64,000 bases of DNA, taken from the NCBI RefSeq assembly GCF_000382285.1, contig NZ_KB907937.1, positions 1-64,000 on the forward strand, read 5' to 3'. Numbering within the stretch: the first letter of the stretch is position 1; the number at the start of each line of letters is the position of its first letter. This DNA is from Solimonas variicoloris DSM 15731. Its GTDB lineage: Bacteria; Pseudomonadota; Gammaproteobacteria; Nevskiales; Nevskiaceae. A program made the translations under genes and the position numbers. Below the pieces are notes generated by a model. That model saw only the letters and a list, made by a program, of their open reading frames with translations. It made no database searches and was not told the origin of the DNA. Shown piece by piece: positions 1 through 64,000 of the stretch.

Positions 1-278
1 CGCCGTCAGGCCGTGGAGCCGGTGATCGGGCACCTGAAGGACGACTGCGGACTACGGCGGAACTGGCTCAAAGGATCGGAAGGGGATGTGCTGCATCCGG
101 TGTTGTGTGCCGCCGGCTACAACCTGCGCTGGTTGATGCGGGCCATTGCCCGGTTGGGACTGAAGGCCCTTTTTGCACTCTGGCTTCTGGTCGGGATGCT
201 TGAGCGGGTGGTCAGTGACGAGGGGGGCATGGCCGCCGGGTCGGCGGCTGGCGGCGGTGAATTGAATATTTCAGGACC
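1..278 (+). mobile_element. 3' remnant of an IS5-like insertion sequence (transposase C-terminus)
   Basis: The frame open from base 1 encodes the C-terminal end of a DDE transposase. It begins [13 protein letters not shown], followed by [13 protein letters not shown] and a hydrophobic tail with the AGYNLRWL pattern. The Glu of VEP with a Lys seven residues later fits the E(6)K/R signature of the IS4/IS5 superfamily, in which this Glu is the third catalytic acid. The rest of the element lies outside the window. No transposase stop codon is seen: the frame continues into leuA-derived sequence near 279-283. The right IS end is probably in the AT-richer stretch 259-278, but no terminal inverted repeat can be confirmed without the other end. 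Assignment to IS5 rather than a neighbouring family is tentative. Confidence 0.75.
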
Positions 279-1599
279 GACTATCTACAACGCCGTGGCG
301 CCGGTGATGCGCCGCGTCGTCTTCAACATGAGCCAGGACGAGGTCGTCGACATGGCGGTCACGCACGTCGGACTGGCGCGCGAACTGGCGGCGCAGTATC
401 CGCAGACCGACTGGCGCTTCGAGTACTCGCCAGAGATGTTCTCGAACACCGAGCTGGAGTTCTCCAAGCGTGTCGTCGATGCCGTCGTCGAGGCGATCGG
501 CGCGACCCGGGAGAAGCCGGTCATCATCAACCTGCCGTCCACGGTCGAGCTGTCGACGCCGAACATCTTCGCCGACATGGTCGAGTGGATGCATCGCAAC
601 GTCGCCAGGCGCGAGGCGATCGTCCTGTCGATCCATCCGCACAACGATCGCGGCACCGGCCTGGCCGCCGGTGAGCTGGGGCTGATGGCGGGCGCCGACC
701 GCATCGAGGGCACGCTGTTCGGCAATGGCGAGCGCACCGGCAACTTCGACATCGTCAACATGGCGCTGAACCTGTACACGCAGGGCGTCGATCCGGGGCT
801 GGATTTCTCCGACATCGACGAGGTGCGCCGCACCGTCGAGTACTGCAACCAGCTGCCGATCTCGCCGCGCCATCCGTACGTCGGCGATCTGGTCTTCACC
901 TCGTTCTCGGGCTCGCACCAGGACGCCATCAAGAAGGCTTTCGCGGCGCGCCAGGACGGCGAGCTGTGGGACATTCCGTACCTGCCGATCGACCCGAAGG
1001 ATCTGGGCCGCAGCTACGAGGCGGTGATTCGCGTCAACTCGCAGTCCGGCAAGGGCGGCATCTCCTACCTGCTGGAGCACGAGTACGGGCTGGTGCTGCC
1101 GCGGCGCCTGCAGATCGAGTTCAGCCAGGTCGTGCAGGAGGCGCTGGACGCGTCGGGCCGCGAGATGTCGGCGGAGGACATCGGCGGCCTCTTCACGCAG
1201 CAGTACTTCGACGCGCAGCGTCCGTACGGCTACGTCTCGCACCATCTGGTCGAGGATTCGACGCGCAACGAGGTCGAGCTGGCGACCGAGATCACCGTCG
1301 ACGGCCGCACGCAGAAGCTGGCCGGTCGCGGCAACGGACCGATCGACGCTTTCATCGCGGCCTTGTCGCAGCAGATCGGCGAGAGGCTGACGGTGGTCGA
1401 CTACCACGAGCACGCCGTCACCGCCGGCGCCGATTCGGCGGCGGTCGCCTACATCGAGCTGAAGCTCGGCGACGGCAAGGCCCTGTTCGGTGCCGGCCGC
1501 GATCCGAACATCGTCACCGCCTCGCTGAAGGCGGTGCTGTCCGGTCTCAACCGCGCGCTGGCGCAGCGCGGCACGGTCGGCGAACGCCGCGTCGCCTGA
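279..1599 (+). pseudogene. leuA: 2-isopropylmalate synthase, 5'-truncated by the IS (LeuA type 2)
   Basis: LeuA condenses 2-ketoisovalerate with acetyl-CoA in leucine synthesis. From [12 protein letters not shown] onward (near 280) the protein follows the long, type 2 LeuA family of pseudomonads and actinobacteria. It has the metal-binding HPHNDRGTG motif, [10 protein letters not shown], the [12 protein letters not shown] stretch, and a C-terminal leucine-sensing regulatory domain ending at 1599. Roughly the first 125-130 residues of the normal ~560 are missing, including the catalytic DLRDGNQ segment, so the TIM barrel is incomplete and the product should be inactive. The frame is fused to the transposase tail without a stop, so a chimeric protein could be made from upstream. 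The missing 5' part may lie beyond the IS outside the window. Confidence 0.85.
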
Positions 1600-2052
1600 C
1601 GCCGGCTGAAGGCCACCGGCCCCGGCTCGCCGCTGCGTGCGGCGGGCCGGGCCGGCCGGCCGGCGGGGCGTCGCCGTCCGAGGGCCGCGCTTGTCAGAGC
1701 CGCACGCTGCGCGGCTTTCTCGCCGGTCTTGCCGCGACACCTCGCTTCGTTCGCGGCAACGATCTCCGGGGCATCGCCGCCGCGTCCGCGCGGTACTGAG
1801 CAGGCCGGCTTCACCGGTGTCGAATCCGGCCCTGGTGCGCGCCAGGAACGGGATCCGGTCGCGTTCAAGAATCCCATCGATTTTCGCATCGCCTCGGTGC
1901 CGTTCGGCCGGCCCGGCCTTCGGCTTGATGTTCGGTGCCTGCGGGCGCGGCGCGATCGGCGAGGGGCCGGACATGCAAGCTCGCCGGCAAGGGCCGGAGG
2001 CCGGGCACTTCGCGCCGGCACCGTGAACGACGCGGCCGGCGAGCAGGCCCGG
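1600..2052. other. GC-rich intergenic region without a convincing gene
   Basis: About 450 bases separate leuA from the glycosylase gene. The open frames crossing it have Arg/Pro/Ala-rich shadow composition and match no family I recognise. A large imperfect GC hairpin lies near 1618-1657. A smaller one (AGCCGC 1698-1703 with GCGGCT 1711-1716, followed by TTCT) could be a weak terminator for leuA. Nothing else is supported. Confidence 0.4.
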
Positions 2053-2058
2053 TAAAAT
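2053..2058 (+). promoter_or_regulatory. -10 box immediately upstream of udg
   Basis: TAAAAT ends 7 nt before ATG 2066 in an otherwise GC-rich stretch, and no Shine-Dalgarno sequence precedes that ATG. A transcript from here would be leaderless or nearly so. No good -35 is visible. Confidence 0.4.
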
Positions 2059-2065
2059 GCCGCGT

Positions 2066-2917
2066 ATGGATTCCGCCCGTCGTCAGCGCGCGCTCAAATT
2101 GCTTGGTCTCGAAACCTGGCAGCGGCGCGGTGTCGTGTCCGAGCCGGTGCCCGCGGCGGCCGCCGAGGCATCCCGTCCGGCGATGTCCCGTCCTGCGGCA
2201 TCGGATCCGGCGCCGGCGCGCGCGGCGCCTGCCGCTTCGCGCCCGCCGCTCGCGGCGGCCGTCGCGCCCCGGCCTGCGTCCGTGCCTGCGGCACCGGTGC
2301 CGGCACCGGCGGCGCCGCGCGAAGTGCCCGGCGACTGGAACGGTCTGCGCGCGGCGGTCGCCGGCTGCGAGGCCTGCAAGCTGTGCCGCACGCGCACCCA
2401 CACGGTCTTCGGCGTCGGCGACGAGCAGGCGCCGCTGATGATCGTCGGCGAGGGGCCGGGCGCCGACGAGGATGCGCGCGGCGAACCCTTCGTCGGCCGC
2501 GCCGGCCAGCTGCTCGACGAGATGCTGAAGAGCATCGGTCGTTCGCGCCAGCAGCACGATGCTGCGAGCGCGGTCTTCATCGCCAACGTCGTCAAGTGCC
2601 GTCCGCCGGGCAACCGCGATCCGGAGGCGGACGAGGTCGAGGCCTGCCGGCCCTACCTCGACCGCCAGATCGAGCTGGTGCGGCCGAAGCTGATCGTCGC
2701 GCTCGGCCGCGTCGCCGCGCAGCGTCTGCTCGACACCGACGCGCCGCTGTCGCGGCTGCGCGGGCCGCTCTATCACTACGGCGCGGCGCGCACGCCGCTG
2801 CTGATCACCTACCATCCCGCCTATCTGCTGCGCAGCCCGCGCGAGAAGGCGAAGAGCTGGGACGACTTGAAGAAGATCCACCAATTCCTCACGCAGCCGG
2901 CGCCGATCTCGTCATGA
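2066..2917 (+). CDS. family 4 (type 4) uracil-DNA glycosylase
   Basis: Removes uracil from DNA to start base-excision repair. After a short N-terminal helix (MDSARRQRALKLLG) comes an Ala/Pro-rich linker of about 75 residues, then the catalytic domain. Iron-sulfur ligands are the CEACKLC pair near residue 100 and two Cys 16 residues apart (VKCRPP and EACRPY). Motif A is GEGPGADEDARGEPFVGRAG and the C-terminal HPAYLLR is the usual second motif. An in-frame ATG at 2057 lies inside the TAAAAT box, so 2066 is preferred; it also matches how relatives begin. The last four bases overlap rimI (ATGA), so the two are translationally coupled. The long low-complexity linker is the only unusual part. Confidence 0.85.
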   Translation: MDSARRQRALKLLGLETWQRRGVVSEPVPAAAAEASRPAMSRPAASDPAPARAAPAASRPPLAAAVAPRPASVPAAPVPAPAAPREVPGDWNGLRAAVAGCEACKLCRTRTHTVFGVGDEQAPLMIVGEGPGADEDARGEPFVGRAGQLLDEMLKSIGRSRQQHDAASAVFIANVVKCRPPGNRDPEADEVEACRPYLDRQIELVRPKLIVALGRVAAQRLLDTDAPLSRLRGPLYHYGAARTPLLITYHPAYLLRSPREKAKSWDDLKKIHQFLTQPAPISS

Positions 2918-3387
2918 GCGCGCAGCCGCAGGACATCTGGCGCCTGTATCCGATGCATCCGGCGCACCTGCCGCAGGTGATGGAGATCGAGCGCGCCGCG
3001 TACACGCATCCGTGGACCGAAGGCATCTTCAACGACTGTCTGCGCGTCGGCTACAGCGCCTGGGTGGTGACCAACACGCTCGGCGAGGTGCAGGCCTACG
3101 CGCTGATGAGCATGGCGGTCGGCGAGGCGCACATCCTCAACATCTGCGTCGCGCCGGAGCAGCAGCGCCTGGGCCTCGCGAGCTTCCTGATGAAGCACCT
3201 GCTGATGGTCGCGCGCGCGGCCGGCGTGACGCTGATGCTGCTCGAGGTGCGCAAGTCCAACAAGGCCGCGCAGCGGCTCTACGACGCCTTCGGCTTCAAG
3301 AAGATCGGCGAACGCCGCGGCTACTATCCGGCCGTCGACGGCCGCGAGGATGCCCTGGTGCTGGCGCTCGAACTGGTCGGCGCATAA
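2914..3387 (+). CDS. rimI: ribosomal protein S18-alanine N-acetyltransferase
   Basis: A 157-residue GNAT acetyltransferase that acetylates the N-terminal Ala of ribosomal protein S18. It shows the RimI order: MEIERAAYTHPW near the N-terminus, then ILNICVAPEQQRLGLAS (acetyl-CoA loop, the R-x-x-G-x-A core near residue 85), then LEVRKSNKAAQRLYDAFGF and RRGYYP at the C-terminus. The start codon overlaps the stop of the glycosylase gene. In many gammaproteobacteria rimI follows tsaB or the holD region; here it sits behind a DNA repair gene, so the pairing may be one of expression rather than function. Confidence 0.88.
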   Translation: MSAQPQDIWRLYPMHPAHLPQVMEIERAAYTHPWTEGIFNDCLRVGYSAWVVTNTLGEVQAYALMSMAVGEAHILNICVAPEQQRLGLASFLMKHLLMVARAAGVTLMLLEVRKSNKAAQRLYDAFGFKKIGERRGYYPAVDGREDALVLALELVGA

Positions 3388-3427
3388 GAACGTCCGCCGC
3401 CGAGCCGGCGCGCAAGGGAGTGTAGGG

Positions 3428-4663
3428 ATGCACAACGATCGCCGCGCCCGTTGGTCCTGGGCGTTCTACGACTGGGCCAACTCGTCGTTCGCGACGACGG
3501 TGATGGCCGGCTTCTTTCCGTTGTTCTTCTCGGCCTACTGGGCGCAGGACCTGGCGCCCGGCGAACGCACATTCTGGCTCGGGCTGGCCAGCTCGCTGGC
3601 CAGCGTGGTGGTCATGATCCTGGCGCCGCTGCTCGGCGGCCTGGCCGACCGCAAGGGCTACAAGAAACGCTTCCTGCTGCTCGCCACGGTGCTCGGCGCG
3701 GCGTCGACGGCGGCGCTGTTCTGGGTCGCCAAGGGCCACTGGCCGCTGGCGCTGACGCTGTTCGCGCTCGGCTCGGTCGGCTTCTTCGCCGGCACCTCGT
3801 TCTACGACTCGCTGATCGTCGCGGTCGCCCGGCCCGAGGAAATGGACCGCACGTCGGCGCTCGGCTACGGCCTCGGCTATCTGGGCGGCGGCCTGCTGTT
3901 CACGCTCAATGTCTTCATGTTCCAGAAGCCGCAGGCTTTCGGTCTCGCCGACGGCGCGCAGGCGGTGCTGTGGTCGTTCCTGATGGTCGGCGTCTGGTGG
4001 ATGCTGTTCTCGCTGCCGCTGTTCCGCCACGTCCACGAGGCGCCGGTGGCCAGCGATGCGGCCTCGGACTGGCACGAGCTGGTGCGCACCTTCCGCCAGG
4101 TGCTGACGATGAAGCCGGTGCTGCTGTTCCTCGCCGCGTACTGGCTCTACATCGACGCCGTCGACACCATCATCCGCATGGCGGTCGATTACGGCACCAA
4201 GCTCGGCTTCGAGCCGGGCGCGCTGATCAAGGCGCTGCTGCTGGTGCAGTTCATCGGCTTCCCGGCGGCGGTCGCCTACGGCTGGCTCGCCGACCGCTTC
4301 GGCACCAAGCGCATGATCTACGTCGCGCTCGTGGTCTACGCCGGCGTCACGCTCGGCTCGTACTGGCTGCAGTCCGAACGCGACTTCTATCTGCTCGCCG
4401 CCGCGATCGGCTGCGTGCAGGGCGGCATCCAGTCATTGTCGCGCTCGTACTATGCGCGCCTGATCCCGGCTGGACAGTCCGGACAGTTCTTCGGTTTCTA
4501 CAACATGCTCGGCAAGTTCGCCGCGGTGCTCGGTCCGGTCGTCGTCGGCCAGACGGCGCTGCTGGTCGACAACCAGCGCCTGCCGATCCTGACGCTGCTG
4601 CCATTCTTCCTGATCGGCGGCTGGCTGCTCGCCCGCGTGCGCGAGCCGGCCAGGACGTCCTAG
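3428..4663 (+). CDS. MFS transporter, UMF1/Atg22-like family
   Basis: An integral inner-membrane protein of 411 residues with about 12 hydrophobic segments. The opening WSWAFYDWANSSFATTVMAG is diagnostic of the UMF1 (unknown major facilitator) branch related to yeast Atg22. The MFS loop signature GGLADRKGYKKR follows helix 2, and AYGWLADRFGTKRM marks the start of the second half. The substrate is unknown for the bacterial members; the yeast relative exports amino acids from the vacuole. The start has a GGGAG-type ribosome site in the 15 bases upstream. Its stop overlaps the end of the convergent acyltransferase gene by 4 bases, leaving no room for a terminator. Confidence 0.8.
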   Translation: MHNDRRARWSWAFYDWANSSFATTVMAGFFPLFFSAYWAQDLAPGERTFWLGLASSLASVVVMILAPLLGGLADRKGYKKRFLLLATVLGAASTAALFWVAKGHWPLALTLFALGSVGFFAGTSFYDSLIVAVARPEEMDRTSALGYGLGYLGGGLLFTLNVFMFQKPQAFGLADGAQAVLWSFLMVGVWWMLFSLPLFRHVHEAPVASDAASDWHELVRTFRQVLTMKPVLLFLAAYWLYIDAVDTIIRMAVDYGTKLGFEPGALIKALLLVQFIGFPAAVAYGWLADRFGTKRMIYVALVVYAGVTLGSYWLQSERDFYLLAAAIGCVQGGIQSLSRSYYARLIPAGQSGQFFGFYNMLGKFAAVLGPVVVGQTALLVDNQRLPILTLLPFFLIGGWLLARVREPARTS

Positions 4664-5256
4664 CCGAGCCCGACGTTCTCGGGTTTTTTCGCGGTGACGC
4701 CGCGGTAGAACGCGAACACCGGCGCCATGTCGGCGTCCCAGTCGCCGCTCGGCCGGAACAGTGGGCCGGTGCCGACCACCTTGCGCCGGTAGTCGATGTA
4801 GGCGGCGAGCACCGGCACCTGCGCACTCGCGGCGAGGTGGTAGAAACCGCGCTTCCATTGCGCGACGTGCGCGCGCGTGCCTTCCGGCGCGAGGCCGATC
4901 AGCAGGCGCTCGCTGTCAGCGAAGGTCTGCGCCGTCTGGCGCACGACGTCGCCCGCGGCGCTGCGGTCGATGGCAATGCCGCCGAGGGCGCGGAAGATTC
5001 GGCCCCAGGGGCCGCGGAACAGCGTGTGCTTGGCGAACCAGTGCAGCTCCAGATCGAGCGCGAGGATCGCGGCAAGGCCGTAGACGAAGTCCCAGTTGGA
5101 GGTGTGCGGCGCGGCGATCACCACCAGTTTCGGTTCGTCCGGCATGCGCACATCCAGCGTCCAGCCGCCGGCGCGCAGCACGGCGCGGCCGAGGGCGCGC
5201 AGCAGGGGACTGCGGCGGCGCGGTACGGCGGCGCCGATCTCGATACGGTCATTCAT
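4660..5256 (-). CDS. 1-acyl-sn-glycerol-3-phosphate acyltransferase-like protein (PlsC superfamily)
   Basis: A 198-residue acyltransferase of the compact PlsC-like group. The catalytic HX4D motif reads PHTSNWDF, the substrate-binding block is LGGIAIDR, and LAPEGTR is the conserved EGT motif. Members transfer acyl groups to glycerol phosphate or related polar acceptors; the acceptor cannot be told from sequence. The start at the ATG of MNDRIEIG is chosen because the sequence upstream is low-complexity and unlike the family. It ends tail-to-tail with the UMF1 transporter gene, overlapping by 4 bases. Confidence 0.75.
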   Translation of the reverse strand: MNDRIEIGAAVPRRRSPLLRALGRAVLRAGGWTLDVRMPDEPKLVVIAAPHTSNWDFVYGLAAILALDLELHWFAKHTLFRGPWGRIFRALGGIAIDRSAAGDVVRQTAQTFADSERLLIGLAPEGTRAHVAQWKRGFYHLAASAQVPVLAAYIDYRRKVVGTGPLFRPSGDWDADMAPVFAFYRGVTAKKPENVGLG

Positions 5257-5394
5257 GGGAAACGCCTGGCACTTTCTCGCAACGGCCTTCGTCCGGCGAA
5301 GGCTTCGGTCTGGCTGTCGGGGCGCCGGTCTGGCGCCGGCGTGCCGCGCATTATCGGGCAAGCGCCGGCGGATTGCGTCGCGCGCCGGCGAGGC

Positions 5395-7377
5395 CTACGA
5401 CAGACGCACGCCGCGCACGGCGCGATGCAGCGCCGCGAGCCGTGCCGCGTCGGGCGCTTCGAGATAGCGGCTGCGCAGATACAGATCGGCGGCCGGCTGC
5501 AGCGTCGCCCGCCATTGCGGTCGGGCGGCGAGCACACGCGCGACGAAATCGCGCGGCCCCTCGTCGGCGCGCGGCCGGTAGCCGCGCCGCGCGAGCTGGC
5601 GCAGCAGGCGCTGCCATTCGCGCTGCGCGGCGTCGTGCGCCCGCGCCGGCGCGGCGCGGCGCAGCAGCACGAAGCCGAGGATCGCCATCGTCGCGGTCAG
5701 CAGCGCGGTCAGGGTCAGGATCATCGTGCGCAGATCGTCGATGCCGAAGCGCTGCAGGAACTGCTGCTGCAGCTCGGGGCCGTAGCCGAGCACCAGTCCG
5801 TTCCAGCGCGCGTTGACCCAGTCCCAGCGCGCCTTCAGCGCGTCGCGCCAGGCGGTGCGGCGGGCGAGGTAGTCGGGCAGGCCCTCGCCGGCGCCGATCG
5901 CCGAGCCGAGGCCGCGCTCGATGCGCGAGGGTGCGATCGCGGCGGTCGGATCGATGCGCTGCCAGCGGCCGTCGAGCCAGACCTCGCTCCAGGCGTGCGC
6001 GTCGGCCTGGGTGATGACGTAGTAGCCGCCGGGCTCGTTGAGGGTGCCGCCCTGATAGCCGGTGACGACGCGCGCCGGAATGCCGGCGGCGCGCATCAGC
6101 ACTGTGAAGGCGCTGCTGTAGTGCTCGCAGAAACCGCGTCGCGTGTCGAACAGGAAGCCGTCGACGCTGTCGCGTGCCAGCGGCGGCGGGCGCAGCGTGT
6201 AGACGAAGTTCTCGTCGCGGATCATGCGCAGCGCGCGGGCGGCGATCGCGGCGTCGGCCAGGCCCTCGTCGCGCCACTGCCGCGCCAGCGCCAGCGTGCG
6301 CGGGTTGTAGCCGTTCGGCAGGCGCGTGAGCCGCTGGCGCTGGCGTGCGTCGAGCGCCGGGGCGAAGGCGAAGTCCGGATTCGACAGCAGGGTGTAGCGG
6401 CGGCGCTCGATGATCGGACGGCGCGCGAGCAGCTCGCCGTTGCCGTTGAGGCGCGCGTCCGGCGGCAGATCGACCGCCTGCGGCAGTTCGAGCGCGAGCA
6501 GCCAGGGCATGCGGCCCGGCTCCAGCGTCAGCTCGTAGCGCACCGCCGTGCCGAGATAGCGGATGTCGCCGTCCTGCAGCGGCGGCGGCGCGCTCCAGCC
6601 CTTGCTCCAGGTGCGACCGTCGAAGCTCTCCAGCACCGGGCCGCGCCAATAGCGCTGGGCGGGCGTCGGCGCCGGGCCGTCGAAGCGCACGCGAAAGGCG
6701 ACGTCGTCGGACTCGATCAGCGCCGCGATGTCGCCGGGCGCCATCGAGTCGCTCAGTCCGCTGCGCGCCGCGCCGGCGTCGGCGGGCAGGCCCCAGATCG
6801 GCCCCGGGATGCGCGGGAACAGCACGAACAGCAGCAGCATCAGCGGCAGCGCCTGCGCGACCATCGCGCCGGCGCGGCGCAGCGTCTGCCGCGGCGGCAG
6901 CTGGCCGAGATGCTGGCATTCGATCAGCAAGGCCGTGATCGCCAGACAGCTGAGCAGCAGGTACAGCGAAGTCCAGATTTCCTGCGAGTACAGAAAATGG
7001 GTGATGAGCATGAAGTACATCAGGAAGATCATCACCATCACGTCGCGGCGGCCGCGCAGCTCGACCAGCTTGAGCGCCGCCATCACGCACAGCAGCGCGG
7101 TGCCGGCGGTCTGGCCGCTGACGCGGCCGAAGCTGGCGTAGACGCCGCCGAGCGCGGCGAACACCAGCGCCGCGCGCAGCAGCTTCGGCGGCATGCGCCA
7201 CTGCCGGCGTGCGGCGAACGCCCGCCACAGCAGCAGCGCGGCGATGAAGCCGGATTCCCAGAGCGGCAGGCGCATCGCATGCGGTGCGAACACCAGCAGC
7301 AGCACCGCGAGCAGGCGCAGCAGCGTGGCGACCGGCAGGTAGTCGCCGAGGCCGGCGGCCGGGGCGCCGGTGCTCAT
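5395..7377 (-). CDS. tgpA: transglutaminase-like membrane protein (TgpA family, DUF3488-transglutaminase-DUF4129)
   Basis: 660 residues. A block of about six N-terminal membrane segments is followed by a large periplasmic domain with the transglutaminase core: Cys in TRRGFCEHYSSAF, His in DAHAWSEVWL and Asp in WQRIDPTAA. One more membrane helix (TLTALLTATMAILGFVLL) and a C-terminal DUF4129-like tail follow. In Pseudomonas aeruginosa the homologue TgpA is essential, with a periplasmic transglutaminase domain. It is the last gene of moxR-DUF58-tgpA, and its ATG overlaps the stop of the DUF58 gene (ATGA), so it is coupled. The substrate is unknown. Confidence 0.85.
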   Translation of the reverse strand: MSTGAPAAGLGDYLPVATLLRLLAVLLLVFAPHAMRLPLWESGFIAALLLWRAFAARRQWRMPPKLLRAALVFAALGGVYASFGRVSGQTAGTALLCVMAALKLVELRGRRDVMVMIFLMYFMLITHFLYSQEIWTSLYLLLSCLAITALLIECQHLGQLPPRQTLRRAGAMVAQALPLMLLLFVLFPRIPGPIWGLPADAGAARSGLSDSMAPGDIAALIESDDVAFRVRFDGPAPTPAQRYWRGPVLESFDGRTWSKGWSAPPPLQDGDIRYLGTAVRYELTLEPGRMPWLLALELPQAVDLPPDARLNGNGELLARRPIIERRRYTLLSNPDFAFAPALDARQRQRLTRLPNGYNPRTLALARQWRDEGLADAAIAARALRMIRDENFVYTLRPPPLARDSVDGFLFDTRRGFCEHYSSAFTVLMRAAGIPARVVTGYQGGTLNEPGGYYVITQADAHAWSEVWLDGRWQRIDPTAAIAPSRIERGLGSAIGAGEGLPDYLARRTAWRDALKARWDWVNARWNGLVLGYGPELQQQFLQRFGIDDLRTMILTLTALLTATMAILGFVLLRRAAPARAHDAAQREWQRLLRQLARRGYRPRADEGPRDFVARVLAARPQWRATLQPAADLYLRSRYLEAPDAARLAALHRAVRGVRLS

Positions 7378-8375
7378 GCCTCGGCCCCGTGCAGCGCCAG
7401 CGCCTTCAGGCACTGGAAGCGGTGCGCGTCGCCGAGTCCGGGCGCGATGACCTGTCCGGGCAGGCGCAGGCCGTAGCGCTGCTGCAGCGCCTCGGCGTCG
7501 AGCACCCAGCGCGTCAGCTGCGACAGGCGCGCTTCGCCATCGAGCTGCGGCAGCGTCGACCAGTCGAGCCAGAGATCCTGATCGAGCGTTTCGTGAAACT
7601 GCTTGACCAGCGGCTGCGGCGATTTCGGCAGGCTCTTCCAGTGGATCGCGCGCGCGGTGTCGCCGCGCTGGTAGGCGCGCAGGCCGCTGAATTCGTCCTG
7701 GCCGGGGCGCTGGCCGGCGTCGAGGCTGCCGTGCCCGGCGGCGCCGGGCGGCAGGCGCCCCGGCGGCGCCGGCTGCGGGAACACCAGCAGCGCGGTGTCG
7801 AGCTCGGCCCAGGTCCAGGCGTGGAACAGGCCGAGCGGATATTCGGTCGAGACGCTGAACACGCCGGCGCGCAGCCAGCCGCGGCGCGGCGCCGGCAGCG
7901 TCAGCGTCAGCAGCACGCCGTCCTGCGCGGGCAGGTCGGCGACCGCTTCCGGCGTCGCCGCCGCGCGTGGCCAGGCCAGCGCGATCGACAGTCGCGGCTG
8001 CAGCGAGGGGTTGTCGATGCGCACTTCGACCTGCGCCGTCTCTCCGGCGAAGACCGGGCGCGCGACGCCGGCGCGCAGCTGCAGGTTGACCAGATTGGCG
8101 TGCGTGTGATGCATGCCGACCAGGCCCAGGCCGGCGAGCAGGAAGGTCAGCAGGAAGGCCATGCTGTTGCTGTAGTTCATCGCCCCGAGCAGCATCACCA
8201 GCAGCATCAGCGCGAAGCCGGCGCCGAAGCGCGTCGGCAGGATGTAGACGCGGTGCCGCGGTATCGCGATCGGGCCCGGCTGGCGTTTGACGCGCGCCAT
8301 CACCCAGGCGTCGATGCGCGCCTGCGCGGCGCGCAGCGGATGCAGCAGCGTCGCCGCGACGCGCCGGATCGGCAT
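7374..8375 (-). CDS. DUF58 domain protein of the MoxR-TgpA operon
   Basis: 333 residues with two N-terminal membrane segments (FGAGFALMLLVMLLGAM and FLLTFLLAGLGLVGM). The conserved DUF58 box contains DEFSGLRAYQRGDTARAIHW. Proteins of this family usually contain a degenerate von Willebrand-like fold and act with MoxR ATPases, probably as chaperone or assembly partners. ATG 8375 is taken as start; a TTG at 8384 in the same frame is an alternative, and neither has a clear Shine-Dalgarno sequence. The stop overlaps the start of tgpA. Confidence 0.8.
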   Translation of the reverse strand: MPIRRVAATLLHPLRAAQARIDAWVMARVKRQPGPIAIPRHRVYILPTRFGAGFALMLLVMLLGAMNYSNSMAFLLTFLLAGLGLVGMHHTHANLVNLQLRAGVARPVFAGETAQVEVRIDNPSLQPRLSIALAWPRAAATPEAVADLPAQDGVLLTLTLPAPRRGWLRAGVFSVSTEYPLGLFHAWTWAELDTALLVFPQPAPPGRLPPGAAGHGSLDAGQRPGQDEFSGLRAYQRGDTARAIHWKSLPKSPQPLVKQFHETLDQDLWLDWSTLPQLDGEARLSQLTRWVLDAEALQQRYGLRLPGQVIAPGLGDAHRFQCLKALALHGAEA

Positions 8376-8415
8376 CGCGCTCAAGCCGCGCCGGTCCGGC
8401 GCCGCGCCGCCGGCG

Positions 8416-9327
8416 TCACGGGATCGCGACCTGGGCGAGGATCGCGGCGGCGCTCGTCGCCGCGCCGTCGCGCTCGGCGGCGGCGACCAGGCGGTGGCCG
8501 ACGACGGCGGCGAACACCGCCTGCACGTCTTCCGGGATCACGCCGCTGCGGCCGTCGATGAAGGCCCAGGCCTGCGCGGCGCGGCGCAGCGCCAGGCCGG
8601 CGCGCGGCGACAGGCCCTGGCGCAGACCCGGCAGCTCGCGCGTGCGCTGCACCAGCGCCAGCAGATAGTCGATCAGCGCCGGCGCGGTGCGCACTGCGCG
8701 CACCTGATCCTGCAGGCCGAGCAGCTGCGCCGGCGTCAGCACCGGCTGCAGCTCGCCGAGTAGGTCGCGGCGCTCGCGCTCCATCAGCAGCTGGCGCTCG
8801 GCCTCGGCCGGCGGATAGCCGAGCGAGATGCGCATCAGGAAGCGGTCGAGCTGCGATTCCGGCAGCGGAAAGGTGCCGAGCTGGTATGAAGGGTTCTGTG
8901 TCGCGATCACGAAGAACGGCTCGGGCAGCGCGCGCGTCTCGCCTTCGGCGGTGACCTGGCGCTCTTCCATCGCCTCGAGCAACGCCGACTGCGTCTTCGG
9001 ACTGGCGCGATTGACCTCGTCGGCGAGCACCAGCTGCGAAAAGATCGGGCCGGGCACGAAGCGGAAGCCGCCGGTCGCGGTCTCGTACACCGACACGCCG
9101 ATGATGTCGGCCGGCAGCAGATCGCTGGTGAACTGCACGCGCTGGAAGTGCAGGCCGAGCACGCGTGCCAGCGCCAGCGCCAGCGTGGTCTTGCCCATGC
9201 CGGGCACGTCCTCGATCAGCAGGTGGCCGCGCGCCAGTAGGCAGGCGAGCACCAGACGCAGCTGCGTGTCCTTGCCGAGGATGATCTGGTTGAGGCTGTG
9301 CAGGACCGGCGCGACGGACGAACTCAT
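8416..9327 (-). CDS. MoxR-family AAA+ ATPase
   Basis: 303 residues. Walker A is IEDVPGMGKTTLA, Walker B is LVLADEVNRA, sensor 1 lies in FFVIATQNP, and the arginine-finger region is PLPESQLDRF. MoxR ATPases act as chaperone-like remodellers, usually for the product of an adjacent DUF58/VWA gene, which is the case here. The start at MSSSVAPV fits the family; sequence further upstream is a GC-rich open frame with no homology. First gene of the moxR-DUF58-tgpA operon, divergent from the patatin gene with about 185 bases between them. Confidence 0.87.
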   Translation of the reverse strand: MSSSVAPVLHSLNQIILGKDTQLRLVLACLLARGHLLIEDVPGMGKTTLALALARVLGLHFQRVQFTSDLLPADIIGVSVYETATGGFRFVPGPIFSQLVLADEVNRASPKTQSALLEAMEERQVTAEGETRALPEPFFVIATQNPSYQLGTFPLPESQLDRFLMRISLGYPPAEAERQLLMERERRDLLGELQPVLTPAQLLGLQDQVRAVRTAPALIDYLLALVQRTRELPGLRQGLSPRAGLALRRAAQAWAFIDGRSGVIPEDVQAVFAAVVGHRLVAAAERDGAATSAAAILAQVAIP

Positions 9328-9511
9328 GCGGCGACTCGACGAATGGCGGAATTTGAGCGGCGTTGCGGCAGTGTACCCGCAGGCGCGCGCCGGCTTCGGA
9401 CGAACGGCAGCGCGGACGCATACGGGTGACCGGCGGCGCGCCGCGGCGTGCTTGCGGTACCCCCGGCCTGCGCCCACCATACGGACCATCGATCCGGCAC
9501 CGGAGCCGCCA

Positions 9512-11014
9512 TTGGATTCACGAAACCGCCAGCTGCTGCGCGAAATGCGCGAGGCGACGAGCTATGCGCAGTGGCGCCAGGCCGCCGAGGAGCTCGATCG
9601 CCGGCAGGGCTACGAGGACTGGAAGGCCGACGAAGCCTCCGACGATTACGACTGGCGCCTGATCCGCTCGCGCCTGCGCCAGATCCGCCGCTATCGCGAA
9701 CAGGACGACGTCGCCAAGCTGGTCCATCACCTGCGTCAGGGCCTGCATTGGAACCTCGGCAATCTCGGCAGCCCGAGCCTCTACGCGCATGCAAACGTCG
9801 GCACCAAGCATCTGGTCGGCGAGTACGCGCGCGAAGTGGCGTCGGCCCTGCAATGGGTCTGCGAGACCGAGCTGCCGGAACTGCCGCACGCCGCCAAGCT
9901 CAAGTTCTTCAACGACATCGCGCTCAGCTACGGGCGCTCGGCACTGATGCTGTCGGGCGGCGCGACGCTCGGCCTGTTCCACGTCGGCGTGGTCAAGGCG
10001 CTGTACCGCGAGAACCTGGTGCCGCCGATCATGTCCGGTTCGTCGGCCGGCTCGGTGGTCTGCGCCACGGTCGGCACGCGCGCCACGCACGAGGTCGAGG
10101 ACCTGCTCGACCCGGAGGCGGCGTACTACCACTTCTGGCGCATCCTGCCGATGCGCGACATCCTGCGCCGCCGCGCGCTGATGGATCAGGACCAGCTGCG
10201 CAGCGCGATCGCCGCCAACGTCCGCGACCTCACCTTCGAGCAGGCGCAGCAGCTGTCGGGCCGCACGATCAACATCACGGTGTCGCCGGCCGGCACGCAT
10301 CAGCAGCCGCGCCTGCTGAACTACCTGACCTTCCCGTACCTGTACGTGCGCGAGGCGGTGCTGGCCTCCTGCGCGGTGCCGCTGCTGTTCCCGCCGGTCA
10401 TGCTGATGACGCAGGACGAGCACAACGAGCGCGTGCCGTACATGCCGCTGCTGCGCTGGAACGACGGCTCGCTGAAATCGGATCTGCCGATCCTGCGCAT
10501 GCGCCGCCTGCACAACGTCAATCACTTCATCGTCAGCCAGACCAATCCGCACGTGCTGCCGTTCGTGTCCGCGCAGCGCGAACCCGGCGAGCGCGGCCTG
10601 CGCAACTCGGCGCGCGACTACCTGTATTCGACGGTGCGCGCGCAGAGCAAGAGCCTCGTCGATCTGGCGCGGCAGAACCTGCCGCTCGGCGGCGGCGTGC
10701 GGCGCACGCTCGACACCGCCTCGTCGATCCTCGATCAGGACTATCGCGGCAACATCAACATCCTGCCCGAGGTCAGCCTCTGGCGTTACGCCAACGTGAC
10801 CACGAACCCGTCGATGGAAGCGGTCAAGCGCTTCATGCTCGAAGGCGAGCGCGCGACCTGGCCGCGCATCGAGATGATCCGCAACCAGACGCTGATCAGC
10901 CAGACGCTCGACCACTGCGTGCGCCTGCTCGAACAGGTGCAGCCGCTGCCGGGCAGCGGCGAACGGCTTGGGCGCCGGCCCGAGCTGCGCGTGGTGCGCA
11001 CGCGCGAGCAGTAG
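9512..11014 (+). CDS. DUF3336/patatin-like phospholipase (triacylglycerol lipase type)
   Basis: 500 residues. An N-terminal DUF3336 domain (about 1-150) precedes a patatin domain. The oxyanion loop is GGATLGLFHVG, the nucleophile elbow is GSSAG in the G-x-S-x-G pattern, and the second catalytic residue is the Asp of NDGSLKSDLP. This domain pair is found in fungal and plant triacylglycerol lipases (Tgl3/4/5, SDP1) and in some bacteria that store or remodel neutral lipid. The start is a TTG: GGAG at 9502-9505 is spaced exactly 6 nt from it, there is no ATG nearby, and the protein begins DSRNRQLLREM as relatives do. Confidence 0.83.
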   Translation: MDSRNRQLLREMREATSYAQWRQAAEELDRRQGYEDWKADEASDDYDWRLIRSRLRQIRRYREQDDVAKLVHHLRQGLHWNLGNLGSPSLYAHANVGTKHLVGEYAREVASALQWVCETELPELPHAAKLKFFNDIALSYGRSALMLSGGATLGLFHVGVVKALYRENLVPPIMSGSSAGSVVCATVGTRATHEVEDLLDPEAAYYHFWRILPMRDILRRRALMDQDQLRSAIAANVRDLTFEQAQQLSGRTINITVSPAGTHQQPRLLNYLTFPYLYVREAVLASCAVPLLFPPVMLMTQDEHNERVPYMPLLRWNDGSLKSDLPILRMRRLHNVNHFIVSQTNPHVLPFVSAQREPGERGLRNSARDYLYSTVRAQSKSLVDLARQNLPLGGGVRRTLDTASSILDQDYRGNINILPEVSLWRYANVTTNPSMEAVKRFMLEGERATWPRIEMIRNQTLISQTLDHCVRLLEQVQPLPGSGERLGRRPELRVVRTREQ

Positions 11015-11222
11015 CCATTGCGCTCGTGCGGCGCCGGCCGCGTTCCAGCGGCTGGCGCCGTAGCCACCCGTACCGGCATGGCGGATGGGCGGATCGCGTC
11101 GGGCGCCTCGCCCGCCCAGCTCTTCAGAGGGCGGTCGCACCCGGCGAGCCGGACGCATGCACCGTGCAGGCGCGGCTGGCGGCGCCGTCGATCTTGCGGC
11201 GCCGCCGTCGCCGGGCGTGGCG

Positions 11223-14099
11223 CTACAGCGCGCGGATGCGCGCTTCCTGATCCTTCAGAGCGGCGATGTCCGCCTGCTGCTTGGCGTTGAGCTCGCGGGC
11301 CTGCTGCTGCACCGCTTCCGGCGCCTTGCCGAAGCTCGGGTTGGCGATGCGCGCGCTGGTTTTCTCGAAGTCGCTTTCGAGCTTGGCGATCTGCTTGGCG
11401 AGGCGCGCCAGCTCGGCGTCCTTGTCGATCAGGCCGGCCATCGGCACCAGCAGCTTGGCGCTGCCGAGCAGGGCGGTCGCCGACTGCGGCGCCGCCTCGC
11501 CGGGACCGAGCACGCGCGGCGTCTCGACGCGGGCGAGGAATTCAATCGCCCTTTCCATCTTCGCGAGCCGCGCGAGATCGTCGGCGCCGGCGTCCTGCAC
11601 CAGCAACGGCAGCGGCTTGCCCGGGGCGATGTTCATCTCGCCGCGGATCTGGCGGACGCCGAGGATCAGCGCCTTCAGCCACTCGATGTCGGCCTCGGCG
11701 GCCTCGTCGATCTTCGCCGCGTCGGCGAGCGGGTAGGGCCGGTGCATGATGGTGGTCTGGTCCGCCGGCACGCCGGCCAGCGGTGCGACGCGCTGCCAGA
11801 TTTCCTCGGTGATGAACGGCATCAGCGGATGCAGCAGGCGCAGCCAGGCTTCGAGCACGCGCACCAGCGTGCGCCGCGTGCCGCGCTGCTGGGCTTCGCT
11901 GCCCTGCTGCAGCGCCGGCTTGCTCAGCTCCAGATACCAGTCGCAGTACTCGTTCCAGATGAACTGGTAGAGCGCGGTCGCGAGCAGGTCGAAGCGATAG
12001 GTCGCGAAGTGCTCGGCGGCTTCGGCTTCGAGCTTCTGCAGCCGCGAGACGATCCAGCGGTCGGCATCGGACAGCTCGACCGGCAGCGTCGCGTCGAGCC
12101 CGCAATCGCGGCTTGCGCCTTGCGCCGACGCCATTTCCGGCGTCGTGCCCTCGGGCACGTCCGGCGCGACGTTCATCAGCACGTAGCGCGCCGCGTTCCA
12201 GATCTTGTTGCAGAAGTTGCGGTAGCCGGCGGCGCGGCCGGCGTCGAAGCGGATGTCGCGGCCCTGCGTCGCCAGCGCCGCGAAGGTGAAGCGCAGCGCG
12301 TCGACGCCGACCGCTTCGATGCCCTTCGGATAATCCTTGCGCGTCTTGGCTTCGATCTTCGGCGCGGTCTCCGGCTTCATCAGGCCGGTCGTGCGCTTCT
12401 TGACGAGTTCATCGAGCGAGATGCCGTCCACCACGTCGAGCGGGTCGAGGACATTGCCCTTCGACTTCGACATCTTGTTGCCTTCCGGATCGCGGACCAG
12501 GCCGGTGATGTAGACCTCGCGGAACGGCACGTCGTGCTGGAAATACTGGCCCATCATCACCATGCGCGCGACCCAGAAGAAGATGATGTCGAAGCCGGTG
12601 ACGAGCACCGAACTCGGATACCACTTCTTCAGCGCTGCGGTCTGCTCCGGCCAGCCGAGCGTCGCCATCGGCCAGATGTCGGAGCTGAACCAGGTATCGA
12701 AGACGTCCTCGTCCTGCTTCAGCGCGACGTCGGCTCCAAGGCCGTACTGGGCGCGCACCTCGGCCTCGTCGCGGCCGACGTAGACCTTGCCGGCCTCGTC
12801 ATACCAGGCCGGGATGCGGTGGCCCCACCACAGCTGGCGGCTTATGCACCAGTCCTGGATGTTGTGCAGCCAGTGGAAGTAGGTGCTCTTCCAGTTGTCC
12901 GGCACGAAGCGGATGCGGCCGGACTCGACGGCGTCGATCGCCGGTTTGGTGATCGCCGCATAGCCGCCCGGGCGGCCGTCGGCGAGGGTTTCGCGCGTCA
13001 GGTCGACGAACCACTGATCCGTCAGGTACGGCTCGACGACGGCGCCGCTGCGATCGCCGCGCGGTACCTTGAGCTTGTGATCGTCGATCTTGTCGACGAG
13101 GCCGAGCGCATCGAGATCGGCGACGATCTGCTTGCGCGCGACGTAGCGGTCGAGGCCGCGGTAGGTCGCCGGCGCCTCGTCGTTGATCGTCGCGGTCGGC
13201 GTGAAGATATTGATCAGCGGCAGCTGGTGACGCTGGCCGAGCGCGTAGTCGTTGAAGTCGTGCGCCGGCGTGATCTTCACGCAGCCGGTGCCGAACTCGC
13301 GATCGACGTAATCGTCGGCGACGATCGGGATCTCGCGATGGGTCAGCGGCAGCCGCACGCTCTTGCCGACCAGATGCCGGTAGCGCTCGTCTTCCGGGTG
13401 CACCGCAACGGCGGTGTCGCCGAGCATCGTTTCCGGACGCGTGGTGGCGACGACGATGTAATCCTTGCCGTCGGCGGTCTTGGCGCCATTGGCGAGCGGA
13501 TAGCGGAAGTGCCAGAGCTTGCCGTTCTCCTCCTCGCTGACGACTTCGAGATCCGAGATCGCCGTCAGCAGCACCGGATCCCAGTTGACGAGGCGCTTGC
13601 CGCGATAGATCAGGCCGGCCTCATACAGCTTCACGAAGTGCTCGACGACGGCCTTCGAGTACGCCGGGTCCATCGTGAACGCTTCGCGCGACCAGTCGAC
13701 CGAACTGCCCATGCGGCGGATCTGGCTGCCGATCGTGCCGGCCGAGTACTTCTTCCATTCCCAGACCTTGTCGACGAACTTCTCGCGACCGAGTTCGAGG
13801 CGTGGCGGCTCGCCGGCGAGCTTGAGGTTGCGCTCGACGACCATCTGCGTGGCGATGCCGGCGTGGTCGGTGCCGGGCTGCCACAGGGTGTCGCGGCCCT
13901 GCATGCGCGCGTGGCGGATCAGCGCGTCCATCACCGTGTGCTGGAAGGCATGCCCCATGTGCAGCGTGCCGGTGACGTTCGGCGGCGGGATCATGATGCT
14001 GTACGGCTCGCCGTGGCCGGACGGAGCGTAGCAGCCGTTCTGTTCCCAGAACTCGCGCCAGCGCGCTTCGACATCGCGCGGTTCGAAAGTCTTGTCCAT
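11223..14099 (-). CDS. valS: valyl-tRNA synthetase
   Basis: Charges tRNA-Val. 958 residues, normal length. The HIGH-type motif is TLHMGH near residue 48 in the valyl-specific context PPPNVTG; KMSKS is intact ([11 protein letters not shown], near 540). The editing domain and the C-terminal coiled-coil tRNA arm ([19 protein letters not shown] onward) are complete. Start at [15 protein letters not shown] -10-like TAGAAT lies near 14155-14160, giving a leader of roughly 60 nt. It is the last of the pepA-holC-valS group, which also holds the lipoprotein gene immediately upstream. Confidence 0.96.
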
Positions 14100-14192
14100 G
14101 GAGCGTCTTGAAGTCGTGGGCGGCGCGCGCGAACGGATCGCGCGCAAAAAAAGGGTCGATATTCTAGGGCTTGCGGGCGCGGCCCGCGCAGC

Positions 14193-14582
14193 TCAGCGCG
14201 ACTGGCAGTCGGGTCCGCGCGTGACCTCGACGCCGGCGACCGTGCCGCCGGCGCCCGGCAGCAGGACGACCTGGTCGCGGTTCTCGCAGGCGAAGCTGAT
14301 CTTGGCCGGGCGCTTCGTGCACTGCATGAAGCGGGCGTCCTCGTGGTCGCGGCCGCTCTCGTCGGTGTAGGCGCCGCGCTTGAACGGGCCGCAAGAGAAA
14401 TTGAGGCTGGACAGGCGCGCCGTGGCTTCCTCGAAGTCGAGACCGATCGGCACCTCGCGGTGCACGCGGCTGACGACGTCCGGCTCCGGCGTCTGGCTGA
14501 AGTAGCTGCAGGCGCTGAGCAGGCCAGCGAGCGCCGGCAGCGACAGTCGCAGGATGGAAGCGGAGAGCGGGCGTTTGATCAC
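14193..14582 (-). CDS. small predicted lipoprotein of unknown function
   Basis: 129 residues starting with GTG. A basic N-terminus and hydrophobic stretch end in a lipobox, LAGLLSAC, so the mature protein should be lipid-anchored. The mature part has two further Cys-containing blocks (NFSCGPF, FMQCTKRP, FACENRD) and no domain I recognise. The GTG overlaps the holC stop codon (GTGA), so it is translated with holC. It is inserted between holC and valS, which are normally neighbours in gammaproteobacteria. Confidence 0.65.
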   Translation of the reverse strand: MIKRPLSASILRLSLPALAGLLSACSYFSQTPEPDVVSRVHREVPIGLDFEEATARLSSLNFSCGPFKRGAYTDESGRDHEDARFMQCTKRPAKISFACENRDQVVLLPGAGGTVAGVEVTRGPDCQSR

Positions 14583-15016
14583 AGGTTGTGGGTGGCCAGT
14601 TCGTAGCCACGATCGCGGTAGAACTTGTAGCGCTCGCGGGATTTCGCGCGGCCCTGCGGGTCGGCGGCGACGATCTCGAGAACGCGCTCGAAGCGGCTGA
14701 AGAAGTCCGGCACGTCCAGGCCCAGGTTGAGCATCACGCCGTGGTGGCTGTCCGGCGGCTCGCCGTTGCCGATCAGCACCGCCGGCAGCGGCGCGGGCGG
14801 CGTGCCGCCGGTGTGACGCTCGTGCGCGATGAAACCGCCCTGGCGATAGGTCCACAGGGCGATGTCGAGATCCTCGGCCAGCGCCGGGTCGGGCACGCGC
14901 GCGTAAATGCGATGGCCGCCGGCGCTCGCTTTCTCGCACAGCTTGCAGGCGGTCATCACCGGTCCGCCAGTCTCGGCCGCGCCCTCCCGGAGGATGTAGA
15001 AATCGATCCGCGTCAT
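14579..15016 (-). CDS. holC: DNA polymerase III chi subunit
   Basis: 145 residues. It begins MTRIDFYIL, as chi subunits do, and carries the family pattern CKLCEKA, LDIALWTYRQGGFIAHE, PAVLIGNGEPP and ERYKFYRDRGYEL. Chi links the clamp loader (through psi) to SSB. The gene sits in the expected pepA-holC-valS neighbourhood. A TAGAAT box ends 6 nt before the ATG and there is no Shine-Dalgarno sequence, which suggests a leaderless mRNA even though a longer operon transcript from upstream is also possible. Confidence 0.88.
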   Translation of the reverse strand: MTRIDFYILREGAAETGGPVMTACKLCEKASAGGHRIYARVPDPALAEDLDIALWTYRQGGFIAHERHTGGTPPAPLPAVLIGNGEPPDSHHGVMLNLGLDVPDFFSRFERVLEIVAADPQGRAKSRERYKFYRDRGYELATHNL

Positions 15017-15022
15017 GCGCCC

Positions 15023-15028
15023 ATTCTA
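15023..15028 (-). promoter_or_regulatory. -10 box for a leaderless holC mRNA
   Basis: TAGAAT on the minus strand ends 6 nt before the holC ATG, the spacing that places transcription start on the A of ATG. The -35 region has only a weak TTGAG match. Confidence 0.45.
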
Positions 15029-15044
15029 TGCGAACGGGCGAGGC

Positions 15045-16670
15045 TCAATCGTGGCGGCGCCGCGACGGTGTGTAGGGGAGATCGCCGACGAAGCGCGTCT
15101 GCGGCCGGAACTGTTCGCCGAGCAGCGCCAGATGCGGAACGTCGAAGCGGGTGCGGATGCGGGCGAGATCGAGGACGGTCCAGTCGAGCAGGTCGGTCTG
15201 GAACGGCCGGCCTTCGAGCTGGGCGTCGGTCCTGGCGTCGGGCGCTTTCGACAGCCAGACGAAGAACGGCACGGTGACGCCCGGTTCGCTCAGGGTGTGG
15301 CCGGCGAAATCGCGCGTGTGGCCGACTTCCTGGGCGTGGTCGGAGGTGTAGAGGAAGGCGCCGGAGCCGCTGTCGTCGTCGGCCTTGAAGCTGCGCAGCA
15401 GGCGCGCGATGACGGCGTCCTGGTAGAGCATGGCGTTGTCGTAGCTGTTGCGCTGCAGGCGCACCCAGGTCGAGCGTTCGTCCTTGCGCATCTGCTCGAT
15501 GACCGGGTCGTCGATGCCGGAGAAGCGCTTGTACTCGGGCGGCGAGCGCATCTCGTAGTGCGGATGCGCGCCCAGCAGGTGGACGACGATCAGCTTGCGT
15601 GGCGCGTCGTCGCGCAGGGCCTCTTCCCACGGCGGCAGCACGCCCTCGTCGAGCTTGCGATCGCCGCGCGAGCCGCCGCTGTTGACGATGCGCACGACAT
15701 CGGCCTCGGCCGCGAAGCGGGGGTTGATGTAGCGGTCGTGCTGATTGGAGATCCAGTAGGTCTTGTAGCCGGCCGCCTTGGCGAGCAGCAGTACGCTCGG
15801 CTCGGCCTCGTCGTCGAGCGGGCGGTCGACCTCGGCCGGCGTCAGCATCAGCCGGAACGAGGCGACCGTGCCGGAGGCGCCGGAGATCACGTCCTGGAAG
15901 ACCACGGCGTCGGCGGTTTCGCGCAGCAGCTGCGGCGTGGTCGCGCGCGGATAGCCGTAGAGCTGCCAGTTCCAGCGGTTGGTGCTTTCGCCGATCACCA
16001 GGACGACGGTGTTGCGCGCCGGGCCGACGTAGGTCGGCTGCCACTCGGGCAGCTTGCGTTCGGCGAGCAGGCGTTTCTCGTCGATCTGTTCGATCTTGTC
16101 CTGGAAGCGCTGATACTGCGTCAGCTGGTTGGGCCAGAACAGCAGCGGGTTGGCGCGGCGGAAGGTCGGGTTGGCGTGCAGGCCGACGAAGATCACCAGC
16201 AGGCCGACCGCCCAGCGGGCACGGGCATGGCGCAACCTTTCGCCGTCGGCGCGCAGGTAGAGCAGCGCGGCGAACAGCAGCAGGCCGGCGAGCAGGAACT
16301 GCGCGATCAGCAGCCCGTACTGGTTGAAGAATTCGAGGCTCTCGTCGACCGAGGTGTTGCCGATCGCGTCGAGCACCAGCACCGTGTCCGGCTTGGTCTG
16401 ATAGAGCGCGATCAGGAAGCCCTTGAGCGCGAGGTCGACGGCGAAGGCGGCGCACCAGAGGCGGTAGCCGATGCGCTGCGCCACTGGATGGGCGAGGCGC
16501 AGCAGCGGATAGCCGCCGAGCAGGAAGACGAGTGCCGCCTTGGCTGCTTCGCGCCAGCCGGCGTCGAGCAACAGGTAGGCGCCCAGGACCGCCGCGCCGG
16601 CGAGCGGCAGACCGTAGCGTCGTGCCCAAGTGGTGCCGCGCGGCCAAGCCGCGATCAAAACCGCATTCAT
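15045..16670 (-). CDS. phosphoethanolamine transferase (CptA/EptA-like sulfatase-fold)
   Basis: 541 residues. About five N-terminal membrane segments (to about 170) are followed by a periplasmic alkaline-phosphatase-fold domain. The nucleophile is the Thr in VIGESTNRWNWQLYGYPR, which closely resembles CptA. Metal ligands are suggested by HLLGAHPHYEMR and YTSDHAQEVG. Such enzymes move phosphoethanolamine from phosphatidylethanolamine to lipid A or the LPS core; which acceptor is used cannot be decided. The gene lies between pepA and holC, beside lptFG across the divergent promoter, so it is in an LPS context. GGGGAAG is upstream of the ATG as ribosome site. Confidence 0.8.
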   Translation of the reverse strand: MNAVLIAAWPRGTTWARRYGLPLAGAAVLGAYLLLDAGWREAAKAALVFLLGGYPLLRLAHPVAQRIGYRLWCAAFAVDLALKGFLIALYQTKPDTVLVLDAIGNTSVDESLEFFNQYGLLIAQFLLAGLLLFAALLYLRADGERLRHARARWAVGLLVIFVGLHANPTFRRANPLLFWPNQLTQYQRFQDKIEQIDEKRLLAERKLPEWQPTYVGPARNTVVLVIGESTNRWNWQLYGYPRATTPQLLRETADAVVFQDVISGASGTVASFRLMLTPAEVDRPLDDEAEPSVLLLAKAAGYKTYWISNQHDRYINPRFAAEADVVRIVNSGGSRGDRKLDEGVLPPWEEALRDDAPRKLIVVHLLGAHPHYEMRSPPEYKRFSGIDDPVIEQMRKDERSTWVRLQRNSYDNAMLYQDAVIARLLRSFKADDDSGSGAFLYTSDHAQEVGHTRDFAGHTLSEPGVTVPFFVWLSKAPDARTDAQLEGRPFQTDLLDWTVLDLARIRTRFDVPHLALLGEQFRPQTRFVGDLPYTPSRRRHD

Positions 16671-16785
16671 CGAATCACTTCCCCGAACCCCACGCGATCG
16701 TATTGCAGTTTGCGTGCCGTCCCTGCTGAGGGCGCGGGCCGCCGCCGGCCGCCGGCCCGCACCGGCGGCCGCCTTGCCCTGGTGT

Positions 16786-18300
16786 TTAGTCCTGTTCCTT
16801 CTTGGCGGCGACGTTGAGCAGATACTGCGTCAGCAGCGGTACCGGCCGTCCCGTCGATTTCTTGCCGACCCAGGCGGTGCCGGCAACATCCAGATGCGCC
16901 CACTTCATCTTCTTGGTGAAGCGGTGCAGGAAGCTCGCGCCGATGATCGCGCCGGCCTCGCGGCCGCCGCGCGTGGCGATGTTGGCGACGTCGGCGAACT
17001 CGCTCTTGAGGTTCTCGTCGTACTCCGGCCACAGCGGCAGTTCCCAGGCGCGGTCGCCGACCTGCTCGCCGGCGTTCAGCAGCGCGCGGCCCAGCGCCGG
17101 CGTATTGCTGAACAGGCCCGAGGCGACGCTGCCGAGCGCGACCACGCAGGCGCCGGTCAGCGTCGCCATGTCGATGCAGGTGACCGGCTCGTATTCCTTC
17201 TCGACGTAGCTGAGCGCGTCGCAGAGGATCAGGCGACCTTCGGCGTCGGTGTTGAGCACCTCGATGGTGATGCCGGCCATGCTGGTGACGATGTCGCCCG
17301 GCTTGTTGGCGTCGCCGTTGATGAGGTTCTCGGTCGCGGCGACCACGCCGACGACGTTGATTGGCAGCTTGAGCTCGGCGATCGCGGTCAGCGTGCCGAA
17401 CACCGCGGCGCCGCCGCACATGTCGAACTTCATTTCGTCCATCTGCGCCGCCGGCTTGATCGAGATGCCGCCGGCGTCGAAGGTCAGGCCCTTGCCGACC
17501 AGCGCGATCGGGCGTTCGCCCTTCGGCCCTTTCAGGTACTCCATGACGATCAGCTTCGGCGGCTGGCTGGAGCCCTTGGCGACCGACAGCAGCGCGCCCA
17601 TGCCGAGCTTCTCCATCTCGGCCTGGTCGAGGATCTTGGTCTTGATCGGGTACTGCGTCGCCAGCTGTTTGGCGCGCTCGGCGAGGTAGGCCGGGGTGCA
17701 GATGTTGCCCGGCAGGTTGCCGAGATCCTTGGCCAGCGCCACGCCCTTGGCGATCGCCAGCGCTTCGGCGAGGCCGCGCTCGCCGGCCGGCAGGTCGGAG
17801 CGGCGCGGCACGTCGAAGGTATAGCGTTCGAGCTTCGGCGGCTGGACCTCTTCGCGCGCACGCGCGCCGCGGCATTCGTCGAAGCGGTAGAAGACGTCCT
17901 CGGTGGCGGTCAGCGCATGGGCGACATTCCACTGGAAGTCGCGATTCTTGATCGTCAGGTGCGTCAGGTAGGACACCGCATCGATCGCGCCGGTCTGGCG
18001 CAGGGCGCGGGCGACGGCCGCCTGCACCTTGCGGAACGCGGTCTCGTCAAAGTTGCGTTCCTTGCCGAGACCGACGAGCATCACGCGATCCGCGAAAGTG
18101 CCCGCGACGTTGTGCAGGATCAGCGTCGAGCCGAGCTTGCCGTCCATGTCGCCGCGACGCATCACCGTGGCGATCGCGCCGTCGCTGACGCGGTCGATCG
18201 TCTCGGCGGCCTCGGTCGGCGAGCGGCGATCAAAAATGCCGACGATGACGCAGGCAACGCGTTGCTTTTCGGGATTTCCGCTTTTTACAAAGTATTCCAT
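16786..18300 (-). CDS. pepA: leucyl aminopeptidase A (M17 family)
   Basis: Cytosolic hexameric two-metal exopeptidase that removes N-terminal residues; in E. coli also a DNA-binding protein. 504 residues. Metal ligands are in GKGLTFDAGGISIKP and MKFDMCGGAAV, and the family signature NTDAEGRL lies near residue 350. The start at MEYFVKSG is supported by the family N-terminus. Divergent from lptF across 288 bases that contain a perfect CRP-like palindrome. Downstream come the phosphoethanolamine transferase, holC, a lipoprotein and valS. Confidence 0.95.
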   Translation of the reverse strand: MEYFVKSGNPEKQRVACVIVGIFDRRSPTEAAETIDRVSDGAIATVMRRGDMDGKLGSTLILHNVAGTFADRVMLVGLGKERNFDETAFRKVQAAVARALRQTGAIDAVSYLTHLTIKNRDFQWNVAHALTATEDVFYRFDECRGARAREEVQPPKLERYTFDVPRRSDLPAGERGLAEALAIAKGVALAKDLGNLPGNICTPAYLAERAKQLATQYPIKTKILDQAEMEKLGMGALLSVAKGSSQPPKLIVMEYLKGPKGERPIALVGKGLTFDAGGISIKPAAQMDEMKFDMCGGAAVFGTLTAIAELKLPINVVGVVAATENLINGDANKPGDIVTSMAGITIEVLNTDAEGRLILCDALSYVEKEYEPVTCIDMATLTGACVVALGSVASGLFSNTPALGRALLNAGEQVGDRAWELPLWPEYDENLKSEFADVANIATRGGREAGAIIGASFLHRFTKKMKWAHLDVAGTAWVGKKSTGRPVPLLTQYLLNVAAKKEQD

Positions 18301-18399
18301 GGACGGACTCGGCTCTTTGAGGCTCTTCAGGTTTAATGCGGCCCAGGGCCGACCCGCGCTCGATGCTGGGGCGGCGGCTGCCAGGAACGAAAAACCTTT

Positions 18400-18425
18400 T
18401 AGAATGTGAGAAGTTTCACATTCTA
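18400..18425. promoter_or_regulatory. 26-bp perfect palindrome with CRP-type core in the pepA/lptF divergent region
   Basis: Arms TAGAATGTGA (18400-18409) and TCACATTCTA (18416-18425) are exact inverted repeats around a 6-base spacer. The core TGTGA-N6-TCACA (18405-18420) is the consensus of the CRP/Vfr/Clp family. Each arm also ends in TAGAAT, a good -10 box: one copy reads toward lptF, the other toward pepA. For pepA a TTGTTC stands 16 bases upstream of its TAGAAT. The site may be a CRP-family operator lying over two divergent, overlapping promoters. In a genome this GC-rich such a site is very unlikely by chance. The other 260 bases of the gap show nothing more. Confidence 0.65.
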
Positions 18426-18588
18426 GCGCTTGAACCCGCCGGAACAAGCAGGGGATTTCCCGATTTGCCGGTTTCCGGGGGCGAATTTGAATGATCCGCC
18501 TGCGCGGGACGCGTGGTGACGGCAGGGCGCGCAGGGCCGCGCCGGCGGCCACGGCGGCAGCGCAGGCAGGAACGACATTTGGAGAGAG

Positions 18589-19683
18589 ATGAAAGGCGTA
18601 CTCGGACGCTATCTGCTGCGCGAAGCGGGCAGTGCCTGGCTCGGCGTGACGCTGGTGCTGCTGGCGATCATGCTGTCGACGCGGTTCGCGCGCTATCTGG
18701 CGCAGGCGGCGGCCGGCGAGCTGCCGCAGAACCTGCTGCTGCAGGTGGCGGCGCTGTCGAGCCTGCAGTACCTGGTGCTGCTGATTCCGGTGTCGCTGCT
18801 GCTCGCGGTGATGATGGCGCTCGGCCGCCTCTACCAGGACAACGAGATCGCGGCGATGACCGGCTGCGGCGTGGGACTGTGGCCGCTGTATCGGCCGTTC
18901 CTGCTGCTCGGCGCCGGCCTTGCGGTGCTGACCGCGCTGCTCGCGTTCCAGATCGGGCCGTGGGCGGGGCGCACCTCGGATTACCTCGTCAAGGACGCGG
19001 TGCGCTTCATCAAGTTCAATCCGTTCGAGGAAGGCCATTTCAAGTCGATCGCCGACGGCCGCGCCGTGGTCTTCACCGAACGGATGAGCGCTGACGGCAG
19101 TCAGCTCGACAACGTCATTGCCGAAGTGCGCGAAGCGCAGGGCGCCAGCTTCGTCACGGCGCGCAGTGGCGCGCAGTCCGTCGATGCCGCCACGGGGGCG
19201 CGCGAAGTCGTGCTCGAGCAGGGCTATCGCTACGTCGGCGAGCCGGGCACGACCCGCTTCGACGTCATGCACTTCGACCGGCTGACGACCCACATCAATC
19301 CGCCGGCGTTTCTCTACAGCAGTTCCAAGCGCAAGATCCAGCCGACCGGCGAACTGCTCGGCACCGATGATCCGCGCGACCGGGCCGAACTCGAATGGCG
19401 CATCGGCGCGCCGATCGCGGTGTTCGTGCTGGCCCTGCTGGCGGTGCCGCTGTCGTACGTGCGGCCGCGCCAGGGACGTTACGGCAAGCTGGTGCTCGGC
19501 ATCGTCGCCTATCTGGTCTATTCGCAGCTGATGGGCATCGCGCAGTCCTGGGTCGCCAAGGACAAGCCGATCGGCGCCTTGGGACTGTGGTGGGTGCATG
19601 GGCTGATGCTGGCGGTTGCACTGTTCCTGATCGCCCGGCAGCAGAACTGGCTGCACCGGCGTGGCGGCGGGAGCCACGCATGA
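18589..19683 (+). CDS. lptF: LPS export ABC transporter permease LptF
   Basis: 364 residues. Membrane subunit of the LptB2FG transporter that extracts LPS from the inner membrane and passes it to LptC-LptA-LptD/E. It has three N-terminal membrane helices, a periplasmic beta-jellyroll (about 130-260) and three C-terminal helices (APIAVFVLALLAVPLSYV and following). YLLREAGSAWLGVTLVLL and the coupling-helix region GRLYQDNEIAAMTGCG are typical of LptF. Ribosome site GGAGAGAG stands directly before the ATG. lptG follows with an ATGA overlap. Confidence 0.93.
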   Translation: MKGVLGRYLLREAGSAWLGVTLVLLAIMLSTRFARYLAQAAAGELPQNLLLQVAALSSLQYLVLLIPVSLLLAVMMALGRLYQDNEIAAMTGCGVGLWPLYRPFLLLGAGLAVLTALLAFQIGPWAGRTSDYLVKDAVRFIKFNPFEEGHFKSIADGRAVVFTERMSADGSQLDNVIAEVREAQGASFVTARSGAQSVDAATGAREVVLEQGYRYVGEPGTTRFDVMHFDRLTTHINPPAFLYSSSKRKIQPTGELLGTDDPRDRAELEWRIGAPIAVFVLALLAVPLSYVRPRQGRYGKLVLGIVAYLVYSQLMGIAQSWVAKDKPIGALGLWWVHGLMLAVALFLIARQQNWLHRRGGGSHA

Positions 19684-20747
19684 CCCGGCGCCTGACGCAG
19701 CATCTGGTCACGCACATCGTCAGCTTCTCGGCGATCGTCGCGCTGGCGCTGGTGGCGATCTACACCTTCATCAGTTTCGTCTCCGAAATCGACCAGGCCG
19801 GGCAGGGCGGTTTCGGCGTGGTCCAGCTGCTGTACTACACGGCCATGATGGTGCCGACCGGCCTGTATACGCTGATGCCGGTCATCGCCCTGCTCGGCAC
19901 GCTGATGGGTCTCGGCACGCTGGCGGCGCAGAACGAGATCACGGCGATGCGCGCGGCCGGCATGACGGTGATGCAGATCGGCGCGGCGGCGCTGCTGGCC
20001 GGCGTGCTGTTCGGCGGCTTCGAAGTGCTGCTCGGCGACGTGCTGGCGCCGGCCGGCACGCAGGCGGCGCGCGATTTTCGCGACCAGGCCAAGGACGGCG
20101 CTCCGGCCGGCCTGGCGACGCGCCCGGTCTGGCTGCGCGACGGCACCGCCGTCATGCACATCGGCACCCTGATTTCGGAGCGCGAGGTCGCCGAACTGGA
20201 GATCTACCAGCTCGGCGACGATCTTTCCCTGCAGTCCGTGCTGCGCGCCGAGCACGGCGAGTACGTCGATGGCCACTGGCGCCTGACCGGCATCGCCCGC
20301 ACGCGCTTCGAGGGCGAGCAGGTGATCGCCGAGCATCTCGACGAGCTCGACACGCAGGGGCATCTGTCGCCGGACGTGTTGCGCCTGTTCGTGCTCGAGG
20401 CCGACGCCCTGACCACGCCGGGCCTGATGCGGCTGATCGCCTACCTCGACCGCAACGGCCTCGACACGCGCAGCTACCGGCTGTCGCTGTGGCGCAAGAT
20501 CGTCACGCCGCTGACCGTGGTGGCCATGATGCTGTTCGCGGTGCCGTTCGTGATCGGCTCGCAGCGCGGCGGTGGCGCCGGGCAGCGTCTGCTGGTCGGC
20601 ATCGTCGTCGGCCTGGTGTTCTACGTTGTCAACGAGGTCACCGCGAGCATCGGGCAGATCCTTGGCTGGGCGCCGGTGCTCGCCGCCGGTCTGCCGACGG
20701 CGGCACTGGCGGGTCTGGCGGTCTGGCGGCTGCAACGCGCGCGCTGA
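19680..20747 (+). CDS. lptG: LPS export ABC transporter permease LptG
   Basis: 355 residues, partner of LptF. Same layout: helices at about 15-120 containing the coupling segment LGTLAAQNEITAMRAAGM, a periplasmic jellyroll, and three C-terminal helices beginning KIVTPLTVVAMMLFAVPFV and ending IGQILGWAPVLAAGLP, which is typical of LptG. The start codon overlaps the lptF stop, so both permeases are made in step. Divergent from pepA as in E. coli. Confidence 0.93.
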   Translation: MTRRLTQHLVTHIVSFSAIVALALVAIYTFISFVSEIDQAGQGGFGVVQLLYYTAMMVPTGLYTLMPVIALLGTLMGLGTLAAQNEITAMRAAGMTVMQIGAAALLAGVLFGGFEVLLGDVLAPAGTQAARDFRDQAKDGAPAGLATRPVWLRDGTAVMHIGTLISEREVAELEIYQLGDDLSLQSVLRAEHGEYVDGHWRLTGIARTRFEGEQVIAEHLDELDTQGHLSPDVLRLFVLEADALTTPGLMRLIAYLDRNGLDTRSYRLSLWRKIVTPLTVVAMMLFAVPFVIGSQRGGGAGQRLLVGIVVGLVFYVVNEVTASIGQILGWAPVLAAGLPTAALAGLAVWRLQRAR

Positions 20748-20854
20748 CGCAGCCCTACACTTCGTTACGCCGGCCGGCGCGCGACGATTCATAATGCGCT
20801 TCGTGCCGCGGAGGCGCGCTGTGCCTCGGCCGCGGCGTTTACAGGAGCATGACC

Positions 20855-21376
20855 ATGGTGGCTTCCCCCTATCGTTACGCGCCGCGGCTGCTGATGCTCA
20901 CGGCGTTCGCCACGCTCGCGGCCTGTGCAGCGGCGACGCCCTACCAGCCGGCCGAGCGCGGTTACGGCTACAGCGAGCAGCGCATCGAGCAGAACCGCTA
21001 TCGCGTGACGTTCACCGGCAATTCCGACACGCCCAAGCAGACCGTCGAGAACTATCTGCTGTACCGCGCCGCCGAGCTGACGCTGCAGTCCGGATATGAT
21101 TACTTCGTGCTCGTCACCGACAGCACCGAGGCCAATACGCGCTATCTGCAGAGCTTCAACGGCTACTACGGTTGGGGCAGCTACTACTGGTATCCGCGCG
21201 GCATGTACGGCGGCCTCGGCACGACGACCGCCACGCCGATCACCGAGTACGAGGCGCAAGCCAACGTCGTGATGTTCGCCGGCAAGAAGAAGGACGACGA
21301 CGTCAAGGCGTTCGATGCCCGCCAGGTGCGGGCCAATCTCGAGCCGCAGGTCGTGCGGCCGAAGCCGAAGCAGTAA
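20855..21376 (+). CDS. CC0125/CC1285-type predicted lipoprotein
   Basis: 173 residues. A short signal sequence ends in a lipobox (ATLAAC). The mature domain has the family pattern of small alphaproteobacterial and gammaproteobacterial lipoproteins named CC0125/CC1285: RGYGYSEQRIEQNRYRVTF, YLLYRAAELTLQSGYDYFVL, then a Tyr/Gly/Trp-rich loop and a Lys-rich C-terminus. Function is unknown. ATG 20855 is preferred to 20849 because GGAG 20844-20847 is 7 nt from the former and only 1 from the latter. Confidence 0.75.
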   Translation: MVASPYRYAPRLLMLTAFATLAACAAATPYQPAERGYGYSEQRIEQNRYRVTFTGNSDTPKQTVENYLLYRAAELTLQSGYDYFVLVTDSTEANTRYLQSFNGYYGWGSYYWYPRGMYGGLGTTTATPITEYEAQANVVMFAGKKKDDDVKAFDARQVRANLEPQVVRPKPKQ

Positions 21377-21415
21377 GGAGCGCCGTCGCCGCGCCGGCAC
21401 GGCCGGCCGGCGTGC

Positions 21416-21949
21416 TCAGGACGGGCCGGTTGCGGATCGGCCGGCTTTCGGCAGGGTGACGACGCGCGTGCCGCTGACCCAGTCCTGCGGCGCGCGCCGG
21501 CGCCCGTCGGCGAGCATGGCGAGCAGCGCGAGCGCGCTCAGCGCCGCGCAGGCCAGGCTGGTCGGTCCGGCATGCGGCAGTTCGCGCAGATGCGGCAGGC
21601 GCGCCAGCGGCGGCGTCAGGACCATGCCCCAAACCGCGAGCATCACGGCGTAGCGCGCCCCGGCTTGCAGCCATGACGGAGGCCGGTCGTCGCCGGCGAG
21701 CAACTGCAGGCGCCAGGCGCGCATGCCCAGCGTCTGACCGCCATGCGTCCAGAACCAGACGAAGAACACTAGGCCGACGGTGAACAGGTAGGCGCGCAGC
21801 ACGGCCCAATGGCGCTCCGCACCGAGCGCGTCGCGCACCAGCATTTCGACCAGCAAAGCCGCCATCCACAGACCGACCAGCAACAGGCTGTCGTAGACCG
21901 CGGCGAGCAGGCGGCGCCAGAGCGGGGCAGGCGAGAGGAAGTCGGACAT
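21416..21949 (-). CDS. RDD family membrane protein
   Basis: 177 residues with about four to five hydrophobic segments. PAPLWRRLLAAVYDSLLL is the RDD opening with the Arg and Asp in place, and GQTLGMRAWRLQL is the second family block. RDD proteins are inner-membrane proteins of mostly unknown role; some are linked to Na+/H+ transport. The start at MSDFLSPAP fits the family; an upstream ATG at 21979-21981 (MLAPFPSS) is possible. It is convergent with the lipoprotein gene (39 bases between). Confidence 0.78.
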   Translation of the reverse strand: MSDFLSPAPLWRRLLAAVYDSLLLVGLWMAALLVEMLVRDALGAERHWAVLRAYLFTVGLVFFVWFWTHGGQTLGMRAWRLQLLAGDDRPPSWLQAGARYAVMLAVWGMVLTPPLARLPHLRELPHAGPTSLACAALSALALLAMLADGRRRAPQDWVSGTRVVTLPKAGRSATGPS

Positions 21950-22044
21950 CGACGAGGCTGAAGACGGGAAAGGTGCCAGCATAGCCGCGGACCGACAAAA
22001 GAAAAGCCGCGGCGAGCGCGGCTTTCGGCAGGCGTAAGGGGGGC

Positions 22045-23322
22045 TCAGGCCGCGACCGGACGCTGTGTGCCGGCGCCCTTGCTCGGGGCAGGGCCGGCTT
22101 GCGGGTCGACACTGCGGGCTGCGGCCATCAGCAGCTGTCGCGAATTCTGGCCGTGGTCGGGGAAAGTTCCGCAGCCGACGTGCGCTTGCGGGACCAGGCG
22201 TTGCGCGCCGACCTCGATCGGCATCGTGCAGGCCGACAGCAGCTGGTCGCGCAACAGGACTGGCGCGCCTTCCATCGGGTCGCGCATGCGCAGCAGCGCG
22301 AACTCGGCCTTGCCGTAGCGGGCGAGGAAGTCGTGCGGGCGCGCCAGCGGCCGGATCCGGTCGGCGATGATCTTCATCGCCATGCTTTCGTCGCCGCCTT
22401 CGGGAAAGCGCAGCGCTCCATAGAACAGATCGAATTTCGCGCCGCTGCGGCCGCAGCGCTGGATGAAGCCGACGGCTTCCTGCTGGAACGACGCGCGGTT
22501 GCGCAGCATCGTTTCCGGGTCGTGCAGGGCGAGGATGCGCGCGCGTTCCTCCTGGGCCTGCTGCAAGCGCTCCTCGCGCAGGCGAGCCTGCTTGCGGGCA
22601 TCCAGTGCCGCCAGGATCATGATCATCGTCGTCAGCAGCACCGTGAAGGCGGCGACCGGCGTCGCCGTCCAGGCGCCGGTGAGGCTGCTGGCGGCGCCGC
22701 AGATCGAGCCGACCGGAAAGCTGGCTGCGGCCATGCCGGTGTAGTGCATGCCGACGACTGCGAGGCCCATGATCAGCGCGGCGCCGAGGCGTGCCGGCAT
22801 TTGCAGCCCGTCCTTCAGCCGGCGCAGGTTGAAGACGATCCACAGCGCCGTGCCGGATGCGGCGACGGCGATCATGACCGAGGCGGTGAACAGCAGCGGG
22901 TTCCAGACGATGCCCGGACGCATCTGCATCGCATACATGCCGCTGTAGTGCATGACGCTGATGCCGAGGCCCATCAGGGTGGCGCCGACGACCACGGCTT
23001 TCGGGCCCATCTCGCGGCGGCTCGCCATATACAAGGCCAGCGCCGATGCGACGATGGCGGCGGCCAGCGAGCCCAGCGTCAGCGTCAGGTCATAGCCCAG
23101 CGAGATCGGCAGCGAGAATGCCTGCATGCCGATGAAGTGCATCGACCAGATGCCGGTGCCCATCGCCATCGCGCCAAGGCCGATCCACAGCCATTGCCGC
23201 TCGGGGTTGCGGAAGATGCGATGGGCCAGATCGATCGCCGAGTACGAAGCGAACGCCGCCACCAGATACGACAGCACCACGAGGCCGGTGTCGTACTGGC
23301 CCGCGAGATAAATCGGATTCAC
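22045..23322 (-). CDS. MHYT-domain sensor with degenerate GGDEF domain
   Basis: 425 residues. The N-terminal half (to about 235) is an integral-membrane MHYT sensor with three copies of the motif: MHFIGM, MHYSGM and MHYTGM. These are proposed to hold copper and to sense O2, CO or NO. A short coiled linker (ARKQARLREERLQQAQEERA) leads to a GGDEF-like domain whose active-site loop reads RYGKAEFALL instead of GGDEF, so cyclase activity is unlikely. No EAL domain follows. The start is GTG, supported by AGGGGGA upstream; no better ATG exists. Confidence 0.78.
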   Translation of the reverse strand: MNPIYLAGQYDTGLVVLSYLVAAFASYSAIDLAHRIFRNPERQWLWIGLGAMAMGTGIWSMHFIGMQAFSLPISLGYDLTLTLGSLAAAIVASALALYMASRREMGPKAVVVGATLMGLGISVMHYSGMYAMQMRPGIVWNPLLFTASVMIAVAASGTALWIVFNLRRLKDGLQMPARLGAALIMGLAVVGMHYTGMAAASFPVGSICGAASSLTGAWTATPVAAFTVLLTTMIMILAALDARKQARLREERLQQAQEERARILALHDPETMLRNRASFQQEAVGFIQRCGRSGAKFDLFYGALRFPEGGDESMAMKIIADRIRPLARPHDFLARYGKAEFALLRMRDPMEGAPVLLRDQLLSACTMPIEVGAQRLVPQAHVGCGTFPDHGQNSRQLLMAAARSVDPQAGPAPSKGAGTQRPVAA

Positions 23323-23583
23323 TCATTCCCCCTGGAATGTCCCTGTTCCGGTCGCCGCAAGCTTGCTTGAAGCGGCGCGAGGTCCGCTTGCCGCTATTCC
23401 GCCCGGCGGCTCCGGCCGTCGGAAACCGATTCCGCCACTGCCGCCGGTCGGTGCTCGCGCGCCGCTCGGCCCGCGCAGCGCGGGCGGCACAGTCGCGGCG
23501 CGCGACTTGCTAAACTCGCCAACTCTTCCGATTTTCCTGCGTGGTGCCGACCGGTGCCGCGCCCAGCCGGTTCCCGTATCGCC

Positions 23584-24492
23584 ATGTGGTTCAAGAATCT
23601 GCAGACCTATCGTCTGGCCGGCGAGTGGACGCTCGCGCCCGGTGCGCTCGAAGAGCGTCTCGCCAAGCATCCCCTGCAGCCCTGCGTTGGCCTCAACCCG
23701 CAAAGCCGCGGCTGGGTCGCGCCGGCGACCAGCCCCCAACTCGTCTATGCACAGGGCCGGCAGATGCTGATCGCGCTCGGTGTCGAGCAGAAGCTGCTGC
23801 CGTCGGCGGTCGTCAAGCAGACGGTCGATGAGCGTGCCGAGGAGCTGGCGTCCCGGCAAGGCTTCAAGCCGGGCCGCAAGCAATTGCGCGACCTCAAGGA
23901 TCAGGTGATCGCCGAGCTGATGCCGCGTGCCTTCGCCAAGCGGCGCAGCACGCGCGCGTGGCTCGATCCGGTGTCGGGCTGGGTCGTCGTCGACGCCGCC
24001 TCGCCGGCGCGCGCCGAGGAACTGCTCGAAGTGCTGCGCGATGCGGTCGAAGGCCTGAGCCTGGAACTGCCGGAGCTGGCGCAGTCGCCCGGGGCGGCGA
24101 TGACCGCCTGGCTCGCCGGCGGCAATGCGCCGGGCACTTTCGATCTCGATCAGGAATGCGAGCTGCGCGGCAACGACCAGACCAAGCCCACCGTTCGCTA
24201 CCTGCGCCACACGCTCGACGGTGAAGAAGTGCGCAAGCACATCAGCGAGGGCAAGCTGGCGACGCGCCTGGGGCTGCGCTGGAACAATCGCGTCAGCTTC
24301 GTGCTGACCGACAAGTTCGAGGTCAAGAAGCTGCGCTTCGAGGACATCGAGAAGGCGCGCGAAGACGCGGCGACGCTAAGTCCGGAAGAGCAGTTCGATG
24401 CCGAGTTCGCGCTGATGTCCGGCGAACTGGTGGCGCTGCTCAAGGATCTGGAGCAGGCGCTCGGCGGCACGCCGGTGCGCGCGGCGGCCTGA
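23584..24492 (+). CDS. rdgC: recombination-associated protein RdgC
   Basis: 302 residues, normal for RdgC, a ring-shaped double-stranded DNA-binding protein that restrains RecA and is nucleoid-associated. It begins MWFKNLQTYRL, and has QPCVGLNPQSRGWVAP and the VEQKLLPSAVVKQTVDERAEEL segment typical of the family. About 260 bases upstream are shared divergently with the MHYT gene and include a possible -10 TAAACT about 70 bases before the ATG. A 9-bp GC hairpin (24517-24539) without a T tract follows the stop. Confidence 0.93.
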   Translation: MWFKNLQTYRLAGEWTLAPGALEERLAKHPLQPCVGLNPQSRGWVAPATSPQLVYAQGRQMLIALGVEQKLLPSAVVKQTVDERAEELASRQGFKPGRKQLRDLKDQVIAELMPRAFAKRRSTRAWLDPVSGWVVVDAASPARAEELLEVLRDAVEGLSLELPELAQSPGAAMTAWLAGGNAPGTFDLDQECELRGNDQTKPTVRYLRHTLDGEEVRKHISEGKLATRLGLRWNNRVSFVLTDKFEVKKLRFEDIEKAREDAATLSPEEQFDAEFALMSGELVALLKDLEQALGGTPVRAAA

Positions 24493-24683
24493 GGCTCGGT
24501 CGCGGACCGAAGGGTCCGGACGGCTGCCCGAGCCGTCCGCCCGTTCCGCGGCACAGGTCCGGCGCTTGGGCCGGCGTCTTTGGGGTCCCACGGCTTGTCG
24601 CGGCCGGGCGACTCGCGGGCGGTTGCCCGGGCGGTCGGTTGAAGTCCGCAGGCGGCGCGGCGCCTTTGCCCTGCGTCGACAAC

Positions 24684-24708
24684 AAAAAGCCCCGCACTTG
24701 GCGGGGCT
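24684..24708 (-). terminator. intrinsic terminator of tRNA-Glu
   Basis: On the minus strand AGCCCCGC pairs with GCGGGGCT around a 5-nt loop (24688-24708), followed by a run of five T. It lies 8 bases beyond the CCA end of the tRNA. Confidence 0.85.
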
Positions 24709-24715
24709 TGCGCAT

Positions 24716-24791
24716 TGGCGCTCCTACCCGGATTCGAACCGGGGTTTAAGCCTTGAGAGGGCTCCGTCCTAGGCCTCTAGACGATAGGAGC
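24716..24791 (-). tRNA. tRNA-Glu (anticodon CUC)
   Basis: 76 nt including an encoded CCA. The acceptor stem GCTCCTA/TAGGAGC pairs fully. The D-arm TCGTCTAGAGGCCTAGGAC is typical of tRNA-Glu. The anticodon loop CTCTCAA gives anticodon CTC at positions 34-36, closed by GAGCC/GGCTT with one G-T pair. The T-arm is CCCGG-TTCGAAT-CCGGG. It reads GAG codons. A good promoter and an intrinsic terminator flank it, so it looks like a single-gene transcript. Confidence 0.95.
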
Positions 24792-24839
24792 TTGAAACTG
24801 GATTCTCTTTGCGCCTTTTTGCGCTGCAAGAGGCCGCGT

Positions 24840-24869
24840 ATTATACGCGCCTCATGAATTGGCTCAAGA
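24840..24869 (-). promoter_or_regulatory. promoter of tRNA-Glu, inside the start of pcnB
   Basis: On the minus strand TTGAGC (24869-24864) and TATAAT (24845-24840) are 18 bases apart. The -10 is followed by ACGCGGCC, a GC-rich discriminator of the kind found at stringently controlled stable-RNA promoters. The leader before the tRNA would be about 40 nt. The -35 overlaps the first codons of the divergent pcnB gene, and the same bases read TATTAT on the plus strand, 9 bases before its ATG. Confidence 0.6.
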
Positions 24870-26191
24870 CCTTGTTTCCGCGCAGCAAGAAAATTCCCAC
24901 CCCGAAACGGGTGCCGCGCGCGGAACATCCGATATCGCGCTCCCTCCTGCCGTCCGGCACGCTCAAGGTTCTTTATGGACTGAAGGATGCCGGCTACGAG
25001 GCTTACGTCGTCGGCGGTGGTGTCCGCGACCTGCTGGCCGGCATGGAGCCCAAGGATTTCGACATCGCCACCAATGCGCGACCGGAGGAGGTGCGGCAGA
25101 TCTTCCGCTCGTGCCGCCTCGTCGGCCGGCGCTTCGTGATTGCGCACGTGCGCTTCGGTGACGAGATCTCCGAGGTGACGACGTTCCGCGGCCCGATCAC
25201 CGAAAGCCACGAACGCGACGAGACCGGCCGCATCCTTGCCGACAACGAGTACGGCACGCTGGAGAGCGATGCGTTCCGCCGCGACTTCACGGTCAACGCG
25301 ATGTACTACGACATCCGCGATTTCTCGATCGTCGATTTCGCCGGCGGACTCGACGACATCAAGGCGGGCGTGATCCGCCTGATCGGCGATCCGGAATTGC
25401 GCTATCGCGAGGACCCGGTGCGCATGCTGCGTGCGGTGCGCATCGCCAACAAGCTGAAGTTCCACATCGAGAAGCGCACGGCGGCGCCGATCCGCAAGCT
25501 CGCGCCGCTGCTGCGCGAGATTCCGGCGGCACGCCTGTTCGACGAGGTCGTCAAGCTGCTGCAGTGCCGCGACGCGGTAGCCAATCTGCGCGGCCTGCGC
25601 GAGTACGGCTTGCTGCCGCATCTGCTGCCGCACGCCGACACGGCGATGGCAAGGCCTCAGGCCTGTGATTTCATCGAACGGGCCCTGGAGAACACCGCCG
25701 AGCGGATCGCTGCCGACCAGACCGTCAGTGCGGCGTTCCTCTATGCAGCGCTGCTGTGGCCGGCGGTGCAGGCGCGCATGCAGAAGCTCTGCAACGGCGA
25801 TGACGGGCACACCAACATTGCGATCGCACAGGCGTCGGACGAGATCCTTCTCGAATCGCAGCGTCACATCGTGATTCCGAAGCGCTTCTCGGTGCCGATG
25901 CGCGAAATCTGGGCACTGCAGCCGCGCTTCGACATGCGCCGCGGCGGGCGCGCGCAGCGCCTGCTGACCCATCCGCGCTTCCGCGCCGCCTATGATTTTC
26001 TCTTGCTGCGTGCGCAGTCCGGCGAGGTGTCGCAGGAGCTCGCCGACTGGTGGACGCAGGCGCAGACCGGCGGTGGTCTGCCGCCGCTGACGCAGGCCGC
26101 GGCGACCGAGGAAGGAGAGGCGCCGCGCAAGCGCCGCCGCCGCGGCGGGCGCGGACGGCGGCGTCCGGGCGCTCAGCCCGTCGCGGAGTGA
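24854..26191 (+). CDS. pcnB: poly(A) polymerase I
   Basis: 445 residues. Adds poly(A) tails that speed RNA decay. The nucleotidyltransferase core has GGGVRDLLAG and the DxD pair in PKDFDIATNA; RRDFTVNAM is the next conserved block, distinguishing it from a CCA-adding enzyme only by overall fit to PcnB and its extended ends. The C-terminus is strongly basic (KRRRRGGRGRRRPG), as in PcnB proteins that bind RNA. No Shine-Dalgarno sequence precedes ATG 24854; a TATTAT box ends 9 nt upstream, so the mRNA may be leaderless. An in-frame TTG at 24809 is less likely. folK follows with a GTGA overlap, the usual gammaproteobacterial pair. Confidence 0.92.
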   Translation: MNWLKTLFPRSKKIPTPKRVPRAEHPISRSLLPSGTLKVLYGLKDAGYEAYVVGGGVRDLLAGMEPKDFDIATNARPEEVRQIFRSCRLVGRRFVIAHVRFGDEISEVTTFRGPITESHERDETGRILADNEYGTLESDAFRRDFTVNAMYYDIRDFSIVDFAGGLDDIKAGVIRLIGDPELRYREDPVRMLRAVRIANKLKFHIEKRTAAPIRKLAPLLREIPAARLFDEVVKLLQCRDAVANLRGLREYGLLPHLLPHADTAMARPQACDFIERALENTAERIAADQTVSAAFLYAALLWPAVQARMQKLCNGDDGHTNIAIAQASDEILLESQRHIVIPKRFSVPMREIWALQPRFDMRRGGRAQRLLTHPRFRAAYDFLLLRAQSGEVSQELADWWTQAQTGGGLPPLTQAAATEEGEAPRKRRRRGGRGRRRPGAQPVAE

Positions 26192-26673
26192 AGCGCCGCG
26201 CCTACATCGGGCTCGGCGCCAATCTCGGCGACCCGCCGGCGCGGCTGCGCTGGGCCTTGACCCGCTTGCGTGAACTCGGCGAGGTCGTCGCGCATTCGTC
26301 CCTGTACCGCAGCGCGCCGATGGGGCCGCGCGAGCAGCCCGAGTTCTGCAATGCGGTGGCGCGCCTCGATACCGCGATGGAGCCCGCCGAACTGATGCAG
26401 GCTCTGCTCGCGATCGAACGCGACGCCGGCCGCGTCCGCGACATCAAGTGGGGGCCGCGCACGCTCGATCTCGACCTGCTGCACGTCGAAGGATTCGTCC
26501 ACGACACGCCCGAGCTGCGCCTGCCGCATCCGGGGATCGCCGAGCGCAACTTCGTGCTGGTGCCCTGGGCGGAGATCGCACCGGCGCTCGAGGTGCCCGG
26601 TCTCGGCCGCGTCGGCGAGTGTGCTGCGCGGATCGGCAACGAAGGTCTGGCGCTGTGGGATTCCGGCAATTGA
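26188..26673 (+). CDS. folK: 2-amino-4-hydroxy-6-hydroxymethyldihydropteridine pyrophosphokinase
   Basis: 161 residues. Transfers pyrophosphate from ATP to the pterin in folate synthesis. Family motifs are clear: YIGLGANLGDP at the N-terminus, RSAPMGPREQPEFCNAV, and the metal-binding WGPRTLDLDLL with LPHPG after it. GTG start overlapping the pcnB stop. Its own stop codon lies within the -35 box of the panB promoter, so panB has a separate start point although pcnB-folK-panB-panC are all in one direction. Confidence 0.93.
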   Translation: MKRRAYIGLGANLGDPPARLRWALTRLRELGEVVAHSSLYRSAPMGPREQPEFCNAVARLDTAMEPAELMQALLAIERDAGRVRDIKWGPRTLDLDLLHVEGFVHDTPELRLPHPGIAERNFVLVPWAEIAPALEVPGLGRVGECAARIGNEGLALWDSGN

Positions 26674-26697
26674 CCGGGCGTTCGAATGGGCTACACT
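26670..26697 (+). promoter_or_regulatory. panB promoter
   Basis: TTGACC (26670-26675), 16-base spacer, TACACT (26692-26697). The -35 box contains the folK stop codon. The bases AATGGGCTA (26685-26693) recur exactly in the panD promoter. Predicted start near 26704, giving a leader of about 190 nt. Confidence 0.65.
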
Positions 26698-26715
26698 GCG
26701 CCCGCTTCGCACTCG

Positions 26716-26771
26716 GCCGCCGGGCCGCGGGCGGCGCGCATCGGGTGTCTGCCTTAGTGGGCCGCCCTTTT
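26716..26771 (+). promoter_or_regulatory. possible attenuator in the panB leader (terminator-like hairpin with competing upstream pairing)
   Basis: GGGCGGC (26729-26735) can pair with GCCGCCC (26761-26767), seven GC pairs followed by TTTT, which resembles an intrinsic terminator. The same GGGCGGC segment can instead pair with GCCGCC at 26716-26721. The loop and 3' arm (TGTCT then GTGGGCCGCCC) resemble a degenerate copy of the pan hairpin found further down. It could also simply terminate folK transcripts. The interpretation is structural only. Confidence 0.35.
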
Positions 26772-26783
26772 CACAAAGCCCGT

Positions 26784-26821
26784 AAACGCCGCGCGTATGT
26801 CTTTTTGGGCCGCGCGCGTTT
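26784..26821 (+). ncRNA. pan leader hairpin, copy 1 (upstream of panB)
   Basis: Stem GCGCG/CGCGC (26791-26795 with 26811-26815) closes the loop TATGTCTTTTTGGGC. An outer helix AAACGC (26784-26789) pairs with GCGTTT (26816-26821), leaving one bulged C at 26790. Inside the loop GTC can pair with GGC, leaving TAT bulged. The loop is identical or one base different in three copies in this window, all before pan genes, while the stems differ but stay paired. This points to an RNA element in the 5' UTR rather than a DNA operator. It is not the known pan RNA motif as I recall it, which is defined by two bulged adenosines. Confidence 0.65.
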
Positions 26822-26893
26822 CCCCATCGAAGCCGCGTGCCCGCCTCGACACTGACGACGAGGCGCGACGCCGAGTCTTCCGGGAGCCCTCAC

Positions 26894-27805
26894 ATGGAAG
26901 TTGCCAAGCCCGTCAACGTCGCCGAGCTGCGCCGCATGCGCGCGGCCGGCGAGAAGATCGCCAGCCTCACCTGCTACGACGCGAGTTTCGCGCTCGTCGA
27001 GGACCGTGCCGGAGTCGACGTCATCCTCGTCGGCGACTCGCTCGGCATGGTCATGCAGGGCGGCACGACGACCACGCCGGTCACCGTCGATCATGTCGTC
27101 TATCACAGCAAATGCGTCGCCCCGCAGCTCAAGCGCGCGTTCCTGGTCGCCGATCTGCCGTTCCTGTCGTACGCCACGCTCGAGCGCGCGCTCGATGCTT
27201 CGCAGCGCCTGATGCAGGAGGGCGGGGCCAAGATGGTCAAGCTCGAGGGCGGCCGCGAGCAGGCGGCGATCGTCGAGTATCTCGCCATCCGCGGCGTGCC
27301 GGTCTGCGCGCACCTCGGCCTGCAGCCGCAGTTCGTCCACAAGATGGGGGCGTTCAAGGTCCAGGGACGCGACGACGCCGCAGCCGAGGCGATGTTGCAC
27401 GACGCCAAAGTGCTGGCCGATGCCGGCGCCGATCTGCTGGTGCTCGAGTGCATCCCGTCCGAGCTCGGCCGTCGCATCACCGAGATCTCGCCAGTCCCCG
27501 TGATCGGCATCGGCGCCGGCCCGGCGACCGACGGCCAGATTCTGGTGCTGCAGGACATCCTCAATATTTCGCCGCTGGTCACCTTGGGGCGCCGTCCGCG
27601 CTTCGTGAAGAACTACATGGACGGGGCAGCGAGCATCGAGGCCGCGATTCGCGCGTACGTTGACGAGGTCAAGACCGGCGCCTATCCGGATGCCGAGCAC
27701 AGCTTCGCCGAGGTTTCCAGGGCCCTGCCGGGAGCGGCGGCTTCGCTGGCGTCGCCGCCGGTCGGCGCGGCGGCCGAGACCGCGATGAAGGTGCCGCGCG
27801 CGTGA
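26894..27805 (+). CDS. panB: 3-methyl-2-oxobutanoate hydroxymethyltransferase
   Basis: First committed step of pantothenate synthesis: ketoisovalerate plus methylene-THF to ketopantoate. 303 residues, with a longer Ala-rich tail than usual. Motifs: LTCYDASFALVEDRAGVD, VGDSLGMVMQGG (metal and substrate site), VYHSKCV, KLEGG, and GIGAGPATDGQILVLQD near the C-terminus. The start ATG has CGGGAG 7 nt upstream and follows a leader of about 190 nt holding the pan hairpin. The stop overlaps the panC start (TGATG). Ketoisovalerate is also the LeuA substrate, and leuA at the left edge is broken. Confidence 0.95.
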   Translation: MEVAKPVNVAELRRMRAAGEKIASLTCYDASFALVEDRAGVDVILVGDSLGMVMQGGTTTTPVTVDHVVYHSKCVAPQLKRAFLVADLPFLSYATLERALDASQRLMQEGGAKMVKLEGGREQAAIVEYLAIRGVPVCAHLGLQPQFVHKMGAFKVQGRDDAAAEAMLHDAKVLADAGADLLVLECIPSELGRRITEISPVPVIGIGAGPATDGQILVLQDILNISPLVTLGRRPRFVKNYMDGAASIEAAIRAYVDEVKTGAYPDAEHSFAEVSRALPGAAASLASPPVGAAAETAMKVPRA

Positions 27806-28659
27806 TGGACACCGTTCACCATATCGACGCGCTGCGCGCACAGTTGCAGGTCTGGCGGCGCGAAGGGGCGCGGATTGCGCTGACGCCGACGATGGGCAAT
27901 CTGCATGCCGGTCATCTGCGTCTCGTCGAAGCCGCGCGCCGCCGCGCCGACCGCGTCGTCGCCAGTGTCTTCGTCAATCCGTTGCAGTTCGGGCCGAACG
28001 AGGATTTCGATCGCTATCCGCGCACGCTGGAGGCCGACGCCGACAAGCTCGCCCAGGCCGGATGCGACCTGCTGTTCGCGCCGAGCGTCGCCGAGATGTA
28101 TCCGCACGGCCGCGACGGCTTCACGGTGATCAGCGTGCCGCGCTATGCCGGTCTGCTTGAAGGCGCGTTCCGGCCGGGGCATTTCGATGGTGTCGCCACG
28201 GTCGTCAACATCCTGCTGACGCTGGTGGCGCCCGATGTCGCGCTGTTCGGCGAAAAGGATTACCAGCAACTGCTGGTCATCCGGCAGATGGCGCGTGATC
28301 TGCACATGCCGGTGGAAATCGTCGGCGTGCCGACCGAGCGCGAGGCGGACGGGCTGGCGCTGTCGTCCCGCAACCAGTACCTGCTGCCGGCCGAGCGGGC
28401 ACAGGCGGCGATGCTGTATGCCGCCCTGCAGCGCGTCGGCGAGGCACTGCGCGCCGGCCGGCGCGACTACGCCGCGCTGTGCGCGATTGAGACCGAGCGC
28501 CTCGAGGCTGCCGGATTTCGTCCGCAATATTTGACCGTCCGGCGGCCCGACTTGAGCGAGCCGGACGCGGCCGACCACGAATTTCGCGTCCTTTTGGCAT
28601 CTTTTCTGGGCAATACGAGGCTGATTGACAACATCGGTCTTATAACGGAAACGGTTTGA
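27805..28659 (+). CDS. panC: pantothenate synthetase
   Basis: 284 residues. Joins pantoate and beta-alanine with ATP. The HIGH-like ATP site is TPTMGNLHAGH, then VFVNPLQFGPNEDFDRYPRT, the pantoate/ATP loop GAFRPGHFDGVATVV, FGEKDYQQL and the KMSKS-like LALSSRNQYL. ATG 27805 shares its A with the panB stop; a GTG at 27802 is a possible alternative. Its stop codon overlaps the -35 box of the panD promoter. Confidence 0.95.
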   Translation: MDTVHHIDALRAQLQVWRREGARIALTPTMGNLHAGHLRLVEAARRRADRVVASVFVNPLQFGPNEDFDRYPRTLEADADKLAQAGCDLLFAPSVAEMYPHGRDGFTVISVPRYAGLLEGAFRPGHFDGVATVVNILLTLVAPDVALFGEKDYQQLLVIRQMARDLHMPVEIVGVPTEREADGLALSSRNQYLLPAERAQAAMLYAALQRVGEALRAGRRDYAALCAIETERLEAAGFRPQYLTVRRPDLSEPDAADHEFRVLLASFLGNTRLIDNIGLITETV

Positions 28660-28683
28660 TCATAGAGCGAAATGGGCTAGAAT
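28656..28683 (+). promoter_or_regulatory. panD promoter
   Basis: TTGATC (28656-28661), 16-base spacer, TAGAAT (28678-28683). The -35 box includes the panC stop codon, and AATGGGCTA (28671-28679) repeats the core seen at the panB promoter. Predicted start near 28690, leader about 130 nt. Confidence 0.65.
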
Positions 28684-28698
28684 CGCGGCCCAGAGCTT

Positions 28699-28714
28699 TG
28701 TGACCATCATCACA
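28699..28714. promoter_or_regulatory. CRP-type palindrome or leader hairpin before panD
   Basis: TGTGACCATCATCACA matches TGTGA-N6-TCACA exactly and extends by one T/A pair on each side. It begins about 9 bases after the predicted start point, a position from which a bound protein would block transcription. In RNA the same bases form a 6-7 bp hairpin just before the first pan hairpin of this leader. Confidence 0.5.
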
Positions 28715-28715
28715 A

Positions 28716-28750
28716 GCACCGGGCGTATGTCTTTGTGGGCCGCCCGCCTT
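28716..28750 (+). ncRNA. pan leader hairpin, copy 2 (upstream of panD)
   Basis: Stem GGGCG/CGCCC (28721-28725 with 28741-28745) closes TATGTCTTTGTGGGC, one base different from the other copies. A further C-G pair extends the stem and AAG/CTT can form an outer helix across an internal loop. As before panB, a TCACAA sequence directly precedes the element. Confidence 0.65.
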
Positions 28751-28765
28751 TATCGAGATCCGCGA

Positions 28766-28798
28766 GCGCCGGCGTATGTCTTTTTGGGCCGCCGACGC
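28766..28798 (+). ncRNA. pan leader hairpin, copy 3 (upstream of panD, tandem)
   Basis: Stem CGGCG/CGCCG (28770-28774 with 28790-28794) closes TATGTCTTTTTGGGC, identical in loop to copy 1. GCG (28766-28768) pairs with CGC (28796-28798) across a C/A mismatch. It ends 23 bases before the panD ATG. GGGCC in its loop is complementary to GGCCC in the ribosome-binding region (28814-28818), so it could influence initiation. Confidence 0.65.
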
Positions 28799-28821
28799 AG
28801 CAACAATTCCTGAGGCCCTCC

Positions 28822-29211
28822 ATGCAACTGCAACTGCTGAAATGCAAGCTGCATCGCGCTTGCGTGACGCACGCCGAGTTGGACTACGACGGTTCCTGCG
28901 CGATCGATGCCAAGCTCCTCGAACTGGCCAATATCCTCGAGTTCGAGCAGATCCAGATTTACAACATCACGAACGGCGAGCGTTTCACGACTTACGCCAT
29001 CAAGGCCGAGCCGGGGTCGGGCATCATCTCGGTGAACGGCGCTGCCGCGCACAAGGCCGGCGTCGGTGACCGCGTCATCATCTGCGCGTTTGCGTCGATG
29101 GATGCAGCCGCGGCGCGCGTCTACAAGCCGAGCTTGGTCTATCTAGACGAAAAGAACCGCGTCGTCCGCACCGCGAACACGATTCCGGTTCAGCCCGCCG
29201 CCAGCGCGTGA
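28822..29211 (+). CDS. panD: aspartate 1-decarboxylase
   Basis: Makes beta-alanine for pantothenate. 129 residues. The self-cleavage site Gly24-Ser25 is in [11 protein letters not shown], giving the pyruvoyl group; [12 protein letters not shown], the catalytic region [10 protein letters not shown] and [13 protein letters not shown] are all intact. GAGG at 28812-28815 is the likely ribosome site. It has its own promoter and a leader with two tandem pan hairpins. The stop codon overlaps the next start, coupling it to a 2-oxoglutarate oxygenase. Confidence 0.95.
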
Positions 29212-29825
29212 AGCGCGTCGAGGCGTGGTTTCCCACGCTGATCTACTGCGAACGCCTGCAGGCGCAAGGCCTGCGGGCGTTTAATGCAGAGTTGCTCGAC
29301 GAGTGCTATCGCATTCGCGAGCATGACGCAGCCGGGCGCAAGTGGTCGGAGCCGAACTATCCGCTCGGCTATACCAGCTACGGATCGCTCGACCGGCTGC
29401 ACCAGTTTTCCTCGACCTTCGACACCTTGCGCCGACAGGTCGACGCGCACGTGCGACGTTACGCGAATGCGTTGCAATGGAATCTGCGCGGCGGCCGGTT
29501 GCTGATGACCGACTGCTGGATCAACATCATGCCGCGCGGTTGCGCGCACAGCTTCCATATTCACCCGCAGGCCGTGCTCAGCGGCACCTATTACGTGCGG
29601 ACGCCGCGCGGCAGCAGCGGTCTGAAGTTCGAGGATCCCCGCCTTTCGAAGCTGATGGCTGCGCCGCCGCGCCGGCCTGGCGCGAAGTCACAGCAGCCTC
29701 ACATCGTCTATCCGGCCAAGGCCGGACAGCTCATTCTGTTCGAAAGCTGGCTGCGCCATGAGGTGCCGGCAAGCCGCATCGACAGCGAGCGCGTCAGTAT
29801 CAGCTTCAACTACCACTGGCTCTGA
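29208..29825 (+). CDS. 2OG-Fe(II) oxygenase, TIGR02466-like
   Basis: 205 residues with the cupin fold pattern of this small dioxygenase family. It opens [13 protein letters not shown]; iron ligands are probably in [17 protein letters not shown] and in the [12 protein letters not shown] block, followed by the 2-oxoglutarate Arg in [13 protein letters not shown] start overlapping the panD stop (GTGA). The substrate is unknown; relatives occur in marine and freshwater bacteria and phages. Coupling to panD suggests expression with pantothenate synthesis, but a functional link is not shown. Confidence 0.72.
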
Positions 29826-29890
29826 CGCGCATTCGGGATCTGGCGCAGCTTTCACTCGTTTCGGGAGTTTTCGCGGCGCCCGCAAGTCGC

Positions 29891-29896
29891 TAGTCT
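29891..29896 (+). promoter_or_regulatory. -10 box close to the pgi start
   Basis: TAGTCT ends 9 nt before the pgi ATG, which lacks a clear Shine-Dalgarno sequence. A near-leaderless mRNA is possible. Confidence 0.35.
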
Positions 29897-29905
29897 TGGG
29901 CGCAG

Positions 29906-31546
29906 ATGAACGCCCCCACTCCCAAGACCGCAAGCGCGATGCCGGCATGGCGCGCGCTCGTTACTCACGCAGCCGCGATGGACGGCGTGCGCATTCAAGA
30001 TCTGTTCGAGCACGATCCGGCTCGAGCGCGGCACTTCGTCTGCGAGGACGTCGGGTTCTATCTCGACTACTCCAAGCAGCGCGTCAGTCGCGAAACGCTG
30101 GAGCTGCTGCTCGGGCTGGCGCGTCAGCAACAGCTCGAAGTCTGGCGCGAGCGCCTGTTCAGCGGCGCGCATATCAACGGCACCGAGAATCGCGCCGCAT
30201 TGCACATGGCGCTGCGCGCGCCGTGCGTCGCCGATTTTCGTGACGCCGGACGCCGCGTCGGCGACGAAGTGCATGCCGTGCTCGATCGCATGCGGCACTT
30301 CGCCGAGCGAGTGCGCGACGGTGATTGGCGCGGTGTGACGGGCAAGCGCATCACCGACATCGTCAACATCGGCATTGGCGGTTCGGATCTCGGCCCGCGC
30401 CTGGTATGCCACGCGCTCGGGCCGATGATCGATGGTCCACGGCCGCATTTCGTCGCCAATGTCGACGGCGCCGAGTTGCATGCGGTGCTGTCGCGGCTGC
30501 GGCCCGAGACAACTTTGTTCATCGTCGTCAGCAAGACTTTCAACACGCAGGAGACCCTGGCCAACGCGCTGCACGCGCGCGCGTGGCTGGCGTCGTCGCT
30601 CGACATCGAATCGGTCAGCAAGCATTTCGTCGCGGTCTCGACCAATCGCGAAGCCGTCGAAGCTTTCGGGATCGACGCCGATCATATGTTCGGCTTCTGG
30701 GATTGGGTCGGCGGCCGCTATTCGCTGTGGAGCGCCGTGGGTCTGAGTGCGATGCTGGCGCTTGGCCCGACGCGTTTTTCAGAGCTGCTGCGCGGCGCGC
30801 ACAGCATGGACGTGCATTTCCGGCGTGCGCCGCTCGATCACAATCTGCCGGTGCTGATGGGTTTGTTGTCGGTCTGGAACGGCAATTTCCTGGGCACGAC
30901 CAGCCACGTGCTGGCGCCGTACGCGCAGCGCCTGTCGCTGTTCTCGTCCTGGGCGCAGCAGCTGGAGATGGAGTCGAACGGCAAGCGCGTCACGCGCGAC
31001 GGCGTCGCCGTCGACTATGCGACGACTCCGGTGCTGTGGGGCAGTGTCGGCACCAACGCCCAGCACGCCTATTTCCAGATGCTGCACCAGGGGCCGGCGG
31101 TGCACCCCGTCGACTTCATCCTGCCGGTTTTCGCCGATCATCCGTTTCGCGACATGCATCGCAAGCTGATGGCCAACTGCCTGGCGCAGGCTTCGGCGCT
31201 GATGCGCGGCAAGAGCGCCGACGAGGTACGCGCCGAACTGCGGGCCAAGGGCCTGGAGGGCGCCGCCCTGGAGGCGGCCGTTCCGCATCGCGTGTTTCCG
31301 GGCAACCGGCCGAGCAACACGCTGCTGATGCCACGGGTCGATCCTTTCCATCTCGGCGCCTTGCTGGCGCTCTACGAGCACCGCACCTTCGTGCAGAGCG
31401 TGCTGTGGGGCATCAACGCGTTCGATCAATGGGGCGTCGAATTCGGCAAGCAGCTGGCGAACCGCATCCTCGACGGGCAGGCGGATGGTCCGCTCGATCC
31501 GTCGACGGAAGAACTGATGCGCAAGCTGCGCCTCAACGCGAGCTGA
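29906..31546 (+). CDS. pgi: glucose-6-phosphate isomerase
   Basis: 546 residues, normal length. Interconverts glucose-6-phosphate and fructose-6-phosphate. Signature and catalytic blocks are intact: NIGIGGSDLGPRL, SKTFNTQET, GGRYSLWSAVG, QLEMESNGK with the catalytic Glu, GTNAQHAYFQM with the catalytic His, and WGINAFDQWGVEFGK with the catalytic Lys. The gene runs into the convergent queG with a 14-base overlap and no terminator. Confidence 0.96.
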   Translation: MNAPTPKTASAMPAWRALVTHAAAMDGVRIQDLFEHDPARARHFVCEDVGFYLDYSKQRVSRETLELLLGLARQQQLEVWRERLFSGAHINGTENRAALHMALRAPCVADFRDAGRRVGDEVHAVLDRMRHFAERVRDGDWRGVTGKRITDIVNIGIGGSDLGPRLVCHALGPMIDGPRPHFVANVDGAELHAVLSRLRPETTLFIVVSKTFNTQETLANALHARAWLASSLDIESVSKHFVAVSTNREAVEAFGIDADHMFGFWDWVGGRYSLWSAVGLSAMLALGPTRFSELLRGAHSMDVHFRRAPLDHNLPVLMGLLSVWNGNFLGTTSHVLAPYAQRLSLFSSWAQQLEMESNGKRVTRDGVAVDYATTPVLWGSVGTNAQHAYFQMLHQGPAVHPVDFILPVFADHPFRDMHRKLMANCLAQASALMRGKSADEVRAELRAKGLEGAALEAAVPHRVFPGNRPSNTLLMPRVDPFHLGALLALYEHRTFVQSVLWGINAFDQWGVEFGKQLANRILDGQADGPLDPSTEELMRKLRLNAS

Positions 31547-32630
31547 GTCGCGACGGCGCCGTTTCGATTGTTGCGGATCGCTGACGCTCGAGCGCCCATG
31601 CGACGTGCTCGCGCACGGTTTCGTCAGGGTCGTCGAGGCGACCCCGCAAGGCGGCAACGATCTCCTCGGTGGCCGGCGCGTTGCCGAGTGCGACCGCCAG
31701 ATTGCGCAGCCAGCGGGCATAGCCGGCACGGCGCAGTGCCATGCCTTCGGTGCGGCGCAGCCATTCGGATTCGTCCCAGGCGAACAGCGTGAGCAGCTGC
31801 GGCGCATCGAGTCCGTGGCGTGGTGCGAAATCGACCTCGGGACTGCGCTGCGCGTAGCGGTTCCAGGGGCAGACCAGCTGGCAATCGTCGCAGCCGAAGA
31901 TGCGGTTGCCGATCAGCGGCCGCAGGTCCGGCGGGATCGAGCCGTGATGCTCGATCGTCAGATAGGAGATGCAGCGCCGCGCGTCGAGCCGGTACGGCGC
32001 GATGATGGCCTGGGTCGGGCAGATCCGAATGCAGGCCGAGCAGCGGCCGCAAAGGTTGTCGGCTGGCGGCGATGCGTCGGGCGGTAGCTCGAGATCGGTA
32101 TAGATCTCGCCGAGGAAAAACCATGAACCGACCGTGCGGTTGAGCACGAGCGTGTTCTTGCCGATCCAGCCGAGCCCGGCATTGCGTGCGTATGCCTTCT
32201 CGAGCGCCGGAGCGCTGTCGGCAAGCACGCGGTAGCCGTGTGGTCCGACCGCAGCTTCGATGCGGCGGCCCAGTTTGAGCAGGCGGCTTCGTACCAGCTT
32301 GTGATAGTCGCGACCCAGCGCATAGCGTGAGATGTAGGCCTTGCTCGCATCGCCGAGCACCGCATCGGCGGCAGCGGCATCGCCTCGGTAGTTCATGCGC
32401 ACCGAGATCACGCTCAGCGTGCCCGGGCGGAGACGCTGCGGATGTTCCCGTAGCGGCAGGTCGCGCGCGAGCCACGCCATCTGGCCGTGGAAGCCTTCGG
32501 CCAGCCAGTCGCGCAGGTGCTGAAGGTCCTCGCCGAGTTCGAGACGCGCGATGCCGGCGTCGGCGAAGCCGCATTCCTGTGCCCAGGACCGGATATCGGT
32601 CACGAGTCGCTGTGGGTCGGGAACGGGCAT
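31533..32630 (-). CDS. queG: epoxyqueuosine reductase
   Basis: 365 residues. Cobalamin-dependent reductase that completes queuosine in tRNA. The two 4Fe-4S clusters are given by CGRCSACIRICPTQAI and FGCDDCQLVCPWN; the catalytic region is RYALGRDYHKL and GWIGKNTLVLNRTVGSWFFLGEI. A C-terminal HEAT-like stretch follows (LAVALGNAPATEEIVAALRG). Start at MPVPDPQRLV is preferred to an upstream frame that runs through the nnr promoter. Divergent from nnr, as in E. coli. Confidence 0.92.
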   Translation of the reverse strand: MPVPDPQRLVTDIRSWAQECGFADAGIARLELGEDLQHLRDWLAEGFHGQMAWLARDLPLREHPQRLRPGTLSVISVRMNYRGDAAAADAVLGDASKAYISRYALGRDYHKLVRSRLLKLGRRIEAAVGPHGYRVLADSAPALEKAYARNAGLGWIGKNTLVLNRTVGSWFFLGEIYTDLELPPDASPPADNLCGRCSACIRICPTQAIIAPYRLDARRCISYLTIEHHGSIPPDLRPLIGNRIFGCDDCQLVCPWNRYAQRSPEVDFAPRHGLDAPQLLTLFAWDESEWLRRTEGMALRRAGYARWLRNLAVALGNAPATEEIVAALRGRLDDPDETVREHVAWALERQRSATIETAPSRLSSR

Positions 32631-32690
32631 CGGTACGGCGGGGCGAAGGGCTGAAACGCGATTGTATGCGGGTGCCGCGCGGACGGCTCT

Positions 32691-32696
32691 TATACT
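32691..32696 (+). promoter_or_regulatory. -10 box for a leaderless nnr mRNA
   Basis: TATACT ends 7 nt before the nnr ATG; no Shine-Dalgarno sequence is present between them. Confidence 0.45.
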
Positions 32697-32703
32697 GTCG
32701 GAC

Positions 32704-34203
32704 ATGGACGATATCGCTCGGCGACTCTATACGGCGGCCCAGGCGCGTGAGCTGGATCGGCGTGCGATCCAGGATTTCGGGATCTCCGGATACACCCTGA
32801 TGCAGCGCGCGGCGCGTGCCTGCTGGGCCGCCGTGCAGCAACGCTGGCCGCGCGCGCGGTCGCTGGCGGTCATCTGCGGCAGCGGCAACAACGGCGGTGA
32901 CGGTTACGAGCTCGCGCGGCTGGCCCGCGCGGCCGGCTGGATCGTGCAGCTCTACGCCGTGAGCGGCGAGCCCCGCCAGGGCGACGCGGCGCTCGCTTGC
33001 GCGGCCTGGAAAGGCGATGGCGGTGCAGTGCTGCCGATGCCGACCTGTTTGCCGGCCACCGATGTCGTGGCCGACGCCTTGTTCGGCACGGGCCTGAGCC
33101 GGACGCTGGACGATGCATCGAAGCTGGCGATCACGGCGATCGCACAGGCGCGCGCCGCCGGCGCAGGCGTGGTGGCGATCGACATTCCCTCCGGGCTCGA
33201 TGCGACGCGCGGCGCGGCCGACTACGGAGCCGTGGTGCAGGCGGATCTGACGGTCACCTTCATCGGCCGCAAGCTGGGCCTGCATACCGGGCAGGGGCCT
33301 GCCGTCTGCGGCGCGGTGCAATTTGCCGGGCTTGAGCTCGGCCCCGAGGTTCATGAAGGGATGGCGCCGGCTGCGCGCTTGCAGGCCGCGGTCGATCTCG
33401 ATGCCGTGCTGCCGCCGCGCGTCCCGACCGCGCACAAGGGCGAGCACGGACACGTTCTCGTGGTTGGCGGCAATCTCGGCATGATGGGGGCGGCGCTGCT
33501 GGCCGGGCGTGCCGCACTGCGTGCCGGTGCGGGGCTGGTCAGCATCGCCACGCGCCACGAGCACGCGGCGATGCTCACGGCGGTGCAGCCGGAGCTGATG
33601 TGCCATGGCATCGAGGATGCCGCCGGCTTGCGGCGACTGATGGCGCGCGCGACAGTCGTGGCGATCGGCCCCGGGCTTGGCACCGACGATTGGGCGCGCC
33701 TGCTGTGGACAGAGGTCATGGGTTCGAGCCAACCGCGCGTGCTCGATGCCGACGCGCTGAATCTGCTGGCGGCGGCGCCGGCGACCGTGCTCGGCGATAC
33801 GGTACTCACGCCGCATCCGGGCGAGGCAGCACGTCTGCTGGGCGCGACGTCCGCGGCCGTGCAGTCCGATCGGGCGGCGGCGCTGCATGCCCTGCAGACG
33901 CGTTATGGCGCGGCCGTCGTGCTCAAGGGGGCCGGCACCATGGTCAGCGGCGTTGCGCCGCTCGTCTGCCCGTTCGGCAATCCCGGCATGGCCGTCGGCG
34001 GTATGGGCGATGCGCTGACCGGCATCATCGCGGCGCTGCGGGCGCAGGGGCTGGCCGCAGCGCTCGCGGCACAGGCCGGTGTGCTCGCGCATGCGCTGGC
34101 CGGCGACGCGGCGGCGTCGGCCGGTGAGCGCGGCCTGTTGCCGAGCGACCTGATCGATCGCCTGCGCACGATCGTCAATCCCGTGCGCAGGGGAATGTCG
34201 TGA
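32704..34203 (+). CDS. nnr: bifunctional NAD(P)HX epimerase/dehydratase
   Basis: 499 residues. Repairs hydrated NADH and NADPH. The N-terminal epimerase (about 1-215) has GSGNNGGDGYELARL and IDIPSGLDA; the C-terminal dehydratase (about 230-495) has HKGEHGHVLVVGG, AIGPGLGTD, VLTPHPGEAARL and the NPGMAVGGMGDALTG signature. The stop overlaps the GTG of tsaE. The order queG / nnr-tsaE-ami is conserved among gammaproteobacteria. Confidence 0.93.
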   Translation: MDDIARRLYTAAQARELDRRAIQDFGISGYTLMQRAARACWAAVQQRWPRARSLAVICGSGNNGGDGYELARLARAAGWIVQLYAVSGEPRQGDAALACAAWKGDGGAVLPMPTCLPATDVVADALFGTGLSRTLDDASKLAITAIAQARAAGAGVVAIDIPSGLDATRGAADYGAVVQADLTVTFIGRKLGLHTGQGPAVCGAVQFAGLELGPEVHEGMAPAARLQAAVDLDAVLPPRVPTAHKGEHGHVLVVGGNLGMMGAALLAGRAALRAGAGLVSIATRHEHAAMLTAVQPELMCHGIEDAAGLRRLMARATVVAIGPGLGTDDWARLLWTEVMGSSQPRVLDADALNLLAAAPATVLGDTVLTPHPGEAARLLGATSAAVQSDRAAALHALQTRYGAAVVLKGAGTMVSGVAPLVCPFGNPGMAVGGMGDALTGIIAALRAQGLAAALAAQAGVLAHALAGDAAASAGERGLLPSDLIDRLRTIVNPVRRGMS

Positions 34204-34691
34204 GAATCGAGCAGGTTCTGGCCGACAGCGCAGCGACTGAAGCGCTGGGGGGCGTGCTGGCGCGCGTGCTGGCGGGTGGCGGCGTCGTGTACCTGCGCGG
34301 CGATCTCGGCGCCGGCAAGACGACGCTGGTGCGTGGTCTGCTGCGGGCGCTGGGCGTCGCCGGTGCGGTGCGCAGTCCCACGTACACCTTGCTGGAGATC
34401 TATGAGCTCAGCGGACGTCCGCCGATCCTGCACATGGACCTCTATCGTCTGCACGACCCTGAAGAACTGGTCGCGATCGGCGTTCGCGATTTTTCGCCGG
34501 AGCGCAGCCTCTGGCTCGTCGAATGGCCGGAGCGCGGCGAGGGCTTCCTGCCGGCCCCGAACGTGTGCGTCGATCTGTCCGATGCCGGCCACGGGCGTCG
34601 GGCCTGTCTGCAGAGCGATGACGCTGGCCTGATGGCCGAGCTGTGCGCGCAGCTGGGTACGAGCGCTCCCGCAGATTCGAGCCCTTCATGA
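34200..34691 (+). CDS. tsaE: tRNA threonylcarbamoyladenosine biosynthesis ATPase TsaE
   Basis: 163 residues. ATPase partner of TsaB-TsaD in making t6A37 in tRNA. Walker A is LRGDLGAGKTTLVRG, followed by the family block SPTYTLLEIYE, the HMDLYRL motif and WLVEWPERG. GTG start overlapping the nnr stop. The next gene, the amidase, has its own promoter in the 95-base gap. Confidence 0.92.
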   Translation: MRIEQVLADSAATEALGGVLARVLAGGGVVYLRGDLGAGKTTLVRGLLRALGVAGAVRSPTYTLLEIYELSGRPPILHMDLYRLHDPEELVAIGVRDFSPERSLWLVEWPERGEGFLPAPNVCVDLSDAGHGRRACLQSDDAGLMAELCAQLGTSAPADSSPS

Positions 34692-34729
34692 AGAATGATC
34701 GCTATCTTCATGTTTGGACGGATTAAAAT

Positions 34730-34758
34730 TTGCGGTTGAATAAAAAATAGGCTACTGT
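34730..34758 (+). promoter_or_regulatory. promoter of the amidase gene
   Basis: TTGCGG (34730-34735), 17-base AT-rich spacer, TACTGT (34753-34758). It lies in the most AT-rich stretch of this region, directly after tsaE. Confidence 0.55.
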
Positions 34759-34786
34759 TCCGGCCAAATCCGCGAGGAAGGGATGT

Positions 34787-36016
34787 ATGCGTTGGGGGAT
34801 CGGACTGGCGCTCCTGTTCGCTGCGCCGCTGCTGCAGGCGGCGGAGCTGAAGGATTTGCGCGTCTGGGACGGCCCGGATTCGACGCGCGTCGTCTTTGAC
34901 ATCAGCGCGGCGAGCCGGCCGACGGTCTTCACGCTCGCCAACCCGGATCGTGTGGTTGTCGATCTGTCCGGTCTCGATGCCGCGAGCATCAAGCGTGCGT
35001 CGCGCGCGCTTCCCAAAGGATTCGTCAAGCAGATCCGCAGCGGTCCGCGGGATGACGGCATTCGCGTCGTGCTCGACGTCACCGGTAGCGTCGACGCCAA
35101 GAGCTTCGAACTGGCGCCGAACGAAGAGTACGGACACCGCGTTGTCGTCGATCTTGTCCGCAACAGTGCCGCATCCCCTGGCGATTCCGAGACCGCTGCG
35201 CCGGTGCCCGCACCCGCGGCAGTGCCGCCGGCTGCCAGCACGAGTGGCGGGACCCGTCTGCAGGATAAGCCGATCGTCGTCGCGATCGATGCGGGACATG
35301 GCGGCGAAGATCCCGGCGCGCGCGGCGCTTCGGGCCTTCAAGAAAAAGATGTTTCGCTGTCGATTGCGCGCAAGCTGGCTTTGCTGATCAATACGCAGCC
35401 GAACATGCGCGCCGTGCTGACGCGCGATGGAGACTACTACGTCGGCCTGCGCCAGCGCGTCGAGATTGCGCGCAAGCACCAGGCCGATATGTTCGTGTCG
35501 GTCCACTGCAATGCGTTCACGAAACGGGAGATGCAGGGCACGGCGGTTTATGTGCTGAGCGATCGCGGCGTCACCAACGAACAGGCCCGCTGGCTCGCAA
35601 ACAAGGAAAACGCGGCCGATCTGGTCGGCGGCGTCGAACTGCACGGCAAGGACAACGATCTGGCTGCGGTCCTGATCGATCTGTCGCAAAGCGCGACCAT
35701 GGAGGCCAGCTTCGATATCGGCTCGCGCATCCTGCGCTCGATGGGGCAGGTCAATAATCTGCAGAAGTCGGATGTCCAGCAGGCCGCTTTCGTCGTGCTC
35801 AAGGCGCCGGACATTCCGTCCGTGCTGGTCGAGACGGCCTTCATCACCAATCCGCACGAGGAAAAATTGCTCGCCAGCGAGGACTATCAGGGCAAGCTGG
35901 CAGCCAGCATCTTCACCGGCGTCAAGGGTTACTTCCAGACCTACCGACCGAAGCAGCAGCTGGTCGAAGTTTCGCCGCGCTTCACGAAGGTCGCCACCAA
36001 GGCTGCGCAGGACTGA
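34787..36016 (+). CDS. N-acetylmuramoyl-L-alanine amidase (AmiB/AmiC type)
   Basis: 409 residues. Cleaves peptide stems from peptidoglycan at division. Signal peptide (RWGIGLALLFAAPLLQAA), AMIN septal-targeting domain (about 20-120, VWDGPDSTRVVFD onward), Ala/Pro linker, Amidase_3 domain from about 163. Zinc ligands are His in DAGHGGEDPGA, Glu in LQEKDVSLS, His in VSVHCNAF, and the catalytic Glu in VLVETAFITNP. There is no C-terminal LysM, so it resembles AmiC/AmiA more than E. coli AmiB despite AmiB-like position after tsaE. AGGAAGG precedes the ATG. mutL, the usual next gene, is absent. Confidence 0.9.
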   Translation: MRWGIGLALLFAAPLLQAAELKDLRVWDGPDSTRVVFDISAASRPTVFTLANPDRVVVDLSGLDAASIKRASRALPKGFVKQIRSGPRDDGIRVVLDVTGSVDAKSFELAPNEEYGHRVVVDLVRNSAASPGDSETAAPVPAPAAVPPAASTSGGTRLQDKPIVVAIDAGHGGEDPGARGASGLQEKDVSLSIARKLALLINTQPNMRAVLTRDGDYYVGLRQRVEIARKHQADMFVSVHCNAFTKREMQGTAVYVLSDRGVTNEQARWLANKENAADLVGGVELHGKDNDLAAVLIDLSQSATMEASFDIGSRILRSMGQVNNLQKSDVQQAAFVVLKAPDIPSVLVETAFITNPHEEKLLASEDYQGKLAASIFTGVKGYFQTYRPKQQLVEVSPRFTKVATKAAQD

Positions 36017-36145
36017 TCCTGTCTGCGCAGGCTCATGCGCGGCGTACCTTTCCTCGAAATTCGGGCTTGCACACCGCAACTACACGGAGCAGGCCGAATC
36101 CGAGTTGAGCACAGCCGCGAGATGAAGCAGTGCGGAGCCCATAAA

Positions 36146-36169
36146 AAAGCCCCTCTTGCGAGGGGCTTT
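36146..36169. terminator. bidirectional intrinsic terminator
   Basis: AAAGCCCCTC pairs with GAGGGGCTTT around TTGC, with T/A runs on both sides. It serves the amidase gene from the left and the small secreted-protein gene from the right. The 130 bases between the amidase stop and this point hold no gene. Confidence 0.88.
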
Positions 36170-36192
36170 TCGTAAAGATATTCCCGCAGTCA

Positions 36193-36468
36193 TCAAAAGC
36201 TTGACCGCTGCGACGGCTTAGTCTTCGTGAAGTGTTCCCGGAGGCCTTCGATCGGGCCGCCCATTCGGCCAGGATTCGACGAGCCGGGGAGGCTGATGTA
36301 AGGATTGCCGGTGCCGCTGGCCGTGCTTAGGCCCGCGAAGTCAATACCAAGGCCGGCACTGCCGCTGGTCCCGCTGCTGCCGCTGCTGCCGGATTGTGCC
36401 ATCGCCGGAAGCGACGCGCCGGCCACGATTGCCGCGAAGGCGATCTTGATGAGGGTGTGCTTGCGCAT
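36193..36468 (-). CDS. small Gly/Ser-rich secreted protein, unknown
   Basis: 91 residues. A basic start and hydrophobic core end in SLPAMAQ, a standard signal peptidase I site. The mature part of about 65 residues is rich in Gly and Ser (a GSSGSSGTSGSAG-type stretch) and ends in a more polar tail (EGLREHFTKTKPSQRSSF). I do not recognise a family. The ribosome site AGGAGG, 6-7 nt before the ATG, is the strongest in the window. It follows the barrel gene by 11 bases and is surely in its operon. A periplasmic or outer-surface accessory to the barrel is a guess. Confidence 0.6.
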   Translation of the reverse strand: MRKHTLIKIAFAAIVAGASLPAMAQSGSSGSSGTSGSAGLGIDFAGLSTASGTGNPYISLPGSSNPGRMGGPIEGLREHFTKTKPSQRSSF

Positions 36469-36479
36469 GTGCTGCCTCC

Positions 36480-37256
36480 TTAGTTGAACGCAAAACCGAC
36501 GCCGACCGAACCGGCGAACTCGACGTCGCCGCCGTAACGCTCGCCGAGGTTGGTGGCACCGAGCGTGACCGTCAGCGGGAACGAGCGGAACGGGGCAACC
36601 GAAACCGCCGCGTTGGTGAAGCGGCCGGTGTACTCGGCGATCACCGAAATCTGCTGCGTGAAGTAGAACGCGGCCGAACCGAACACGTTGGCGCCGCTCT
36701 TGTTCGGTTCGTTGTAGATCTCATCGCCGATGCCGATGTTCAGGATCGTCGCGAACTGGCCGACCGGCAGCATCTTGCTGGCGACCGCATAGACACTCGA
36801 CTTGTTCGAGTTCTTGTAGCTCTCGCTGCCCCAGCGGCCGGTGCCGTTGACGCCGACGGCGAACGAGGCGAAGCCCGGCAGATTGGTGTGCAGTTTCAGG
36901 CCGATCGATCCGGCTTCGCCGAAGCCGTCCGAAGCGCCCTTGTCGCCGAACAGCGAAGCCGCGACCGCCGAGACTTCCAGCGCCGCGTACTTGTCCGGAT
37001 CGCCGAGACCGAAAGCGACGCCCAGCGAGCCATCGGCATCATCCGTGTTGCAATCGCAGGTCTGGCCATAGACGCCAGCGCCGAACGTACCCCAGCGCGC
37101 GCCGAAAGCGACCGGAGCCTGCAGGGCCGGTGCGGCGAAGCCTTTCAGTTCGCTGGCGGCGGCGCTAGCGGCTTCGGAGCCGCTCTGGGCCCACGCCGGC
37201 GCGCTTGCGAGCATCAGGGCGCCCGTTACCAGAACCGTCTTATTCTTTACCTTCAT
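36480..37256 (-). CDS. predicted outer-membrane beta-barrel protein, unknown
   Basis: 258 residues. Signal peptide ending SAPAWAQ. The rest alternates polar and hydrophobic residues in strand-like segments rich in Gly, Phe and Tyr (LGVAFGLGDPDKYAALEVSA, FASFAVGVNGTGRWG, VFGSAAFYFTQQISVIAEYT) and ends in GVGFAFN, as barrel proteins tend to. One CDC pair occurs near residue 72. No known porin family is evident. Start at MKVKNKTVL has AGGGGA upstream. Lower GC-codon bias than neighbours (more Lys, Asn) is typical for exported proteins. Promoter with a perfect palindrome over the -10 box. Confidence 0.65.
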   Translation of the reverse strand: MKVKNKTVLVTGALMLASAPAWAQSGSEAASAAASELKGFAAPALQAPVAFGARWGTFGAGVYGQTCDCNTDDADGSLGVAFGLGDPDKYAALEVSAVAASLFGDKGASDGFGEAGSIGLKLHTNLPGFASFAVGVNGTGRWGSESYKNSNKSSVYAVASKMLPVGQFATILNIGIGDEIYNEPNKSGANVFGSAAFYFTQQISVIAEYTGRFTNAAVSVAPFRSFPLTVTLGATNLGERYGGDVEFAGSVGVGFAFN

Positions 37257-37318
37257 AACCGTGATTCCCCTGTGGTTGGCTCGTACGGCACGCTTCGATG
37301 CGTTTGTTGCGCCGCCGC

Positions 37319-37352
37319 GAAACACTCTAGTGTTTCAGATATCCAAATACAA
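37319..37352 (-). promoter_or_regulatory. promoter with 18-bp palindromic operator for the barrel operon
   Basis: On the minus strand TTGTAT (37352-37347) and TAGAGT (37329-37324) are 17 bases apart. GAAACACTCTAGTGTTTC (37319-37336) is a perfect palindrome (8-bp arms, 2-bp centre) covering the -10 box. A repressor bound there would block RNA polymerase. Leader about 60 nt. Confidence 0.6.
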
Positions 37353-37494
37353 GGCCCGAATTGGGGTGTGGAGCGTAGTGCGCAGGCGCCACAAATCTTC
37401 GTTGGGGCATAGGCTTACGCGACACTGACCGAATTCATCTTGCGATGCAAGAAAATCGGATTCGAATTGTGCCGCGGAGCACAGTTCGTACTCT

Positions 37495-38007
37495 TCAACG
37501 GGATGCGAACGCGGAACGTCGCAATTGCCGTACCCTGGGCAGGGCGTCGCAGGCGCCTTGATAGGCGAGATCGAAGCCATGCAAGGCGCGCGCTGCGGTC
37601 TCCGAATCCTGATCTTCACGCAGGACGAACGCGTCGATGCCGACGCGCGCCATGCTCTGCAGCTGATCAGCGACCACCGCCGAGCCGCGTGCACGAATCT
37701 GCCCACGATAGCCGAGCCGGCTGCGCAGCAGGCGCGCCTGGCTGTAGGCGCGCCCATCGGCGAACGCGGGGAACCATAGCTCGATCATCGGGCATGCCAG
37801 CAGCGAGTCGGGCAGCGTCGTGACGTCGATCGTATTGGCAAGCCGGACCGCGACCTTAGATCCGGTCGCCGCAAGCGCGTGCGTATCGCGATGCCAACGT
37901 TCGAGCGATACCACGATCGCATCCGCCGACGCCGGCAGCGGCGCGTCGTCGGCGAGTTCCTGGTATTCGTCCGTGGCAAGGCGCCCGTCGAGCAGCAGAA
38001 CGTTCAC
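37495..38007 (-). CDS. DUF934 protein associated with sulfite reductase
   Basis: 170 residues. DUF934 proteins are small soluble proteins found next to cysI or cysH; their biochemical role in sulfite reduction is not established. Family pattern: LLLDGRLATDEYQELADDAPLP, WFPAFADGRAYSQARLLRSRLGY and DAFVLREDQD. GTG start overlapping the cysI stop (GTGA). The 158 bases between its stop and the barrel promoter hold nothing I recognise. Confidence 0.85.
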   Translation of the reverse strand: MNVLLLDGRLATDEYQELADDAPLPASADAIVVSLERWHRDTHALAATGSKVAVRLANTIDVTTLPDSLLACPMIELWFPAFADGRAYSQARLLRSRLGYRGQIRARGSAVVADQLQSMARVGIDAFVLREDQDSETAARALHGFDLAYQGACDALPRVRQLRRSAFASR

Positions 38008-39674
38008 GCCGCAACTCCGTCTTCCGCATAGATGCGGGTTTTGAACGGCGTCATGCCGATGCGGCGATAGCACTGCAGGAACGATTCATCTTCCGAGTGC
38101 CGTTGCTCCATGTAGACGGCGATGATCCGTTCGACGGCCTCGGCGATGTCGGCGCGGCTGATCGCCGGACCGGTGCGGTCGCCGAGGCTTGCGTCATCCT
38201 CGGCCGAGCCGCCGAGCGTGACCTGGTACCACTCCTCGCCGTGCTTGTCGACGCCGAGGATGCCGATGTGGCCGACGGTGTGGTGGCCGCAGCCGTTCAT
38301 GCAGCCCGACATCTTGATCTTGATGTCGCCGATGTCGTACAGGTAATCGAGCGACTCGAAGCGGTCGGTGATGTCCTGTGCGACGCCGATCGAGCCGGCG
38401 TTGGCGAGCGAGCAATAGTCGAGGCCGGGGCAGCAGATCATATCGGTCAGCAGGCCGATATTCGGGGTCGCCAGATCGTACTGGCGCAGTGCCTGCCAGA
38501 CGGCGTAGACGTCGCTCTGCCGCACTTCGGCGAGCACGAGGTTCTGGTCGTGCGTGGCGCGCGCTTCGCCGAAGCTGTAGCGCTCAGCCAGATCGGCGAG
38601 GATGTCGAGCTGCTCGGCCGAGACATCGCCGGGCACGCCGTTACGCGGCTTCAGCGACACGAACACGATCTTGTAGCCGTCGACGCGATGATCCTTGACG
38701 TTGCGCTTGGCGAAGGCGGCGAAGGCACTGTCCTGGCGCAGGTGCGCGGCGAAGCTCGCATCGTCGGCAGCGCCCTGGTCGTACGGGTGCTCGTCGAAGT
38801 GCGACTTCATGCTCTCGATGTCTTGCGCGTCGAGGCGCAGCTCGCCATCGCGGATCTGCGCCCACTCGGCCTCGACGAGTTCGGTGAACTTCGCCGGCCC
38901 CAGCTCCTTGACGAGAATCTTGATGCGTGCGCGGTGAATGTTGTCGCGGCGGCCCAGGCGGTTGTACACGCGCAGCACCGCTTCGAGGTACGAGAGCAGA
39001 TCGAGTTCCGGCAGGAATTCGCGGATCGGATGGCCGAGCATCGGCATGCGGCCGAGGCCGCCGCCGACATAAATCGTGTAGCCGAGCTCGCCGGCCGCGT
39101 TGCGGACGATGTGCACGCCGATGTCGTGTACCTGCGTCGCAGCGCGATCGGTCTTGGTCGCCGAGAAGGCGATCTTGAACTTGCGCGGCAGCCAGTTGAA
39201 TTCGGGGTGGAACGTCGCCCACTGCCGCGTCAGCTCGCAATACGGGCGCGGATCGACGAGCTCGTCGCGGGCGGCGCCGGCGAGATGGTCGGAGGTGATG
39301 TTGCGGATGCAGTTGCCCGAAGTCTGGATCGCGTGCATCTGCACGCTGGCCAGATCGGCAAGGATGTCCGGCACGCGCTCGAGCTGCGGCCAGTTGTACT
39401 GGATGTTCTGGCGCGTCGTGAAATGGCCGAAACCCTTGTCATACTCGCGCGCGATGTGCGCCAGCATGCGCAGCTGCCGGCCGGCGAGCAGGCCGTACGG
39501 GATCGCCACACGCAGCATCGGCGCGAAGCGCTGGATGTACAGGCCATTGCGCAGGCGCAGGGCCCGGAACTCTTCGTCCGGGATCTGTCCGGCCAGAAAG
39601 CGGCGGGTCTGGTCGCGAAACTGTGCGACGCGTTCGTCGACGAGCTTCTGGTCGTAGGAGTCGTAGCGGTACAT
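38004..39674 (-). CDS. cysI: sulfite reductase hemoprotein (single-component CysI type)
   Basis: 556 residues. Reduces sulfite to sulfide using siroheme and a 4Fe-4S cluster. Cluster ligands are CCPGLDYCSLA and CMNGCGHH in the C-terminal half; siroheme-binding arginines lie in FGHFTTRQNIQYNW and SGNCIRNITSDH. It is the Pseudomonas-like type that works without an adjacent CysJ flavoprotein, so electrons may come from ferredoxin. cysG, for siroheme, lies 2 kb away, and cysB, the regulator, is directly upstream on the same strand with 90 bases between. Confidence 0.9.
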   Translation of the reverse strand: MYRYDSYDQKLVDERVAQFRDQTRRFLAGQIPDEEFRALRLRNGLYIQRFAPMLRVAIPYGLLAGRQLRMLAHIAREYDKGFGHFTTRQNIQYNWPQLERVPDILADLASVQMHAIQTSGNCIRNITSDHLAGAARDELVDPRPYCELTRQWATFHPEFNWLPRKFKIAFSATKTDRAATQVHDIGVHIVRNAAGELGYTIYVGGGLGRMPMLGHPIREFLPELDLLSYLEAVLRVYNRLGRRDNIHRARIKILVKELGPAKFTELVEAEWAQIRDGELRLDAQDIESMKSHFDEHPYDQGAADDASFAAHLRQDSAFAAFAKRNVKDHRVDGYKIVFVSLKPRNGVPGDVSAEQLDILADLAERYSFGEARATHDQNLVLAEVRQSDVYAVWQALRQYDLATPNIGLLTDMICCPGLDYCSLANAGSIGVAQDITDRFESLDYLYDIGDIKIKMSGCMNGCGHHTVGHIGILGVDKHGEEWYQVTLGGSAEDDASLGDRTGPAISRADIAEAVERIIAVYMEQRHSEDESFLQCYRRIGMTPFKTRIYAEDGVAA

Positions 39675-39764
39675 GGCGGTGTCCTGCGCGGGACGCGCAT
39701 TATCCGGGTTCCCATCCGGCGCGGCGGAATTCCGATCTTGAAGTTATAAGCTCATGCCGAACGG

Positions 39765-40826
<1,062 letters not shown>

Positions 40827-40838
40827 CTAAAAAATCAA

Positions 40839-41636
40839 ATGCAAGAACTCGGCTTCATATTGGCAGGACTGGTGGTGGGCACCGCGGTCGGTGCGACCGG
40901 TGTTGGCGGCGGATCGCTGATGACGCCGATCCTGATCCTGTTCTGCGGCATCAAGCCGGCGATCGCCGTCGGCACCGATCTGCTCTACGCGAGCCTCAGC
41001 AAGGCGTTCGGCGTGGTCCTGCATCGCCGCAACGGCACGGTCAACTGGCGGCTGGTCGGCATGCTGTCGGCCGGCAGCGTGCCGGCGACAATCGTTACGC
41101 TCGTGGTACTCCGTCAGGTTCCGGCCGGGCCCGGGCTCGATCATCTGATCAAGCTGGTGCTGTCGGCGGCGATCATCGTCACCGCCACCTTCACCCTGCT
41201 GCAGGAGCCGCTGTTGCGCTGGATGCAGCGCAGCGGTCTGGCCATGAGCGCGGCGATGCTCGAGCGTCTGCAGGCGCCGCTGACGCTGCTCTCCGGAGCG
41301 CTGATCGGTACGCTGGTGACGATTTCCTCGGTCGGCGCCGGGGTGATCGGCATGATGCTGCTGCTGTTGCTGTACCCCAAGGAACGGCCAATCGTGCTGA
41401 TCGGTTCCGACCTCGCACATGCGGTCCTGATCACCGGCATCGCCGGCCTGGGACATGCCGGCATCGGCTCGGTGGACTACCGCATGCTGGGGCTGCTGCT
41501 GGTGGGGGCCTTGCCCGGCATCTGGCTCGGCACCCGGCTGGGCTTTCGCCTGCCGCCGCGCCTGCTCAAGCGGCTCGTCGCCGCCTTTCTGATCTTCATC
41601 GGCGGCACGATGGCGGCCAAGGCGATCGCCGGCTGA
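40839..41636 (+). CDS. TSUP/TauE-SafE permease, probably for sulfate or related anions
   Basis: 265 residues with about seven to eight membrane helices. The N-terminal repeat has VGATGVGGGSLMTPIL and the second has ISSVGAGVIGMMLLLLLYP, the paired signatures of the TSUP family. Its placement between cysB and cysG makes sulfate, sulfite or thiosulfate the likely substrate, in place of a CysTWA transporter. The 26 bases to cysG hold the cysG -10 box. Confidence 0.82.
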   Translation: MQELGFILAGLVVGTAVGATGVGGGSLMTPILILFCGIKPAIAVGTDLLYASLSKAFGVVLHRRNGTVNWRLVGMLSAGSVPATIVTLVVLRQVPAGPGLDHLIKLVLSAAIIVTATFTLLQEPLLRWMQRSGLAMSAAMLERLQAPLTLLSGALIGTLVTISSVGAGVIGMMLLLLLYPKERPIVLIGSDLAHAVLITGIAGLGHAGIGSVDYRMLGLLLVGALPGIWLGTRLGFRLPPRLLKRLVAAFLIFIGGTMAAKAIAG

Positions 41637-41650
41637 ACGCTTCGACACGC

Positions 41651-41656
41651 TAAGCT
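41651..41656 (+). promoter_or_regulatory. -10 box for a leaderless cysG mRNA
   Basis: TAAGCT ends 6 nt before the cysG ATG, and there is no Shine-Dalgarno sequence. Transcription would begin at the start codon. Confidence 0.4.
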
Positions 41657-41662
41657 TCGCGC

Positions 41663-43072
41663 ATGTCCGCCGATTCCGATGCCTGGCCGTACTTTCCCGT
41701 TTTCATCCGTCTGCGTGGCGAGCCGGTGCTGCTGGTGGGCGGCGGCGCGGTCGCTGCACGCAAGCTGCAGGCCTTGCGGCGTGCGCAGGCGCAGGTCGAC
41801 ATCGTCGCCGCCGTGCTCGAAGCCGAGGTGCGCGCAATCGTCGAGGCGGGACAGGCCCGCTGGCTGGCGCCGCACTTCGCGCCTGACCAGGTCGAGGGGC
41901 GGCGGCTTGCCATTGCCGCAACCGACGATCCCGTGCTCAACGCTGCCGTCGCCGAGGCGGCCGAGCGCGCCAATGTGCCGGTCAATGTCGTCGACGACGA
42001 GGCGCGCAGCCGCTTCATCGTGCCGGCCGTCGTCGATCGCCGGCCGCTGCTGGTCGCGATCTCGAGTGGCGGCGCGGCGCCGGTGCTGGCGCGGCGTCTG
42101 CGCGAGCGCATCGAATCGCTGCTGCCGTCCGGCCTCGGCCGGCTCGCCCGCTATCTGCAGAGCCGGCGTGCCCGCGTGCGCGGCACGGCGCACGTGCAGA
42201 AGCGCGCGATCTGGGAGCAGTTCCTGGATGGCCCCGGTGCCGAGGCGGCGCAACGCGGCGACGAATCCGCCGCCGACGCCGCACTCGAGCGGCTGATCGG
42301 CGGCGCGCCGCCGGCTGGCGAGGTCTATCTGGTCGGCGCCGGCCCGGGCGATCCGGATCTGCTGACCTTCCGCGCGCTGCGCCTGATGCAGCAGTGCGAC
42401 GTCGTGCTCTACGATCGCCTGGTGTCGCCCGGCGTGCTCGACCTCGTGCGGCGCGATGCCGAGCGCCTCTTCGTCGGCAAGTCCCGCAACCGGCATACCG
42501 TGCCGCAGGAGGAGATCAACGCCGAGCTGGTCCGTCAGGCCCGCGCCGGCCGGCGCGTGCTGCGCCTCAAGGGCGGCGACCCGTTCATCTTCGGACGCGG
42601 CGGCGAAGAGATCGAAACGCTGATGGCCGAAGGGATCGCTTTTCAGGTCGTGCCCGGCGTGACGGCCGCCGCCGGCTGCGCGGCCTACGCCGGCATTCCG
42701 CTGACGCACCGCGATTACGCGCAGTCCTGCGTGTTCGTGACCGGACACGCGCGCAAGGACGGCCAGCTCGAACTGCACTGGGATCAGCTCGCGCGTCGCG
42801 GGCAGACCGTGGTGTTCTACATGGGCCTGCAGACGCTGCCGCAGATCTGCGCCGAGCTGCGCGCGCACGGCCTGCCGCCCGACTGGCCGGCCGCAGTGGT
42901 GTCGGACGGCACCTCGCCGGCGCAGCGCGTCATCGCCGCCACGCTCGACACGCTGCCGGAGGCTGTCGCCGCCGCCGAGCTGCACGGTCCGACCCTGCTG
43001 ATGGTCGGCGAAGTCGTGAAGCTGCGCGAAAAGCTCGACTGGTTTCGCGGTCGCGCGGCGGCCGGCGTCTAG
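41663..43072 (+). CDS. cysG: siroheme synthase (trifunctional CysG)
   Basis: 469 residues. N-terminal precorrin-2 dehydrogenase/ferrochelatase (about 1-205: FPVFIRLRGEPVLLVGGG, the NAD loop) and C-terminal uroporphyrinogen-III methyltransferase (about 215-460: VYLVGAGPGDPDLLT, YDRLVS, GGDPFIFGRGGEE, VPGVTAAAGCAAYAGIPLTH). It supplies siroheme to CysI. The stop codon is directly adjacent to the dxs stop on the other strand, with no spacer. Confidence 0.95.
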   Translation: MSADSDAWPYFPVFIRLRGEPVLLVGGGAVAARKLQALRRAQAQVDIVAAVLEAEVRAIVEAGQARWLAPHFAPDQVEGRRLAIAATDDPVLNAAVAEAAERANVPVNVVDDEARSRFIVPAVVDRRPLLVAISSGGAAPVLARRLRERIESLLPSGLGRLARYLQSRRARVRGTAHVQKRAIWEQFLDGPGAEAAQRGDESAADAALERLIGGAPPAGEVYLVGAGPGDPDLLTFRALRLMQQCDVVLYDRLVSPGVLDLVRRDAERLFVGKSRNRHTVPQEEINAELVRQARAGRRVLRLKGGDPFIFGRGGEEIETLMAEGIAFQVVPGVTAAAGCAAYAGIPLTHRDYAQSCVFVTGHARKDGQLELHWDQLARRGQTVVFYMGLQTLPQICAELRAHGLPPDWPAAVVSDGTSPAQRVIAATLDTLPEAVAAAELHGPTLLMVGEVVKLREKLDWFRGRAAAGV

Positions 43073-44953
43073 TTAGCCGCCGGTGCTGCCGCGCTTGGCC
43101 TCGTCGAGATCGCGCGAACGCAGGCGCTTCTGGATCGCGCGCAGGATGCCGGCGGTGTCGAGGCCGGCCTGCGCCAGCAATTCTTCGCGCGTGCCGTGCT
43201 CGACGAACTGGTCGGGCAGGCCGAGGTTCAGTACCGGCACCGTGTGATGCTGGGCGACCAGCACTTCGTTGACGCCGGAGCCGGCGCCGCCGAGGCGGAC
43301 GTTGTCCTCGATCGTCACCAGCAGGTCGTTCTCGTTGGCGAGTTCGAGGATCAGCTCGGCGTCGAGCGGCTTGACGAAGCGCATGTCGGCGACCACGGCG
43401 TCGAGGATCTCGGCGGCTTCGAGCGCCGGCTGCACCATCGCGCCGAACGCCAGGATCGCGACGCGCGGACGGCGGCGGCCGTGCGCTTCGCGGACGATGC
43501 GGCCCTTGCCGACGGCGAGCGGCCGGGCCTCGTGCTCGGGGACCAGGCCGATGCCATTGCCGCGCGGATAGCGCACGGCGCTGGGCTGCGCCAGCGTCAG
43601 GCCGGTCGACAGCATGCGCCGGCACTCGTTCTCGTCCGACGGCGCCATCACCACCAGATTCGGGATGCAGCGCAGGTAGGAAAGATCGAAGCTGCCGTGA
43701 TGCGTGGCGCCGTCGGCGCCGACCAGGCCGCCGCGATCGATCGCGAACAGCACCGGCAGATTCTGGATCGCGACGTCGTGAATCAGCTGGTCGTAGCCGC
43801 GCTGCAGGAAGGTCGAATAGATCGCGCAGACCGGCTTCATGCCCTCGCAGGCGAGGCCGGCGGCGAGCGTCACCGCATGCTGCTCGGCAATGCCGACATC
43901 GAAATAGCGCGCCGGGAAGCGCTGCGCGAACTGCACCAGACCCGAGCCTTCGCGCATCGCCGGCGTGATGCCGACGACCAGACGATCGCGCTCGGCGGCG
44001 CGGCACAGCCAGTCGCCGAACACCTGCGTATAGGTCGGCGCGGATTCGCTCTTCTTGGCCGGGAACGCGCCGGTGACCGGGTCGAACTGGGTGATGCCGT
44101 GATACTTGATCGGGTCGGCCTCGGCCGGCGCAAAGCCCTTGCCTTTGACGGTGACGACGTGCAGCAGCTGCGGGCCGCGCGCGTTCTTCAGACCGTCCAG
44201 CGCCTGCATCAGCGCCGGCAGGTCATGGCCGTCGACCGGACCCGAATAGCGGAAGCCGAAGGTCTCGAACATCGCGCCCGGATGGTCGAGGTGGGCTTCG
44301 TTGTGGGCGGCGCGCGGTGCGCGGGCTGCGTGCGGCGCCTTCATGCCGAGCTTCTGCATCAGGCGCGCCGAGTGGTCGCGCAGGGCGCCGACGTTCTCGG
44401 AGATCGACATGTCGTTGTCGTTGTAGATCACCAGCATGTCGAGGCCGAGATGACCGGCGTGGTTCAGCGCCTCGAAGGCCATGCCGGCAGTCATGCCGCC
44501 GTCGCCGATCACCGCGACCACGCGGCGCGTCTCTTCCTTCAGGCGCGCCGCGGCGGCCATGCCGGCGGCGGCCGAGATCGAAGTCGACGAGTGACCGACG
44601 CCGAAGGTGTCGTACTCGCTTTCGGCGCGCAGGCAGAACGGCGCCAGGCCGCCGAGGCGGCGGATCGTCTCCAGGCGCGCGCGCCGGCCGGTCAGCATCT
44701 TGTGCGGGTAGGCCTGGTGGCCGACGTCCCAGACGATGCGGTCGTGCGGGGTGTCGAGGCAGTAGTGCAGGGCGAGCGAGAGCTCGACGGTGCCGAGGTT
44801 GGCGGCGAAGTGGCCGCCGATCCGGCCCAGCGTCTCGATCAGGTAACGCCGCATCTCGACCGCGAGCGCCGGCAGCTCGTCGGCGGGCAGCTGGCGCAGT
44901 TCATCCGGCGTCTGGATGCGCCCGAGCAGGGCGTATCCGGGAATATCGGTCAT
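43073..44953 (-). CDS. dxs: 1-deoxy-D-xylulose-5-phosphate synthase
   Basis: 626 residues. First step of the MEP isoprenoid pathway, from pyruvate and glyceraldehyde-3-phosphate. Thiamine diphosphate motif [15 protein letters not shown] with YNDNDMSIS; substrate and catalytic residues in VGHQAYPHK and [32 protein letters not shown] is typical. Start at [11 protein letters not shown]. ispA and xseB lie upstream on the same strand, 98 bases away, the usual xseB-ispA-dxs order. Confidence 0.96.
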
Positions 44954-45051
44954 GAAGTTTCTTATGTGCCCGAGGGCACCCTGTGCTGAAAGCAGTACGG
45001 GATTATCGGCCAAGGGGCTGCCCCGAACCAGTGCGTGAACGGCACTGTGGC

Positions 45052-45945
45052 TCAGTGGTCGCGGCCCTCGATATGGCGGGACAGCCACAGCAGGGGCTCC
45101 GCGCTGTCATTGAACAGCGCCAACGCCGCCCGCGCCGAGGCGAACAGCTCGGCGGCGCGGGCCTTGGCCGCCGGCAGGCCCATGACCGACGGGTACGTCG
45201 ACTTGAGGCGGGCCTCGTCCTTGCCCGCCGTCTTGCCGAGCGCCGCCGAGCTGGCCTCGATGTCGAGCACGTCGTCCTGGATCTGGAAGGCCAGGCCGAT
45301 GCACTTGCCGTAGTGATCGAGCGCGTCGCGCGCCTCGGCGCGCAGCGCCGGCGCGGCGGCGCAGGCGAGCCGCAGGCAGGCGCGGATCATCGCGCCGGTC
45401 TTGTGGACGTGCAGGGCTTCGAGTTCGGCCAGGGTCAGCTGACTGCCCTCGGAGGCGAGGTCGACGGCCTGGCCGCCGACCATGCCGCGCGAGCCGGCGG
45501 CCTCGGCGAGCAGGTCGACCATCTGAACGCGCTGTTCGGCGGACAGCCCGGCCTCGCGGTCGGCGACGAGGACCTGGAAGGCCAGCGCCTGCAGGCCGTC
45601 ACCGACCAGGATCGCGGTCGCTTCGTCGTAGGCCTTGTGCGTCGTTGGCCGGCCGCGGCGCAGGTCGTCGTCATCCATGGCCGGCAGGTCGTCGTGGACC
45701 AGCGAGTAGACGTGGATCAGCTCGATCGCGCAGGCCGGCGCGTCGAGCGCGCGCGCCGGCAGGCCGAGCACTTCGCCGGCCGCGTACACCAGCAGCGGGC
45801 GCAGGCGCTTGCCGCCGTCGACGGCGTAGCGCATCGCCTCGTGCAGGCGCGCCGGATAGCAGCTCGCCGGCGGCAGCGCGCGTTCGAAGGCGGCCTGCAG
45901 GCGTTGCCGGTAATCCTCGACGCGCGCGGCGAACGGCGCGTTCAC
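45052..45945 (-). CDS. ispA: farnesyl diphosphate synthase
   Basis: 297 residues. Builds farnesyl diphosphate from IPP and DMAPP. The first aspartate-rich motif is [14 protein letters not shown], the second is QIQDDVLD, and [11 protein letters not shown] carries the IPP-binding residues. GTG start overlapping the xseB stop (GTGA), so translation is coupled. Confidence 0.95.
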
Positions 45946-46217
45946 GGGCCTGCGTCCTCGTCTGCATCGTCATCGCCGTCGTGGTCGCTGGCGAGCAGGT
46001 CATGCACTTTCAGTTCGGCGTGTTCGAGCGAGCCGCGGCACTGGCGGGTCAGCGCCACGCCGCGTTCGAACAGGCGCAGCGACTCGTCGAGGCGCAGATC
46101 GCCGCGCTCGAGCGTCTGCACGATGCTTTCGAGCTCCTTCATCGCCTCCTCGAACTGGCCGACCGGGTCGGCGGACGGAGCGGGGGCGGGCGGCGGAACC
46201 GGGTTTTTGGCGGGCAT
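45942..46217 (-). CDS. xseB: exodeoxyribonuclease VII small subunit
   Basis: 91 residues. FEEAMKELESIVQTLERGDL and LDESLRLFERGVALTRQC are the two helices of the family. The N-terminus is Pro/Ala-rich and the C-terminus is a long acidic run of Asp and Glu, longer than usual. Start at MPAKNPVPP. A TACACT box about 35 bases upstream may be its promoter, divergent from parE. The large subunit is not in the window. Confidence 0.9.
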   Translation of the reverse strand: MPAKNPVPPPAPAPSADPVGQFEEAMKELESIVQTLERGDLRLDESLRLFERGVALTRQCRGSLEHAELKVHDLLASDHDGDDDADEDAGP

Positions 46218-46423
46218 GTTGAGCGCGGCTCGCGAGAGCCGGAGACGAAAGAGCCGTAGTGTAATCGCCGCCGGGCGCATCCAGAACGTCGCGGGCCGCA
46301 GCGGCGGTACCGGAACGGGCGGCGCAGGCGCGCGCCTGCGTGCCCGAGAACGGCGGCGAGGGCAATCTTGCCGAGGCGCGACGCATTGGCTACCTTCGCG
46401 CGTCCGCAACGCGACCCCCTCCG

Positions 46424-48340
46424 ATGGCCAGCAACAATCAGTACAGCGCCGAAGCAATTGAAGTCCTTCAGGGTTTGGATCCGGTGCGCAAGCGCCCGGG
46501 CATGTATACGGACACCCAGCGCCCGAACCATCTCGCCCAGGAAGTGATCGACAACGCGGTCGACGAGGCGCTCGCCGGCTATTGCAAGAACGTCACCGTC
46601 ACCGTCCACGACGACGGCTCGCTCGAAGTTGCCGACGACGGTCGCGGCATGCCGGTCGACATTCACCCGGTGCACAAGGTCACCGGCGTCGAGCTGATCC
46701 TGACCAAGCTGCATTCGGGCGCCAAGTTCTCGAACAAGCAGTACCAGTTCTCGGGCGGCCTGCATGGCGTCGGCGTCTCGGTCGTCAACGCGCTGTCGAA
46801 TCGTCTCGAAGTGCGCGTGTTCCGCGACGGCACCGAGCATCTGATCGTGTTCAAGGACGGCGAAGTCGCCGAGAAGCTGAAGCCGGTCGGTACGGTCGCT
46901 AGGAACAAGCGCGGCACCACCGTGCGCTTCTGGGCCGATCCGAAGTATTTCGACTCGCCGAAATTCTCGATGCCGCGCCTCAAGCAGGTGCTGCGCGCCA
47001 AGGCCGTGCTGTGCCCGAACCTGCACGTCACGCTGATCGACAAGATCCACGGCGAGGAGCTGAGCTGGCAGTACGAGAACGGCCTGCCGGACTACCTGAA
47101 GGATGCGCTGCAGGGCGCCGAGACCTTGCCGGGCGAGCCTTTCATCGGCCAGTTCAAGGCGGCGCGCGAGGAAGCCGAGTGGGCGCTGGCGTGGCTGAAC
47201 CAGGAAGGCGCGCGCGGTGAGCCGGTCGCCGAAAGCTACGTCAATCTGATTCCGACTGCGCAGGGCGGCACGCACGTCAACGGCCTGCGCACCGGCCTGA
47301 CCGAGGCGATTCGCGAGTTCTGCGAGTTCCGCAACCTGCTGCCGCGCGGCCTGAAGCTGACGCCGGAAGACGTCTGGAACGGCTGCGCCTATGTGCTCAG
47401 CGTCAAGATGCAGGACCCGCAATTCGCCGGCCAGACCAAGGAGCGGCTCAGCTCGCGCGAGACGGCCGCCTTCGTGCAGGGCGTGGTGCACGATTCGTTC
47501 AGCCTCTGGCTGAACCAGCACACCGACGCCGGCGAGCAGATCGCGCAGCTGGTGATCGCCAACGCCAATGCGCGCCTGAAGTTGTCGAAGCAGGTCGTCC
47601 GCAAGAAGGTCACCAGCGGGCCGGCGCTGCCCGGCAAGCTGGCCGATTGCGTGTCCAACGACCCGGCGCTGACCGAGCTGTTCCTCGTCGAAGGCGACTC
47701 GGCCGGCGGCTCCGCCAAGCAGGCGCGCGACCGCGAGTACCAGGCGGTGATGCCGCTGCGCGGCAAGATCCTCAACAGCTGGGAAGTCGATGCCAACGAG
47801 GCGCTCGCCTCCCAGGAAATTCACGATATTTCGGTGGCGATCGGCGTCGATCCGGGCAGTGCCGACATCGCCAGCCTGCGCTACGGCAAGATCTGCGTGC
47901 TCGCCGACGCCGACTCCGACGGCCTGCACATCGCGACCTTGCTGTGCGCGCTGTTCCTCAAGCATTTCCGTCCGCTGGTCGCCGCCGGCAACATCTTCAT
48001 CGCCATGCCGCCGCTGTTCCGCATCGACGCCGGCAAGCAGGTCTATTACGCGCTCGACGAGGCCGAGAAGAACGGCGTGCTCGACCGCCTCGCCGCCGAG
48101 GGCAGCCGCGCCAAGCCGCAGGTCACGCGCTTCAAGGGTCTCGGCGAGATGAACCCCTTGCAGCTGCGCGAGACGACGATGGCGCGCGACACGCGCCGCC
48201 TCGTGCAGCTGACGCTCGATGACGGCGTCGCCGACGCCGGCCTGTCGGCGGACAAGGTGATGGACATGCTGCTGGCCAAGAAGCGCGCCTCGGATCGCAA
48301 GGACTGGCTCGAGCGCGAAGGCAACCGCGCCGAGGTCTGA
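46424..48340 (+). CDS. parE: DNA topoisomerase IV subunit B
   Basis: 638 residues, close to E. coli ParE (630). GHKL ATPase motifs: EVIDNAVDEALAG, DDGRGMPVD, GGLHGVGVSVVNAL. Toprim: FLVEGDSAGGSAKQARDR and LADADSDGLHIATL. KRPGMYTDT and RHLVQLTLDD-like C-terminal pattern separate it from GyrB, which is longer. Weak ribosome site. parC lies 3.7 kb downstream on the same strand, separated by a Kef-type antiporter and recQ, not adjacent as in some species. Confidence 0.95.
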   Translation: MASNNQYSAEAIEVLQGLDPVRKRPGMYTDTQRPNHLAQEVIDNAVDEALAGYCKNVTVTVHDDGSLEVADDGRGMPVDIHPVHKVTGVELILTKLHSGAKFSNKQYQFSGGLHGVGVSVVNALSNRLEVRVFRDGTEHLIVFKDGEVAEKLKPVGTVARNKRGTTVRFWADPKYFDSPKFSMPRLKQVLRAKAVLCPNLHVTLIDKIHGEELSWQYENGLPDYLKDALQGAETLPGEPFIGQFKAAREEAEWALAWLNQEGARGEPVAESYVNLIPTAQGGTHVNGLRTGLTEAIREFCEFRNLLPRGLKLTPEDVWNGCAYVLSVKMQDPQFAGQTKERLSSRETAAFVQGVVHDSFSLWLNQHTDAGEQIAQLVIANANARLKLSKQVVRKKVTSGPALPGKLADCVSNDPALTELFLVEGDSAGGSAKQARDREYQAVMPLRGKILNSWEVDANEALASQEIHDISVAIGVDPGSADIASLRYGKICVLADADSDGLHIATLLCALFLKHFRPLVAAGNIFIAMPPLFRIDAGKQVYYALDEAEKNGVLDRLAAEGSRAKPQVTRFKGLGEMNPLQLRETTMARDTRRLVQLTLDDGVADAGLSADKVMDMLLAKKRASDRKDWLEREGNRAEV

Positions 48341-48437
48341 GCGCGCGGGAGCGATCTGTCGGGGAGGTCAGACGCGGAGGCGGCGTATTGCGTATCCTTG
48401 AAGGCAGTCCCCCGGTTCCCTTCCTCGCGCCCGACGC

Positions 48438-50144
48438 ATGCATCATTCGACGCCCCTGATCGCGACCATCGTCGGCGGCCTCGTGCTCGCCTTCGTGTTC
48501 GGGGCGATCGCGCAGCGCCTGCGCCTGCCGCCGCTGGTCGGCTACCTGCTCGCCGGCGTGGCGATGGGGCCCAACACGCCGGGCTTCGTCGCCGACCAGA
48601 GCCTCGCCAGCGAGCTGGCCGAGCTCGGCGTGATCCTGCTGATGTTCGGCGTCGGCCTGCATTTCTCGCTCAAGGATCTGCTGTCGGTGCGCAAGATCGC
48701 CGTGCCCGGCGCGGTCGTGCAGATCGCGGTCGCCACGGCGCTCGGCGTCGGCCTCGCGCTGCTGCTCGGCTGGCCGCTCGGCGGTGGCATCGTGTTCGGC
48801 CTGGCGCTGTCGGTGGCGAGCACGGTGGTGTTGCTGCGCGCGCTGCAGGACCGCCGCCTGCTGGAGACCGACCGAGGCCGCATCGCGGTCGGCTGGCTGA
48901 TCGTCGAGGATCTGGCGATGGTGCTGGCGCTGGTGCTGATTCCGGCGCTGGCGGAAGCCTTCGGCGCCGCCGGCGGCGCCTCGGTCGGGGCGGGTGCGAT
49001 CGCCGCGACGCTGGCGATCACGATCGGCAAGGTGATGGCCTTCGTCGCGGTGATGCTGATCGGCGGCCGCCGCCTGATTCCGCGCATCCTCGACTGGGTC
49101 GCGCGGACCGGTTCGCGCGAGCTGTTCACGCTGTCGGTGCTCGCCGTCGCGCTCGGCGTCGCGCTCGGCGCCGCGTACCTGTTCGACGTCTCGTTCGCGC
49201 TCGGCGCGTTCTTCGCCGGCATGATCCTCGCCGAGTCGCCGCTGTCGCATCGCGCCGCCGAGGAGTCGCTGCCGCTGCGCGACGCCTTCGCCGTGCTGTT
49301 CTTCGTCTCGGTCGGCATGCTGTTCGACCCCAGCATCGTGCTGCGCGCGCCGCTGCAGCTGCTGGCGACGCTGGCCATCATCATCGTCGGCAAGTCGATC
49401 GCGGCGTTCGTGATCGTGCGTGCGTTCGGCTACACGCGGCCGACGGCGATGACGATCGCCGCCAGCCTGTCGCAGATCGGCGAGTTCTCGTTCATCCTCG
49501 CCGGCTTGGGGCTGGCACTTGGCCTGATGCCGCAGCAGGGCCAGGACCTGATTCTCGCCGGCGCGATCCTGTCGATTCTTTTCAATCCGGTCGCTTTCGC
49601 GCTCGCCGAGCGCGGCATGCGCAAGGCCGCGCCGCTGGTGATGCCGGCGGCCGCGACGGCGAGCGCCGCGACTGCCGAAGCGCCGGCGCCGCTGCGCACG
49701 ACCACGCTGCACGGCCACGCGATCGTGGTCGGCTACGGCCGTGTCGGCAGTCTGGTCGCGGCCGGACTGCGCGAAGCCGGCGCGCCGCATCTGGTGATCG
49801 AGGATCGCGAGAAGCCGGCCGCGGTCGCGCGGGCCGACGGCGCCGAGCTGCTGATCGGCAACGCCGCCGAGCCGCGCGTGCTGCAGGCCGCCAATCTCGG
49901 CGGCGCCAGCCACCTGTTCGTGGCGATCCCGCAGAGCTTCGAAGCGGGGCAGGTGGTCAAGCAGGCGCGCAAGGCCAACGCCGAACTGGTCATCGTCGCC
50001 CGTGCGCATTCCGATGCCGAAGTGAGCTACCTGCAGCAGTGCGGCGCCAACATGACGATCATGGGCGAGCGCGAGATCGCGCAGGCCATGCTCGGCCTCG
50101 CCGTGGTGCCGGCATCGCGCCCGCCGGACTCCTTGCTACCGTGA
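48438..50144 (+). CDS. CPA2 cation:proton antiporter with TrkA-N domain (YbaL/KefB-like)
   Basis: 568 residues. About 12 membrane helices (1-390) with GYLLAGVAMGPNTPGF, LGVILLMFGVGLHFSLKDL and the ion-site helix SFALGAFFAGMILAESPLSH; then a cytosolic NAD-binding TrkA-N/RCK domain beginning HAIVVGYGRVGSLVAAGL. Closest in design to YbaL. It may exchange K+ or Na+ for H+, gated by nucleotide binding. No separate ancillary KefF/KefG gene. The stop overlaps the recQ start. Confidence 0.87.
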   Translation: MHHSTPLIATIVGGLVLAFVFGAIAQRLRLPPLVGYLLAGVAMGPNTPGFVADQSLASELAELGVILLMFGVGLHFSLKDLLSVRKIAVPGAVVQIAVATALGVGLALLLGWPLGGGIVFGLALSVASTVVLLRALQDRRLLETDRGRIAVGWLIVEDLAMVLALVLIPALAEAFGAAGGASVGAGAIAATLAITIGKVMAFVAVMLIGGRRLIPRILDWVARTGSRELFTLSVLAVALGVALGAAYLFDVSFALGAFFAGMILAESPLSHRAAEESLPLRDAFAVLFFVSVGMLFDPSIVLRAPLQLLATLAIIIVGKSIAAFVIVRAFGYTRPTAMTIAASLSQIGEFSFILAGLGLALGLMPQQGQDLILAGAILSILFNPVAFALAERGMRKAAPLVMPAAATASAATAEAPAPLRTTTLHGHAIVVGYGRVGSLVAAGLREAGAPHLVIEDREKPAAVARADGAELLIGNAAEPRVLQAANLGGASHLFVAIPQSFEAGQVVKQARKANAELVIVARAHSDAEVSYLQQCGANMTIMGEREIAQAMLGLAVVPASRPPDSLLP

Positions 50145-52033
50145 ATGCCGTGGCGATGCCCGCCGCTGCGGACGATGCGCTGCAGCGGGCGCTGAAGCGC
50201 TGGTTCGGCTTCGACCACTTCCGGCCCGGCCAGGAGGCCGTGGTCCGCGACGCCCTGGCCGGCCGCGATCTGCTCGCGATCATGCCGACCGGCGGTGGCA
50301 AGTCGCTGTGTTTCCAGCTGCCGGCGCTGCTCAAGTCCGGCGTCATGCTCGTCGTCTCGCCGCTGATCGCGCTGATGCAGGACCAGGTGCGGCTGCTCGA
50401 CGAAATGGGCGTGCCCGCCACCTTCCTGAACTCGACGCTGGGCAGCGCCGAGGCGGCGTCGCGCATGGCCGGGCTGCTGCGCGGCGATTACCGGCTGCTG
50501 TACCTGGCGCCGGAGCGCCTGTTGCTGCCGGAGTTCCGCGACGGCTTCCTCGTGCGGCTGGCGCAGGCGCAGGGCATTTCGGCGATCACCATCGACGAGG
50601 CGCACTGCGTTTCGGAGTGGGGGCATGACTTCCGGCCCGAGTACCGCCAGCTCGGCAGCCTGCGCGCGCAGTTCGCCGCGGTGCCGGTGTTCGCGTTCAC
50701 GGCGACGGCGACGCAGCGCGTGCGCGGCGACATCGTCGCCCAGCTGCAGCTGCGCGATCCGGCGGTGCACGTCGCCAGTTTCAACCGGCCTAATCTCTAT
50801 TACGCGGTACGGCCGAAAACGCAGCAGACCTATGCGCAGCTGCTGGCGCTGGTGCGCGACGGCGGTGCCGGCATCGTCTACTGCCTGTCGCGGCGGCGCG
50901 TCGACGAACTTGCGGCACGGCTCGCTGCCGACGGCATCGCCGTCGCGCCGTACCACGCCGGACTCGACGCCGAGACGCGGCGCGCCAATCAGGAACGCTT
51001 CATCCGCGACGACGCGCAGGTCATCGTCGCGACGATCGCGTTCGGCATGGGCATCAACAAGCCCGACGTGCGCTGGGTCGCGCACTACGACCTGCCGCGC
51101 ACGATGGAGGGCTACTACCAGGAAGCAGGGCGCGCCGGCCGCGACGGCGAACCCTCGCGCTGCATCCTGTTCTTCGGCCTCGGCGACATCCGCACCGCGG
51201 AGTTCCTGATCGCGCAGAAAACCGATCCGGAGTCCGGCGCGCCGCTCGAACAGGAGCAGCGCGTCGCCCGCCAGCAGCTGCGCCAGGTGCTCGACTACGC
51301 CGAATCGCACGAATGCCGGCGCGCGATCCAGTTGCGCTATTTCGGCGAGGCGTACGCGGGCAACTGCGGCGCCTGCGACAACTGCCTCGAGGCCAAGGTC
51401 ACCGAGGACTGGACGCTCGAAGCGCAGCAGCTGTTGTCCTGCGTGGCGCGTCTCGCGCAGCGCGGCGAGCGCTACGGCGGCGCGCACGTGATCGACATCC
51501 TGCGCGGTTCCGAGAACCAGAAACTGATCGACCGCGGCCACCAGCAGCTGTCGACCTACGGCATCGGCAGGGCGCGTTCGCTCGACGAATGGCGCGCCTT
51601 GCTGCGCGCGCTGCTGCATCAGGGCCTGCTCGGCGAGACGAGCGACGGCTATCCGGTGCTGCGCCTGACGCCGGAGAGCCGCGACGTGCTCAAGGGCGAG
51701 CGCCGCGTGCGCGTCGTGCCGCCGCCGGCGCGCGAGACGGCGGCGACGCGCAAGGCCCGGCGCGCGTCCGCGGCGGCCGATCTGCCGCCGCAGGGACAGT
51801 CGCTGTTCGAACAGCTGCGCGCCCTGCGCAAGCGCCTGGCCGACGCCCAGAACGTGCCGCCGTACGTGGTCTTCAACGATGCCTCGCTGCGCGAGATGGC
51901 GGAAGCGCGGCCGCAGGATCTCGACGCCTTCGCCGACATCTCCGGCGTCGGCAGCCGCAAGCTCGAGCAGTACGGCGAGGCTTTCGTCGGTGCGATCCAG
52001 GCATTCTGCCGCGATGCCGGCGACAGGCCGTAG
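50141..52033 (+). CDS. recQ: ATP-dependent DNA helicase RecQ
   Basis: 630 residues. Helicase motifs: MPTGGGKSLCFQLPAL (near 50), ITIDEAHCVSEWGHDFRPEY (near 150), FTATATQRV, and motif VI YYQEAGRAGRDG. The zinc site is formed by C in ESHECRRA and the three Cys of NCGACDNC. RQC and a C-terminal HRDC domain (SLFEQLRALRKRLADAQNVP) complete it. The GTG overlaps the antiporter stop (GTGA), the coupling style common here; ATG 50156 is the alternative start. Confidence 0.94.
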   Translation: MNAVAMPAAADDALQRALKRWFGFDHFRPGQEAVVRDALAGRDLLAIMPTGGGKSLCFQLPALLKSGVMLVVSPLIALMQDQVRLLDEMGVPATFLNSTLGSAEAASRMAGLLRGDYRLLYLAPERLLLPEFRDGFLVRLAQAQGISAITIDEAHCVSEWGHDFRPEYRQLGSLRAQFAAVPVFAFTATATQRVRGDIVAQLQLRDPAVHVASFNRPNLYYAVRPKTQQTYAQLLALVRDGGAGIVYCLSRRRVDELAARLAADGIAVAPYHAGLDAETRRANQERFIRDDAQVIVATIAFGMGINKPDVRWVAHYDLPRTMEGYYQEAGRAGRDGEPSRCILFFGLGDIRTAEFLIAQKTDPESGAPLEQEQRVARQQLRQVLDYAESHECRRAIQLRYFGEAYAGNCGACDNCLEAKVTEDWTLEAQQLLSCVARLAQRGERYGGAHVIDILRGSENQKLIDRGHQQLSTYGIGRARSLDEWRALLRALLHQGLLGETSDGYPVLRLTPESRDVLKGERRVRVVPPPARETAATRKARRASAAADLPPQGQSLFEQLRALRKRLADAQNVPPYVVFNDASLREMAEARPQDLDAFADISGVGSRKLEQYGEAFVGAIQAFCRDAGDRP

Positions 52034-52084
52034 AATTCCGCTCCCTGACCGGGCCGCCGGCCCGAACCGATCCAGACCGACTCC

Positions 52085-54340
52085 ATGAGCCAGAACACCA
52101 CCGACAACGGCGCCGACACCGAGCGCCTGCCGCTGCGCGTCTTCGCCGAGAAGGCCTATCTCGACTATTCGATGTACGTCGTGCTCGACCGCGCGCTGCC
52201 GCACGTCGCCGACGGCCTCAAGCCGGTGCAGCGCCGCATCGTCTACGCGATGTCCGAACTCGGCATCAACGCTACCGCCAAGCCGCGCAAGTCGGCGCTG
52301 ACGGTCGGCGACGTCATCGGCAAATACCATCCGCACGGCGACTCGGCCTGCTACGAGGCGATGGTGACGATGGCGCAGCCGTTCTCGTACCGCTATCCGC
52401 TGGTCGACGGCCAGGGCAACTGGGGTTCGCAGGACGATCCGAAGTCGTTCGCCGCCTATCGCTACACCGAGTCGCGGCTGACGCCTTACGCACAGACCCT
52501 GCTCGCCGAGACCGAGCAGGGCACGGTCGACTGGCTGCCGACCTTCGACGGCTCGCGCGACGAACCGCGCCTGCTGCCGGCGCGCCTGCCGAACATCCTC
52601 GTCAACGGCACCACCGGCATCGCGGTGGGCATGGCGACCGACATTCCGCCGCACAACATCCGCGAGCTGGTCGCCGCCTGCCTGCATCTGCTCAAGCATC
52701 CGAACGCGCACATCGAGAAGCTGTGCGAGTTCGTGCCGGCGCCGGATTATCCGACCGGCTGCGAAATCGTCTCCGAGCCGCACGACCTGCTGAAGATCTA
52801 CCAGACCGGCTACGGCCAGATCCGCGCGCGTGCGCGCTGGGAGCGCGACGACGACGGCAACATCATCGTCACGCACCTCGGCCACCAGGTGTCGCCGGCC
52901 AAGGTGCTGGAACAGATCGCCGAGCAGATGCGCGCCAAGAAGCTGCCGCTGGTCGAGGACCTGCGCGACGAGTCCGATCACGAGAACCCGACGCGCCTGG
53001 TCATCGTGCCGCGCAGCAACCGTGTCGACGCCGAGCAGCTGATGGCGCATCTGTTCGCGACCACCGATCTCGAAAAGAGCCACCGCGTCAATCTCAACAT
53101 GATCGGCCTCGATGGCCGGCCGCGCGTCAAGAACCTCAAGGACATCCTGTCGGAGTGGCTGGACTACCGTTTCGCGACGGTGACCCGGCGCCTGAATCAT
53201 CGTCTGGCCAAGCTCAACGAGCGCCTGCATATCCTCGAAGGCTTGCTGATCGCCTACCTCAACATCGACGAGGTGATCCGCATCATCCGCTTCGAGGACG
53301 ATCCGAAGGCCAAGCTGATCAGTACGTTCGCGCTGTCCGACGCGCAGGCCGAGTGGATCCTCGACCTCAAGCTACGCCACCTGCAGAAGCTCGAGGAAAT
53401 GAAGATCCGCGGCGAGCAGGAAGAGCTGGCCGCCGAGCGCGCCCGGCTCGAGGAACTGCTCGGCGACGACGACAAGATGAGGAAGCTGATCGGCGACGAA
53501 CTGCGCGAGGACGCCAAGAAGTACGGCGACGAACGCCGCTGCCCGATCAACGCGCGGCCGCCGGCGGCGGCGCTGGAGGCCACCGAGATTCTGCCGACCG
53601 AACCGGTCACCGTGGTCCTGTCGAAAGCCGGCTGGATTCGCGCCGGCAAGGGCCACGAGCTCGACCCGACGGCGCTCAGCTACAAGGCCGGCGACGAGTT
53701 CGGCCATGCCGTGCAGGGCCGGACCAACCAGCTGCTCGTGCTGCTCGACCACAAGGGACGCAGCTACACGCTCAATCCGCGCGAGCTGCCGAGCGCCCGT
53801 TCGCAGGGCGAGCCGGTGACGACCAAGCTCGATCTGCAGGACGGCGGTCGCATCACGGCCCTGCTGATGGGCGACGCCGGCGAGAAGCTCGTGCTCGGCA
53901 GCGACGAGGGCTATGGCTTCATCGCCAAGCTCGGTGATCTCGAATCGCGACTGAAGGCCGGCAAGGCCGTCATCAGCCTTTCGGCGACCGCCAGCGTGCT
54001 GGCGCCGGCGCGCGTCGGCGACGCCAGCCAGGACCGTTATGCGGTGGCGACCGCCGAGGGCCGCCTGCTGGTCTTCCCGCTCGCCGAGCTGCCGGAGCTG
54101 GCCAAGGGCAAGGGCAACAAGCTGGTCGCGCTCAAGGGCGAGGACCGCATTCTGGCCTCGTGCGTGGTGCCGGCTGACGCCAGCCTGACGCTGGTCTGTG
54201 GCAAGCGTACGCTGACCTTGAAACCGGCCGATCTGGCGCACTACAGTGGCTCGCGCGCCAGCCGCGGCAATCATCTGCCGCGCGGCTTCCAGCGCGTCGA
54301 CAGCATGCAGACGGAAACGTCGGCGAAACCTTCGACTTGA
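52085..54340 (+). CDS. parC: DNA topoisomerase IV subunit A
   Basis: 751 residues. DNA-cleaving subunit. Catalytic Tyr is Tyr127 in [11 protein letters not shown]. The quinolone-resistance region keeps Ser87 and Glu91 in [11 protein letters not shown] (S80 and E84 of E. coli), so no classical ParC resistance change is present. The C-terminal domain is a beta-pinwheel of repeats ([19 protein letters not shown] and others). Its stop codon lies inside a candidate heat-shock promoter for htpX. Confidence 0.95.
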
Positions 54341-54364
54341 AAATCCGGTCAAAAGCCCGAAATT
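54336..54364 (+). promoter_or_regulatory. candidate sigma-32 promoter of htpX
   Basis: CTTGAAA (54336-54342), 13-base spacer, CCCGAAATT (54356-54364), against the E. coli consensus CTTGAAA-N13-17-CCCCATNT. The -35 element is perfect; the -10 keeps CCC and A. It overlaps the parC stop codon and precedes htpX, a sigma-32 regulon member elsewhere. Confidence 0.5.
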
Positions 54365-54456
54365 ACGCAAAGTCGGGTCTGTTAACAGATGCCTTCGCCG
54401 TGGCGAATGCATCTGACAACCGATCCCGATTCCTCGACTGAAAGGCAGTCTTGTCC

Positions 54457-55344
54457 ATGAAAAGAGTGTTGCTGTTCCTGGCGACGAACCTCGCCGTGGT
54501 GCTCGTCCTGAGCGTCGTTACCTCTTTGCTCGGCGTCAATCGCTGGCTGACGGCGAACGGTCTCAACTATCAGGCGCTGCTGGTGTTCTGCGCCGTGTTC
54601 GGTTTCGGCGGTGCGTTCATCTCGCTGGCGATGTCGAAGATGGTCGCCAAGTGGTCGACCGGCGCGCAGATCCTCAAGGAGCCGCGCAATTCGTCGGAAA
54701 TGTGGCTGCTGCAGACGGTCGAGCGTCAGGCGCGCGCCGCCGGCATCGGCATGCCGGAAGTCGCCGTCTACGACGCGCCGGAGCCGAACGCATTCGCCAC
54801 CGGCATGAGCCGCAACAACGCGCTGGTCGCCGTGTCGACCGGACTGCTGCGCTCGATGAGCCAGGACGAGGTCGAGGCCGTGCTCGGCCATGAGATCAGC
54901 CACGTCGCCAACGGCGACATGGTCACGCTGACGCTGATCCAGGGCGTGGTCAACACCTTCGTGATGTTCCTCGCGCGCGTCATCGGCTACGCCATCGACC
55001 AGGCGTTGTTCCGCCGCAACTCGGAAGAGAGCAGTGGCCCCGGTCTCGGCTACATGTTCACGGTGATGATCCTCGAGCTGCTGTTCGGCATCCTCGCCAG
55101 CATGATCGTCGCCTGGTTCTCGCGGCAGCGCGAGTTCCGCGCCGACGCCGGCGGTGCGCACCTCGCCGGCAAGCGCAAGATGATCGCGGCCCTGCAGCGC
55201 CTGAAGGCGGCGCACGAACCGTCGACGCTGCCGGCCAACATGACGGCGATGGGCATCAGCGGTGGCCAGCTCGCCAAGCTGTTCTCGACGCATCCGCCGC
55301 TCGAAGTGCGCATCGAAGCGCTGCAGAAGGCGCAGGTGGTCTGA
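54457..55344 (+). CDS. htpX: membrane zinc metalloprotease HtpX
   Basis: 295 residues. Inner-membrane quality-control protease. Two N-terminal helices, zinc motif [12 protein letters not shown] with the third ligand Glu in [10 protein letters not shown], and two more helices between ([38 protein letters not shown]). ATG 54457 matches the family N-terminus [15 protein letters not shown]; a TTG at 54451 is nearer to an AAGG sequence and cannot be excluded. Confidence 0.94.
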
Positions 55345-55364
55345 GGCGCGCGGCGTCACAGATA

Positions 55365-55392
55365 AAAAAGGCGGCCTCCGGGCCGCCTTTTT
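55365..55392. terminator. strong bidirectional terminator between htpX and the fimX-like gene
   Basis: AAAAAGGCGGCC pairs perfectly with GGCCGCCTTTTT around TCCG, 12 bp, with T runs on each strand. It closes two convergent genes. Confidence 0.93.
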
Positions 55393-55410
55393 CGTGGGCT
55401 CCCGTCCGCG

Positions 55411-57516
55411 TTAGCGCGCGCCGACTTCGGCTGACAGCAGCACCACTTCGGGCTCCTGCACGTGGTAGCCCTGGATGAAGTTGACGCCCATCTGCCAGAG
55501 GCGCGCCATGACGTTGGCGTCCTCGATGTGGCTGACGATGGTCTTGATCTGCCGCTGCTTGGCGAGTTCCATCAGCGCCGACATGCGCCGGTGCGTTTCC
55601 TTGTCGCCGAAGTTCTTCGCGTACGACTGATGGAATTTGAGGAACTGCGTCGGAATGTGCTCGATCATCTGCGCCGAGTTCGAGCCGACGCCGAAGTGCT
55701 CGATCGCGAACTGGGCGCCGAGGTCGATCAGCGCCTTGCTCAGCAGCTTGGCCTTGCGGATATGGTTTTGCAGCACCAGCTCCTGCAGCTCGAACACCAT
55801 CTCGCCCGGACGCAACGGCCGGCTGCGCAGCTGTTCCTGCAGCCAGCCGACGAAGGCCTCGCAGTCCTTGAGCGTGTCCTCCGACAGCTTGACGAACAGG
55901 CTCGAGGCTTCCTGTGCGCCATCGCGCTTGGCCTGCATCTTCAGCGTGCGCTGCACGACCCAGCGATCGAGCGCGAGCATCTGGCCGGATTGGGCGGCGG
56001 ACTCGATGAATTCCGACGCATGCAGCTCGCGGCCGTCCTCGTCGATGAGGCGCATCAGCACGTCGAAATGCTGGCGCGTGTCGCCTTCGAGGCTGGCGAT
56101 CGACTGATAGGCGAGCTTGAGGCGATTGGCTTCGAGCGCCTTGCGGATCACCGCCGCCTTGCGCTCGAGCTCGCGCTCCTGCAGTGAACTCTGCGCGGTC
56201 GGGCCGAGGTTGGCGAACTGGCGGCCGCCCTTGGCGGACAGCTGGCGGGCATGGCGCGACAGCTCGGCGACGACGGCGCTGCTCTGCTCGCTGCCGCTGA
56301 ACGGATAGGCGGTCACGGTCAGCGACAGCTGTGCCTCGTGGCCCGAGGTGTTGAAGATCTGGCGAGTGACGTCGCGGACCAGCGACTCGCCGAGCTGCTG
56401 GACCGCCGCCGCATCCTTCTGCGTGGTCAGTGCCGCGAGCTCGTGCGTCGAGAAGCGGAAGACCTGGTCGCCGCTGCCGAGGCGCTCCTTGATCCAGGCG
56501 AGCAGTTGCAGCACCGCCTGCTCGACGTCGTGCAGGCCCAGCTGTTCTTCGAGTGCGGCAAAAGCGTCGATCGTGAACAGCAGCGCGGCGCGTTGCTGCT
56601 TCTGCTGGCCGGCGCCGGCGATCGCCGCGGCCAGCGTTTCGAAGAACTGCAGGCGGCCGCTCGGTGCGGCGGTGGCGCTGGCCGGTGCCAGCTGCGCCGC
56701 CTCGGCGCGGATCAGCATCTCGATCAGCTGCTCGCCGTCCTGTTCGCTGACGGTGAGGCGCGCGCTGATGGCGACGCGGCGGCCTTGCTGATCGAGCAGG
56801 CAGCAGTCGAGCGTGCGGTTATCGGTCTTGCCGCGCAGCAGCAGCTTGAGCTGTTCCTTGACCTTGGGCACGAAATCGGGCGCGACCAGATCCATCAGCG
56901 GCACGCCGGCCAGCGAGCTGGCGTCGGCGTGGCCGAGCAGCTGCGCGAACGCAGGATTGGCGTTCGACAGGATGCCTTCCTGGATGTAGGCGACGGCGTC
57001 GTTGGTGCCGCTGATCAGCTCCTCGTGGCGCGATTCGAAAGTCGCCAGACGCTTCTGCGTGGCGCGCAGCTCGCGGTGGTGCTGGTGCGCAGCGATCTCG
57101 CGCAGCACGGCCAGTTCCAGATGGCGCAGATCGCGCTGATCCTCGTAGGCGACGTGATCGTGCGCGCCGACCGCCATCGCCGCGACCGTGTCGTCCGCCG
57201 CCGCGCGTGCGCTCAGCAGCAGCACCGGCAGATCCGGCGCAAGGCGCCGGCACAGCTCGACGACGTCGCGCAGCGGGGCCTGGGCCAGCGCATCGGCGCA
57301 CAGCACGAGATCCGGCGCGCCGCGCCGCAGCGCTTCCTCGACGTCCTCGAGATCGGTGACCCAGGCGGTGCGTACCGGGTGGCCGGCATTGCGCAGATAG
57401 CTCTCGATGCGCTTGGCGATGTTTTCGGAGTCGCTGACGACCAGCGCGACGTGGCTGCTCGCCTGGTTGGCGGCAGCGGCGGCATGGACGAGCTGGGCTC
57501 TGGGATCGATCGGCAT
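55411..57516 (-). CDS. FimX-like REC-PAS-GGDEF-EAL protein with degenerate catalytic sites
   Basis: 701 residues. A receiver-like domain (about 15-150), a PAS domain (about 165-290), a GGDEF-like domain (about 300-430) whose signature is RFSTHELAAL, and an EAL-like domain (about 455-695) with FDVLMRL in place of EAL and HFGVGSNSAQMIEHIP in place of the DDFGTG loop. In FimX of Pseudomonas and Xanthomonas the same degenerate layout binds c-di-GMP through the EAL domain and controls type IV pilus assembly through PilZ and PilB. The start at MPIDPRAQ is preferred; an in-frame ATG at 57543 is possible. No pil genes are in the window. Confidence 0.78.
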   Translation of the reverse strand: MPIDPRAQLVHAAAAANQASSHVALVVSDSENIAKRIESYLRNAGHPVRTAWVTDLEDVEEALRRGAPDLVLCADALAQAPLRDVVELCRRLAPDLPVLLLSARAAADDTVAAMAVGAHDHVAYEDQRDLRHLELAVLREIAAHQHHRELRATQKRLATFESRHEELISGTNDAVAYIQEGILSNANPAFAQLLGHADASSLAGVPLMDLVAPDFVPKVKEQLKLLLRGKTDNRTLDCCLLDQQGRRVAISARLTVSEQDGEQLIEMLIRAEAAQLAPASATAAPSGRLQFFETLAAAIAGAGQQKQQRAALLFTIDAFAALEEQLGLHDVEQAVLQLLAWIKERLGSGDQVFRFSTHELAALTTQKDAAAVQQLGESLVRDVTRQIFNTSGHEAQLSLTVTAYPFSGSEQSSAVVAELSRHARQLSAKGGRQFANLGPTAQSSLQERELERKAAVIRKALEANRLKLAYQSIASLEGDTRQHFDVLMRLIDEDGRELHASEFIESAAQSGQMLALDRWVVQRTLKMQAKRDGAQEASSLFVKLSEDTLKDCEAFVGWLQEQLRSRPLRPGEMVFELQELVLQNHIRKAKLLSKALIDLGAQFAIEHFGVGSNSAQMIEHIPTQFLKFHQSYAKNFGDKETHRRMSALMELAKQRQIKTIVSHIEDANVMARLWQMGVNFIQGYHVQEPEVVLLSAEVGAR

Positions 57517-57752
57517 GGGGGAGGCTAGGGCACCGGCGGCCATTGGGGAATTTCCATGGGTGACAGGCTTAGTAACGGGGTGCGCAGGCCCGCGCATCGC
57601 ACAGGCGACGAGCGGCGGGCTGCACCGCGCGAACGGCAGCTTGACAAGCAGCGGGCGCGCTGCAGCGGCGGCGCGCGCATCCTCGGTACACCCATCGATG
57701 CCCCCAACCCGATTCGTCGTTTTCGCCTCGTCCCCACGAGTGCGCGCCGGGT

Positions 57753-58805
57753 CTAGTCGGTCTGCGGCGAGCTCCGCTCCTGCCAGTCGATCCAGGTCTT
57801 GGCGGGCTCGCCGGCAATCTCGCGTACCAGTTTCGGTACCAGATAGCCCGGCAGCTGCGACGATAGCATGCGCATCAGCTCCTGCGCGCGGGTTTCGGGC
57901 AGATCGAAATGGGCCGCGCCCTGCACGCGATCGAGCAGGTGCAGGTAGTAGGGCAGAACCCCGCATTCGAACAGCCGCTCCGACAGCGCCGCCAAGGTTT
58001 CGGCGTCGTCGTTGACGCCGCGCAGCAGCACCGCCTGATTGAGCAGCGGGATGCCGCGCCGGCGCAGCGGCAGCAGGGCCTCGGCGACCGCGGCGTCGAG
58101 TTCGCGGGGGTGGTTGGCGTGCAGCACGAAGACGGTTTGCAGGCGGGTCGTGTCGAGCCAGGCCAGCAGGCGCTCGTCGATGCGCTCGGGCAGTACGATC
58201 GGCTGGCGTGTGTGGATGCGCAGGCGCTTGAGCTGCGGAATCGCGTCGAGCGCGCCGACCAGCTCGGCGAGCTTGTCGTCGGACAGCGACAGCGGGTCGC
58301 CCCCCGAGAGGATCACTTCCTCGATGCTCGGATCGGCGGCGATCTCGGCCAGCGCCGCGGCCCAGTGTTCGCGCGCGGCGAGCTGCTCGGAGTACGGGAA
58401 ATGGCGCCGGAAACAGTAGCGGCAATGCACGGCGCAGGCGCCGGTCGCCACCATCAGCACGCGGCCGCGGTACTTGTGGATCAGCCCGGCGCCGCGCACG
58501 CGATGCAGGTCGCCGACCGCGTCGATCACGTAGCCCGGAGTCGTCTCATCTTCCTGCGGCGCCGGCCAGACCTGCAGGAACAGCGGGTCGTGCGGATCGC
58601 CCTTGCGCATGCGCGCCGCGAAGCCGCGCGGCACGCGCAGCGGAAAGTCGCGCAGCGATGCGGCGCGCAGCGCCGGCATCGCCGGGTCGAGACCGAGAAA
58701 CGCCAGCAGCTCGTGCGGGCGCGTGAAGGACTGCCGCAGCTCGTGTTGCCAGGCCGGCGCCCGGGGCGGTCCGCTCTGGTTGTTTTGGGGGTTGGACGGT
58801 ATCAT
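57753..58805 (-). CDS. epmB: EF-P beta-lysylation protein EpmB (lysine 2,3-aminomutase-like)
   Basis: 350 residues. Radical SAM enzyme converting L-lysine to beta-lysine for EF-P modification. The cluster motif is CAVHCRYCFRRHFPY; ILSGGDPLSLSD, RIHTRQPIVLPERI and YYLHLLDRVQGAAHF are family blocks that include PLP-binding residues. Divergent from efp with 89 bases between. A TAAAAT box ends 8 nt before the ATG and no Shine-Dalgarno sequence is seen. 236 bases without a gene separate it from the fimX-like gene. Confidence 0.92.
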   Translation of the reverse strand: MIPSNPQNNQSGPPRAPAWQHELRQSFTRPHELLAFLGLDPAMPALRAASLRDFPLRVPRGFAARMRKGDPHDPLFLQVWPAPQEDETTPGYVIDAVGDLHRVRGAGLIHKYRGRVLMVATGACAVHCRYCFRRHFPYSEQLAAREHWAAALAEIAADPSIEEVILSGGDPLSLSDDKLAELVGALDAIPQLKRLRIHTRQPIVLPERIDERLLAWLDTTRLQTVFVLHANHPRELDAAVAEALLPLRRRGIPLLNQAVLLRGVNDDAETLAALSERLFECGVLPYYLHLLDRVQGAAHFDLPETRAQELMRMLSSQLPGYLVPKLVREIAGEPAKTWIDWQERSSPQTD

Positions 58806-58813
58806 TCGCGCTC

Positions 58814-58819
58814 ATTTTA
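58814..58819 (-). promoter_or_regulatory. -10 box for a near-leaderless epmB mRNA
   Basis: TAAAAT on the minus strand ends 8 nt before the epmB ATG. It lies in the 89-base gap shared with efp. Confidence 0.4.
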
Positions 58820-58894
58820 TGCCGTCCATGGCGCCGCCGCGGCCCTGGGCACGGCTCTCAAAACTAAAGCGACCGAAACACGCAAGCGACCGAT

Positions 58895-59464
58895 ATGGCC
58901 ACCGTCAGCACCAACGAAATGAAGGCCGGCACCAAAGTCCTGATCGACGGCGATCCGTACTCGATCATCGACAACGAGTACCGCAAGCCGGGCAAGGGCC
59001 AGGCGACCAACACGCTGAAGATCCGCAACCTGAAGACCGGCCGCGTCCTCGAGAAGACGCTGAAGTCGGGCGACAGCTGGGAAGTCGCCGACGTCGAGGA
59101 CGCCGAAATGCAGTACCTCTACAACGACGGCGAGTTCTGGACCTTCATGGATCCGACGAGCTTTGAGCAGATCCAGGCCGGCAAGGCGGCGATGGCCGAC
59201 GCCGCGCAGTGGATCAAGGGCGAGGAGACCGTGCGCATCACGCTGTGGAACGGCGTGCCGCTGCTGGTGACGGCGCCGAACACCGTCGAGCTGACGATCG
59301 TCGAAACCGATCCGGGTCTGCGCGGCGACACCGCGACCGGCGGCACCAAGCCGGCCAAGCTCGAGACCGGCGCGGTCGTCAAGGTTCCTCTCTTCATCAC
59401 CGAAGGCGAGAAGATCAAGGTCGACACCCGCACCGGCGAATACCTGAGCCGCGTCGGCAAGTAA
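58895..59464 (+). CDS. efp: elongation factor P
   Basis: 189 residues. Relieves ribosome stalling at polyproline. The modified residue Lys34 is in [10 protein letters not shown], consistent with beta-lysylation by the EpmA and EpmB encoded on either side. Three beta-barrel domains are complete, ending [10 protein letters not shown]. The gene is followed by a 12-bp hairpin before epmA. Confidence 0.96.
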
Positions 59465-59484
59465 GCCGCGAGGCTTGCCGCTGT

Positions 59485-59512
59485 CGCAAAGGCCGCCGCG
59501 AGGCGGCCTTTG
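59485..59512 (+). terminator. GC-rich hairpin between efp and epmA, weak terminator
   Basis: GCAAAGGCCGCC pairs perfectly with GGCGGCCTTTGC around GCGA. The T run is only three, so it would be leaky; it could make epmA less abundant than efp. Confidence 0.5.
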
Positions 59513-59547
59513 CCGTTTCGGAAGACCCGTCAACGGAGCACATGGCC

Positions 59548-60501
59548 ATGAACTGGCAACCGAGCGCCACGATCGAGTCGCTGCGGGCCCGCGCCGCGCT
59601 GCTCGCCGCGATCCGCGCGTTCTTCGCCGCGCGCGAGGTCCTGGAAGTGGCGACCCCGCTGCTGTCGCGCCACGCGACCGTCGATCGTCACATCGAGAGC
59701 TTCGTCACGCAGGACGGCCGCTGGCTGCAGACCTCGCCGGAGTTCGCGATGAAGCGGCTGCTGGCCGCCGGCAGCGGGCCGATCTGGCAGATCGCGCCGG
59801 TGTTCCGCTACGAAGAGCAGGGGCGTCACCACAACCCCGAGTTCACGATGCTGGAGTGGTACCGGCCGGGCTTCGATCATCACCGGCTGATGGACGAGGT
59901 CGAGGCGCTGCTGCGCCACTGCGGCGCCCCGGCCGGCGGCTGGCGGCGCTACAGCTATCGCCAGGCCTTCGGCAAGCACGCCGGCTTCGATCCGTTCGCG
60001 CTCGATGCCGCGGCGCTGCGCGAGCGGCTGGCGGCGCGCGGCGTCGCCGAGCCGGACGGTCTCAGTGACGCGGACTGCGCCAGCCGCGATTTCTGGCTCG
60101 ACCTGTGGATGTCCTACGTCGTCGGTCCGCAACTGGGGCGCGAGGCGCCGGCTTTCCTCTATGACTTTCCCGCTTCGCAGGCGGCGCTGGCGCGCGTGCG
60201 TGCCGGCGACCCGCCGGTCGCCGAACGCTTCGAGCTGTTCTGGCGCGGCCTTGAGCTCGCCAACGGCTTTCATGAGTTGAGCGATGCGAGCGAGCAGCGG
60301 CGCCGCTTCGAGGCCGACCAGCAATGGCGTCGCGCCAACGGTCGCGTGGTGCCGCCGTACGACGCCAACCTGATCGCCGCGCTGCAGGCCGGCCTGCCGG
60401 ACTGCGCCGGGGTCGCGCTCGGCATCGACCGCCTGCTGCTGTTGCTGAGCGATCGCGAGCGGCTCGACGAGGTTCTCGCGTTTGCCGCCGATCGCGCCTG
60501 A
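59548..60501 (+). CDS. epmA: EF-P lysine ligase EpmA (PoxA/GenX)
   Basis: 317 residues. Class II lysyl-tRNA synthetase paralogue that attaches beta-lysine to EF-P Lys34. It lacks the anticodon-binding domain. Motif 2 is FRYEEQGRHHNPEFTMLEWY, motif 3 is GVALGIDRLLLLL; TSPEFAMKRLLAAG is the family block. ATG 59548 is chosen because GGAG 59535-59538 is 9 nt upstream; ATG 59542, two codons earlier, is only 3 nt from it. Confidence 0.93.
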   Translation: MNWQPSATIESLRARAALLAAIRAFFAAREVLEVATPLLSRHATVDRHIESFVTQDGRWLQTSPEFAMKRLLAAGSGPIWQIAPVFRYEEQGRHHNPEFTMLEWYRPGFDHHRLMDEVEALLRHCGAPAGGWRRYSYRQAFGKHAGFDPFALDAAALRERLAARGVAEPDGLSDADCASRDFWLDLWMSYVVGPQLGREAPAFLYDFPASQAALARVRAGDPPVAERFELFWRGLELANGFHELSDASEQRRRFEADQQWRRANGRVVPPYDANLIAALQAGLPDCAGVALGIDRLLLLLSDRERLDEVLAFAADRA

Positions 60502-60531
60502 ACCGCGGTCCGCGCCGTCGCTGCGGCCGCC

Positions 60532-61314
60532 TCAGCGCGCGTGCAGGTGCGCGATGTCCCAGGCGTAGCGGGCAATCAGGATCGTCACGATGACGACGAA
60601 CAGCGCGCGCACGAAGCCGCTGCCGCGGCGGATCGCCAGACGCGCGCCGATGATGCTGCCGGCGACGTTGAAGACCGCCATCGGCAGCGCCAGCTCGTAA
60701 CGCACGTGGCCGTGCGTGATGAAGTAGGCGAGCGCCGCGGCATTGGTGGTGACGTTGACGAGCTTGGCCGAGACCGATGCGGCCAGGAAGCTGAAGCCGA
60801 ACAGGCCGACGAACGCGAAGATCAGGAACGAGCCGGTGCCCGGGCCGAGGAAGCCGTCGTAGAAGCCGATCAGGGTGCCGGTCGCCAGTCCCGCCCAGAT
60901 CGTGGCGCTGCGGCCGAGGCGCGGGGTGTGCAGCGCGCCGAGATCCTTTTTCCACAGCGTGTAGGCGAGCACGCTGAGCAGCATCACCAGCACCAGCGGA
61001 CGAAAGCCGTCGGCCGGGATCAGTGCTGCGGCGCGCGCACCGAGAAAGCCGGCCAGCAGCGCCGCGGCGACCGTCGGCAGCGTGGCGCGCCATTCGATCG
61101 GGGTGCGGCGCGCGTACTGCACGGCCGCCGCCGCGGTGCCCCAGATGCTGACGAACTTGTTGGTGCCGAGCAGCGCGACGGGCGCGGTCTGCGGCAGCAG
61201 GACGAACAGCGCCGGGACCTGGATCAGACCGCCGCCGCCGACCACGGAATCGATGAAGCCGGCCAGGAAGGCGAAGCCGCACAGCGCAGCCAGCAGTTCG
61301 GGCGCCAGCTCCAT
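60532..61314 (-). CDS. TSUP/TauE-SafE family permease
   Basis: 260 residues, about eight helices. FIDSVVGGGGLIQVPAL and GFYDGFLGPGTGSFLIFAF are the two family signatures, in the YfcA-like arrangement. The substrate is unknown; distinct from the TSUP permease in the cys region. Start at MELAPELLAALCG. The gene to the right ends 7 bases from this start on the same strand, so they are probably co-transcribed. Confidence 0.82.
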   Translation of the reverse strand: MELAPELLAALCGFAFLAGFIDSVVGGGGLIQVPALFVLLPQTAPVALLGTNKFVSIWGTAAAAVQYARRTPIEWRATLPTVAAALLAGFLGARAAALIPADGFRPLVLVMLLSVLAYTLWKKDLGALHTPRLGRSATIWAGLATGTLIGFYDGFLGPGTGSFLIFAFVGLFGFSFLAASVSAKLVNVTTNAAALAYFITHGHVRYELALPMAVFNVAGSIIGARLAIRRGSGFVRALFVVIVTILIARYAWDIAHLHAR

Positions 61315-61321
61315 GCGCGGA

Positions 61322-61690
61322 TCACGCGGACCACAGGCCGAGTTCGCGCTGGCGCTTCTTCGACAGGCGTGCCGCGACCAGCTCATAGGCGCGACGCAGG
61401 CGGGCGACGGTCCAGTCCTGTGGATAGCGTCGCGGCTCGGTGACGGTGACCCAGCGCGCACGTGCTAGGTAAGGCGCCGGCATGATGCCCGGCTGCTCGG
61501 TCAGCGCCAGGAACAGATCGTCCTCGACCTTGAAGTGCAGCCAGTCCGGATGCGCCGAGCGGGGCAGGTTCAGCATCGCGAACATGCGGCCGTCGACGCA
61601 GGCCACCAGGTGATCCTGCCACTTCACGTCGAGCGTCACGCCCGGCCAAGCCGCGACGCAGCGGCGCAGGCCGGCTTCGGTCATCGCCAT
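61322..61690 (-). CDS. MmcQ/YjbR family protein
   Basis: 122 residues. Family pattern: MTEAGLRRCVAAWPGV, VDGRMFAMLNL, LHFKVEDDLFLALTEQPGIMPAPYLARARWVTV. These small proteins resemble a CyaY-like fold with DNA-binding suggestions, but have no settled function. Two start codons lie two residues apart (61690 and 61684). It sits between a TSUP permease and a conserved hypothetical gene, all on one strand. Confidence 0.8.
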   Translation of the reverse strand: MAMTEAGLRRCVAAWPGVTLDVKWQDHLVACVDGRMFAMLNLPRSAHPDWLHFKVEDDLFLALTEQPGIMPAPYLARARWVTVTEPRRYPQDWTVARLRRAYELVAARLSKKRQRELGLWSA

Positions 61691-61704
61691 GGCGCCGGCC
61701 GTGC

Positions 61705-62082
61705 TCAGAGCAGTGAAGCCACCTTCGACGGAATCTTGAAGCGCTTGCCGGCCAGCAGCTGGTTGAGCAGCAACGTGATCCATTCGCGCGAGGTCGAGAA
61801 ACTGCGCAGCTTCAGATAGACGTCCTCGCCTTCGTGCTCGATCTCGTAGCGGTCGATCGACGCGCTCGCCGGTTCCTTCTCGCCGCGCAGCAGCACGCGG
61901 AACGACAGGCGGCATTCGTTCGTGTCGACCTGCAGGTCGAGGATCTCGCCGTATTCCTTGTAGCGGTCGTTGATGTAGGCGCGCAGGGCGACGGCGAGTG
62001 CGCCCTCTTTCATTGATTTTCCTAAGCGTCCGAGCATGTCGGCGTCTCCGGGTACGGCTTTGTTCTGTGCGGATCTGTTCAT
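61705..62082 (-). CDS. conserved hypothetical protein
   Basis: 125 residues, soluble, no signal peptide. After a variable N-terminus come MKEGALAVALRAYINDRYKEYGEILDLQVDT, CRLSFRVLLRGEKEPASASI, and a C-terminal FSTSREWITLLLNQLLAGKRFKIP. The acidic strand-rich middle and the helical C-terminus look like a small single-domain protein. A start at MLGRLGKSMKEG (62037) would be closer to the conserved part. I recall similar proteins in other gammaproteobacteria without assigned function. Confidence 0.62.
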   Translation of the reverse strand: MNRSAQNKAVPGDADMLGRLGKSMKEGALAVALRAYINDRYKEYGEILDLQVDTNECRLSFRVLLRGEKEPASASIDRYEIEHEGEDVYLKLRSFSTSREWITLLLNQLLAGKRFKIPSKVASLL

Positions 62083-62118
62083 GGCAGGGCGGCGCCGCTC
62101 GGGCGCCGCCCGTATCCG

Positions 62119-63546
62119 CTACAGGATATCCGATGCGTAGGCGGCGAGGCGCGAGCGTTCGCCGCGCGCCAGCGTGACGTGACCGCCGTGCGGCCAGCCC
62201 TGGAAACGGTCGACGACGTAGGTCAGGCCCGAGGTGGTTTCGGAGAGATAGGGCGTATCGATCTGGCCGAGATTGCCGAGGCAGATCATCTTCGAGCCGG
62301 GTCCGACGCGCGTGATCAGCGTCTTCATCTGCTTGGCGGTGAGGTTCTGCGCCTCGTCGATGATGATGTAGCGGTTCAGGAAGGTGCGGCCGCGCATGAA
62401 GTTCAGCGAGCGGATCTTGATGCGCTTGGCCAGGATGTCGTTGGTCGCCTGCCGCTCCCAGTCGCCACCGGCGCCGTTCTGCGTCAGCACTTCGAGATTG
62501 TCCATCAGTGCGCCCATCCACGGCGCCATCTTTTCTTCCTCGGTGCCGGGCAAAAAGCCGATGTCCTCGCCGACCGGCACGGTGACGCGCGTCATGATGA
62601 TCTCGCGGTAGCGCTGCTCGTCCATCGTCTGCGCCAGGCCCGCGGCGAGTGTCAGCAGCGTCTTGCCGGTGCCGGCGGTGCCGAGCACCGTCACGAAGTC
62701 GACGTCCGGATCGAGCAGCAGGTTGAGCGCGAAGTTCTGCTCGCGGTTCTTGGCGTGAATGCCCCAGACGCTGGTCTTGGCAGCGCGGTAGTCGCGCACC
62801 ACACGCAGTTCGGCGGTCGTGTCCTCGATGCGCGACACGACCAGTTCCAGACCTTTTTCGTCGTCGTCGGGAATGTAGAGGAACTGGTTGACGTGCCAGT
62901 TGCGCACCAGCGGTCCCTTGATGCGGTAGCAGGCGCGGCCGCGGCTGTCCTGCCAGCTCTCCATCTTCTCGCCGTGCGTCTGCCAGAAGTCGTGCGGAAG
63001 CTCCTTGTAGCCGGTGTACAGCAGATCGAGATCGTCAAGGACCTGATCGTTGTGGTAGTCCTCGGTATGGACGCCGACGATCGCCGCCTTGATGCGCAGG
63101 TTGATGTCCTTGCTAACCAGCGCGACGTGGCGGTTCGGATTCTTGGCCTGCAGGTCGAGGGCATTGACCAGGATGCTGTTGTCCGGCTTGTTGCCGGGCA
63201 TCAGGCCAGGCAGTACCGCCTCGCTCGGCCGCGTCTGGAAGAACAGCTTGCCGGACGCCGGTTCACCGCCGCGACCGCGGCCCTGGCTGCTGGCCGAACC
63301 GCGCACGCCGGGCAGCGGCAGGCCCTTCTCGATCTGCGCGTGGTTCTTGTCGTGCATCAGCTCGTCGAGGAAGCGGCTGACCTGACGCGCGTTGCGGGCG
63401 ATTTCGCTCGAACCCTTCTTGGCGGCGTCGAGTTCCTCGAGCACCACCATGGGGATAAAGAGATCGTGTTCTTCGAAGCGGTACAGCGAGGAAGGGTCGT
63501 GCAGCAGGACGTTGGTGTCGAGGACGAAGATCTTGCGCTTGCTCAT
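62119..63546 (-). CDS. PhoH-family protein with N-terminal PIN domain (PhoH2 type)
   Basis: 475 residues. PIN ribonuclease domain (about 1-150): FVLDTNVLLHDP with the first catalytic Asp, VVLEELD, and DNSILVNAL. C-terminal PhoH ATPase (about 240-465): Walker A LGTAGTGKTLLTLAA, Walker B YIIIDEAQNL. PhoH2 proteins are RNA helicase/ribonucleases, in mycobacteria part of a toxin-like pair. No antitoxin-like gene precedes it; bcp lies upstream on the same strand, a common gammaproteobacterial pair. A Gly/Arg/Ser insert (residues about 80-98) lies in the PIN domain. Confidence 0.88.
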   Translation of the reverse strand: MSKRKIFVLDTNVLLHDPSSLYRFEEHDLFIPMVVLEELDAAKKGSSEIARNARQVSRFLDELMHDKNHAQIEKGLPLPGVRGSASSQGRGRGGEPASGKLFFQTRPSEAVLPGLMPGNKPDNSILVNALDLQAKNPNRHVALVSKDINLRIKAAIVGVHTEDYHNDQVLDDLDLLYTGYKELPHDFWQTHGEKMESWQDSRGRACYRIKGPLVRNWHVNQFLYIPDDDEKGLELVVSRIEDTTAELRVVRDYRAAKTSVWGIHAKNREQNFALNLLLDPDVDFVTVLGTAGTGKTLLTLAAGLAQTMDEQRYREIIMTRVTVPVGEDIGFLPGTEEEKMAPWMGALMDNLEVLTQNGAGGDWERQATNDILAKRIKIRSLNFMRGRTFLNRYIIIDEAQNLTAKQMKTLITRVGPGSKMICLGNLGQIDTPYLSETTSGLTYVVDRFQGWPHGGHVTLARGERSRLAAYASDIL

Positions 63547-63838
63547 CGGGTAGGAAGCACCTCGCGCGCGCGAAGCGGATTCGCGGCGCCGTCTGGAGTC
63601 GTCGGGGGAAGAAGAGGCCCGCGTCCGTCGCTCAGGACCTGGCGGGTTCGGCTGCGCTTGAAGCGATGCGTGTGAATTTTCTTGTGCCGCTGGCTTGGTT
63701 CGCCGCGCCGGAATTTCCGGCGGCCGAGCTCAGACTAGCCCATGCGGTTTGCAGAAAAAAGTGCTTTCCAGCGCGGGGCTTTGCCGCTACTGTGAAAAAC
63801 CCGCGAGCCGGTCGCTGCGGCCGTTCCGGCCTCCCGCA
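63547..63838. other. intergenic region between bcp and phoH
   Basis: 292 bases with lower GC than its surroundings near 63750-63790. No convincing gene, RNA or terminator; a phoH promoter is expected here but no clear -35/-10 pair was found. Confidence 0.4.
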
Positions 63839-64000
63839 CTACAGCGCGCGCAGCGCTGCGAGCACCTCGGCGGCGTGGTTCTTGACCTTCACCGCGCGCC
63901 ACTGCTGACGCAGCGCGCCCTGGCTGTCGAACAGGAAGGTGCTGCGCTCGACGCCCAGGTACTTGCGGCCGTACAAACTCTTTTCCTTGATGACGTCGAA
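63839..64000 (-). CDS. bcp: thioredoxin-dependent peroxiredoxin Bcp, C-terminal part (runs off the window)
   Basis: The last 53 residues of a peroxiredoxin. YGRKYLGVERSTFLFD matches the conserved strand following the resolving region of Bcp proteins, and the end is VKVKNHAAEVLAALRAL. The catalytic Cys lies outside the window. Position directly upstream of phoH on the same strand agrees with other gammaproteobacteria. Confidence 0.8.
   Translation of the reverse strand, partial: FDVIKEKSLYGRKYLGVERSTFLFDSQGALRQQWRAVKVKNHAAEVLAALRAL

Follow-up and report, generated by a model that had tools for sequence, protein, structure and literature searches.

The window analyzed here, a DNA stretch of 64,000 nt, carries on its plus strand panB (ketopantoate hydroxymethyltransferase, 26894-27805), panC (pantothenate synthetase, 27802-28659), and panD (aspartate 1-decarboxylase, 28822-29211), whose functions are assigned from established knowledge (for panB, of its family, together with gene order). 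Only two promoter-like sites are found in 26640-28840, both of sigma-70 type and on the plus strand: one before panB (TTGACC, 16 nt, TACACT; 26670-26697) and one before panD (TTGATC, 16 nt, TAGAAT; 28656-28683). Each is followed on that strand by two hairpins. In the panB leader, hairpin 1 (26742-26768) has a variant core, UCUGCCUUAGUGGGC, and hairpin 2 (26784-26821, with a conserved 27-mer at 26790-26816) has an extended stem, AAACGC/GCGUUU, with one bulged base on the 5' side. The panD leader contains a predicted, sequence-variable stem-loop of the GUGA/UCAC type, P0 (28695-28717, plus strand; mean z of -1.55 over 48 panD leaders), followed by hairpin 1 (28720-28746) and hairpin 2 (28762-28801, conserved 27-mer at 28769-28795), the latter with an extended stem that drifts in sequence yet stays paired; the panD start codon lies 26 nt past this 27-mer. 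Both first hairpins were recovered by mismatch search, folding, and a covariance model (45.5 bits at panD; 38.2 bits, E 6.3e-6, at panB, a sequence that is itself among the 53 from which the model was built), and both second hairpins by the covariance model (37.9 bits at panD) and by arm swaps.

An earlier note on this DNA had described three copies of a 15-base loop found only in the two pan leaders, one clear copy before panB and two before panD. The three exact copies of the 15-mer TATGTCTTTKTGGGC (26796-26810, 28726-28740, and 28775-28789) and the panD pair are as described, and so are the three different, fully paired 5-bp stems (GCGCG/CGCGC, GGGCG/CGCCC, and CGGCG/CGCCG). The total, however, was too low: a fourth copy with three mismatches (26748-26762, within a GGGUG/CGCCC stem) was overlooked, and panB also has a tandem pair. 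At this three-mismatch stringency, at least four matches arose in 1 of 100 dinucleotide shuffles. With up to two mismatches, the 15-mer occurs in the source genome at the three window sites and at one unrelated site, which is absent from the four covariance-model matches in that genome.

The 15-mer is also not simply a loop. In the predicted fold this region is mostly structured: the outer stem carries a 3-nt bulge, a 4-bp GUCU/GGGC helix in which two of the pairs are U-G, and a 4-nt loop; the consensus of 53 copies has a YAU bulge on one side only, the GUCU/GGGC helix, and a UNKU loop. The possibility that the core encodes a short peptide (ATG TCT TTK TGG) was considered and dismissed because TAG stands in that frame in many relatives. 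Folding energy by itself is ordinary for such GC-rich DNA (z of 0.21 and -0.76); the case for structure rests on relatives.

Alignment A2 holds 53 copies of the hairpin, three of 56 pattern matches having been discarded beforehand as chance. It contains 29 cells changed on both sides of a pair, compared with 9.3 in shuffles; the number of pairs with a both-side change (4 versus 3.0) and the number of pair types (10 versus 10.3) are not above shuffles. The three outermost pairs are unpaired in 21, 17, and 10 of the 53 copies in this ungapped 27-nt alignment, and the short stem of hairpin 1 is almost invariant and shows little covariation. A consensus fold of the full leader gives the two hairpins only, with both-side changes in 3 of 17 pairs. 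Because we took the bulge in hairpin 2 to disturb this consensus alignment, we used an arm-swap test, asking whether each leader's own 3' arm pairs better than the average relative's. For the long stem of hairpin 2 it does so in 45 of 46 panD leaders and in 14 of 16 panB leaders; the flanks of hairpin 1, an internal control, do so in 21 of 45 and 2 of 16, respectively. The covariation that had been argued from three copies is thus upheld, although those three sequences alone were insufficient as proof.

The covariance-model search that had been suggested covered 58 family genomes and gave matches in 56 of them. Exactly these 56 carry panD, and the other two lack both a PanD match and a model match. 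Of the 148 matches in total, 146 fall in the 400 nt preceding panD (in 56 genomes) or panB (in 18). Thirty of the 56 genomes had not been drawn on in building the model, although some of them (G038, G047, and G050, for example) carry copies identical to ones used. In genome G035 the element is kept before panD even though panB is on another contig. Two hairpins precede panD in 55 of the 56 genomes, and the remaining genome has a weak second hairpin (20.3 bits). Outside the family, the model matched none of 26 genomes from four other families of the order (f2, f4, f5, and f6); PanD was sought in 24 of these and is present in 21, and with filters off nothing above 12.0 bits was found at those 21 loci. 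Searches of 369 genomes sampled from the class and 398 from the phylum, two partly overlapping sets, returned only the source genome at E up to 5e-4. The link to pan leaders proposed for a gammaproteobacterial element therefore stands, with a narrower range: every genome that yielded the element is Nevskiales-like.

This distribution bears on the possibility, raised earlier, of a chance or mobile repeat scattered beside unrelated genes. A species-wide scan for the tandem pattern did return 10 stretches of 57 without a pan gene; judged by eye, however, their flanks are unlike those of the element and several are direct-repeat arrays, while the other 47 hold pan genes. Viral contigs gave no tandem match, and the clustering of covariance-model matches at panD and panB contradicts such an origin, to which we assign a negligible probability.

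The 70 nt preceding hairpin 1 contain a -10-like box in 47 of 48 panD leaders (5.4 expected) and in all 16 panB leaders (0.6 expected); at panD, 39 of the 47 boxes start 34-50 nt upstream of the hairpin. The tandem hairpins are therefore probably transcribed, and from these promoter-like boxes we infer a position in the 5' untranslated region. The two hairpins are spaced 46-53 nt apart, with a mode of 49 nt, and hairpin 2 is followed by the start of the PanD match after 24-33 nt in 54 of 55 two-hairpin genomes and after 40 nt in the other one. Direct repeats recognized by a transcription factor would share the strong conservation, non-palindromic core, and direct orientation seen here, but these sites lie downstream of the box, their spacing varies, and the hairpin 2 stem drifts while keeping complementarity, where a DNA operator should be conserved without such drift. 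We consider an operator very improbable; arms that stay matched through drift, at sites 3' of the box, bear out the earlier preference for RNA structure. Transcription attenuation or antitermination is compatible with tandem hairpins in a 5' untranslated region. Against it, a scan of the window alone found no terminator-like site on the plus strand of 26640-28840, hairpin 2 ends just short of panD at the distance given above, and one type of panB leader, described next, retains a start site at the panD distance; control of this kind seems improbable as well.

The panB leaders were sorted, after inspection, into Nevskia-type and Solimonas-type classes. In 8 distinct Nevskia-type leaders, hairpin 2 is followed after 23-27 nt by a reading frame that terminates at ATGA or GTGA; its end overlaps the inferred panB start in 7 of the 8, and it opens with ATGCAA, as panD does, in 6. 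Since frames ending at or near the panB start also occur in 3 of 8 Solimonas-type leaders (L009, L023, and L028), the overlap alone is a weak sign; the panD-like start is a stronger one. An element accompanied at panB by a panD-like start site, now heading a small frame that ends at panB, points to control of translation initiation.

In Solimonas-type leaders, the predicted helix P3 (26820-26886 in the window, plus strand) joins UUCCC just 3' of hairpin 2 to the likely panB Shine-Dalgarno sequence GGGAG (26882-26886). This helix is moderately supported by folding predictions: the mean z over 8 Solimonas-type leaders is -1.47 (-0.79 for the window's own copy), and 6 of the 8 beat the mean arm swap while 2 fail. 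Predicted Shine-Dalgarno pairing is unspecific, as in the contrasting class (mean z of +0.45) that sequence is likewise mostly paired (unpaired 0.25 or less) in 6 of 8 leaders. Folding predictions revealed no expression platform at panD: the mean predicted unpaired probability is 0.38 for the -14 to -8 region, the stretch after hairpin 2 folds alone like shuffles (z of -0.13), and inspection of the leaders by eye found no core pairing partner for the Shine-Dalgarno region kept across lineages. We think it reasonably likely that translation is the regulated step, an estimate held down by the frames near panB in Solimonas-type leaders and the Shine-Dalgarno pairing in the comparison group.

Comparison of relatives yields a tandem layout, kept complementarity, near-fixed spacing, a promoter-like box, a start codon at a fixed distance, and functionally linked pan genes, the features of a cis-regulatory leader RNA. 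We regard it as likely that the element is such an RNA, acting in the 5' untranslated region of panD in each family genome searched that has this gene, and also in that of panB in some lineages. Its two hairpins, nearly identical and set about 49 nt apart by an unstructured linker, would probably form one binding site jointly; the signal would be feedback from the pantothenate/CoA pathway, and the bound hairpins would alter how readily ribosomes reach the start site, which lies about 26 nt farther downstream. Translation as the controlled step, feedback repression as the sign, and hairpins acting as a pair are what we infer from the comparison. The element probably lets the cell tune the amounts of the two pantothenate (vitamin B5) enzymes.

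Two kinds of binder have to be weighed. A metabolite riboswitch is a serious though not the favored possibility: each hairpin alone, or both together in the manner of guanidine-II, would bind CoA, pantothenate, pantoate, or beta-alanine directly and thereby control translation. It would account for the many near-invariant nucleotides per hairpin, including the U-G pairs and the 3-nt bulge, for the near-fixed tandem spacing, and for the link to the two entry steps of pantothenate synthesis; against it, the element was seen in a single order, the class and phylum samples giving just the source genome. Many metabolite riboswitches are widespread. That two simple hairpins can make a cooperative aptamer has a precedent in guanidine-II, as described in PMC7266159 and PMC9481103. 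The alternative is a dimeric RNA-binding protein signaling the state of the pathway, of the kind that Weinberg et al. suggest for the unrelated pan motif (PMC2864571), consistent with tandem, near-identical simple hairpins, fixed cores, a drifting hairpin 2 stem, and a narrow lineage range. Since a single order accounts for all finds of the element, we lean slightly toward the protein, giving it about an even chance. A bolder proposal, which we hold to be rather unlikely, is that the tandem hairpins form a cooperative aptamer that binds CoA or pantothenate and are the natural RNA sensor that the CoA pathway has so far lacked; the element would have evolved independently of the pan motif and been duplicated from panD to panB along with its ribosome-binding site and first codons, and it would govern panB through a translationally coupled small upstream frame.

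A 2022 review calls the lack of any known CoA riboswitch puzzling, a blind spot (PMC9971707). The RNA described here is compact, occurs in each of the 56 family genomes searched that have panD, and was seen in no other gene context, which makes it a small, cheap target for tests with CoA-pathway metabolites. The Nevskia-type panB arrangement suggests that a translational leader may move to a new gene by bringing its own start site.

The element matches no catalogued RNA family, as the earlier note had thought possible. Among 4,227 Rfam families searched against the window with cmscan, only a distant tRNA reached the gathering threshold, and no description of the element was found among the literature matches listed. 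Far weaker rows were taken as chance: isrB (28526-28595, minus strand) and malK-III (26823-26896, plus strand), the sole rows for 26680-28860 at E up to 10, each with E 6.5 and far below the cut-off, and nine sub-threshold rows in 20 relative loci, the best being BSnc120 in locus L047, about 600 nt from the hairpin (32.9 bits versus 114 needed).

The pan motif (RF01749) occurs in Firmicutes, Chloroflexi, and deltaproteobacteria. The present element differs from it, as had been expected: RF01749 gave no match when the window was searched at gathering, when the threshold was relaxed to E 10 for 26680-28860 and to E 3 for 20 relative loci, or in the source genome (a Bacillus subtilis positive control matched), and the Selenomonas pan locus showed no match to model R1 above 6.0 bits. 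As described in PMC2864571, the pan motif is an RNA upstream of panB, panC, or aspartate decarboxylase operons, mostly of tandem simple hairpins, for which a role in binding a dimeric protein is suggested. Tandem hairpins upstream of pan genes are thus common to both, but the pan motif stem has two bulged A residues (PMC2864571; Selenomonas pan RNA alignment), where the present hairpin has the one-sided YAU bulge. This comparison suggests that unrelated tandem-hairpin RNAs, at least two of them, serve this pathway in different phyla; RNA-based control of pantothenate would then have been invented repeatedly. The guanidine-II (mini-ykkC) riboswitch, described as two near-identical small tandem hairpins (PMC7266159) whose pockets are made by contact of four-nucleotide loops (PMC9481103), resembles the element in its paired hairpins; its core and linked genes are different, and its Rfam model has no match in the window. 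In E. coli, PanD-PanZ-CoA feedback is described as control at the protein level (PMC4410942 and PMC3496974). A PanZ family match was found in 1 of 21 genomes (the source and 20 relatives; an E. coli positive control matched). The present element would have the same role, that of adjusting the supply of beta-alanine by feedback.

The window holds panB, panC and panD in that order with two leaders, each with its own promoter, and each leader carries a tandem pair of hairpins on the forward strand: 26742-26768 and 26790-26816 before panB, and 28720-28746 and 28769-28795 before panD. All three exact 15-mers listed in the earlier note were found, and a fourth copy, with three mismatches, lies at 26748-26762. 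What had been taken for a 15-base loop is instead predicted by single-strand folding to form a 4-nt loop closed by a GUCU/GGGC-type inner helix, which a 3-nt bulge separates from the outer stem, a shape common to every copy. Because the folding energies of the two window leaders are ordinary relative to shuffles (z = 0.21 and -0.76), the case for the element rests on comparison, not stability. In Solimonas flava DSM 18980 (locus L067), PanD is 100% and PanB 95% identical to the window's proteins, which marks the window as DNA of a close relative. Elsewhere in the window, a 205-amino-acid reading frame (29208-29825, +), presumably a 2-oxoglutarate-dependent oxygenase, separates panD from a glucose-6-phosphate isomerase-like gene, and a tRNA gene (24719-24791, opposite strand; RF00005, 58.8 bits) lies upstream of two genes which we take to be pcnB and folK.

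To follow the element in relatives, we built a covariance model, R1, from 53 distinct copies at 26 PanB-anchored loci; 3 of 56 pattern matches were dropped as chance. R1 (E up to 0.05) recovered the element in 56 of 58 genomes of family f1, which we infer from named records to be Nevskiaceae, and a PanD search found panD in exactly the same 56. Twenty-six of these genomes had supplied R1 with sequences; the other 30 had supplied none, though some carry identical copies. The search used stricter filters that miss some weak matches. The scattering beside unrelated genes that the earlier note had set against its own proposal was not seen: for 146 of 148 matches, panD or panB begins no more than 400 nt downstream on the same strand, and the remaining two are weak (26.5 and 24.9 bits). 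The element precedes all 56 panD genes, with two hairpins in 55 and, at this threshold, one in G036, where a second is weak (20.3 bits), and also precedes panB in 18 of the 56 genomes (17 pairs, one single).

Across the order Nevskiales, R1 (E up to 0.01) matched 57 of 85 genomes (f1, 56/58; f3, 1/1), with none in the 26 genomes of families f2, f4, f5 and f6. At E up to 5e-4, the source genome alone carried the element in samples of the class (1/369) and the phylum (1/398), which overlap in part. A tandem-pattern scan of one genome per species (84,980 species) returned 57 stretches, a lower bound since the pattern demands two close matches to the core. Pan genes accompany 47 of these, most labeled Solimonas, Nevskia, Hydrocarboniphaga, Sinimarinibacterium, Fontimonas, Stagnimonas, Panacagrimonas, Polycyclovorans, Algiphilus or Nevskiaceae/Nevskiales, and some Gammaproteobacteria, Sinobacteraceae or Lysobacteraceae, or metagenome-assembled genomes (MAGs) called Rhodospirillales and Verrucomicrobia. 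Locus L097 has one further hairpin pair that reaches the locus end, so that any gene it precedes would lie beyond the sequence. The other 10 stretches lack a pan gene and, by eye, have flanks that differ from the element. Two contigs of a Myxococcales MAG (L102, L113) carry identical 30-nt repeats with CTGTCTTTGTGGGCC and no pan genes; their spacings, 48 and 75 nt, are multiples of three, suggesting that these repeats lie within a coding gene.

Selection on RNA pairing, claimed earlier from the matched stems, is borne out by comparison. Among the 53 copies, 90.4% of pairs are standard versus 85.4% in shuffles, 29 cells show both-side changes versus 9.3, and sliding the partner arm destroys pairing; pairs with both-side changes (4 versus 3.0) and pair types (10 versus 10.3) show no excess. 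We rate an arm-swap test, in which 3' arms are exchanged among relatives, as stronger than these counts. For hairpin 2, the native fold beat the mean of the swaps in 45 of 46 panD leaders (mean, -17.4 versus -13.6 kcal/mol) and, at panB, in 14 of 16. The control for base composition, hairpin 1, showed no effect (21/45 and 2/16), in keeping with its short, conserved stem. The outer stem of hairpin 2 is thus longer and usually interrupted by a bulge or mismatch; its sequence drifts freely while its arms stay matched. The linker between the hairpins is unstructured (mean z, 0.15 at panD and -0.06 at panB), and many panD leaders have an additional stem-loop, P0, ahead of hairpin 1 (mean z, -1.55; 75% below -1), as panB leaders do less clearly (-0.83; 50%). 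By eye, one panD hairpin 2 (L012:3387-3413) has an unusual stem, CGUUAG...CAUACG; an alternative pairing of GUAUG with CAUAC could take up its bulge.

The same repeats could act as a DNA operator; however, they lie downstream of promoter-like boxes. Only two sigma-70-type promoters were found in 26640-28840, one before each leader (shuffle mean, 0.3). The 70 nt ahead of hairpin 1 contain a TANAHT box in 47 of 48 panD leaders (5.4 expected; 39 of the 47 start 34 to 50 nt upstream) and in all 16 panB leaders (0.6 expected). An operator, which the earlier note had argued against from the stems, is therefore unlikely, and the element is probably transcribed. We regard it as almost certainly a genuine structured, pan-specific leader RNA.

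The known pan motif RNA (RF01749) was rejected as its identity, in keeping with the distinction drawn earlier. At cut-off, Rfam gave nothing in the window except a tRNA; looser searches of its pan stretch and relatives' loci gave just far subthreshold rows, never RF01749, which also had no match in the source genome. A genuine pan RNA (51.9 bits) in a Selenomonas genome differs in its stems, and R1 found nothing above 6.0 bits at that locus. Separately, several Rfam families match L047:791-917, perhaps a repetitive stretch, below threshold, the best of them being BSnc120 (32.9 bits, E = 0.0007).

At panD, hairpin spacing is 46 to 53 nt (mode, 49) in genomes with both hairpins, and the hairpin 2 27-mer ends 24 to 33 nt before the start of the PanD match in 54 of 55 such genomes and 40 nt in one. 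No expression platform was identified at panD itself, and no terminator-like site occurs on the + strand of the window's 26640-28840. Across 17 pairs at panB, the hairpins lie anywhere from 59 to 163 nt ahead of the gene. After inspection, we sorted 16 distinct two-hairpin panB leaders into two types of eight. Nevskia-type leaders (L059, L064, L074, L086, L101, L025, L093, L097) contain a small frame of 20 to 38 codons that starts 23 to 27 nt after hairpin 2, the distance seen at panD, begins ATGCAA like panD in 6 of 8, and mostly has a similar AGGA-type site upstream. In seven, the frame's stop and the inferred panB start share an ATGA or GTGA; in L097 the frame's terminal GTGA falls 17 nt short of the aligned start. 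This leader is apparently a panD leader copied together with its start site, and panB would be translated by coupling to the small frame. Solimonas-type leaders, including the window's, keep no frame with a panD-like start, and some frame ends at or near the panB start in three (L009, L023, L028). In this type a UUCCC-like sequence adjoining hairpin 2 is predicted to pair with the Shine-Dalgarno sequence (mean z, -1.47 versus +0.45 in the Nevskia type), and the helix passes the arm swap in 6 of 8. The Shine-Dalgarno is predicted mostly paired in 7 of 8, and at a looser limit also in 6 of 8 Nevskia-type leaders. Frame and helix both point to translation initiation, which we consider the probable controlled step. 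The element would act there, with the end product repressing through it, a sign assumed from the pathway.

In E. coli, PanZ gives CoA feedback on PanD. The PanZ family matched only 1 of 21 genomes searched (the E. coli control was detected), so a different form of control would have a use in these genomes; the match, in family f3 (G059:C122:49334-49495), is partial and weak (23.5 bits). It shares a contig with a panD carrying the element. Among the papers listed, titles and abstract openings gave no published description of the element; one may exist in supplements or subscription papers, such as a 2017 list that reportedly holds 224 candidates. The main texts of three RNA discovery papers (PMC11109978, PMC8632094, PMC6429828) mention neither panB, panD, pantothenate or aspartate decarboxylase nor Solimonas or Nevskia. 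That a protein binds the hairpins is an even bet; a metabolite is slightly less likely. Bearing on the metabolite reading, a review states that CoA has no known riboswitch (PMC9971707), and in guanidine-II a pair of simple hairpins suffices (PMC7266159, PMC9481103).
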